A stretch of DNA of 35,615 nt from Micrococcales bacterium (lineage in GTDB: Bacteria > Actinomycetota > Actinomycetes > S36-B12 > UBA5976): NCBI GenBank assembly GCA_024640585.1, contig JAHEEQ010000003.1:12141-47755 (forward strand). The letters run 5' to 3'. Under the pieces are notes generated by a model, which saw only the letters and a program-made list of their open reading frames with translations, was not told the DNA's origin and did not search any database. Positions 1-35,615 of this stretch are shown one piece after another. Numbering within the stretch: position 1 is the stretch's first letter; every line of letters starts with the position of its first letter. A program made the position numbers and the translations under genes.

Positions 1-276
1 GCAATTTGGGTAGTTGACACCAACAAAGAGCATTTAGCTGTTAAAGAAGCTCGCAAGTTGGGAATCCCAGTTATTGCAATTCTTGACACCAACTGTGATC
101 CAGATGTTGTGGATTTCCCAATCCCAGGCAACGACGACGCAATCCGCGCAGTTGATTTGCTAACTGGTGTAATTGCACACGCTGCTGTAGAAGGTTTGAA
201 GGCTCGCTCTGCAAAGTCCTCAGAAAAACCTGCTGTTGTCGAAGCTCCTGTGGCTACTGAACCTGCTGCTGAATAA
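1..276 (+). CDS. rpsB: 30S ribosomal protein S2, C-terminal part (5' end outside window)
   Basis: The reading frame is open from base 1 and ends in TAA at 274-276, giving 91 residues of the C-terminal part of S2. The S2 signature is visible in the segment reading [20 protein letters not shown], followed by [19 protein letters not shown] and then [14 protein letters not shown]2 is an assembly and structural protein of the small ribosomal subunit. The tail after the conserved core is rich in Ala, Glu and Val, as in many actinobacterial S2 proteins. The EF-Ts gene follows 18 bases later, the near-universal rpsB-tsf pairing, so the identity is secure. The start and N-terminal two thirds are not in the window. 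Confidence 0.97.
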
Positions 277-294
277 GAAAAGAAGGAATTAAAA

Positions 295-1104
295 ATGGCG
301 ATTAGCGCCCAAGATGTTAAGAAGCTGCGTGACATGACGTCAGCTGGCATGATGGAATGCAAAAAAGCGCTTGAAGAATCAAACGGTGATTTCGATCAAG
401 CAGTTGAAATTCTTCGAATCAGCGGTGCAGCCAAGGCTGCAAAGCGTGGTGCAGAACGTGAAGCAACAAATGGTTTGGTTGCAAACACAGGTGCCGCACT
501 TATTGCACTGAATTGCGAAACCGACTTTGTTGCAAAGAACGAAGATTTTCAAAAGTTGGCGGCTGCAGTTGTTTCTGCAGTAGGTTCAGCAAAAGCAAAC
601 AGCATTGAGGCTGCTAATGCTGTGGCGCTAAATGGTCGCACTGTTGCGGAAGAAATCGAAGGTCTTTCAGCAGTTATTGGCGAAAAACTAGAACTTGGTC
701 AAGTTGCGGTTTTCGACGGTGAAGCTGCTATCTATCTCCACCGCCGAAGCGAAGATCTTCCACCACAAGTTGGAGTTATGGTCGAATTCACAGGCAACAT
801 TGATGTAGCTCGCGCTGTTGCAATGCAAATTGCTGCAATGCGCCCACAATATGTTTCAGCTGAAGATATCCCAGCAGAAGTGATCGAAACCGAAAAGCGA
901 ATCGCAGAAGCAACAGCACGTGAAGAAGGCAAGCCAGATGCAGCAATTGCAAAAATTGTTGAAGGCCGTGTAAATGGATTCAAGAAAGACGTAGTTCTTC
1001 TAGACCAGGCTTCAGTGCAAGACAACAAGAAGTCAGTTCGTCAGGTTTTGGCAGATGCCAACACCACAGTCTCACGTTTCGTGCGATTCGAAGTGGCTCA
1101 CTAA
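295..1104 (+). CDS. tsf: Elongation factor Ts
   Basis: A 269-residue protein. EF-Ts is the guanine-nucleotide exchange factor that regenerates EF-Tu-GTP in the cytoplasm. The N-terminal UBA-like domain (about residues 1-50) contains the family signature [18 protein letters not shown], and a second signature ([14 protein letters not shown]) lies near residue 80. Length matches actinobacterial EF-Ts, which lack the longer E. coli arrangement. The ATG has a purine-rich site (GAAGGAA) about six bases upstream. It directly follows rpsB and is followed by a perfect hairpin, so rpsB-tsf probably form one transcription unit that at least partly ends there. Confidence 0.98.
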
Positions 1105-1116
1105 GGTGAAATTCTG

Positions 1117-1150
1117 AGCAATGGCGGTGACACTTGTCACCGCCATTGCT
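1117..1150 (+). terminator. Perfect 15-bp hairpin after tsf
   Basis: AGCAATGGCGGTGAC (1117-1131) is followed by a four-base loop ACTT and then its exact reverse complement (1136-1150). The stem starts 12 bases after the tsf stop codon. The downstream sequence TTATGCG is only weakly T-rich, so it is a poor canonical intrinsic terminator. It may be a partial terminator or a 3'-end-stabilising/processing hairpin between rpsB-tsf and pyrH. Confidence 0.75.
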
Positions 1151-1188
1151 TTATGCGTGGCAGACTAGTGCTTGATAGGAGATAAATC

Positions 1189-1935
1189 ATGGGGTCAACC
1201 GAAAAATGGTCAGGTGTTCCAGCGGGTGGTTGGTCTCGCGTTCTCTTAAAACTTTCAGGTGAAGCTTTCGCTGGCGGCGGCGGTCTTGGTGTAGATCCAG
1301 ACACCGTCCAAAATATTGCGAAACAAATTGCAGACATTGTTCGAGATGGAACTCAAGTTGCAGTAGTAATTGGTGGCGGTAATTACTTCCGAGGCGCTCA
1401 ACTATCTGAACGTGGAATGGATCGTGCTCGTGCTGACTATATGGGCATGCTCGGCACGGTTATGAACTGTTTAGCCTTGCAAGATTTTCTCGAAAAAGAA
1501 GGTTGCCCAACCCGTGTGCAAACTGCAATTGCTATGGGACAAGTTGCAGAGCCTTACGTGCCACTGCGTGCAATTCGACATCTTGAAAAAGGTCGCGTAG
1601 TAGTTTTTGGAGCCGGACTTGGTGCGCCTTACTTTTCAACCGACACATGTGCAGCCCAACGTGCACTTGAAACTGGCGCAGAAATTGTTTTGATGGCTAA
1701 AGGTGTAGACGGCGTTTATGACGCAGATCCAAAAACAAATCCAGACGCAAAGATGATTGAAGAAATCACTCACGCTGACGTATTGAGCCGTAATCTAAAA
1801 GTTGCTGATGCAACTGCAATTAGTTTGTGTCGCGACAACGACTTGCCAATCCATGTTTTCAATTTATTAGTTGATGGAAATATCGCACGCGCAGTACACG
1901 GCGAGCGCATCGGAACTTTTGTTAGGAGTAAATAA
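1189..1935 (+). CDS. pyrH: Uridylate (UMP) kinase
   Basis: A 248-residue hexameric-type bacterial UMP kinase of the amino acid kinase fold. It phosphorylates UMP to UDP with ATP in the cytoplasm. Visible motifs are the N-terminal phosphate-binding LLKLSGEAF, the glycine-rich [11 protein letters not shown], the UMP-binding [14 protein letters not shown] and the DxxT-containing region [11 protein letters not shown]. It begins with ATG preceded by a good Shine-Dalgarno (ATAGGAGAT, about 1174-1182). The stop overlaps the ATG of frr by one base (TAATG), indicating translational coupling. Because the tsf-pyrH gap contains a hairpin, pyrH may begin its own transcript, but no convincing promoter could be picked out. 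Confidence 0.98.
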
Positions 1936-2492
1936 TGATTGACCAAATTCTTGCAGAGGCGGAAGCCAAAATGGATAAGGCAATTGATGTTGCCCGTGAG
2001 GATTTCAGCAGCATCCGAACAGGACGTGCAAACCCTGCAATGTTCAACAAGATTGTGGTCGAGTACTACGGCACTCCAACTCCACTTCAGCAATTAGCTT
2101 CATTTCAATCACCTGAAGCTCGATTAATCATTGTTAGTCCGTTCGACAAAGGTGTGGTTGCTCAAATTGAAAAAGCTATTCGCGATTCAGACCTTGGTGT
2201 AAACCCTTCAACTGATGGTCAAGTTATTCGGGTTCCACTTCCACAATTAACCGAAGAGCGCCGCAAGGAATACATCAAACAAGCTAAAGGCAAAGCGGAA
2301 GATTCAAAGATTTCGCTTCGTAACATCCGTCGCCATGCAAAAGATGGGTTGGATAAACTTCAAAAAGATGGTGATGCTGGTGAAGATGATATTCGCCGCG
2401 CAGAAAAACATCTTGATGAATTAACCAACAAGCATGCCGCAACTATCGATGACATTTTGAAGCATAAAGAAGCCGAACTTCTCGAAGTTTAA
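1935..2492 (+). CDS. frr: Ribosome recycling factor
   Basis: A 185-residue protein, exactly the usual RRF length. With EF-G it splits post-termination ribosomes. Diagnostic segments are [22 protein letters not shown] near residues 25-45, the central [39 protein letters not shown], and the C-terminal coiled helices of domain I (about residues 105-185). The start ATG shares its A with the pyrH stop codon. The cdsA start follows one base after its stop, so pyrH-frr-cdsA-rlmN read as one compact operon. Confidence 0.98.
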
Positions 2493-2493
2493 A

Positions 2494-3312
2494 ATGGCAG
2501 ACACCGGAAAAGCAGGTCGCAACCTTCAAGTCGCAACGACTGTAGGTTTAGCTTTGTTTGCAGTCTTGGTGGGATCTTTGTATTTCAATCCTGTCTTTTA
2601 CGCAATTCTTGCAGCAATATTTGCTGGTTTCGCCAGTCGTGAAGTTTTCAAGATATTTGGACTTCGCAACGGTTTTATGTTTTATGTTGGATTAGTTGCG
2701 ATTTCTCTGGTAGTGCTAATTGCGTATTTCAGTGGTTTGAAATTAGCGTTGATTGTTGCCATGGGAATTTGGATTTCACTTTCAATTTTTCGTTTACAGT
2801 GGGGGCCAAAAGGTTTTTCAAACGATATTGGTGCATTTTCGGTCGCGATTATTTACATAGGTGCGATGCTTTCTTTCTCGGTTGATTTGGCCCACCACGA
2901 AAACGGTTTTGAAAGAGTCTTTGCCGTAATGCTATTAACTATTGCGAATGACACTGGTGGTTTTTTTGCTGGAGTCAGATTCGGCAAACACAAAATGGCA
3001 CCTGTAATTAGTCCTCGCAAGACTTGGGAAGGATTTGCTGGTGGATTACTCCTTCAACTCCTAATTGGTGTTTTTGTGATTCCAAATTATTTGCTAAATA
3101 TCTCACAATCACAAGGTTTTGCAATGGCGTTGATTTTGACAATTACAGCTACTTTCGGCGATCTAATCGAAAGCGCTATCAAGCGCGACCTAGACATAAA
3201 AGATTCAAGTGACGTAATACCAGGTCATGGCGGTGTGCTCGATCGAGTTGATGCGCATCTCATAAATGCATTTGTTGGCTGGGTGTTAATTACACAGATT
3301 TTTGGTTTGTAG
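2494..3312 (+). CDS. cdsA: Phosphatidate cytidylyltransferase (CDP-diacylglycerol synthase)
   Basis: A 272-residue polytopic membrane enzyme that makes CDP-diacylglycerol from CTP and phosphatidic acid, the branch point of phospholipid synthesis. The family signature lies near the C terminus: GDLIESAIKRDLDIKD then DVIPGHGGVLDRVDA. The conserved cytoplasmic region NDTGGFFAGVRFGKHKMAPVISPRKTWEG precedes it. Several hydrophobic segments cover the N-terminal half (roughly residues 14-50, 60-95, 110-130). It starts one base after the frr stop and ends immediately before the rlmN ATG, so translation is presumably coupled on both sides. The place after frr is typical for actinobacteria. Confidence 0.96.
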   Translation: MADTGKAGRNLQVATTVGLALFAVLVGSLYFNPVFYAILAAIFAGFASREVFKIFGLRNGFMFYVGLVAISLVVLIAYFSGLKLALIVAMGIWISLSIFRLQWGPKGFSNDIGAFSVAIIYIGAMLSFSVDLAHHENGFERVFAVMLLTIANDTGGFFAGVRFGKHKMAPVISPRKTWEGFAGGLLLQLLIGVFVIPNYLLNISQSQGFAMALILTITATFGDLIESAIKRDLDIKDSSDVIPGHGGVLDRVDAHLINAFVGWVLITQIFGL

Positions 3313-4419
3313 ATGAAGCCACTTCCAGGTGAATTGATTCTCACTGCTCCGAAAAAAGGTTTGCCACCTAAACATCTTGTGGACTACTCGTTAGCCGAGC
3401 GCAAAGTTGCATTTGCGGAAGCTGGAATTGCGGCTTTTCGAGCAGACCAAGTTTCACGACACTGGTTTGGACATTTATCTGATGAAATCAACGAATGGAC
3501 CGACATTCCTAAAGAAACTGCTCTTGAGATAAAGGAAAAGTTCTTACCAAATCTATTAACTCCAGTTCGAAATCTCGATTGTGACAACGGCACAACCGTT
3601 AAGACTGTTTGGCGTTTACACGATGGATCACTGGTTGAAAGCGTTTTGATGCGCTACCCCGAACGCATCACCATGTGCATTTCATCCCAAGCAGGCTGTG
3701 GAATGAACTGTCCATTTTGTGCAACTGGCCAAGGAGGGCTAACAAGAAATCTTTCAACTGCTGAAATCTTTGAGCAAGTTCTTGCAGGCGCACGCGCTTT
3801 AAATCGCGGGGAAGTTGCTGGAGGAGTCGGAAGAGTTTCTAATGTCGTGTTTATGGGAATGGGCGAACCACTTGCAAACTATGAACGCACAATGGGTGCA
3901 ATTCGCAGAATAATTTCACCAAATCCAGAAGGACTTGGTATCTCAGCTAGAAGTGTCACGGTTTCAACTGTTGGATTGGTGCCTAAGATTTTGCAACTTG
4001 CAGAAGAAGGCTTGCCGCTTCGGTTAGCAGTTTCTCTACATGCGCCAGATGATGAATTGCGAGACACGCTAGTTCCAATCAACACTCGCCATAAAGTTAA
4101 AGACGTTTTGGATGCCGCTTGGACATATGCAGACGCAACTGGTCGTCGCATTTCAATCGAATATGCACTAATCAAGGACATCAACGATCAGGCTTGGCGT
4201 GCTGACCTACTTGGCGAACTGCTCAGGGGACATTTAGTACATGTGAATTTGATTCCATTGAACCCAACTCCAGGATCAATTTGGACCGCATCAAATCCGC
4301 GAGATGAAAAAGAATTCGTTCGTAGACTCGAAGCGCATGGTGTAACAGTGACAGTTCGCGACACTCGTGGACGTGAAATTGATGGCGCTTGCGGCCAACT
4401 TGCAGCGGTTGAAAAATAG
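3313..4419 (+). CDS. rlmN: 23S rRNA (A2503)/tRNA (A37) C2-methyltransferase
   Basis: A 368-residue radical-SAM enzyme. Members methylate C2 of A2503 in 23S rRNA and A37 in some tRNAs. The [4Fe-4S] motif CxxxCxxC is at residues 129, 133 and 136 (in [16 protein letters not shown]). Other family marks are [11 protein letters not shown], the SAM-binding VSTVGLVP, and the C-terminal [15 protein letters not shown] that holds the catalytic mechanistic cysteine. Length is normal. The ATG abuts the cdsA TAG directly with no spacer. Actinobacterial genomes commonly follow this gene with dxr; here a polyamine gene block follows instead. Confidence 0.96.
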
Positions 4420-4597
4420 GACAAATCCTGTGGGTTACCTCACAAAATTGCTCCAAATGCCAATCTTCGGGTTACGGCTTCGTAAATCTTCATAATTACA
4501 GTCAAAAATTTGGCTTAGAGGCTAGCGGAATTGCCCAATTACAGGCTACTTTGAGCCTCAAATTTTGGAGCATCTACAAGTCGAAGTGAGGACGTTC
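4420..4597 (+). promoter_or_regulatory. Leader/intergenic region before the polyamine block
   Basis: This 178-base gap separates the rlmN operon from the polyamine genes. I see only small hairpins: TTACG-GCTT-CGTAA (4472-4485), and AGGCT-ACTTTG-AGCCT (4543-4558) followed by CAAATTTT, which resembles a weak terminator. TACTTT at 4547-4552 fits an actinobacterial TANNNT -10 box, but no matching -35 was found. A promoter for the downstream operon is expected here on layout grounds. No open reading frame or RNA gene was recognised. Confidence 0.35.
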
Positions 4598-6028
4598 GTG
4601 CGCACACTTGAGAATTACATCAATGGCGAATCTCGACCATCATCAAGTGGGCAGACCACTGACCTAATTAATCCGACCAATGGTGAAGTGTTTGCAAAAG
4701 CGCCGGTATCTACTCAAAAGGATGTCGACGATGCGTATGCCGCTGCTAAAGATGCATTTCCCGGTTGGCGAGATGCAACTCCATCTGCCCGTCAAAAAGC
4801 GTTGCTTGATATTGCCGACATTTTTGAAAAAAACATGGATGAGATTGTCCAACTTGAATGTGAAAACACTGGCAAGCCACTTGCAGTGACAAATGCAGAA
4901 GAAGTTCCACCAATGCTGGATCAAATTAGATTTTTTGCAGGTGCAGCTCGAATGCTCGAAGGAAAAAGTGCTGGCGAATATATGGCCGGCTTCACCTCAT
5001 TTATTCGTCGCGAACCAATTGGTGTGATTGGCCAAGTAACTCCATGGAATTACCCAATGATGATGGCTGTTTGGAAATTCGCACCAGCCATCGCTGCTGG
5101 AAATACAGTTGTTCTAAAACCTTCTGACACCACACCACTTTCAACCATACGCATGGCGCAGTTGATGGGTGAAGTACTTCCTAAAGGCGTATTCAACGTA
5201 GTTGCAGGAGATCGCGACACCGGGCGCATGGTTGTTGAACACAAGACTGCGCAAATGGTTGCAATCACCGGTTCGGTTCGTGCCGGTATGGAAGTTGCAA
5301 ACTCTGCAGCAAAAAACCTCAAACGCGTACATCTTGAGCTCGGTGGAAAAGCGCCCGTTGTTGTTTTTGAAGATGCAGATATTGAAGCTGCTGCAGAATG
5401 GCTAGCTGTTGCTGGCTACTTCAATGCTGGCCAAGATTGCACCGCCGCAACTCGCATATTGGTAGCAGACAAAATTTATGACAAATTTGTCGCAGCACTT
5501 GCCGAACAAGCAAAGAACACTGCAACCACAATCGAAGGTGGAATTGCAGGTGATGGTTTTGTGCCTCCAGTAAATAATGCAAATCAAATGTCACGTGTTC
5601 TTGGTTTCTTGGAACGCACCCCAAAGCATGCAGAAATAGTCGCTGGTGGTTCTCGACAAGGTGGCAATGGTTTCTACATTGCTCCAACTGTGGTTGCAAA
5701 TCTCAAGCAGGATGACGAAATGATCCAGCAGGAAATTTTCGGACCAGTCATGACGGTTCAAAGATTTACTTCCGAAGAGCAGGCAATTGAATGGGCTAAC
5801 GGTGTGGACTACGGTTTGGCTTCAAGTGTTTGGACACGCGACTTCGCTAGAGCAATGCGAATGTCTAAATACTTAGACTTCGGTGCTGTGTGGATTAACA
5901 CTCATATTCCGATTGTGGCCGAAATGCCACATGGTGGCTTCAAGCACTCCGGCTACGGAAAAGATTTGTCAATGTACGGTTTTGAAGATTACACCCGCAT
6001 CAAGCATGTAATGGCATCACTCGCATAA
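4598..6028 (+). CDS. patD: Gamma-aminobutyraldehyde dehydrogenase (ALDH superfamily)
   Basis: A 476-residue NAD(P)+-dependent aldehyde dehydrogenase. The GTG at 4598 was chosen over the in-frame TTG at 4565 because GAGG (4588-4591) sits six bases upstream, and the protein then begins [11 protein letters not shown] as family members do. The ALDH catalytic pair is present with its canonical 34-residue spacing: Glu247 in LELGGKAP and Cys281 in [22 protein letters not shown] and the C-terminal [20 protein letters not shown] closely resemble E. coli PatD (YdcW), which oxidises 4-aminobutyraldehyde to GABA in putrescine catabolism. Guanidinobutyraldehyde or another omega-aminoaldehyde could also be a substrate. 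It heads a co-directional block with a polyamine transporter ten bases downstream, which supports the assignment. Confidence 0.88.
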
Positions 6029-6038
6029 AGGAAAATAT

Positions 6039-7229
6039 ATGACTAACAAACCATTAGACCCAGAAGTTCGTTCATTCCTAAATGCGATGTCACGTCGCCG
6101 AATATTGCAAGTCGGCGCAATTGGCGGAGCAGCCGCATTTGCAAGTGCTTGCGGCGTTGGTGGCTCAAACCCAAGTCCCACAAAAGTTAAAGACTTGTCT
6201 GATAAAGAAAAAGTTTTGAACTGGTCGACTTGGATTGACTATATCGATATTGATGATTCCGGAAATTACCCAACTTTGGAGAAATTCACTGCAGAGACTG
6301 GTGTGACTGTCGAATACAACGAGGACTACAACGACAACGATGAGTTCTTGGCAAAAGTACGCACCCAGCTTGAAGCAGGTCAGGGAACTGGTCGCGATCT
6401 TGTTACACCAACAGACTGGATGGCTTCATACTGGATTCGTAAGGGCTATGCTCAAAAGATCACCGCAACCAATGTTCCAAATGCAGTGAACATCGGCGAT
6501 GCTTGGAAGGGAGTTGGTTTCGATCCAGATCGTGAATTCAGCCTTCCATGGCAAAGTGGTTTTGGTGGAATCGGCTGGAACCGCGCAAAACTAAAAGAAC
6601 TTACTGGTAAAACCGAAATCACTTCCCTCGAAGAACTTTGGGATCCAAAACTAAAAGGTCGCGTAACACTCTTGAGTGAATGGCGCGACACAATGGGCGT
6701 AACTTTGCAAGCTATGGGTAAAGACGCGAGCAACTTCGAAGATTCAGATTTTGCCGATGCAATCGCATTGCTTCAGGAACAAATCGATAAAGGTCAAATC
6801 CGTGCTGTAATGGGGAATGATTACAAACCAGCTATGGCGCGCGGCGATGTGGTCGCAGCAATTGCATGGTCTGGCGACTTGCTAAACAATAAAGAGAAGT
6901 ACGGGTTTGCGGTTCCAGACGCAGGTGGAACTTTGTGGACCGACAACATGATCATTCCGATTGGTGCAACTCACAAGAAGAATGCCGAAAAGTGGATGAA
7001 CTTTTATTACGACCCAGAAAATGCTGCACGCATTGCTGCTTATGTAAATTACATCACGCCGGTAAATGGCGCTCAAGCAGCGATGGAAAAGATTGATCCA
7101 TCAATGGTTGAGAACGAAGCAATTTTCCCAACTTCCGAAACTCTTTCACGGGTGAAGACATTCATGGCGCTTTCGGATGAACAACATGCATCATTTACTG
7201 ACCAATTCAGCACGCTTTCAGGCGCATAA
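6039..7229 (+). CDS. potD: Polyamine ABC transporter substrate-binding lipoprotein (PotD/PotF family)
   Basis: A 396-residue extracytoplasmic solute-binding protein. The N terminus carries a twin-arginine motif (SRRRILQVG, residues about 18-26), a hydrophobic stretch and a lipobox ending in FASAC near residue 38, so it is probably a Tat-exported lipoprotein. The mature part has the PotD-type beginning LNWSTWIDYIDID, and regions such as NEDYNDNDEFLAKV, DLVTPTDWMASYWI and AIAWSGDLL typical of spermidine/putrescine-binding proteins. GAKWMNFYYDP-like sequence (AEKWMNFYYDP) is also characteristic. It has an AAAGGAAA ribosome site and is followed 17 bases later by the ATPase gene. Exact ligand (putrescine, spermidine, agmatine) cannot be read from sequence alone. 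Confidence 0.9.
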   Translation: MTNKPLDPEVRSFLNAMSRRRILQVGAIGGAAAFASACGVGGSNPSPTKVKDLSDKEKVLNWSTWIDYIDIDDSGNYPTLEKFTAETGVTVEYNEDYNDNDEFLAKVRTQLEAGQGTGRDLVTPTDWMASYWIRKGYAQKITATNVPNAVNIGDAWKGVGFDPDREFSLPWQSGFGGIGWNRAKLKELTGKTEITSLEELWDPKLKGRVTLLSEWRDTMGVTLQAMGKDASNFEDSDFADAIALLQEQIDKGQIRAVMGNDYKPAMARGDVVAAIAWSGDLLNNKEKYGFAVPDAGGTLWTDNMIIPIGATHKKNAEKWMNFYYDPENAARIAAYVNYITPVNGAQAAMEKIDPSMVENEAIFPTSETLSRVKTFMALSDEQHASFTDQFSTLSGA

Positions 7230-7246
7230 GAACGAAAGGGAGTTCG

Positions 7247-8407
7247 GTGGGCGAAGCTTCACAAAGCTCAAAGATAGAGGACTTACACCTAGTCAATCTG
7301 ACTAAATCTTTTGGGGCATTCACCGCCGTTGATGATCTTTCATTGACCATTCCGGCTGGTTCGTTCTTTGCGCTACTTGGACCTTCTGGTTGCGGTAAGA
7401 CCACCACGCTTCGAATGGTGGCGGGGTTGGACCAACCAACGACTGGTCAAATCAAATTAGGTGCACGGGACATCACCACGCTTCGACCGTACAAACGCAG
7501 CATTAATACCGTTTTTCAGTCGTACGCACTTTTCCCGCACCTTGATATTTTTGAAAATGTTGCGTTTGGATTGCGTCGCAAAGGTATCAAAGGTAAAGAA
7601 GTAGATACACGCGTCAATAACGTTCTTGAATTGATTGAACTCTCGCATTTGGCTGGACGTAAACCTGGCCAACTTTCCGGTGGACAACAGCAGCGCGTTG
7701 CAGTTGCTAGAGCGCTTGTAAACAATCCAGATGTATTGCTACTCGACGAACCACTTGGCGCATTGGATCTGAAATTGCGTCGCCAAATGCAAATCGAACT
7801 GAAAAGAATTCAAGCCGAGGTTGGCACAACTTTCGTACACGTAACTCACGATCAAGAAGAAGCCATGACTATGGCTGACACGATTGCAGTTATGAATCAA
7901 GGTGTTATTGAACAAATGGGCGCACCGGAATCCATGTACGAACTTCCAAAAACTGCATTTGTTGCAAACTTCCTCGGCCAAAGCAATTTGGTTGAAGGAC
8001 GGGTGAGTGGCGATGACGGAGAAAACCTCATGGTCGACGTTCCTGGCGGGCAAGTACGAGTACCTAAAAACCGAGCTACAGATCACAGCGGAAAAGTTGT
8101 AGTTGGAGTTCGCCCAGAAAAAATGTGGTTGGTCTCAAATGCAGGTCATGAAATTGAAAACTTTGTTCGTGGCACAGTGACTGACGTTGCGTTCACAGGT
8201 GTTTCTATTCAATACACAGTTGAGTCCGAGTGGGGTAGAACTATCAGCTGTTTCGAACAAAATCTAGATGTTGAAAAACGAGTAGTTGTGGGCGAAAATG
8301 TGAAAATCGCGTTTGAAATCGACAACACATTCGGTCTCGATGGTGGCGAAGATTTGGAAGCAGGTATTGAGCAAATCGATCCTGACCTAGATGTAGACAG
8401 CGAATAA
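7247..8407 (+). CDS. potA: Polyamine ABC transporter ATP-binding protein
   Basis: A 386-residue importer ATPase. Walker A is [10 protein letters not shown] at residues 45-54, the ABC signature LSGGQQQR at 143-150, Walker [12 protein letters not shown] from about 164, followed by the D-loop and a switch histidine in [13 protein letters not shown]. The C-terminal third (about 240-386) is a TOBE-type regulatory domain, as in PotA. The start is a GTG at 7247 with AAAGGGA six bases upstream. It lies between the binding protein and the two permeases (2-base gap to the next gene), which fixes it as the motor of this transporter rather than of a sugar importer from the same ATPase subfamily. Confidence 0.93.
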
Positions 8408-8409
8408 AG

Positions 8410-9300
8410 ATGGTCGCAATACTTTCTCAAAAAGCTAGTGGTGCAACGAATGCACCTAAGGCACGTGGTCGCAAAATTACGCCTTACCTTTTGCTTCTGC
8501 CTGGAATGGCTTGGCTCACTATCTTTTTCATCGTACCTTTGTTCTCATTAGTGTCGACATCGTTAATGAAGCGAGTTGGTATAGACGAATTTGCACCTGC
8601 AATGCAGTTTGCAAATTACACAACTGCAATCTCCAATTACACTGAAAAATATTTACTTTCATTCAAGTACGCTGGCATTGCAACCGTACTTGCGCTAGTA
8701 ATCGCCTACCCACTTGCTTACTTCATTGCCTTTAAGAGCGGCAAATGGAAAAACTTTTTACTCGTACTTGTAGTCGCTCCATTTTTTGCATCTTTTTTAA
8801 TTAGAACTTTCGCCTGGCAGACCATTTTGACTGATGATGGATTTGTAAATCATTTGGTTGCATCAACTGGTTTGCTTCCAGATAACCGATTGCTAGCTAC
8901 ACCGATTGCCGTGGTTGCAGGTCTAACTTATAACTTCCTGCCATTCATGACCTTGCCCCTCTATTCATCCCTAGATCGCATTGATCCTCGGTTAATAGAG
9001 GCAGCAAATGATTTATACGCCAAGCCGTTCACTGGGTTTAGAAAAGTTACGGTGCCACTATCAATGCCAGGTGTGGTTGCCGGAACCTTATTGACTTTCA
9101 TCCCAGCGGCTGGTGACTACATCAATGCAGAATTGCTTGGTGGACCGAACGACAAAATGATTGGTTACACAATTCAAACTAGATTCGTTGAGTTGCGTGA
9201 CTACCCAACCGCTGCCGCACTCTCATTCATCTTGTTAGCAATGATTTTGATTTTGGTTATGGGATATGTGCGTAAAGCTGGAACCGAGGAATTGTTATGA
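8410..9300 (+). CDS. potB: Polyamine ABC transporter permease PotB-like
   Basis: A 296-residue inner-membrane permease with about six hydrophobic segments; the first spans residues about 24-45 (LLLLPGMAWLTIFFIVPLFS). The coupling-helix (EAA) motif is readable as LIEAANDLYAKPFTGFRKVTVPLSMPGV, near residues 195-222, and contacts the PotA ATPase. LIRTFAWQTIL and GGPNDKMIGYTIQ are typical of PotB proteins. It starts two bases after the potA stop, and its end overlaps potC by four bases (ATGA), so the two permeases are translationally coupled and presumably form the heterodimeric channel. Confidence 0.92.
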   Translation: MVAILSQKASGATNAPKARGRKITPYLLLLPGMAWLTIFFIVPLFSLVSTSLMKRVGIDEFAPAMQFANYTTAISNYTEKYLLSFKYAGIATVLALVIAYPLAYFIAFKSGKWKNFLLVLVVAPFFASFLIRTFAWQTILTDDGFVNHLVASTGLLPDNRLLATPIAVVAGLTYNFLPFMTLPLYSSLDRIDPRLIEAANDLYAKPFTGFRKVTVPLSMPGVVAGTLLTFIPAAGDYINAELLGGPNDKMIGYTIQTRFVELRDYPTAAALSFILLAMILILVMGYVRKAGTEELL

Positions 9301-10124
9301 CAAATACAGTTTCCCGTCCCTCGCTTTCTCACCGCGCAAATTTCTGGATTCGCGAACACTTAATCGTGTTTTATGGAATTGCGGCCCTCTTCTACCTTTT
9401 TGCTCCAATTATTGTGGTTGCGATCTTTTCATTTAACAAACCAGAAGGCCGGCAAAATAGCACTTGGAATCAGTTCTCACTTGATGCTTGGACAAACATT
9501 TGTCGAGATCAAAACATCTGTGCATCTCTTGAAACGTCTTTGCAAATCGGTTTGGGATCCACAATTCTCGCAACCATTTTAGGTACATTGATTTCATTCG
9601 CGCTTGTGCGCCATCGTTTTCGCGGTAGGTCAAGTACGAATTTATTGATCTTTTTGCCAATGGCTACACCGGAAGTTGTATTGGGCGCATCTTTGCTTGC
9701 GCTTTTCATCTCAATCGGTTTACCTCTTGGCCCGGTCACGATATTTATAGCTCATACAATGTTTTGCATCTCTTTTGTTGTTGTGACAGTGAAAGCTCGT
9801 TTACAAGGCATGGATCCACGACTTGAAGAAGCTGCACAGGATTTGTATGCGGATGAGAAAGCAACATTTCGATATGTAACTTTGCCACTAGTCGCACCAG
9901 GTATTGCAGCAGCTGCCTTGCTTTCATTCTCGCTTTCATTTGACGACTACATCATCACAAGTTTCAACAGTGGAACCACTGTTACATTCCCTATGTATGT
10001 TTGGGGTGCAGCACAACGTGGTATCCCAGCTCAGGTCAATGTAATTGGAACAATTATGTTCGTCGGCTCATTGGCTATGGTGTTAATCGCACAGGCGATC
10101 GGTCGCGCTCGCCAAAAGCGATAG
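9297..10124 (+). CDS. potC: Polyamine ABC transporter permease PotC-like
   Basis: A 275-residue partner permease with about six hydrophobic segments. The EAA loop is visible as LEEAAQDLYADEKATFRYVTLPLVAPGI, around residues 177-204, and the C-terminal half contains FSLSFDDYIITSFNSG, a hallmark of PotC/PotI-type permeases. The ATG overlaps the potB TGA in an ATGA junction. The ureohydrolase gene begins nine bases after its stop. The complete D-A-B-C set in one direction makes this a full binding-protein-dependent polyamine importer. Confidence 0.93.
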   Translation: MTNTVSRPSLSHRANFWIREHLIVFYGIAALFYLFAPIIVVAIFSFNKPEGRQNSTWNQFSLDAWTNICRDQNICASLETSLQIGLGSTILATILGTLISFALVRHRFRGRSSTNLLIFLPMATPEVVLGASLLALFISIGLPLGPVTIFIAHTMFCISFVVVTVKARLQGMDPRLEEAAQDLYADEKATFRYVTLPLVAPGIAAAALLSFSLSFDDYIITSFNSGTTVTFPMYVWGAAQRGIPAQVNVIGTIMFVGSLAMVLIAQAIGRARQKR

Positions 10125-10133
10125 ATTTCTCTT

Positions 10134-11147
10134 ATGACTAGATACGGTGCTCAATTTGGCCCTGACATCACATTTCTTGGTGTCCCTGCAATTGATGTTG
10201 AAGATGCAAATGCTTTAGCGAAAGCAGATGTTGTAATCGTTGGAGCCCCGTTTGATGGTGGAACAAGTTTTCGCGCTGGCGCTCGATTCGGCCCAAGCGC
10301 AATTCGTGGAACTGATTACTTGCCACATGATGGCTCACGTCCGTCCTTAGCTTTGCGAACTGATGGACTTAAAGACCTAAACGTGGTTGATATGGGTGAC
10401 GTCGAAATGTTCTCAGGGGATGCGAAATTCGCCTGCGAAGCACTCGAAAAGGTCATCGAAAAGATCTCAAATGCAGATGCAATTCCAATCATTCTCGGTG
10501 GCGACCACACAATTACCTGGCCCGATGTAACAGGAGTGGCAAAAGCCCGGGGATGGGGAAAAGTTGGCGTGATCCACTTTGACGCACATGCAGACACCGG
10601 AGACATAACTTTTGGTTCACTTATAGGTCATGGACATCCAATGCGCCAACTAATCGAGTCTGGGGCATGTCGAGGCGACCGTTTCATCCAAATTGGATTG
10701 CGTGGATATTGGCCAGAACCAGAGACATTGAAGTGGATGAGCGACCAGAAAATGCGCAGTTATGAAATGACTGAAATAACAACGCGTGGATTTGAAGTTT
10801 GCCTTGATGAAGCTATCAAACATGCAATGACAGATTGCGACGCAATCTTTTTGTCGGTGGACGTAGATGTAGTAGATCCAGGTCATGCCCCAGGAACCGG
10901 AACACCAGAACCTGGCGGCCTAACTTCTCGTCAGTTGCTAGATGCAGTGCGAAAGATTTGTTACGAGGTGCCGATTGTTGGAATGGACATTGTTGAGGTA
11001 GCCCCTGGCTACGACCACGCAGACATCACAGTGATGCTTGCAAATCGAATTGTGCTCGAAGCGATTTCAGCATTGTCACGAAAAGCAAAAGACGCAAAAA
11101 GCGGCCAAACCTGGAATCCAGGTCAGCCGCTTCTTGACGGTAGATGA
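10134..11147 (+). CDS. speB: Agmatinase-family ureohydrolase
   Basis: A 337-residue metal-dependent amidinohydrolase of the arginase/agmatinase fold. All manganese ligands are in place: His125 in GGDHTITWPD, Asp150, His152 and Asp154 in HFDAHADTGD, and Asp243 and Asp245 in SVDVDVVDPGHAPGTGTPEPGG. The family includes agmatinase (agmatine to putrescine plus urea), guanidinobutyrase (4-guanidinobutyrate to GABA plus urea) and related enzymes. With an aminobutyraldehyde dehydrogenase upstream and a GABA aminotransferase next door, both agmatinase and guanidinobutyrase fit the context. No Shine-Dalgarno is obvious before the ATG. Its final codons contain a hairpin that appears to terminate the opposing gabT transcript. 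Confidence 0.85.
   Translation: MTRYGAQFGPDITFLGVPAIDVEDANALAKADVVIVGAPFDGGTSFRAGARFGPSAIRGTDYLPHDGSRPSLALRTDGLKDLNVVDMGDVEMFSGDAKFACEALEKVIEKISNADAIPIILGGDHTITWPDVTGVAKARGWGKVGVIHFDAHADTGDITFGSLIGHGHPMRQLIESGACRGDRFIQIGLRGYWPEPETLKWMSDQKMRSYEMTEITTRGFEVCLDEAIKHAMTDCDAIFLSVDVDVVDPGHAPGTGTPEPGGLTSRQLLDAVRKICYEVPIVGMDIVEVAPGYDHADITVMLANRIVLEAISALSRKAKDAKSGQTWNPGQPLLDGR
11096..11130 (-). terminator. Intrinsic terminator of gabT inside the end of the ureohydrolase gene
   Basis: On the minus strand, GCGGC (paired with GCCGC) encloses CCTGG-ATT-CCAGG, with a 3x4 internal loop between the two stems (11101-11130). This is followed at once by TTTTTGCGTCTTTTG. The hairpin begins 19 bases after the gabT stop codon. 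It lies wholly within the last coding codons of the convergent ureohydrolase gene. On the plus strand the flanking sequence has no comparable T-run. Confidence 0.75.
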
Positions 11148-11148
11148 T

Positions 11149-12498
11149 TTAAGCGTTCAGTGCTTTGGCAAACTGAGCTTCAACCACATCGAGTGCTTCT
11201 AAAATCAATTCATCACTCATAGTAAGTGGTGGTAAAAAGCGAACCACGTTTCCATAGGTTCCAGCTGTCAAAACTAAGACACCTTCAGCATGGCAACCTT
11301 TTGCAACTGCACCTGTGATTTCAGCATTTGGTTCAAGTGTGCCTTCTTTGACCATTTCGATTGCAATCATTGCGCCGCGTCCGCGAATATCTCCAATTAC
11401 ATTGAACTTTGATTGCATTTGCTTTAGTCGATTTACCATTAGTTTTTCGATTTCTAAAGCTCGTGAATTGAGGTTCATTTCTTTCATTGTTCGAATTGCG
11501 CCAATTGCGGCAGCGCAGGCAACTGGGTTACCGCCATAAGTGCCGCCAAGTCCACTCGCATGAACAGCGTCCATAATTTCGGCTCGACCAGTTACACCAG
11601 CAAGTGGTAAGCCACCAGCAATTCCTTTGGCGGTGGTGATCAGATCAGGTTGGATGTCTTCATGCTCTGATGCAAACCATTGACCAGTTCTGCAAAATCC
11701 TGTTTGGATTTCATCGGCAACAAAAACAATTCCATGTTCTTTAGCAAATTCGCGGATAGCCGGAAGGAAACCTGCGGTCGGGGCAATGAAGCCACCTTCA
11801 CCTTGAATTGGTTCAATCACAATTGCTGCAACATTTGCAGCTCCGACTTCTTTTTCGATTTTCAATGCTGCGGCAGCCGCAACTTCAGCGCCACTTCGTG
11901 AATCTCTAAAAGGGTAGGCGACTGGAACGCGGTAAACCTCTCCTGCGAAAGGCCCAAATCCATTCTTGTACGGCATACTCTTTGCGGTCATAGCCATAGT
12001 CATATTTGTTCGACCATGGTAAGCGTGTTCAAAAACGACAATCGCATCCCGCTTCGTGTACGCACGAGCTATTTTCACAGCATTTTCGACTGCTTCAGCA
12101 CCGCTATTGAATAGAGCGGACTTCTTCGCAAACTTTCCTGGGGTTAATGCGTTAAGTTCTTCGCAAACTTCAACATATCCTTCATACGGTGCAATCATGA
12201 AACAAGTGTGAGTGAAAGCTGTTACTTGATCTTGCACTTCACTCACTACATGTGTTGCGCTGTTGCCAACATTGACAACTGCAATTCCAGCCCCCAAATC
12301 GATGAAAGTGTTTCCATCAACATCCAAGATGACTCCATCACCTGCCGCTTGCACGTAAACAGGCAAGGTTGAACTAACGCCAGTGGAAACTGCGGCATTA
12401 CGCCTTTGCATTAATTCCTTTGATTTCGGCCCAGGAATTTCGGTGACGATATTTCTTTTTTGAGTGAGGCTTGGTCCGCCAACTTCATGCTTTTTCAT
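11149..12498 (-). CDS. gabT: 4-aminobutyrate aminotransferase (class III PLP)
   Basis: A 449-residue class III aminotransferase. The PLP lysine is Lys291 in LITTAKGIAGGLPLAGVTG; Asp262 in VADEIQTGFCRTG binds the pyridine nitrogen; FNSGAEAVENAVKIAR (about 130-145) and HAYHGRTNMTMAMT hold cofactor contacts. The sequence resembles actinobacterial GabT, which moves the amino group of GABA to 2-oxoglutarate, giving succinate semialdehyde. Putrescine or other omega-amines are possible substrates. It is the only minus-strand gene of the polyamine block and ends one base from the ureohydrolase gene. The ATG has GAAGG upstream. Its promoter lies in the 95-bp region shared with rseP, which contains a perfect inverted repeat. 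Confidence 0.88.
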   Translation of the reverse strand: MKKHEVGGPSLTQKRNIVTEIPGPKSKELMQRRNAAVSTGVSSTLPVYVQAAGDGVILDVDGNTFIDLGAGIAVVNVGNSATHVVSEVQDQVTAFTHTCFMIAPYEGYVEVCEELNALTPGKFAKKSALFNSGAEAVENAVKIARAYTKRDAIVVFEHAYHGRTNMTMAMTAKSMPYKNGFGPFAGEVYRVPVAYPFRDSRSGAEVAAAAALKIEKEVGAANVAAIVIEPIQGEGGFIAPTAGFLPAIREFAKEHGIVFVADEIQTGFCRTGQWFASEHEDIQPDLITTAKGIAGGLPLAGVTGRAEIMDAVHASGLGGTYGGNPVACAAAIGAIRTMKEMNLNSRALEIEKLMVNRLKQMQSKFNVIGDIRGRGAMIAIEMVKEGTLEPNAEITGAVAKGCHAEGVLVLTAGTYGNVVRFLPPLTMSDELILEALDVVEAQFAKALNA

Positions 12499-12528
12499 AG
12501 CCTTCAGCGTAAAGCCCGATGGGCTAAC

Positions 12529-12556
12529 TTTCCAAGATAAGCACGTGTCTTGGAAA
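12529..12556. promoter_or_regulatory. Perfect inverted repeat between gabT and rseP (candidate operator)
   Basis: TTTCCAAGA (12529-12537) and TCTTGGAAA (12548-12556) are exact inverted 9-bp arms separated by ten bases that include the palindrome CACGTG (12542-12547). It sits in the divergent gap, about 31 bp from the gabT start and 37 bp from the rseP start, where either promoter would be. A second small inverted repeat, AGCCC-GAT-GGGCT (12513-12525), lies in the gabT leader. A dimeric repressor site is the simplest reading; no regulator gene is adjacent. Confidence 0.5.
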
Positions 12557-12593
12557 TTCGCTAGTCTTTAACTATCGAAACGAAAGGCCGTAA

Positions 12594-13898
12594 GTGCTCG
12601 AAATTCTTGGCATCCTTATTTTTCTTGGTTTAGTAGGCGCTTCAATCGGCCTTCATGAATTTGGCCACTTCGTTCCTGCAAAAAAATTTGGCGTAAAGGT
12701 CAGCGAATTCGCAGTTGGTTTTGGACCGACCATTTTTGCGCGAAGTTTTGGCGAAACGAGTTTTCGTCTTCGATTACTCCCAGTTGGCGGTTTCATTCGA
12801 ATGATTGGCATGTACTTGCCAAACCGACCAAATGGCAAACCAGATGCGGGTTTCTTTTCTGGAGCAATTGAGAGCGCCCGACTCGAAGCAGCAGATGAAA
12901 TTTCAGCGGCTGATGAAACAAGAACCTTTTACAAGTTGAGTGTTCCGAAGCGACTGATAATTATGACTGGTGGCCCAGTTATGAATCTTGTACTTGCAAC
13001 ATTTATGTTTGCCATTGTTTTGTCCCTGATAGGTTTCCAATCTCCAAATACAACTATCGGTCAAATTATCAAATGCGTTCCAACTTCGTCTAATGCTGAT
13101 GGACTTGAAAAGAACGGAGTATGCGAATCTTCTGCACCAACACCAGCTAGCAAGATTGGTCTGTTGTCCGGCGACAAGATTATTGAAGTTGCCGGAAAGA
13201 ATATTAACGTCTGGCAGGATTTTGCAGTGGCGCTTTCGAATAAAAAACCAGGCGACACCATCACCTTGAAAGTGCTACGAGATTCAAAACTTGTCACCTT
13301 CGAAACAGAACTGGCAAAAGTTAGGTATCAAAAACACGATTCTGAAGGCAAAGCAACGGGTGAATACCTGATCCGACCTTTTGTTGGAATTTCTCCAGAC
13401 TTTTATTGGAATACTTTGCCTATAACTGAAGTTCCAAGTTATATGTGGGATTTCACTTCATCCACATTTGATTCACTCATATCTTTTCCAATTCGAGTTT
13501 ACGACTTGGCCTACCGAATGGCCACTGGTAAAGAACGTGATCCCAACGGACCGATATCGGTGGTTGGAGTGACTCGACTCAGCGGCGAGATAGCAGCGAG
13601 TGATCAGACCCTGCGTTCAAAAATTCAACAAATAGTTGGAATGGCTGCATCTTTGAATTTATTCCTTTTCCTTTTCAATTTACTGCCACTGCTGCCGCTA
13701 GATGGCGGGCACGTTGCTGGAGCAGTTTTCGAATCTTTGCGCCGCAAATTTGCAACGATTCGCGGTAAGGCTGATCCAGGCCCAGTTGATATTGCTCGTA
13801 TGTTGCCAGTCACGTACTTGGTTAGTTTGTTATTGCTGAGTGCAGGACTAATTGTGATTGTGGCAGATACCATCGCACCGATTAGCCTTAATAGTTAG
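12594..13898 (+). CDS. rseP: Site-2 protease RseP-like (M50 membrane metalloprotease)
   Basis: A 434-residue intramembrane zinc protease. The first transmembrane helix carries HExxH (His21, Glu22, His25 in LHEFGHFVPAK), and the third zinc ligand is in the late helix LLPLLPLDGGHVAGAVFE. A PDZ domain lies in the middle (about residues 150-240; SKIGLLSGDKIIEVAGKNI). Actinobacterial homologues (Rip1 in Mycobacterium) release anti-sigma factors by regulated intramembrane cleavage. The start is a GTG at 12594 with GAAAGG six bases upstream. It is followed by ispG nine bases after the stop, the conserved rseP-ispG pair. The dxr gene that often lies directly upstream in actinobacteria is absent. Confidence 0.93.
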   Translation: MLEILGILIFLGLVGASIGLHEFGHFVPAKKFGVKVSEFAVGFGPTIFARSFGETSFRLRLLPVGGFIRMIGMYLPNRPNGKPDAGFFSGAIESARLEAADEISAADETRTFYKLSVPKRLIIMTGGPVMNLVLATFMFAIVLSLIGFQSPNTTIGQIIKCVPTSSNADGLEKNGVCESSAPTPASKIGLLSGDKIIEVAGKNINVWQDFAVALSNKKPGDTITLKVLRDSKLVTFETELAKVRYQKHDSEGKATGEYLIRPFVGISPDFYWNTLPITEVPSYMWDFTSSTFDSLISFPIRVYDLAYRMATGKERDPNGPISVVGVTRLSGEIAASDQTLRSKIQQIVGMAASLNLFLFLFNLLPLLPLDGGHVAGAVFESLRRKFATIRGKADPGPVDIARMLPVTYLVSLLLLSAGLIVIVADTIAPISLNS

Positions 13899-13907
13899 CC
13901 TTAGACC

Positions 13908-15062
13908 ATGACTTCATTGCCAATGCCAGATATGCCCGCTCCAGTCATTTCACCTCGCCGTAAAACCCGGCAATTGATTTTGAAACACCCTACCCACCCA
14001 GTGGCTGTAGGCGGCGACGCTCCAGTGAGCGTGCAATCCATGGCTACAACATTGACTGCGGATGTGAATACAACTTTGCAACAAATTGCAGAGCTCACCG
14101 CGTCTGGTTGCCAAGTCGTTCGGGTCGCAGTTCCAAGCCAAGATGATGCGGATGCGCTATCCCAGATTGCCAAGAAATCCGGCATTCCAGTAATTGCAGA
14201 TATTCACTTCCAACCTAAATATGTTTTCGCCGCTATCGAGGCAGGTTGTGCAGGCGTTCGAGTCAACCCAGGTAACATCAAACAATTCGATGACAAAGTA
14301 AAAGAGATTGCCAAAGCCGCAAAAGATCATGGCACTCCGATCCGCATCGGTGTTAATGCCGGTTCATTAGACCCACGCTTATTGCAAAAATACGGTAAGG
14401 CAACCCCAGAAGCACTGGTCGAATCTGCGCTATGGGAAGCAAGTCTTTTTGAAGAACATGATTTTCGCGATATAAAAATTTCTGTAAAACATCACGATCC
14501 AGTTGTGATGGTGCGGGCGTACGAAATGCTTTCAGAAAAATGCGATTATCCGCTTCATCTTGGCGTCACAGAAGCCGGACCATCTTTTCAAGGCACAATC
14601 AAATCTGCTGTTGCATTCGGCGCTCTTCTTTCTAGAGGAATTGGCGACACAATTCGCGTTTCACTTTCGGCTCCACCTGTTGAAGAAGTCAAAGTGGGAC
14701 TGCAAATTCTCGAATCACTCAACCTTCGCCGCCGAGGACTTGAAATTGTTTCTTGCCCTTCTTGCGGTCGTGCACAAGTTGATGTTTATAAGCTCGCAAA
14801 CGAAGTTACTGCCGGTCTCGAAGGAATGGAAGTTCCGCTTCGCGTCGCTGTTATGGGCTGCGTAGTTAATGGCCCTGGCGAAGCTCGCGAGGCCGACCTC
14901 GGGGTGGCAAGCGGAAACGGAAAAGGACAAATTTTCGTTAAAGGTGAAGTAATAAAAACCGTTCCAGAATCTCAAATCGTTGAAACCTTGATTGAAGAAG
15001 CTATGAAACTAGCTGAAACAATGGAAGGTGATTCTGGCTCACCGATTGTGACAATCTCCTAA
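13908..15062 (+). CDS. ispG: 4-hydroxy-3-methylbut-2-en-1-yl diphosphate synthase (flavodoxin/ferredoxin)
   Basis: A 384-residue iron-sulphur enzyme of the non-mevalonate (MEP) isoprenoid pathway, converting MEcPP to HMBPP. The TIM-barrel N-terminal part has [18 protein letters not shown] and [13 protein letters not shown] sequence. The C-terminal [4Fe-4S] ligands are Cys283, Cys286 ([11 protein letters not shown]) and Cys318 with Glu325 ([16 protein letters not shown]). Length matches the single-barrel bacterial form. The chosen ATG lacks a visible Shine-Dalgarno; an ATG five codons later is also possible. Its presence implies the organism uses the MEP pathway, so dxr should exist elsewhere. 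Confidence 0.96.
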
Positions 15063-15065
15063 AAC

Positions 15066-15890
15066 ATGTTTTGTGAGATTCGCGAGCTCAACTCGAGTGA
15101 TTTGAATTCATTACTGAATTGCGTGCAAAAGGATCTTTATACACATTTATTTGTCGCATCTCGAGCAAGTGAAGTACTTTCAAGAAAAACTAGTGCTTCT
15201 GTTCTCGGCTATTTTGAAGATGGAAATCTTGAAAGCGCAATCATGTACGGACCAAATTTGGTGCCGGTAAATATGACCGAAATTGCAAGTGCCGAATTTG
15301 GAAAATTTTTAGGACAACTAACAAATCGCTGCGCTTCAATCGTGGGTGCAAAATCTGACGTGGTGAGTATTTGGTCAAATGTCAAGAGTTTCTTTCCAGA
15401 ACCAAGGTTACTTCGCGAAACACAAATACTTTTTGTCTTAGAAAATGTTTTACCAATTCTTCCTGATACAAAAGTTAGGTCAGTTGATGATTCGGATTTA
15501 GAAGCTTACGTATCTGCATCAATCGAAATGTTCGCAGGCGAAGTTGGATTAGTTCCAGCAGATCTAGTTGAATACCGGCAACGAGTGCGTTCGCAAATTG
15601 TGGCTAAATTTTCATACGGATGGTTTTCTGAAGACGGTCGAGTCTTGTTCAAAGTGGATGTGGGTTCAAAATTTGATGGGGCCTGTCAGCTCCAAGGGGT
15701 CTGGCTACATCCAGACTTGCGGGGCAAGGGTTACTCAACTCAATTGCTCCATATGGCAATCAACTTGATTCAAAAAGAGCACGCCACAAAAATCACACTT
15801 TATGTAAATGACTTTAATAGTCCAGCAATTGCGCTTTACCAACGTCTAGGTTTTACAAATCACAACGAATTTCAGACTATTTTCTTTTAG
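15066..15890 (+). CDS. Two-part GNAT family acetyltransferase-like protein
   Basis: A 274-residue protein starting three bases after ispG. The C-terminal half (about 130-274) is a GNAT fold: the acetyl-CoA pyrophosphate loop is visible as LRGKGYSTQLLHMAI, followed by LYVNDFNSPAIALYQRLGF, the usual beta5/alpha4 signature. The N-terminal part (about 1-125) is not a typical GNAT. It corresponds in position and general look to the DUF4081-type domain found fused to GNAT in actinobacteria. A GNAT gene between ispG and proS is a conserved actinobacterial arrangement. Substrate is unknown. The end of this gene also forms part of a stem that can cover the proS start codon. Confidence 0.8.
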   Translation: MFCEIRELNSSDLNSLLNCVQKDLYTHLFVASRASEVLSRKTSASVLGYFEDGNLESAIMYGPNLVPVNMTEIASAEFGKFLGQLTNRCASIVGAKSDVVSIWSNVKSFFPEPRLLRETQILFVLENVLPILPDTKVRSVDDSDLEAYVSASIEMFAGEVGLVPADLVEYRQRVRSQIVAKFSYGWFSEDGRVLFKVDVGSKFDGACQLQGVWLHPDLRGKGYSTQLLHMAINLIQKEHATKITLYVNDFNSPAIALYQRLGFTNHNEFQTIFF

Positions 15891-15960
15891 CGCGGGTTTG
15901 CAAAGGGTTCAGCCTGTAAGCAGGTTAAGGTTTGCTCCGAAAAAGGAGAGTTTCCCGTGC
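15890..15960 (+). promoter_or_regulatory. proS leader with start-codon-masking stem
   Basis: GCGCGGG (15890-15896) can pair with CCCGTGC (15954-15960), which contains the proS GTG start; one of the seven pairs is G-U. Between them lie GGGTTTGCAAAGG (15894-15906), also found in the thyX leader, a small CCTG-TAAG-CAGG hairpin, a second GGTTTGC, and the Shine-Dalgarno AGGAG (15944-15948). I see no T-box consensus. A translational control element is an inference. Confidence 0.4.
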
Positions 15961-17717
15961 TTCGAATGTCATCGCTTTTCCTGCGGACCTTGCGAGAAGA
16001 TCCAGCAGACGCTGAGGTGCCTAGCCATAAACTTTTGGTGCGCGCGGGTGCAGTACGACGTATTGCTCCAGGTATTTTTTCATGGTTGCCACTTGGCTAT
16101 CGAATTTATCGCAAAATTGAAAATGTGGTTCGCGAAGAAATGGATGCGGCTGGATTTCAGGAAGTTCACTTCCCAGCGTTACTTCCTCGCGACGCCTATG
16201 AGGCTACGAATCGTTGGACTGAATATGGAGACAATCTTTTTCGCCTTCAAGACCGTCGCAAAGTTGACTATCTACTAGGCCCAACCCATGAAGAAATGTT
16301 CACCTTGATGGTCAAAGGCGAGTATTCGTCTTATAAAGACTTGCCACTTCGGATCTATCAGATTCAAACAAAGTTTCGTGATGAAGCTCGGCCTCGCGCG
16401 GGTATTTTGCGCGGTCGCGAATTCGTAATGAAAGACTCATACTCATTCGACATTGATGATTATGGTCTTGAAGCGTCTTATCTAGCGCATCGAAATGCCT
16501 ATATCGCGACATTTGATCGATTAAAGCTCGACTATGTAATCGTTTCGGCAATGTCAGGCGCAATGGGCGGTTCTAAATCTGAGGAATTTTTAGCTATTTG
16601 CGAAAACGGGGAAGACACATTTGTTCGATGCCACGGTTGTGGATTTGCGGCGAATGTTGAGGCTGTAACCACATTGGTGCCAGCTAGCCAAAATGTGACA
16701 AACGAAAACCCTGCACACACCGAACAAACTCCAAAAACTCCAACTATTGAATCTCTTGTTGATCTTTCGAATTCACGTGCTGATCTCAAACGAAGCGAAG
16801 GTGAATGGACGGCTGCAGACACTTTGAAGAATGTAGTTTTCAAAGTAACCCGGCCTGACGGATCTAAGTATGTTTTAGCGATCGGGTTGCCTGGCAACAG
16901 AGATGTCGATATCAAACGACTAGAAACTTTTATCCATCCAGATGAACCAGAAGTTTTTGATGAAGAAGATTTCAAAGCCAATCCATTACTTAAAAAAGGT
17001 TATATCGGACCTGCAATATTGGGCGAGAATTCAGATACCAAAATAAAGTATCTTGTAGATCCGCGAATTGTAAATGGAACTCGATGGATTTCAGGAGCAA
17101 ACGAATACAACCATCACACCTATGACTTGATGATGGGTCGGGATTTCAAAGCAGACGGCATCGTTGAAGCCGCAGAAGTGCTTGAAGGAGATAACTGCCC
17201 AACCGGATGTGGCGGACATCTACAAACTGCTCGCGGAATTGAAATTGGCCACATCTTCCAATTGGGTCGCAAATATGCCGAAGCTCTGGATTTAAAAGTT
17301 CAGGATGAAAACGGTGAAAGCCGCATTGTCACCATGGGCTCGTATGGAATTGGTGTGTCTCGTTTGGTTGCCGCCATTGCAGAACAACATCACGATGAAA
17401 AGGGATTAACCTGGCCAAAAGTTGTTGCCCCAGCAGATGTTCACATCATTGCAACTGGCAAAGATGATGCGGTCTTTGAAGCAGCCGAAAAACTTGCGGC
17501 AGACTTCACATCTCGCGGGGTAGAGGTGTTGTTTGATGACCGCCGCTCAGCATCTGCTGGTGTCAAATTTAACGATGCCGAGCTTTTGGGAATTCCTGTC
17601 ACAATCGTGGTTGGAAAACTTCTTGCTGACGGAAAAATTGAAATGAAAATCCGTCAAACTGGCGAACGGCAAGAAATTGCACTTGCAAATGCAATTGATG
17701 CAGTGCTGAATGTTTGA
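15957..17717 (+). CDS. proS: Prolyl-tRNA synthetase (bacterial type)
   Basis: A 586-residue class II aminoacyl-tRNA synthetase charging tRNA-Pro. Motif 2 is [27 protein letters not shown], motif 1 is near [27 protein letters not shown], and motif 3 appears as [18 protein letters not shown]. The editing (INS) domain lies between about residues 220 and 400, starting with [16 protein letters not shown]. The C-terminal anticodon-binding domain starts about 490 ([11 protein letters not shown]). The GTG start has AGGAG eight bases upstream and lies in a predicted stem. The following TSUP permease gene overlaps its end by eight bases, so those two genes are probably cotranslated. Confidence 0.97.
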
Positions 17718-18483
17718 TCTTGATTTTTCAACGATTGCACTACTAGCGGTTGCTGCATTCGCTGCTGGCTGGTTAGATGCAATCGGTGGTGGAGGTGGTT
17801 TAATCCAGCTACCAGCTTTACTGATTGCACTTCCAACACAATCCACTGCAATTGCGATTGGCACCAACAAAATTAGTAGTCTGATTGGTACATCTGCATC
17901 AGCTATTGCGTATTCAAAAAAAGTAAAGCCACCGATAATCACTGTTGCACCAATGATGATTGCTGCTTTTATTGGTTCGATTTTCGGTTCGATTGTTGCA
18001 GTGAGCATTAAGCCAGAAGTATTTAGACCAGTTATTTTGGTGTTGCTAATTGTGGTCTGGGTGATAACTTGGCGAAATCCAGTGAGCGCACTAAAAACTA
18101 TTGAAGATCACGAACCACCAAGTCATTCCAAAATGACACCAATATTGTGGGGTATTGGCATTGGTTTTTACGATGGAGCCATTGGTCCTGGCACTGGAAT
18201 ATTCCTACTTGCACTTCTCGTGAACATAATCGGATTATCGTTTTTAAGAAGTTCGGCGACTGCGAAATTTGTAAACCTTGCCACAAATTTCGCATCCCTT
18301 TTAGTTTTTCTTTCCTTTGGAAATATTTCTTGGGCGCTCGGGCTTGCAATGGGGCTTGCAAACTTAATGGGAAGCCTTTTCGGAACTAAACTCGCAATAA
18401 AGCACGGTTCACCTTTTGTCCGCAAAGTATTGTTGATTGCTGTAGCCCTTCTAATAGCTCGTTTGGCATTTTCGCTGTTTTAA
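17710..18483 (+). CDS. TSUP (TauE/SafE) family membrane permease
   Basis: A 257-residue integral membrane protein with about seven to eight hydrophobic segments. The first half has [22 protein letters not shown] and [16 protein letters not shown], and the second half repeats the pattern with [18 protein letters not shown] and [12 protein letters not shown]. That internal duplication is typical of the TauE/SafE/YfcA family. Members move sulphonates, sulphite, thiosulphate or organic acids, mostly outward; the substrate here is not known. The ATG lies inside the end of proS (eight-base overlap, different frame). A gap of 59 bases with a possible promoter then leads to rimP. Confidence 0.85.
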
Positions 18484-18493
18484 CCTTTAAACT
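18463..18493 (+). promoter_or_regulatory. Possible promoter of the rimP-nusA-infB operon
   Basis: TTGGCA (18463-18468) and TAAACT (18488-18493, fitting TANNNT) are separated by 19 bases, somewhat longer than ideal. They lie just before the 59-base gap upstream of rimP, where transcription of the translation operon would be expected to start. Pattern match by eye only. Confidence 0.3.
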
Positions 18494-18542
18494 TATCTCC
18501 ACAACTTAAACAACAGAACCAATAAATAGAACCGGAGTCTCA

Positions 18543-19010
18543 ATGAGTGAACTTGTTGCAATGGCCAATGACCTGCGTAAGGAACTTGTGCCCCATCTTT
18601 CAGACACCGGATTGGTTATTGAAGAAATTGAAATTCGAAAAGCTGGCAGACGTTTGCTCGTGCAAGTTACTGTCGATAGCGAAGAAGCTCTCAATTTGGA
18701 TGGGGTTGCAGCCGCTAGTCGCAAAATCGACGATGTAATCGAAGCAGAGAAGCTACTTGGAGACAAAGCTTTCACTTTAGAAGTAAGCAGCCGAGGTGTA
18801 GACCGCCCGCTCACCCATATTCGCCATTTCAAAAAGAATGTCAACCGTAAAGTAGAAATTCAAATCGGTGATGAGAAATTTATTGATCGAATCACCTCGA
18901 TTGACGGAGAAGTCATTTCTTTCGAGTCCCACTCAGAAGTTTTACTCAAAGATGTAAAGAACGCGATCGTGCAAATCGAATTTAAGAAGTTGGACTCAGA
19001 TGAAAATTGA
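18543..19010 (+). CDS. rimP: Ribosome maturation factor RimP
   Basis: A 155-residue protein needed for 30S subunit maturation. The N-terminal domain includes GLVIEEIEIRKAGRRLLVQVTVDSEEALNLDG, and the central signature is FTLEVSSRGVDRPLTHIRHFKKN, a clear RimP hallmark. The C-terminal half (about 90-155) forms the Sm-like barrel. The ATG has CGGAG about six bases upstream. Its stop lies within the beginning of nusA (11-base overlap), the conserved rimP-nusA junction. It is the first gene of the nusA-infB transcription/translation operon. Confidence 0.95.
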   Translation: MSELVAMANDLRKELVPHLSDTGLVIEEIEIRKAGRRLLVQVTVDSEEALNLDGVAAASRKIDDVIEAEKLLGDKAFTLEVSSRGVDRPLTHIRHFKKNVNRKVEIQIGDEKFIDRITSIDGEVISFESHSEVLLKDVKNAIVQIEFKKLDSDEN

Positions 19011-20055
19011 TATGTCACAACTGCGTTTAATTACGCAAAGTCTCGATATGCCACTTGAAAGTATTATTCCGCCAATCGAAGAAGCGCTAATGATTGCTTA
19101 TCTGCGATTAAAAGGTGCCATCACTGATACACCGAATCCAGGTGAGTTTATTTCTTATTATGTAGATGGAAAGCGGGTTCGAGTAGTTCTAGATCTTGAA
19201 CTTGGATCTGTGAGTGTTTTATTGACTGAAAAAGATGCTGACGGGAATTATCTCGGCGAGATTGATGACACACCAGATGGCTTTGATCGCATAGCAACCC
19301 AAACAACACGTAAAGTATTGGCAGATAAATTCAGAAAAGTTACTGACGCTGCGCAGATTCTTGAACTCGAAAATCAAATTGGCACAATGGTCAACGGAAT
19401 AATTCAACAAGGCTCAGATCCGAAAATGGTTTTCGTAGACCTTGGGAAAATTGAAGCGCAAATGCCACCGGCCGAACAAGTACCAACAGAAAAGTATGTA
19501 CATGGTGCGAGGCTTCGCGTGATTTTGGTTGCAGTTCGCCAGCTCAACAACGGTATGGTCGCTGTTGTATCTAGAACTCACCCAGCATTGGTTAAACAAA
19601 TGTTTGCGCTAGAAGTTCCAGAAGTTGCCGATGGCACAGTCGAGATTGTTGCCGTAGCTCGCGAGGCTGGAGCTCGAACAAAAATCGCGGTGCAAAGTCA
19701 CAATCCACAAGTTGCGGCAAAAGGAAGTTGTATCGGGCCAATGGGTGCTCGGGTTAATGCTGTAGTCAACGAACTCAATGGCGAGAAAATCGACATCGTG
19801 GATTATTCAGATGATCCAGCAAAATTCTTGGCAGCCGCATTAGCTCCGGCGCGGGTTGCGCGAGTGGATATAACCGACCTCGAAGCCCGTCACGCTCGAG
19901 TGTTCGTGCCAGATTTTCAGCTCTCGCTAGCCATTGGCAAAGAGGGGCAAAATGCACGGCTCGCAGCCCGATTAACTGGCTGGAAGATTGATATTCGCTC
20001 GGATGCTGACCCTTCCTACTCACAAACGGCTCAAATGCCACTAAATCAGGGGTAA
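19000..20055 (+). CDS. nusA: Transcription termination/antitermination factor NusA
   Basis: A 351-residue RNA polymerase-binding factor controlling pausing, termination and antitermination. The ATG at 19000 gives MKIDMSQLRLI, matching the start of actinobacterial NusA; an ATG four codons later is possible but fits less well. Domains in order are the RNAP-binding N-terminal domain (about 1-125), S1 (about 130-195), then KH1 and KH2. The KH region shows KGSCIGPMGARVNAVVNELNGEKIDIVDY and LAIGKEGQNARLAARLTGWKIDI. There are no C-terminal acidic repeats, as in other actinobacteria. It overlaps rimP by 11 bases and is followed five bases later by ylxR. Confidence 0.97.
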   Translation: MKIDMSQLRLITQSLDMPLESIIPPIEEALMIAYLRLKGAITDTPNPGEFISYYVDGKRVRVVLDLELGSVSVLLTEKDADGNYLGEIDDTPDGFDRIATQTTRKVLADKFRKVTDAAQILELENQIGTMVNGIIQQGSDPKMVFVDLGKIEAQMPPAEQVPTEKYVHGARLRVILVAVRQLNNGMVAVVSRTHPALVKQMFALEVPEVADGTVEIVAVAREAGARTKIAVQSHNPQVAAKGSCIGPMGARVNAVVNELNGEKIDIVDYSDDPAKFLAAALAPARVARVDITDLEARHARVFVPDFQLSLAIGKEGQNARLAARLTGWKIDIRSDADPSYSQTAQMPLNQG

Positions 20056-20060
20056 CATTC

Positions 20061-20315
20061 GTGCAAGCTGATTCAAATCTGCCACTTCGCACCTGTGTGG
20101 GGTGTCGGAAACGTTCAGCCAAAAAAGGTCTTGTACGCCTTGTCCTCATCGGCTCGCAATTGCAAGTGGATGAAGATGCAAAGCAGGATGGTCGAGGTGC
20201 CTATGTGCATCACAGTCTTGAATGTTTTGAAATGGCCCTGAACCGCTTTGCCTTCGATCGAAGTTTTCGAAAGAAAGTAGACGCGTCAGAAGTGCAAAAC
20301 TTTTTTCGTCCATAA
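20061..20315 (+). CDS. ylxR: YlxR/RnpM family small RNA-binding protein
   Basis: An 84-residue basic protein with the YlxR (DUF448) signature: RTCVGCRKRSAKKGLVRLV at the N terminus and DGRGAYVHHSLECFEMAL in the middle. The GRGAYVH motif and the fixed position between nusA and infB are diagnostic. The Bacillus homologue has been reported to bind and modulate RNase P (RnpM). The start is GTG at 20061 with AGGGG eight bases upstream. It is separated from infB by a 134-base leader containing three linked mini-ORFs. Confidence 0.92.
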   Translation: MQADSNLPLRTCVGCRKRSAKKGLVRLVLIGSQLQVDEDAKQDGRGAYVHHSLECFEMALNRFAFDRSFRKKVDASEVQNFFRP

Positions 20316-20345
20316 CCACTCATACGCAAACGGAGCGTGTCAGGA

Positions 20346-20415
20346 ATGAAATCCCGATGAGTACCAAATGAGTACGTCCAAAATGGTCGTACTTTCAAAG
20401 GCGCCTGGTTACTAG
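20346..20415 (+). promoter_or_regulatory. infB leader: three mini-ORFs linked by ATGA overlaps
   Basis: Three tiny reading frames follow one another. The first, 20346-20360, encodes MKSR. The second, 20357-20371, encodes MSTK. The third, 20368-20415, encodes MSTSKMVVLSKAPGY. Each stop overlaps the next start as ATGA, the arrangement used for termination-reinitiation. GGAG at 20332-20335 lies ten bases before the first ATG. ATGAGTAC is repeated at 20357 and 20368, exactly 11 bases apart. AGTACG (20371-20376) can pair with CGTACT (20388-20393) across the third frame. The last stop is 34 bases upstream of the infB TTG start. The pattern is seen directly; translation and a regulatory role for IF2 are inferred. 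Confidence 0.55.
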
Positions 20416-20449
20416 TTTTTAGTTCTCCGGGCCGAACAAGGAAGAGACA

Positions 20450-23158
20450 TTGTCTAAGGTCCGGATCTATGAGATCGCAAAAGATCTCGGTGTTGATAGC
20501 AAAGTTGTAATTGCCAAACTCGCAGAGTTAGGTGAATTCGTCAAAGGTGCATCTTCATCCATTGAAGCCCCAGTTGCTCGAAAACTCCGAGCAGAATTTC
20601 CTGATGCACCAGCTGCACCAGTTGAATCAAAACCTGCTGCAAAAAAAGTTGCGAAAAAAGCAACTAAAGTTGAAAAAGCAGAAGTAGAAGCACCAGCCGA
20701 AGTTGAAACTCCAGTTGCGCAGCCAGAAATTTCAAAACCTGCTGCAGAAAAACCAGACTTGCCTAAAGGCCCAGCGCCAGCCACTTTCAGTGCGCCACCA
20801 ACACCTGGAAAACCTTCAACACCACCAGCTTCAAATCCAGGATCCATGCCGCCACGTCCAATGGGACCTCGCCCGGGAAACAATCCGTTTGGAACTTCAG
20901 GTTCTGGCATGGGTCGCGCCCCGCGTACTGGTAACAATCCATTTGGAACTTCTGGTTCAGGTATGGGTCGAACATCAGACCGACCTGCTCGTGAAGGCGG
21001 TCGCGATGGAATGCCACCTCGTCCAGGTAGCCGTCCAGGTGGACCAGGGGGTGCTCGTCCAGGCGGCGCCCCAGGGACTAGGCCAGCAGGCGCAGGACGC
21101 CCAGGTGGTTCAGGCGGTCCAGGTGGAGCTCGCCCAGGCGGCGGTTCGCGCCCAGGAGGATTCCCATCAACTGGTGCTCCAGCAGGTGGTCCACCACGTC
21201 AAGGTGCAACCGGTGGACGCGGCAACGCAGCAGGTGCATTTGGTCGCGGCGGTAAGCCAGGCGGATCGAAAGCTAAGAAATCAAAGCGTACAAAGCGTCA
21301 AGAATTCGACAACCTGACGGCTCCAGTTCTTGGTGGTGTTTCAATCCAACTTGGTGGCGGAGCAACAGTTCGTCTACCACGTGGTGCATCTCTTACAGAT
21401 TTCGCTGAAAAGATTGGTGCAAATCCAGCCGCACTTGTAACTATTATGTTCAAGCTTGGCGAAATGGTTAATGCAACCCAATCAGTTGATGACGACACAC
21501 TAAAACTTCTTGGAAGTGAACTTCAATATGAAGTTGAAGTTGTTTCACCTGAAGAAGAAGATCGTGAATTGCTCGAATCCTTCGATCTTGAATTCGGTGA
21601 GACAGATGAAACCGAAGAAGATCTTTCACCTCGCCCACCAGTAGTAACTGTCATGGGTCACGTCGATCATGGTAAGACTCGTTTGCTCGATGCAATTCGT
21701 AACACAAATGTGGTCGCTGGTGAAGCCGGCGGAATCACACAGCACATCGGTGCATACCAAGTCATTACCCACCACGAAGGTATTGAACGCGCACTTACAT
21801 TTATCGATACTCCTGGTCACGAAGCGTTTACCGCTATGCGTGCCCGTGGTGCGAAAGTAACTGACATTGCAGTGTTGGTTGTTGCTGCCGATGATGGTGT
21901 TAAGCCACAAACGATTGAAGCATTGAATCACGCGCAAGCTGCTGATGTTCCAATTGTGGTTGCAGTCAACAAAATTGATAAAGAAGGTGCAGACCCTATG
22001 AAGGTTCGCAGCCAATTAACTGAATACGGTTTAGTGGCTGAAGAATTCGGTGGCGATGTTATGTTCGTCGATGTTTCAGCTCGCAGAGGTGACGGAATTG
22101 CAAACTTGCTCGATGCAGTTTTGCTAACTGCAGATGCTGCAATCGATTTGCGTGCAAATTCAACAACTGATGCACAGGGTATTGCGATTGAAGCGCATCT
22201 TGACCGAGGTCGTGGACCGGTTGCAACCGTGCTTGTGCAGCGCGGAACTTTGCGGGCTGGAGACTCCATTGTTGCTGGTGAAGCATTTGGTCGTGTTCGT
22301 GCGATGCTAGATGAAAACGGAAATCAGTTGACAGAGGCTGGCCCATCCCGAGCTGTACAGGTGCTGGGTCTAAACACCGTGCCAGGTGCGGGAGATTCAT
22401 TCCTAGTTGTTGCTGAAGACCGAATTGCACGTCAAATCGCACAAACTCGTGCAGCTCGCGAACGAAATGCCCAACTTGCTAAGCGTCGCGCTCGTCGCAC
22501 ACTTGAAGACTTCTTGGCTTCGGTCGAAAAGGGTGACGTGCAAGAACTGAAACTCATCTTGAAGGGTGACGTTTCTGGTTCTGTTGAAGCACTCGAAGAT
22601 GCACTTCTAAAGATCGATGTTGGAAACGAAGAAGTTGAACTTCGCGTAATCCACCGCGGTGTTGGTGCGATCAACCAAAGTGACGTCACTTTGGCTGCAG
22701 CATCAGATGCAATCGTCATCGGCTTCAACGTGCGCCCTGAAGGACAGGTTCGTGACTTGGCTGATCGTGAAGGAGTTGAAATTCGTTTCTACTCGGTCAT
22801 TTACGCAGCAATTGAAGAAATCGAACAAGCCCTCAAAGGCATGCTTAAACCTGAATTCGTCGAATCTGAATTGGGTACAGCTGAAGTTCGTGAAGTCTTC
22901 AAATCATCTAAGGTCGGAACAATCGCTGGTTGCATTGTTCGCAGCGGAACCATTAAGCGAAATACCAAAGCTCGTTTGGTTCGCGATGGCATCGTAGTTG
23001 CAGACAATCTAACTATCGATTCATTGCGCCGCTTCAAAGATGACGCAACCGAAGTTCGCGAAGGATTCGAGTGCGGTATTGGACTTGGAAGCTTCAATGA
23101 CATCAAACCTGAAGACGTTATTGAAACATGGGAAATGAAAGAAAAGCCTCGCGCTTAA
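20450..23158 (+). CDS. infB: Translation initiation factor IF-2
   Basis: A 902-residue GTPase that brings initiator tRNA to the 30S subunit. The start is TTG at 20450 with AAGGAAG just upstream, giving [18 protein letters not shown], the conserved IF2 N-terminal domain. A long low-complexity region (about residues 50-280), rich in Gly, Pro, Arg and Ala, separates it from the core and contains a tandem 14-residue repeat. The G domain shows [12 protein letters not shown] (about 398-409), DTPGHEAF and NKID. Domains II-IV follow, ending with [20 protein letters not shown], typical of the C2 domain that binds formyl-Met-tRNA. The extended N terminus is usual in actinobacteria. rbfA follows after 25 bases. 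Confidence 0.97.
20876..20971 (+). repeat. Tandem 14-codon repeat in the IF2 linker
   Basis: Codons for [14 protein letters not shown] occur twice, at 20876-20917 and 20930-20971, separated by four codons (A-P-R-T). The period is 54 bases. The two DNA copies differ mainly at third positions while the peptide is identical, so the protein sequence appears to be maintained rather than freshly duplicated. Confidence 0.85.
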
Positions 23159-23183
23159 TTTCTTAGATTGAAGAAGGTGTGAC

Positions 23184-23609
23184 ATGGCCGATGCCGCTCG
23201 TGCTCGCCAAATCGCTGAACGTATTTTGGTGATTGTGGCGGAGACAGTTGAAATGCGAATCAAAGATCCGCGCATCGGCTTTGTCACATTTACTGCCGCT
23301 CGACTCACATCTGATTTGCGCGAAGGCACAGTGTTTTTCACAGTGCTCGGCGATGATGACGCTCGTGAAAACACTCTTATAGCGCTAAATTCTGCAAAAG
23401 GTGTGATACGAACTGAACTTGGCAAGCGGCTAGGTATGAAGCACACGCCGTCACTTACTTTTATTCCTGATGCATTGCCAGAGACAGCAGCGCATATTGA
23501 TGCGTTACTTCAAGAAGCTGCAGCAAATGATGCAAAAGTTCATGAGCAGGCAGTTGGAAAACAATTTGCTGGCGATGCAGATCCATATAAACGTCCTGAA
23601 TCTGAATAA
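23184..23609 (+). CDS. rbfA: Ribosome-binding factor A
   Basis: A 141-residue KH-fold protein that binds the 30S subunit late in assembly, near the 16S 5' helix. RbfA marks are ARQIAERILVIVAETVEMRIKDPRIGFVTFTAARLTSDLREGTVFFTVLGD in several blocks along the first half and SAKGVIRTELGKRLGMKHTPSLTFIPD in the second. The ATG has GAAGAAGG upstream. It sits between infB and truB, the standard location, with a two-base gap to truB. The C-terminal 25 residues are polar and variable, as usual. Confidence 0.95.
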   Translation: MADAARARQIAERILVIVAETVEMRIKDPRIGFVTFTAARLTSDLREGTVFFTVLGDDDARENTLIALNSAKGVIRTELGKRLGMKHTPSLTFIPDALPETAAHIDALLQEAAANDAKVHEQAVGKQFAGDADPYKRPESE

Positions 23610-23611
23610 TC

Positions 23612-24496
23612 ATGACCTTTAGGGAAAGCGGAATTATCGTTATCGATAAACCGCAGGGTGTCACATCGCATGATGTTGTGGCAGCTATTCGAAAAAAACT
23701 CGGCACCAAAAAAGTTGGTCATGCAGGAACTCTTGATCCAATGGCGACAGGTGTATTGGTTTTGGGAGTTAATCAAGCTACTCGATTACTAGATTTCATT
23801 GTGGCTGGCGCAAAGGAATACGAAGCGACAATTCGATTCGGACAATCAACAATTTCAGATGATGCTGATGGAGAAGTAGTCGAAACTGCAGATGCATCTC
23901 ATTTGACTGACGAACAAGTGCGAGCTGCGCTTTTGAAAAACTTAGGAAAAATATCCCAACTTCCATCTAAAGTTTCCGCGAAGAAAATTGATGGCAAACG
24001 AGCGCATGCCTTAGTTCGAGAAGGTGTTGAATTCGAACTCAAACCAAAAGAAGTTGAAATATTCGAACTTGAAATTAAACAAATTGTTCGAGTCGCAGAA
24101 TTTTTAGACGTAAATATTCGAGTGAAATGTACTGCTGGAACTTACATACGTTCGATTGCCCGCGATACTGGCACGGACTTGAAAGTTGGTGGACATTTGA
24201 CTGCACTTCGCAGAACTTTGGTCGCACCGTTTTCAATTGAAAGCGCTCAAGAGATAACTGCCGATTTAAACCTTATTGGTCTATATGACGCGACTAAAGG
24301 TGTTTTGCAGGTTACTGAAGTTGAAGCAGAAATCGCCAAAGAAATCACTTTTGGAAAGCCTCTTAAAAGTGAAGTAGTTCGCTTTCATGGTCTGTCGGCT
24401 ATCACGCATCTGAATCAAGTTATGGCAATTGTTGAAAAGACAGATTCGGCAGAGCTTTCTTATCGCGCCGTAATTACCACGGAATTAGCAGACTAG
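23612..24496 (+). CDS. truB: tRNA pseudouridine(55) synthase
   Basis: A 294-residue pseudouridine synthase forming psi55 in the T-loop of most tRNAs. The catalytic aspartate is Asp42 in GHAGTLDPMATGVLVLGV; the N-terminal GIIVIDKPQGVTSHDVV and KVSAKKIDGKRAHALVREG blocks are typical. RVKCTAGTYIRSIARDTG lies near 170. The C-terminal part carries a small PUA-like extension. It starts two bases after rbfA. The ribF gene begins nine bases after its stop, matching the usual truB-ribF order. Confidence 0.96.
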   Translation: MTFRESGIIVIDKPQGVTSHDVVAAIRKKLGTKKVGHAGTLDPMATGVLVLGVNQATRLLDFIVAGAKEYEATIRFGQSTISDDADGEVVETADASHLTDEQVRAALLKNLGKISQLPSKVSAKKIDGKRAHALVREGVEFELKPKEVEIFELEIKQIVRVAEFLDVNIRVKCTAGTYIRSIARDTGTDLKVGGHLTALRRTLVAPFSIESAQEITADLNLIGLYDATKGVLQVTEVEAEIAKEITFGKPLKSEVVRFHGLSAITHLNQVMAIVEKTDSAELSYRAVITTELAD

Positions 24497-24505
24497 AGTT
24501 TTCGT

Positions 24506-25387
24506 ATGTCTTCTGTAGTTTCGATTGGTGTTTTCGACGGCGTGCATCTTGGCCATCAAGCACTAGTGCAAGAGACGCTTCGCGTTTCAAAATCTACTGG
24601 CTTGACTCCGATTGTTCTAACTTTCGATCCGCATCCCATGAGCGTTGTGCGCGGCTTGCAAGTAGATTCATTGAGCAGTATTTCAAGGAGAATTGAACTT
24701 TTGAAAGACCTTGGAATTGAATTCGTAAAAGTTTGTGATTTTGATGCAAACCTTTCGAACTTAACACCAAAAGAATTTATTGAGCAAATATTGATTGATG
24801 AACTAGATGCAAAACATGTAATTGTTGGAATGGGTTTCCGTTTTGGCAAATCTGCGGCAGGAACATCTAATGACCTAGAAACTTCTGGATTACAGGTCAC
24901 CGAAGTTGGTCATGTGAATTTTGAAAATGAGAGAGTATCTTCAACTCGAATCCGCCATGCACTTCGTGATGGAAAACTTGATTTAACGAACAATCTATTG
25001 ACCAGGCCTCACCGGATTGAAGGTGAAGTTATTTATGGCCAACAGCGTGGAAGGGAACTTGGTTTTCCAACCGCAAACATTGCGCCAAGTTTTCGTCAAG
25101 CAATTCCAGCAGATGGGGTATATGCCGGATGGCTCACGAATCTAGAAACTAATGAAAAATGGCCAGCGGCTATTTCGATCGGCACCAATCCGACTTTCAC
25201 CGATATTGAAACCCGCACCATCGAGGCATATGCGCTAGATGTATCCGGTATCAACCTCTATGGCGCAAATGTTGCGCTTGAGTTTGTGTCGTTCTTGCGG
25301 CCAATGTGGGCTTTTTCATCCCTAGATGAGCTCATCAAGGCCATTGGCTCGGATGTTGAAAATACTCGACAGTCTCTTGGGATTTAG
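24506..25387 (+). CDS. ribF: Bifunctional riboflavin kinase / FAD synthetase
   Basis: A 293-residue two-domain enzyme producing FMN and FAD from riboflavin and ATP. The N-terminal adenylyltransferase domain (about 1-150) has GVFDGVHLGHQAL, a nucleotidyltransferase HxGH-type motif, then LTFDPHPMSVV and SSTRIRHAL. The C-terminal flavokinase domain (about 165-290) has GRELGFPTANI and an IGTNPTF segment. It is slightly shorter at the N terminus than many actinobacterial RibF proteins, because an in-frame stop lies just upstream of the chosen ATG. No Shine-Dalgarno is evident. It is the last gene before the rpsO leader. Confidence 0.95.
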   Translation: MSSVVSIGVFDGVHLGHQALVQETLRVSKSTGLTPIVLTFDPHPMSVVRGLQVDSLSSISRRIELLKDLGIEFVKVCDFDANLSNLTPKEFIEQILIDELDAKHVIVGMGFRFGKSAAGTSNDLETSGLQVTEVGHVNFENERVSSTRIRHALRDGKLDLTNNLLTRPHRIEGEVIYGQQRGRELGFPTANIAPSFRQAIPADGVYAGWLTNLETNEKWPAAISIGTNPTFTDIETRTIEAYALDVSGINLYGANVALEFVSFLRPMWAFSSLDELIKAIGSDVENTRQSLGI

Positions 25388-25406
25388 CCTCAAATTGGCT
25401 CATAAA

Positions 25407-25521
25407 TTGGTCGATTGTGAGTGCCTTTGGTAGCCTTCGCCCGCTAAAACATTAGCAAGACGGTGAGCGAGTCGAACGCCTTAGCCATCCGTGACAATTA
25501 CCCGCGTTCGCGAGAGAAAAA
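25407..25521 (+). promoter_or_regulatory. rpsO promoter and leader
   Basis: TTGGTC (25407-25412) and TAGCCT (25431-25436, TANNNT) are 18 bases apart and would start a transcript with a leader of about 80 bases. In the leader, ACGG and CCGT flank a region that can form an imperfect stem. CGC-GTTC-GCG (25503-25512) lies immediately before the weak ribosome site GAGAG. Leaders of rpsO are bound by S15 in several bacteria, so autoregulation is plausible, but I cannot match a known S15-binding structure. Confidence 0.4.
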
Positions 25522-25782
25522 ATGTCTACTGACAAGAAAAACCTAATGGCTGACTATGCCCGCACCGAAGGTGACACAGGCAGCCCAGAAGTTCAGGTTG
25601 CGATTCTTACATCACGTATCAATCATTTGACTGAACACCTAAAGACTCACAAACACGATCACCACAGCCGTCGCGGTTTGCTACTGCTAGTTGGTCGTCG
25701 TCGCCGCCTTTTGCAATACCTGCAAAAAGTTGACATCAATCGCTACCGTGTTCTAATCGAACGTCTAGGTATCCGTCGATAG
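25522..25782 (+). CDS. rpsO: 30S ribosomal protein S15
   Basis: An 86-residue primary-binding protein of the small subunit that contacts 16S helices H20-H22 and bridge B4. The diagnostic blocks are [51 protein letters not shown] in sequence across the protein, and the terminal [12 protein letters not shown]. Length is close to the usual 88-89 residues. It is preceded by a leader of about 130 bases and followed by a strong GAAA-capped hairpin, then pnp. The rpsO-pnp pair is widely conserved. Confidence 0.98.
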
Positions 25783-25792
25783 TTTGTAAACG

Positions 25793-25820
25793 AGGCATCC
25801 ACTCGAAAGGGTGGATGCCT
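25793..25820 (+). terminator. GAAA-capped hairpin after rpsO
   Basis: AGGCATCCACTC (25793-25804) pairs with GGGTGGATGCCT (25809-25820), one pair being U-G, around a GAAA tetraloop. It begins ten bases after the rpsO stop. The following sequence TTCACAAAATT lacks a T-run, so it is more likely a processing or stabilising hairpin (for example an RNase III site, as known for rpsO-pnp in other bacteria) or a leaky terminator than a full stop. Confidence 0.7.
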
Positions 25821-25865
25821 TCACAAAATTAAATATAGAAATCACCGCAATGAGGCGCAGTATGT

Positions 25866-25940
25866 GTCTTAGGGTCGGTCCTCGGTAGTGGCATTCGAAA
25901 TAATTTCGCGTGCTTCGATCGACGATTCGATCCAAACGGA
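25866..25940 (+). ncRNA. Probable Actino-pnp leader RNA
   Basis: The segment GGGTCGGTCCTCGGTAGTGG (25872-25891) followed by nested hairpins lies directly upstream of pnp. GCA/TGC encloses CGAAA-TAA-TTTCG (25896-25908), and GATCG/CGATC is at 25917-25932. The location and the sequence match my recollection of the published Actino-pnp RNA motif found before exoribonuclease genes in actinobacteria. A covariance-model search was not possible here. It is presumed cis-regulatory. Confidence 0.6.
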
Positions 25941-25945
25941 CAACT

Positions 25946-25977
25946 GGGCCTCCTAATCAATACAAAGGAGGGTACCC
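25946..25977 (+). promoter_or_regulatory. Hairpin masking the pnp Shine-Dalgarno
   Basis: CCTCCT (25949-25954) is the exact complement of the pnp ribosome-binding sequence AGGAGG (25966-25971), separated by an 11-base loop. GGG (25946-25948) can extend the stem with CCC (25975-25977) next to the ATG, leaving GTA bulged. In this fold the whole Shine-Dalgarno is paired. CCTCCT is itself identical to the anti-Shine-Dalgarno of 16S rRNA. Confidence 0.6.
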
Positions 25978-28188
25978 ATGACGGGTCCCGAAGTTTTTAC
26001 CTCAGAAGCAGTGATCGACAACGGCGCATTTGGCGTTCGTCGCATCCGCTTTGAAACTGGTCGTCTTGCACGTCAAGCATCAGGTTCTGCAGTTGTTTAT
26101 TTTGACGATCAAACCATGTTGTTGTCTGCAACTACTGCATCAAAGTCACCACGCGATCAATTCGACTTCTTCCCACTAACCGTGGATGTTGAAGAAAGAA
26201 TGTACGCAGCTGGCCGCATCCCAGGATCATTTTTCCGTCGCGAAGGTCGTCCAACTGAAGATGCAATCCTCACTTGCCGTTTGATTGACCGCCCACTTCG
26301 ACCAGCATTCGTCAAAGGCTTGCGCAACGAAGTTCAGGTTGTTGTAACTGTACTTTCATTGAATCCGCAACACTTGTATGACGTAATCGCAATCAATGCT
26401 GCATCAATGTCAACTCAGTTGGCAGGTTTGCCATTCTCAGGACCAATCGGCGGCGTGCGCGTTGCTTTGATTAAGGGTCAATGGGTTGCATTCCCGCAAC
26501 ATGACCAACTAGAAGATGCAGTTTTCGACATGGTAGTTGCAGGTCGCATCGTTGATGGTGACGTTGCAATCATGATGGTTGAAGCCGAAGCAACTAGCTC
26601 AACTCTTCGTTTAGTAAAAGATGGCGCAAAAGCTCCTACCGAAGAAGTTGTAGCGGAAGGTCTTGAAGCGGCAAAGGGCTTTATTCGCACAATCTGTGAA
26701 GCGCAAGCAAAACTTTCATCTCAAGCAGCTCGCGAAACTCAAGAATTCCCAGTCTTCTTGGATTACCAAGAAGATGCATATGCTGCAGTTGAAAAAATTG
26801 CAAAAGATGCTATTTCAAAAGCAATGACAATTGTTTCAAAGGCAGAACGTGAAGCAGAGCTAGATCGCATCCAAGAAGATGTTATCAATCAACTTGCTCA
26901 GCAATTTGCCGATCGCGAAAAAGAAATTGCAGCAGCACTTCGAAGCGTCACCAAGAAAGTTGTTCGCCAACGTGTCTTGCGCGACAAGGTTCGTATCGAT
27001 GGTCGCGGAATCACAGATATTCGTCAGTTGTCTGCAGAGGTTGCAGTTATTCCTCGCACGCACGGCTCTGCGTTGTTTGAACGCGGCGAAACCCAAATCA
27101 TGGGTGTCACAACATTGAACATGTTGAAAATGGAAATGCAACTGGACACTTTGTCGCCAGAAACTTCAAAGCGTTACATGCACAACTACAACTTCCCGCC
27201 TTACTCAACTGGTGAAACAGGTCGTGTTGGTACTCCAAAGCGTCGCGAAATCGGTCACGGTGCTTTGGCCGAACGTGCACTCGTTCCGGTACTTCCAACT
27301 CGTGAAGAATTTCCTTATGCAATCCGTCAGGTTTCGGAGGCTCTAGGTTCAAACGGTTCGACTTCAATGGGTTCGGTTTGTGCTTCAACAATGTCATTAC
27401 TAAATGCAGGTGTTCCATTGAAGGCTCCTGTTGCAGGTATTGCGATGGGTCTGATTTCAGATGATGTCGACGGAAAACGTGAATACGTTGCTATCACAGA
27501 CATTCTTGGTGCAGAAGACGCATTTGGCGACATGGACTTCAAGGTTGCCGGAACTAGCGAATTCGTAACTGCCTTGCAGTTGGATACAAAACTAGATGGT
27601 ATTCCAGCATCAGTTCTTGCAGGAGCCTTAACTCAAGCTCGTGATGCTCGTCTAACCATTCTTGATGTAATGGCACAAGCAATTGATGCACCGGACGAAA
27701 TGTCACCTTACGCACCTCGCATCATCGCAGTGAAAATTCCAGTCGACAAGATTGGTGAAGTAATTGGGCCTAAGGGCAAAGTTATCAACCAGATTCAAGA
27801 AGACACTGGCGCAGATCTTTCAATCGAAGATGATGGAACTGTTTACATCGGTGCAAACGATGGTGCATCTGCAGAAGCAGCTCGTCAAGCTGTAAACGCA
27901 ATTGCAAATCCACACATGCCTGAAGTTGGCGAACGTTTCATGGGAACAGTAGTCAAGACTGCCGCTTTCGGTGCATTCATCTCATTGCTTCCTGGCAAAG
28001 ATGGTCTATTGCACATTACTCAACTTCGCAAACTTGCTGGTGGCAAGCGTGTGGAAAATGTTGATGATGTAGTCAGCATCGGTCAAAAGATCTATGTTGA
28101 AATCGCTGAAATTGATCCGCGCGGCAAGTTGTCACTGGCTGTGGTTGATGAAGATGGCGACAAAGCAGAAACATCTGATTCTGAATAA
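25978..28188 (+). CDS. pnp: Polynucleotide phosphorylase (guanosine pentaphosphate synthetase-type)
   Basis: A 736-residue phosphorolytic 3'-5' exoribonuclease. Two RNase PH-like domains are visible: the first in [28 protein letters not shown], and the second from about residue 330 ([34 protein letters not shown]). Catalytic acids sit in [24 protein letters not shown] domain begins near 583 ([22 protein letters not shown]) and an S1 domain near 650 ([20 protein letters not shown]). Actinobacterial members are often annotated as bifunctional guanosine pentaphosphate synthetases. The ATG has a strong AGGAGG that can be masked by an upstream CCTCCT. The stop overlaps the next gene by one base (TAATG). 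Confidence 0.97.
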
Positions 28189-29570
28189 TGAGTTCTAACA
28201 AGCGACAGAAGGCAGGGGATTCACCCCTGCCTTCTGCGCGTTTGCAGAAACCTGGGTCCACCAAAGTTTTACAAAAAAACGATGACGGCTCGGTTGTAAA
28301 AAGAACTGTCCTTCCTGGTGGCCTTCGTGTGATCACTGAATACATTCCGGGAGTGCGCTCAGTCGCAATCGGTATGTGGGCTGGTGTTGGTTCGCGTGAT
28401 GAAACTCCAGAAATGGCTGGTTCAGCGCACTTCCTAGAGCATTTGCTTTTCAAAGGCACGCACACCCGTAATGCGTTAGATATTTCTTCGCCAATTGATG
28501 CGGTTGGTGGTGAAATGAATGCGTTTACTAGCAAGGAATACACCTGCTACTACGTCAAAGTGTTAGATCAAGACATGACCCTGGGTGTTGAAATTCTTTC
28601 TGACATGCTGACAAACTCAATTATCACGCCCGCTGATTTCAAACAGGAACAAAAAGTTATCCTTGAAGAAATCGCAAAGTATGAAGATGATTACGCAGAC
28701 AATGCTCATGAGGCATTCAATAAAGCTATGTTTGGCGATTCAGATTTGGGTAGACCAATTCTTGGAACTGTAAAAACCATAAAAGCAGCGAAGCGCGATT
28801 CGGTCTGGAAGTTTTATAAGAATCATTACAAACCGAATCACTTAGTTATCTCTGTCGCTGGTGCTATTGACCATGCCGAAGTTGTGGCAGCAGTTCGAAA
28901 AGGATTCAAACATGTGCTTGGTGGTAACGCATTGCCAAGCGAACGTCGCAAATCCCGAAGAAATTTCATCCCGCAATCGCAAATTAAATTAATTACCCGC
29001 GAAACCGAACAAGCTCACCTAGTCTGGGGTGTGCCTGCCTTCGCTCGCGGAGATCAGCGCCGCTATGCAGTTGGGGTTATGAACTCTGTACTTGGAAGCG
29101 GTATGTCATCGCGTTTGTTTCAAGAAGTACGCGAAAAGCGTGGGTTGGCCTACACGGTTTATTCGTTTCTAAATAGTTTTGCAGACACTGGTTACTTTGG
29201 TATTTACACGGGTTCCACTCCAAAGAAGATGGGTCAAGCCGTAGAAGTTATTGAAATGACTCTAAAGGATCTCGTAAATCACGGAATTTCGGATGCCGAA
29301 ATCCAACGAGGCAAAGGTCAATTGCGCGGCGGACTTGTTTTAGGCCAAGAAGACACCACTAGTCGCATGACCAGAATTGCAAAGGCAGAACTAGTCACAG
29401 GTGAATTACCTTCGGTTGACGAAATATTGCAACGCGTAGATGAGGTCTCAAGTGAAGAAATTCACGAAGTGATTGATCAGTTCTTCACTCAAAAGCCAAT
29501 ATTGGGTGTTGCAGGACCGTACAAATCTGTAAGAGAATTTCAGTCTTCAATTAAGCGAAAGGTGACCTGA
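28188..29570 (+). CDS. pepR: M16 family zinc metallopeptidase (PepR-like)
   Basis: A 460-residue pitrilysin-family peptidase. The inverted zinc motif HxxEH is at residues 81-85 (SAHFLEHLLFKGT), and the downstream glutamate lies in EEIAKYEDDYADNAHEAF. LGSGMSSRLFQEVREKRGLAYTVYS in the C-terminal domain is diagnostic. It resembles the mycobacterial PepR, encoded in the same place after pnp. The ATG shares its A with the pnp stop. Codons 7-16 contain a perfect 13-bp hairpin, odd for a coding start. The N-terminal 35 residues are polar and poorly conserved, so a later start cannot be excluded, but no better ribosome site is visible. Confidence 0.93.
   Translation: MSSNKRQKAGDSPLPSARLQKPGSTKVLQKNDDGSVVKRTVLPGGLRVITEYIPGVRSVAIGMWAGVGSRDETPEMAGSAHFLEHLLFKGTHTRNALDISSPIDAVGGEMNAFTSKEYTCYYVKVLDQDMTLGVEILSDMLTNSIITPADFKQEQKVILEEIAKYEDDYADNAHEAFNKAMFGDSDLGRPILGTVKTIKAAKRDSVWKFYKNHYKPNHLVISVAGAIDHAEVVAAVRKGFKHVLGGNALPSERRKSRRNFIPQSQIKLITRETEQAHLVWGVPAFARGDQRRYAVGVMNSVLGSGMSSRLFQEVREKRGLAYTVYSFLNSFADTGYFGIYTGSTPKKMGQAVEVIEMTLKDLVNHGISDAEIQRGKGQLRGGLVLGQEDTTSRMTRIAKAELVTGELPSVDEILQRVDEVSSEEIHEVIDQFFTQKPILGVAGPYKSVREFQSSIKRKVT
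28206..28236 (+). repeat. Perfect 13-bp hairpin in the first codons of pepR
   Basis: CAGAAGGCAGGGG (28206-28218), loop ATTCA, then the exact complement CCCCTGCCTTCTG (28224-28236). It lies 17 bases after the pnp stop codon and inside pepR codons 7-16. It looks like a terminator or stabilising 3' end for pnp that has become part of the coding sequence. The downstream bases CGCGTTTGC do not form a good T-run. Confidence 0.8.
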
Positions 29571-29571
29571 C

Positions 29572-30318
29572 ATGGTCCTACGCGTAGGTGTGCTCGGAGC
29601 AAAAGGCCGCATGGGCGCTGAGGTTTGCAAGGCAATTAGCGAATCTAAAGATATGAAACTAGTAGCGGCACTAGATGCTGGCGACGCTGTTTCAACACTT
29701 GCTAGCGAAGGTGCAAATGTAGTTGTCGATTTCACCACACCTGATGTAGTTATGTCGCATCTCGATTGGCTAATTCACAATGGAGTTCATGCCGTCGTTG
29801 GAACTACAGGTTTCACTGAGGACCGAATTTCTGAGATTGAAAAATGGTCGAAAGAAAAACCAGAAACCGGAATTTTGATTGCTCCAAACTTTTCGATTGG
29901 TGCAATTTTGATGACCCGACTTGCAAGTGAAGCTACCCGTTTCTTTGAGTCTGTCGAAATTGTAGAACTTCACCATCCAAACAAAGTTGATGCACCTTCA
30001 GGCACATCAATTCACACTGCTAAAGCAATTGCTAAAGCACGTACTGCCGCCAATATGCCACCACAACCAGATGCAACTGAACCAAAATTCATGAATGCAC
30101 GTGGAGTAAATGTTGACGGAGTGCCAATTCACTCGGTTCGTCTGCGCGGACTAGTTGCTCATCAAGAAGTAATTTTTGGCGACATCGGTGAAACTTTCAC
30201 GATTCGCCATGATTCATTCGATCGAGTTGCATACATGCCAGGAGTCCTAACTGGTATCCGCGGAGTTTTTGACCATCCAGGTTTGACAATCGGTCTAGAT
30301 AAGTACCTCGGTTTCTAA
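29572..30318 (+). CDS. dapB: 4-hydroxy-tetrahydrodipicolinate reductase
   Basis: A 248-residue NAD(P)H-dependent enzyme of lysine/meso-diaminopimelate synthesis, acting on the product of DapA, encoded 3 kb further on. The N-terminal Rossmann motif is VGVLGAKGRMGAEV. The active-site block VELHHPNKVDAPSGTS has His134, His135 and Lys138. GTTGF and APNFSIGAILM segments are typical. The ATG follows the pepR TGA after one base. Length is normal for actinobacterial DapB. Confidence 0.97.
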   Translation: MVLRVGVLGAKGRMGAEVCKAISESKDMKLVAALDAGDAVSTLASEGANVVVDFTTPDVVMSHLDWLIHNGVHAVVGTTGFTEDRISEIEKWSKEKPETGILIAPNFSIGAILMTRLASEATRFFESVEIVELHHPNKVDAPSGTSIHTAKAIAKARTAANMPPQPDATEPKFMNARGVNVDGVPIHSVRLRGLVAHQEVIFGDIGETFTIRHDSFDRVAYMPGVLTGIRGVFDHPGLTIGLDKYLGF

Positions 30319-30324
30319 ATAATC

Positions 30325-30783
30325 GTGAAAACCAAAATTGCAGTTGTAGCTATTTCGGCTGCTTGTTTGAGTTACTTATTAATTGCGACCATTCGAGCGA
30401 TGCAAATTAGTCAAACCGAAACTATGGCTGGCACGATATTTGCTGGCTCAGTTCTTGTCGTAATTTCTATCTCGGCGCTGCTTATTATTCGCGAAATTTT
30501 GTTTGGCTTACACATTTCGCAGATGTCAACAGTCTTAGATGCAGAGCACCAATTGCTCGAAGATTCTCTTACTCACACACCCTCAGGGCAGACCGAAAAA
30601 ACGGTAGCGGATGTACGGTTTGCAGAAATTGCCAAAGAAGTTGAAGTAAATCCAAAATCTTGGAGAGCTTGGTTTCGAGTAGCGCTTGCTTACGATGAAG
30701 CTAGGGACCGTAAACGGGCTAGGGAAGCTATGCGGAAAGCAGAAAAAATTTTTCGATCAGAAACTAAATCCAAAAACCTTTAG
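30325..30783 (+). CDS. Small membrane protein with TPR-like C terminus
   Basis: A 152-residue protein beginning with GTG six bases after dapB. Two hydrophobic segments (about residues 4-22 and 35-58) suggest a membrane hairpin. The C-terminal part (about 95-150) reads like one or two tetratricopeptide helices: SWRAWFRVALAYDEARDRKRAREAMRKAEKIF. The function is unknown. A small membrane/TPR protein in this place is common in actinobacteria as far as I recall. Its last 20 bases overlap the end of the convergent azlD gene, so the two transcripts must be complementary at their 3' ends. Confidence 0.65.
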   Translation: MKTKIAVVAISAACLSYLLIATIRAMQISQTETMAGTIFAGSVLVVISISALLIIREILFGLHISQMSTVLDAEHQLLEDSLTHTPSGQTEKTVADVRFAEIAKEVEVNPKSWRAWFRVALAYDEARDRKRAREAMRKAEKIFRSETKSKNL

Positions 30784-31081
30784 CGCGGCCGATGGCAGTT
30801 ACGGCGGCTGCCACAATCACAACTACGATAAATGGTGCTCTGAAAACTAGAGCAATCATGCCTGCCAGAATGCCTGCGATTCGGCCATCGAAAACTATTT
30901 CTTGTTTTGCTGCTAAAACTTGAACCGCGATCAATCCTGAAAGCATTCCTATTGGCAAGACTGGAATGATTTTCTTGAATAAATCGTGCTCCAAAATTGC
31001 TCGAGGTACTAGAAATCCAGCGAACTTCAAAGCAAACGCAATCAAGGATGCGATGATTACTGGCCAGAAATATTCACTCAT
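30764..31081 (-). CDS. azlD: AzlD-family branched-chain amino acid transport protein
   Basis: A 105-residue membrane protein with about four hydrophobic segments. The start was set at 31081 (MSEYFWPVIIASLIAFALKF). An in-frame start at 31120 would lie deeper inside azlC and add a non-hydrophobic head. VPRAILEHDLFKKIIPVLPIGMLSGLI is typical of AzlD, the small partner of AzlC. The pair forms an amino acid exporter (branched-chain amino acids and analogues in characterised cases). The start overlaps the azlC stop by eight bases. Its 3' end overlaps the neighbouring plus-strand gene by 20 bases. Confidence 0.85.
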   Translation of the reverse strand: MSEYFWPVIIASLIAFALKFAGFLVPRAILEHDLFKKIIPVLPIGMLSGLIAVQVLAAKQEIVFDGRIAGILAGMIALVFRAPFIVVVIVAAAVTAIGRAKGFWI

Positions 31082-31808
31082 TATTTGCAAGCGCCTTAAT
31101 CCAAGCCATGAAAGCGGCAATCAATCCAGCTATAAGAATTGGCACACCAGGTTGCATAAGCGGGATGGCAATAATTGCAACAGCGCCGCAAACTATTGCG
31201 ACGAGAAAATTGAACTTGTTACTAATTTGTGGCCACAGAAGGGCAATGAAGCCAGCACCGATAGCTGCATCTAAGCCATAGGTGTTTGGATCTCCAACCA
31301 AGGAAACAGCTACTGCTCCAAGCAAAGTCGCAATATTCCAGAAGATAAACACACTTGCACCTGTTGCCCAAAAGGCATATTTGGCACCAGCAATTCCATC
31401 CGCACCTTTTTCATGTCCAAGGGCCATTGCGGTTGATTCATCGATTGTGAATTGAGCGCCGAGAAGTCGTTGCCAACCGTGTGGTTTTAAAAGTGAGTTA
31501 TTACGAACTGCATACGCGAGATTTCTAACACCCAATAGTGAGGCTGCTGAAATGGCTGAAATTGCACCGCCGCCACCGGCAAAAGTTCCGACAAGTGCGA
31601 ATTGCGAGCCGCCTGTGAACATGATCAGAGAGAGCAACTGAGTTTCTAACAGGGTTAAACCCGTTGCTGTCCCCAAAGCACCAAATGAAAGTCCATAAGT
31701 TGCAACACCCAACCCAATTCCTATCGCGTCGCGCATGATTTTGCGACGGGTGGAAATCTCGCTGGAGTTGAACACGGATGGAAGCATAGTTTGGCCGCTT
31801 ATTGTCAC
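31074..31808 (-). CDS. azlC: AzlC-family branched-chain amino acid exporter large subunit
   Basis: A 244-residue integral membrane protein with several hydrophobic segments. AzlC features include the N-terminal GIGLGVATYGLSFGALGTATGL, MFTGGSQFALVGTFAGGG and the central LLGVRNLAYAVRNNSLLKPHGWQRLLGAQFTIDESTAMAL. The start is a GTG at 31808, three bases after the upstream regulator gene, with no clear ribosome site; an internal ATG at 31787 is an alternative. It is followed by azlD with an eight-base overlap, so regulator-azlC-azlD form one tight minus-strand operon. Substrate is presumed to be an amino acid but is not determined by the sequence. Confidence 0.88.
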   Translation of the reverse strand: MTISGQTMLPSVFNSSEISTRRKIMRDAIGIGLGVATYGLSFGALGTATGLTLLETQLLSLIMFTGGSQFALVGTFAGGGGAISAISAASLLGVRNLAYAVRNNSLLKPHGWQRLLGAQFTIDESTAMALGHEKGADGIAGAKYAFWATGASVFIFWNIATLLGAVAVSLVGDPNTYGLDAAIGAGFIALLWPQISNKFNFLVAIVCGAVAIIAIPLMQPGVPILIAGLIAAFMAWIKALANNE

Positions 31809-31811
31809 GAA

Positions 31812-32504
31812 TTAGATAGTTATTTGCGCTACATCTAGGCGATAACCAACTCCACGCACTGCAACAGCAATTCGTGGTCCGCCATTTAGTTCTATTTTGC
31901 GACGCAATCTCGAGATATGCACTTCGAGGATATGGTCGTCACCAAACCAGGTTCCCCAAACTCGATCGAGCAATTCTTGTCTGTGAACCACTCGATGCTT
32001 GTTGTGCATCAATATTGCCAGTAACTCGAATTCGGTTCGAGTTAGGTTTAAAATTCTTTCGCCTATAACAGCGATTCGATTATCCAAACTCATTTTTAAA
32101 TCTTTATGTTCCAAGACATTCTTGGTTGGATTTTGCCGAGATTTTTCGCGATTTATTACCGCATTGGTTCTCGTGACCAAAATTCTTTGATTTCGATCAC
32201 GAGAAATGTAGTCATCTGCTCCAGCTGAAAGGCAAGTGAGTTCCTCAACTTCATCATGAAACATCGGCGAAACTATCACTGGTACATTCATTTGAGTTCT
32301 TACTTTTTGGCACATCGAAATAACATCACCAATTCCATTTTCAGTTGCCATAACTACAACATCTGGTTTTGCAAGTTGCATTTCACTAATTGGATTTTGA
32401 GATTGGTAGTGACTATAGGTCCGAAAACCTGCAGTGTCATAGATTTTGCAGACAGCCTTTTGTTGAGAAAGACTGTCTGCAATTACAAATACAGATAGTG
32501 GCAT
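31812..32504 (-). CDS. Atypical OmpR/PhoB-type regulator with a receiver lacking the phospho-acceptor
   Basis: A 230-residue two-domain regulator. The start at 32504 was chosen because a very strong site (AGGGGGAGG) lies five bases upstream; an in-frame start at 32528 would lie before that site. The C-terminal half (about 135-230) is a winged helix: LTRTEFELLAILMHNKHRVVHRQELLDRVWG and HILEVHISRLRRKIE with GVGYRLD. The N-terminal half has the receiver fold (ending GADDYISRD), but the acceptor aspartate position is Ala53 (PDVVVMA), the acidic pair is reduced to one Asp10, and the conserved Lys appears as Arg. It is therefore probably not controlled by ordinary phosphorylation. No histidine kinase is adjacent. 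It leads the azlCD operon and faces an array of 11-bp-spaced repeats. Confidence 0.85.
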   Translation of the reverse strand: MPLSVFVIADSLSQQKAVCKIYDTAGFRTYSHYQSQNPISEMQLAKPDVVVMATENGIGDVISMCQKVRTQMNVPVIVSPMFHDEVEELTCLSAGADDYISRDRNQRILVTRTNAVINREKSRQNPTKNVLEHKDLKMSLDNRIAVIGERILNLTRTEFELLAILMHNKHRVVHRQELLDRVWGTWFGDDHILEVHISRLRRKIELNGGPRIAVAVRGVGYRLDVAQITI

Positions 32505-32536
32505 GGGTTCCTCCCCCTTGAATAGCACTGCGATTG

Positions 32537-32593
32537 TTCACAGTAAGCGCACTTAACTCTCACTAGTTCACAGAAGGCTCACGAGCCCTTCAC
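32537..32593. promoter_or_regulatory. Two sets of three CAC elements at 11-bp spacing
   Basis: CAC cores start at 32539, 32550 and 32561 and again at 32569, 32580 and 32591. Within each set the spacing is exactly 11 bp; the sets are offset by 30 bp. The first elements share TTCACAG(T/A)A(A/G)G. Direct repeats at 10-11 bp spacing are the known binding pattern of OmpR/PhoB winged helices, and such a regulator gene starts 33 bp away on the minus strand. The array therefore is a strong candidate for its own operator and could also affect thyX. Confidence 0.65.
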
Positions 32594-32595
32594 GA

Positions 32596-32687
32596 GTTCT
32601 GCTCAGAAGCGGTAGGCAAACCGCCCCGAGCAGTACGAGGGTTTGCAAAGGCTCACGGGTAGGCTTGCGCTCAGGAGGAAACCCGTG
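32596..32687 (+). promoter_or_regulatory. Structured thyX leader that can mask the start codon
   Basis: GTTCTGCTC (32596-32604) pairs with GAGCAGTAC (32628-32636, one mismatch) and encloses GCGGT-AGGCAA-ACCGC (32609-32624). GGTTTGC (32640-32646) is complementary to GCAAACC (32616-32622) in that inner hairpin, allowing a pseudoknot or switch. CACGGGT (32654-32660) pairs perfectly with ACCCGTG (32681-32687), which includes the thyX GTG start, with the Shine-Dalgarno AGGAGG (32673-32678) in the loop. No known riboswitch class was recognised. Confidence 0.5.
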
Positions 32688-33407
32688 TCTAGTGAACAAA
32701 TCCGATTTAGAAGTGACGTAACCGTTGAACTAGTTAAAGCAGCCGCATCTGATGCAGATGTAATTTGGGCAGCGAGAGTTTCAACGAAAGGCGAGCAATC
32801 TCTAGACGACATAACTACTGATCCAGAACGTTCACGTGGGCTAATTGACTACCTGATGCGCGATCGCCACGGCAGCCCGTTTGAGCATTCCTCAATGACT
32901 TTTTTCGTACAAGCTCCAATCTTTATGTGGCGCGAACATTTTCGTCACCGCATCGCTTCTTACAATGAAGAAAGCGGTCGTTACAAAGTTCTTGAACCTG
33001 TTTTCTATACGCCAGGCCCAGAACGTCGCTTGGTTCAGGTTGGAAAAGCCGGCGCATACGATTTCATCGAAGGTACAAAGGAGCAGTTCGACACCGTAAC
33101 TGCTGAAACAAAACGCGCTTGCGAAACCGCATACGATTCTTATCAAAAAATGTTGGATGCAGGAGTTGCACGCGAAGTTGCACGCATCGTTTTGCCACTC
33201 ACAATTTATTCAAGCGCATACGTGACAATGAACGCTCGTGCAATGATGAATTTCTTGTCACTGCGCACCAAGAGCGAAGACAGCAAGTTCCCATCTTTCC
33301 CACAACGCGAAATTGAAATGGTGGGCGAGAAGTACGAAGCGGAATGGGCAAAACTCATGCCGCTCACACACGCAGCATTCGTTAAAAACGGTCGAGTAGC
33401 ACCTTAA
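32685..33407 (+). CDS. thyX: Flavin-dependent thymidylate synthase
   Basis: A 240-residue FAD-dependent enzyme that methylates dUMP to dTMP using methylene-tetrahydrofolate. The ThyX signature RHRxxSxNExSxRY is intact at residues 87-100 (RHRIASYNEESGRY). The C-terminal NARAMMNFLSLRT and AQ-type FPQREIEMVGEKY helices are typical. The start is GTG at 32685 with AGGAGG six bases upstream; the in-frame TTG at 32643 has no ribosome site and would extend into the structured leader. It is followed nine bases later by dapA, the common actinobacterial thyX-dapA-rnj order. Confidence 0.96.
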   Translation: MSSEQIRFRSDVTVELVKAAASDADVIWAARVSTKGEQSLDDITTDPERSRGLIDYLMRDRHGSPFEHSSMTFFVQAPIFMWREHFRHRIASYNEESGRYKVLEPVFYTPGPERRLVQVGKAGAYDFIEGTKEQFDTVTAETKRACETAYDSYQKMLDAGVAREVARIVLPLTIYSSAYVTMNARAMMNFLSLRTKSEDSKFPSFPQREIEMVGEKYEAEWAKLMPLTHAAFVKNGRVAP

Positions 33408-33416
33408 GAGGTTTTT

Positions 33417-34322
33417 ATGTCTCCAAAATCGACAAAGGAAATGCCATTCGGCACCATGCTCACAGCGATGGTTACTCCTTTCAAGCCGAACCTGGAGATT
33501 GACTTCGATCAAGCGGCAGCATTGGCTGTTGATTTAGTGAAACTTGGCAATGACGGCATTGTTGTAAATGGAACAACTGGTGAAGCTCCAACGACAGAGC
33601 CAAAAGAAAAGGCACAGCTTGTAAAAGTCGTGCGTGAAGCTGTAGGGGATTCAATTCACATTGTTGCCGGAGTTGGTAATAATGACACGGCAGATTCAGT
33701 TCAACATGCGAAAGATGCTCAAAAAGCTGGAGCCAACGGTTTGCTCGTTGTCTGTCCTTATTACAACAAACCACCTCAAGAGGGTGTAGTTGCTCACTTC
33801 CAAGCTGTTGCAGACGCAACCGATCTTGGCGTAATGACATACGACATTCCAGGCCGTGCTGGAATCCAAATCACTACTGAATCCTTGATAAAACTTTCAG
33901 AACATCCACGCATTGTTGCCAACAAAGATGCAAAAGCCGATCCGTTTGCAGCTCAACAAGTAATGCATGCAACTGGCCTTCCATACTATTCAGGTGATGA
34001 TGGATTAAATCTTGCATTACTTGCAGTTGGCGCAATCGGATTCGTCAGTGTAACTGGACACTTAGTTGCAGACCGATTCCAGGCAATGGCTGCAGCTTTT
34101 CGCGCGGGTGATGTTGATAAAGCAAAACAAATCAATCTCGACTTGGTTCCAATCACAACTGGCATCATGACAAAAGTTGGCGGTGCAATAATGACAAAGG
34201 CAGCTTTAGATTTATTAGGTCGTCCTGGCGGTGGCCCACTTCGTTTGCCACTAGTTGCTGCTAATCAAATATTGCGAGATCAACTCAAACTTGATTTGCG
34301 TGCAGGTGGCTTTCAGCTGTGA
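33417..34322 (+). CDS. dapA: 4-hydroxy-tetrahydrodipicolinate synthase
   Basis: A 301-residue class I aldolase condensing pyruvate with aspartate semialdehyde, the first committed step to diaminopimelate and lysine. The Schiff-base lysine is Lys170 in IVANKDAKADP, the catalytic tyrosine Tyr142 in MTYDIPGRAGI, and NGTTGEAPTT (51-60) forms part of the active site. Length is normal. The ATG has GAGG upstream. Its stop overlaps the GTG of the RNase J gene by four bases (GTGA). DapB, the next enzyme, is encoded about 3 kb upstream on the same strand. Confidence 0.97.
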   Translation: MSPKSTKEMPFGTMLTAMVTPFKPNLEIDFDQAAALAVDLVKLGNDGIVVNGTTGEAPTTEPKEKAQLVKVVREAVGDSIHIVAGVGNNDTADSVQHAKDAQKAGANGLLVVCPYYNKPPQEGVVAHFQAVADATDLGVMTYDIPGRAGIQITTESLIKLSEHPRIVANKDAKADPFAAQQVMHATGLPYYSGDDGLNLALLAVGAIGFVSVTGHLVADRFQAMAAAFRAGDVDKAKQINLDLVPITTGIMTKVGGAIMTKAALDLLGRPGGGPLRLPLVAANQILRDQLKLDLRAGGFQL

Positions 34323-35615
34323 TTTTGTCGCATAGTGATTTAAATGCACCTCCAGCTTTAGCTAGTGACACTTTACGAGTCATTGCACTTGGTGGGCTCG
34401 GCGAAGTTGGCCGAAATATGGCTTGCCTTGAAATCAATGGCAAGATTTTGATTATCGACTGCGGCGTTTTGTTTCCAGAAGAAAGCCAACCAGGTGTTGA
34501 TTTAATTCTGCCGGACTTCTCTTATCTTGAAGGACGCTATCAAGATATTTCAGGTCTGGTTCTGACACATGGTCACGAAGACCATATTGGAGCTGTTCCT
34601 TATTTACTGCGCAACCGTGTCGATATTCCTATCTACGGTACGAAACTCACTTTAGCTTTTGTAAATGCAAAACTTCAAGAACATCGAATCAATGCGAAAT
34701 TAAATGAAGTTCGCGAAGGCGACGAAATAGTTTTAGATGAGTTTGGAGTTGAGTTTGTTGCGGTCAATCATTCAATTCCAGATGCAGTTGCAGTTGCCGT
34801 CAAAACAAAAGCTGGTGTGGTTTTGCATACTGGTGATTTCAAGATGGATCAGTTGCCACTAGATGGGCGAATTACTGATTTAAATACTTTTGCACGCTTG
34901 GGTGATGCAGGAGTCGATTTATTTATGGTTGATTCAACCAATGCAGAAGTCCCAGGATTTGTTCCAAGTGAGAGTGACATCATTCCGGTCTTAGATCGGG
35001 TTTTTGCTCGTGCGCCTGGACGAATCGTGGTTGCATCTTTTGCATCACACGTACATCGAATTCAACAAGTAATTGATGCAGCTGTTTCACACGACCGTCA
35101 AATCGCTTTTATTGGCCGTTCGATGGTGCGCAATATGAATGTTGCTAAGGATTTGGGATATCTAAATATTCCAAATGGTGTCTTGATATCGAATGAAAGC
35201 ATTGATGAGGTTCCTGACAACCGAGTGGTTTTGATAAGCACTGGATCACAAGGTGAACCAATGGCAGCACTTTCTCGTATGGCGAATAAAGACCACAAAA
35301 TTGCTATAACCCAAAATGACACAGTTGTTTTGGCTTCATCTTTGATTCCAGGCAATGAAAATTCAGTAAATCGTGTAATCAACGGCTTGATGCGCCTCGG
35401 TGCACAAGTGGTCCACAAAGGCAATGCACTTGTTCATGTTTCTGGTCACGCAGCAGCGGGTGAGCTTCTTTATGCATTCAACATTGTGAAGCCGAAGAAT
35501 GTTATGCCAGTGCATGGCGAACCCCGCCACTTGCGGGCAAATGCAAACCTTGCCATCAAGTCTGGTGTAAATCCAAACAATGTTGTTTTGGCTGAAGATG
35601 GCGTTGTTGTTGATT
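34319..35615 (+). CDS. rnj: Ribonuclease J, N-terminal part (3' end outside window)
   Basis: The frame opens at GTG 34319, overlapping the dapA TGA, and continues past the window edge, giving about 432 codons of a protein usually near 560. It is a metallo-beta-lactamase/beta-CASP ribonuclease with 5'-3' exo- and endonuclease activity. IALGGLGEVGRNM begins the fold; the zinc motif HxHxDH is at residues 84-89 (THGHEDHIG); HTGDFKMDQ, FMVDSTNAE and the beta-CASP block ISTGSQGEPMAALSRMA follow; VHVSGHAAAGEL and MPVHGEPRHL complete the core. AGGTGG lies about ten bases before the GTG; a TTG two codons later is an alternative start. Confidence 0.95.
   Translation, partial: MILSHSDLNAPPALASDTLRVIALGGLGEVGRNMACLEINGKILIIDCGVLFPEESQPGVDLILPDFSYLEGRYQDISGLVLTHGHEDHIGAVPYLLRNRVDIPIYGTKLTLAFVNAKLQEHRINAKLNEVREGDEIVLDEFGVEFVAVNHSIPDAVAVAVKTKAGVVLHTGDFKMDQLPLDGRITDLNTFARLGDAGVDLFMVDSTNAEVPGFVPSESDIIPVLDRVFARAPGRIVVASFASHVHRIQQVIDAAVSHDRQIAFIGRSMVRNMNVAKDLGYLNIPNGVLISNESIDEVPDNRVVLISTGSQGEPMAALSRMANKDHKIAITQNDTVVLASSLIPGNENSVNRVINGLMRLGAQVVHKGNALVHVSGHAAAGELLYAFNIVKPKNVMPVHGEPRHLRANANLAIKSGVNPNNVVLAEDGVVVD

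Follow-up and report, generated by a model that had tools for sequence, protein, structure and literature searches.

Amino-acid attenuators of the trp, his and leu type use leader peptides, and the autocontrol of IF3 acts through the AUU start of infC. To our knowledge, the way in which IF2 levels are set outside E. coli has been little studied, and the reinitiation work known to us has mostly used engineered gene pairs. Reading frames that overlap in ATGA or TGATG, with the downstream frame depending on the upstream one, have been described (PMC6728339; PMC11260477), and reporters of an actinobacterial gene showed termination–reinitiation at an AUGA overlap (PMC11260477); in the available parts of these two sources, the overlaps join genes, or one uORF and a gene. 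The infB leader analyzed here has the same kind of overlap but differs in its arrangement, with two overlaps in series and three frames, mostly of 4–7 codons, none of which overlaps the gene. Mycobacterial small ORFs share with it the RTGA junction and the phylum; they differ, in the portion of the report available, in being 5–50 amino acids long and joined directly to annotated genes (PMC4633059). No description of a mini-ORF chain before infB appeared among the matches listed in full-text searches of open-licence papers. In a paper on E. coli infB and cold shock, the words leader, autoregulation and feedback are confined to the reference list, and uORF is absent altogether; nor is infB mentioned in the main text of two mycobacterial ribosome-profiling papers (PMC4633059 among them).

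Results

Three coupled mini-ORFs lie between ylxR and infB

The window analyzed is a stretch of 35,615 nucleotides from a Micrococcales bacterium, with a G+C content of about 45%, in which the genes rimP, nusA, ylxR, infB and rbfA follow in this order. The earlier note, made from the letters of this DNA, had described three ATGA-joined mini-ORFs (MKSR, MSTK and a 15-mer) 5' of infB; read letter by letter, the description is exact (Table 1). So is the repeat 11 bases apart: the window contains exactly two copies of ATGAGTAC, one at 20357 and one at 20368. The hairpin said to overlap the third frame is predicted, at 20370–20394, and was not seen by eye in related leaders. With its 15 codons, mini-ORF 3 of the window exceeds the usual 5–7 codons.

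Table 1. Features of the ylxR–infB region, in positions of the window
Feature	Positions	Strand	Basis or remark
ylxR (DUF448), upstream neighbour	20061..20315	+	Pfam PF04296, E 9.8e-21
Purine-rich SD-like stretch 5' of mini-ORF 1	20332..20345	+	GGAG 20332-20335, AGGA 20342-20345; predicted anti-SD -9.5 kcal/mol
Mini-ORF 1, MKSR (ATG AAA TCC CGA TGA)	20346..20360	+	letters read; equivalent position in class leaders
Junction 1, ATGA: mini-ORF 1 stop overlaps mini-ORF 2 start	20357..20360	+	letters read
Mini-ORF 2, MSTK (ATG AGT ACC AAA TGA)	20357..20371	+	SD weak or absent, anti-SD -4.3 kcal/mol
Junction 2, ATGA: mini-ORF 2 stop overlaps mini-ORF 3 start	20368..20371	+	letters read
Mini-ORF 3, 15 codons (MSTSKMVVLSKAPGY, stop TAG)	20368..20415	+	anti-SD -2.2 kcal/mol; runs over arm A
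Arm A (GCCTGG), predicted pairing with 20427-20432	20403..20408	+	predicted fold
Arm B (TCCGGGCC), alternative partners A or C	20426..20433	+	predicted 8-bp helix with C
Probable infB Shine-Dalgarno (AAGGAAG)	20438..20444	+	letters; anti-SD only -5.2 kcal/mol vs mean -8.3
infB (IF2), TTG start at 20450	20450..23158	+	IF2_N, GTP_EFTU and IF-2 domains
Arm C (GGTCCGGA), infB codons 3-6	20458..20465	+	native vs swapped pairing tests

Read-through from ylxR into the chain was rejected, because the ylxR of the window ends with TAA at 20313–20315, 30 nt 5' of mini-ORF 1. Rfam covariance models gave no match in 20250–20550 at E-values up to 5, and a known RNA family was therefore rejected for the leader. 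The sole match in the window above the gathering score is an Actino-pnp cis-regulatory RNA (RF01688; 57.7 bits) at 25874–25931, as would be expected of actinobacterial DNA. No terminator-like site was found on the plus strand of the window between 19900 and 20700 (related leaders were judged by eye), and an intrinsic terminator or a terminator-based attenuator was rejected for the window, there being no hairpin with a U-run between the chain and infB. A scan for sigma-70-type promoters gave no plus-strand site at 19900–20700, which is weak evidence, and the overall fold of the window leader is no more stable than those of its shuffles (z −1.14).

The chain is conserved in the class Actinomycetes

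The comparison of leaders among relatives that the earlier note had proposed was run: junctions and short frames are kept class-wide, while sequence, peptide and length vary. For this, 153 genomes were drawn evenly from the class of Microtetraspora glauca (G002; class Actinomycetes). A search with an IF2 N-terminal query found a match in 140 of them, and all 140 leaders were read; the 13 genomes with no infB match were left out, one of which, G012, has the chain in L210. A chain was defined as two or more coupled junctions no further than 200 nt from infB, with no frame longer than 7 codons. By this definition 138 of the 140 class leaders have one; in the controls the frequency was 188/5600 for dinucleotide shuffles and 43/5306 for random 200-nt genomic windows. 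When only RTGA junctions were counted the figure was 127/140, and the addition of TGATG and TAATG junctions brought it to 138. Among non-redundant leaders (shared 6-mers under 35%, n = 57), 55 carry the chain. Two coupled frames are visible by eye in both exceptions, L360 and L386. The two coupled frames of L386 are longer; with frames limited to 7 codons it counts as lacking a chain, and it was left out of the mini-ORF statistics and of the later analyses; L360, with a single junction, was left out of the anti-SD energy means. A chance origin of the chain was rejected by the shuffle and genomic controls and by the RTGA spacing given below.

The earlier note had also mentioned similar repeats before infB in Streptomyces, and a scan of named genomes for ATGAGTACNNNATGAGTAC bears this out: at least 119 stretches were found, at least 104 of them directly 5' of infB and at least 15 not adjoining infB by the pattern used. 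Titles were available for 80 of the at least 119 stretches, 68 of which lie before infB (62 Streptomyces, 3 Kitasatospora, and one each from Peterkaempfera, Yinghuangia and Microtetraspora). The units in the named genomes, mostly Streptomyces, are MSTR, MSTR, MSTPMK or similar. The peptides found in the class are varied and include MSTR/MSTQR/MNSPQQ, METK/VNGSK/MRPVRD, MSTP/VKSR/MTMRHS and MRKI/MKLK/MSSFRL/MRSYN. Chains of the last type, with four coupled mini-ORFs, occur in seven small genomes of 1.3–2.2 Mb (L328, L329 and L336–L340). The leader of Microtetraspora glauca (L051) is of the Streptomyces type, unlike those of most other sampled lineages, and a mislabel or a transfer is possible.

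The frames, rather than the letters, are kept

Without any assumption of frame, the spacing between neighbouring RTGA motifs in the non-redundant leaders is 2 modulo 3 in 113 of 118 cases (8 nt in 3, 11 in 53, 14 in 48, 17 in 6, 20 in 2 and 23 in 1); in the shuffle control it is so in 266 of 732. The best chains of the 140 leaders contain 312 four-nucleotide and 14 one-nucleotide overlaps, and coupling is kept while the junction type changes to GTGA, TGATG or TAATG. The leaders thus hold the stop–start overlaps (ATGA, TGATG) of termination–reinitiation coupled ORFs and, like uORF attenuators, conserved short leader ORFs (138/140; spacing 113/118). Mini-ORFs start with ATG (161) or GTG (6). The codon before the junction is CGA in 82 of 111 cases, compared with 17% of 265 shuffled junctions, a preference suggestive of a role for the last tRNA or for the base context. 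In 51 of the 56 non-redundant leaders, mini-ORF 3 is 5–7 codons long. The distance between its stop and the start of infB is 33–66 nt in 138 of 140 cases (139 leaders from the class plus the window, where it is 34 nt). At the level of sequence there is good support for the chain itself, for its conservation throughout the class and for selection acting on the frames.

In mini-ORF 1 of the class leaders, conservation is not confined to the start and stop codons (ATGAGCRCNCGATGA), according to a profile of 41 leaders that were chosen for 11/14 spacing, whose invariant junction columns are a product of that choice. Many leaders also have a GGAAGCAGGTCGAGA-like stretch 5' of mini-ORF 1.

The chain adjoins infB and appears confined to the class

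The pattern ATGANNNNNCGATGANNNNNNNNCGATGA has 49 matches in the 153 genomes, one per genome, all beside infB when compared by eye, and its reversed control has none in the same genomes. That the pattern is found only beside infB (49/49) points to IF2 as the regulated quantity. In a sample of the phylum, ylxR was present in 234 of 396 genomes and the best 145 of the 234 loci were analyzed; five listed loci were left out, four near contig ends and one already in the set (L120). The infB start was located in 136 of the 145. At least two junctions are present in 31 of these 136 leaders; 28 have a class-type infB with the chain nearby, and in the other three the junctions lie 115–171 nt from infB and are probably due to chance. 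The remaining 105 have no chain, and 8 of them best matched the class-type infB query. The chain would thus seem restricted to the class Actinomycetes, with class judged from the type of infB. L220, L238, L243, L257 and L259 have no triple chain; in these leaders the infB start itself overlaps (GTGA) the end of a short frame, for example VRSESA, and coupling of infB to a uORF may take a different form.

Mini-ORFs 2 and 3 are almost without Shine–Dalgarno sequences

Over 56 leaders, the mean anti-SD energies are −2.4 kcal/mol for mini-ORF 2, −2.0 for mini-ORF 3 and −8.3 for infB, and an energy of −6 kcal/mol or better is reached by 1/56, 0/56 and 54/56 of them, respectively. A purine-rich stretch precedes mini-ORF 1, but its mean (−5.8 kcal/mol) is no better than that of its own shuffles (−5.7). 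The near-absence of an SD is consistent, if indirectly, with mini-ORFs 2 and 3 being hardly translatable except by ribosomes stopping at the preceding stop.

A predicted RNA switch follows the third stop

The likely output device, absent from the earlier note, is an RNA switch of three arms, A, B and C, predicted 3' of the third stop. Arms A and B form a hairpin closely 3' of stop 3; in 48 of 57 leaders, the window included, the z-score of its fold relative to mononucleotide shuffles is less than −1.5. A second complementary partner of arm B lies in codons 3–6 of infB (arm C), and the B:C helix would loop out the SD and the start of infB. The duplex between the leader and the infB start is more stable for native than for swapped partners (−21.9 versus −18.7 kcal/mol), and the longest helix between the leader and codons 3–6 is longer (8.2 versus 6.9 bp), with 0 of 20,000 permutations in each case; in a control with six stretches deeper in infB, native and swapped values differ by at most 0.13. 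Permutations ignore kinship, and the telling evidence is therefore compensation in lineages with an altered arm C. Compensated B:C pairs are GGTCCGTGT with ACACGGACC in L251, GCTCAGGGTT with GGCCCTGAGC in L359 (which has no clear A:B hairpin), GGTCCGCGTC with GACGCGGACC in L306, GGCCCGCG with CGCGGGCC in L385 and GGTCCGCG with TGCGGGCC in L339.

A B:C helix of at least 8 bp is found in 40 of the 54 testable non-redundant leaders, three of the 57 having been dropped from the B:C tests for lack of the K.RV anchor. Such a helix is missing in 14 of the 54, including most of those with AGKARVHE, KTR, KPR and KER infB starts. Arm C is variant in 29 leaders; in 14 of these the native C does better than the common one, in 9 it does worse and in 6 the two are equal. 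Results were weak in two tests that took the position of B from the A:B fold, where 92 and 1057 of 20,000 permutations reached the native value, probably because the register of A:B shifts by a base or two. Taken with the compensatory changes, which support B:C in several lineages, these comparisons suggest that the A/B/C switch is supported in part. In the AGKARVHE-type leaders L369, L371, L374, L236 and L266, arm B (CCTC) could, by eye, pair with the infB SD (GAGG) a short way 3' of it, which would be a different way of closing the infB start; in L263 and L370, of the same type, the pairing of arm B with the SD is poor.

In free RNA of the 40 leaders with a B:C helix, B is predicted to pair upstream with a probability of 0.40 and with C of 0.37. 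Blocking the RNA up to 12 nt beyond stop 3, in imitation of a terminating ribosome, raises the mean probability of B:C in these leaders from 0.37 to 0.72; for single leaders, it rises by more than 0.2 in 20 and falls in 2, and several B arms are probably misassigned. In the window the change is small, from 0.61 to 0.75. The predicted unpaired probability of the infB start region is 0.52 in naked RNA, 0.52 with a block at junction 1 and 0.56 with one at stop 3, and shows no closing, a result that lends the switch no support; from junction 1 to stop 3 it rises by more than 0.05 in 13 of 59 rows, in which two leaders are counted twice, and falls in none. No drop is seen because the infB start sits in the B:C loop, and it would be by this loop around the start that initiation is blocked.

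Discussion

The comparisons suggest that infB is preceded by a translated cis-regulatory leader that would act as an initiation attenuator and exert negative feedback on IF2; on the sequences compared, we regard this as an even bet. To the fuller reading, of a class-wide attenuator in which serial restarts gauge initiation capacity and report it to infB through the three-arm RNA switch, we give a probability of roughly 0.4. We infer that the mini-ORFs are translated in cells, that the control on infB would be negative and that IF2 would be the quantity sensed. Ribosomes would load at mini-ORF 1 and terminate after a few codons, and onward passage would be possible only by reinitiation at the overlapping start, twice, without help from an SD. 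Because reinitiation needs IF2 and fMet-tRNA, the share of ribosomes reaching stop 3 would drop steeply at low initiation capacity. A ribosome at stop 3 would cover arm A and leave arm B free for C; the B:C helix would enclose the infB start region in its loop, and less IF2 would be made. Where reinitiation fails, A:B would form first and the infB start would be open. With IF2 limiting reinitiation, the outcome would be negative feedback, and the two serial restarts would make the response steep. In work by Karimi from 1998, short peptidyl-tRNAs were reportedly ejected by IF1 and IF2, which would counter the feedback model.

A sensor of initiation capacity had been put forward in the earlier note, as a reading of the letters, and this interpretation is, overall, partly supported. 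It fits findings from E. coli, where overproduction of IF2 raised reinitiation, reinitiation requires formylated initiator tRNA, and the authors suggest that reinitiation may depend on IF2 to a greater extent than initiation de novo (PMC2268962, in its available part).

The chain could also hand ribosomes on to infB, with A:B bringing stop 3 near the infB SD, so that more IF2 would lead to more IF2. It has been proposed that short frames in a leader, close to the gene start, boost expression by reinitiation (PMC4833913, from the part available), overlap-based coupling is documented (PMC6728339), the A:B hairpin is well supported (48/57 leaders) and a ribosome placed at stop 3 does not reduce the predicted accessibility of the infB start region. 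However, stop 3 and the infB start are 33–66 nt apart, where the upstream junctions overlap; most leaders have a strong SD for infB itself (54/56); and the B:C complementarity would be left unexplained. We consider such positive coupling rather unlikely. Somewhat less likely again is that the chain senses another state, be it the charging or formylation of initiator tRNA, release or recycling factors, peptidyl-tRNA drop-off or initiation antibiotics. The junctions do require termination, plus fMet-tRNA for the restart; in E. coli, peptidyl-tRNA commonly drops off early, in a mean of 10.5% for the dipeptides measured (PMC10192219, in the section available); and the strong preference for CGA before the stop would suit a sensor of this kind. 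The site, however, is found only beside infB in the pattern search (49/49). Translation of the leader may serve mainly to shield the mRNA from Rho or ribonucleases, much as the two-codon minigene of axe-txe is thought possibly to act by mRNA protection (PMC8708949, available in part), but exactly coupled tiny frames and B:C pairing would then be unexplained, and we find this quite improbable. Finally, a repeated site for an RNA- or DNA-binding protein, made of 11-nt direct repeats with the frames as a by-product, is hardly credible and was rejected, for all that copies of ATGAGTAC recur at an interval of 11 nt in both Streptomyces and the window and that mini-ORF 1 has extra conserved positions, because the spacings shift by multiples of three and the repeat sequence is almost wholly changed in some lineages (METK/VNGSK/MRPVRD) while starts and stops are kept.

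An initiation attenuator at infB would be of interest in several respects. The leader presents a natural chain of putative reinitiation sites, found class-wide from Streptomyces to small-genome lineages and adjoining the gene of the very factor that reinitiation needs. If the reading is true, the message of this regulatory leader is its start and stop codons, not its peptide, and it closes a feedback loop in cis for IF2. It would be a direct readout of initiation capacity, would account for the conservation of some of the smallest reading frames of bacteria, and would offer a compact part with which to measure or control initiation.

Such an attenuator can be set against several known systems. 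As in the trp, his and leu attenuators, the position of a ribosome on a translated leader ORF would select between competing hairpins. It differs from them in that repeated sense codons are replaced by a chain of starts and stops, and in that the output appears to be translational, with no terminator-like site on the plus strand at 19900–20700. The axe-txe minigene mg2 is likewise a very short ORF with an effect in cis on a downstream gene; it has two codons and, in the available part of the source, neither an overlap chain nor a link to an initiation factor (PMC8708949). With mgtQ the infB leader shares an intra-operon small ORF, alternative stem–loops and control over translation of the next gene, but mgtQ, in the portion of that report available, is a single ORF with acidic residues that promotes translation of mgtB, an effect of opposite sign (PMC8092293). 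The autocontrol of IF3 offers a parallel of another kind. There, too, the gene of an initiation factor is governed by the step at which the factor itself acts; at infC this is start-codon discrimination at the gene's own start, without leader ORFs, whereas at infB it would be reinitiation along a chain of them.
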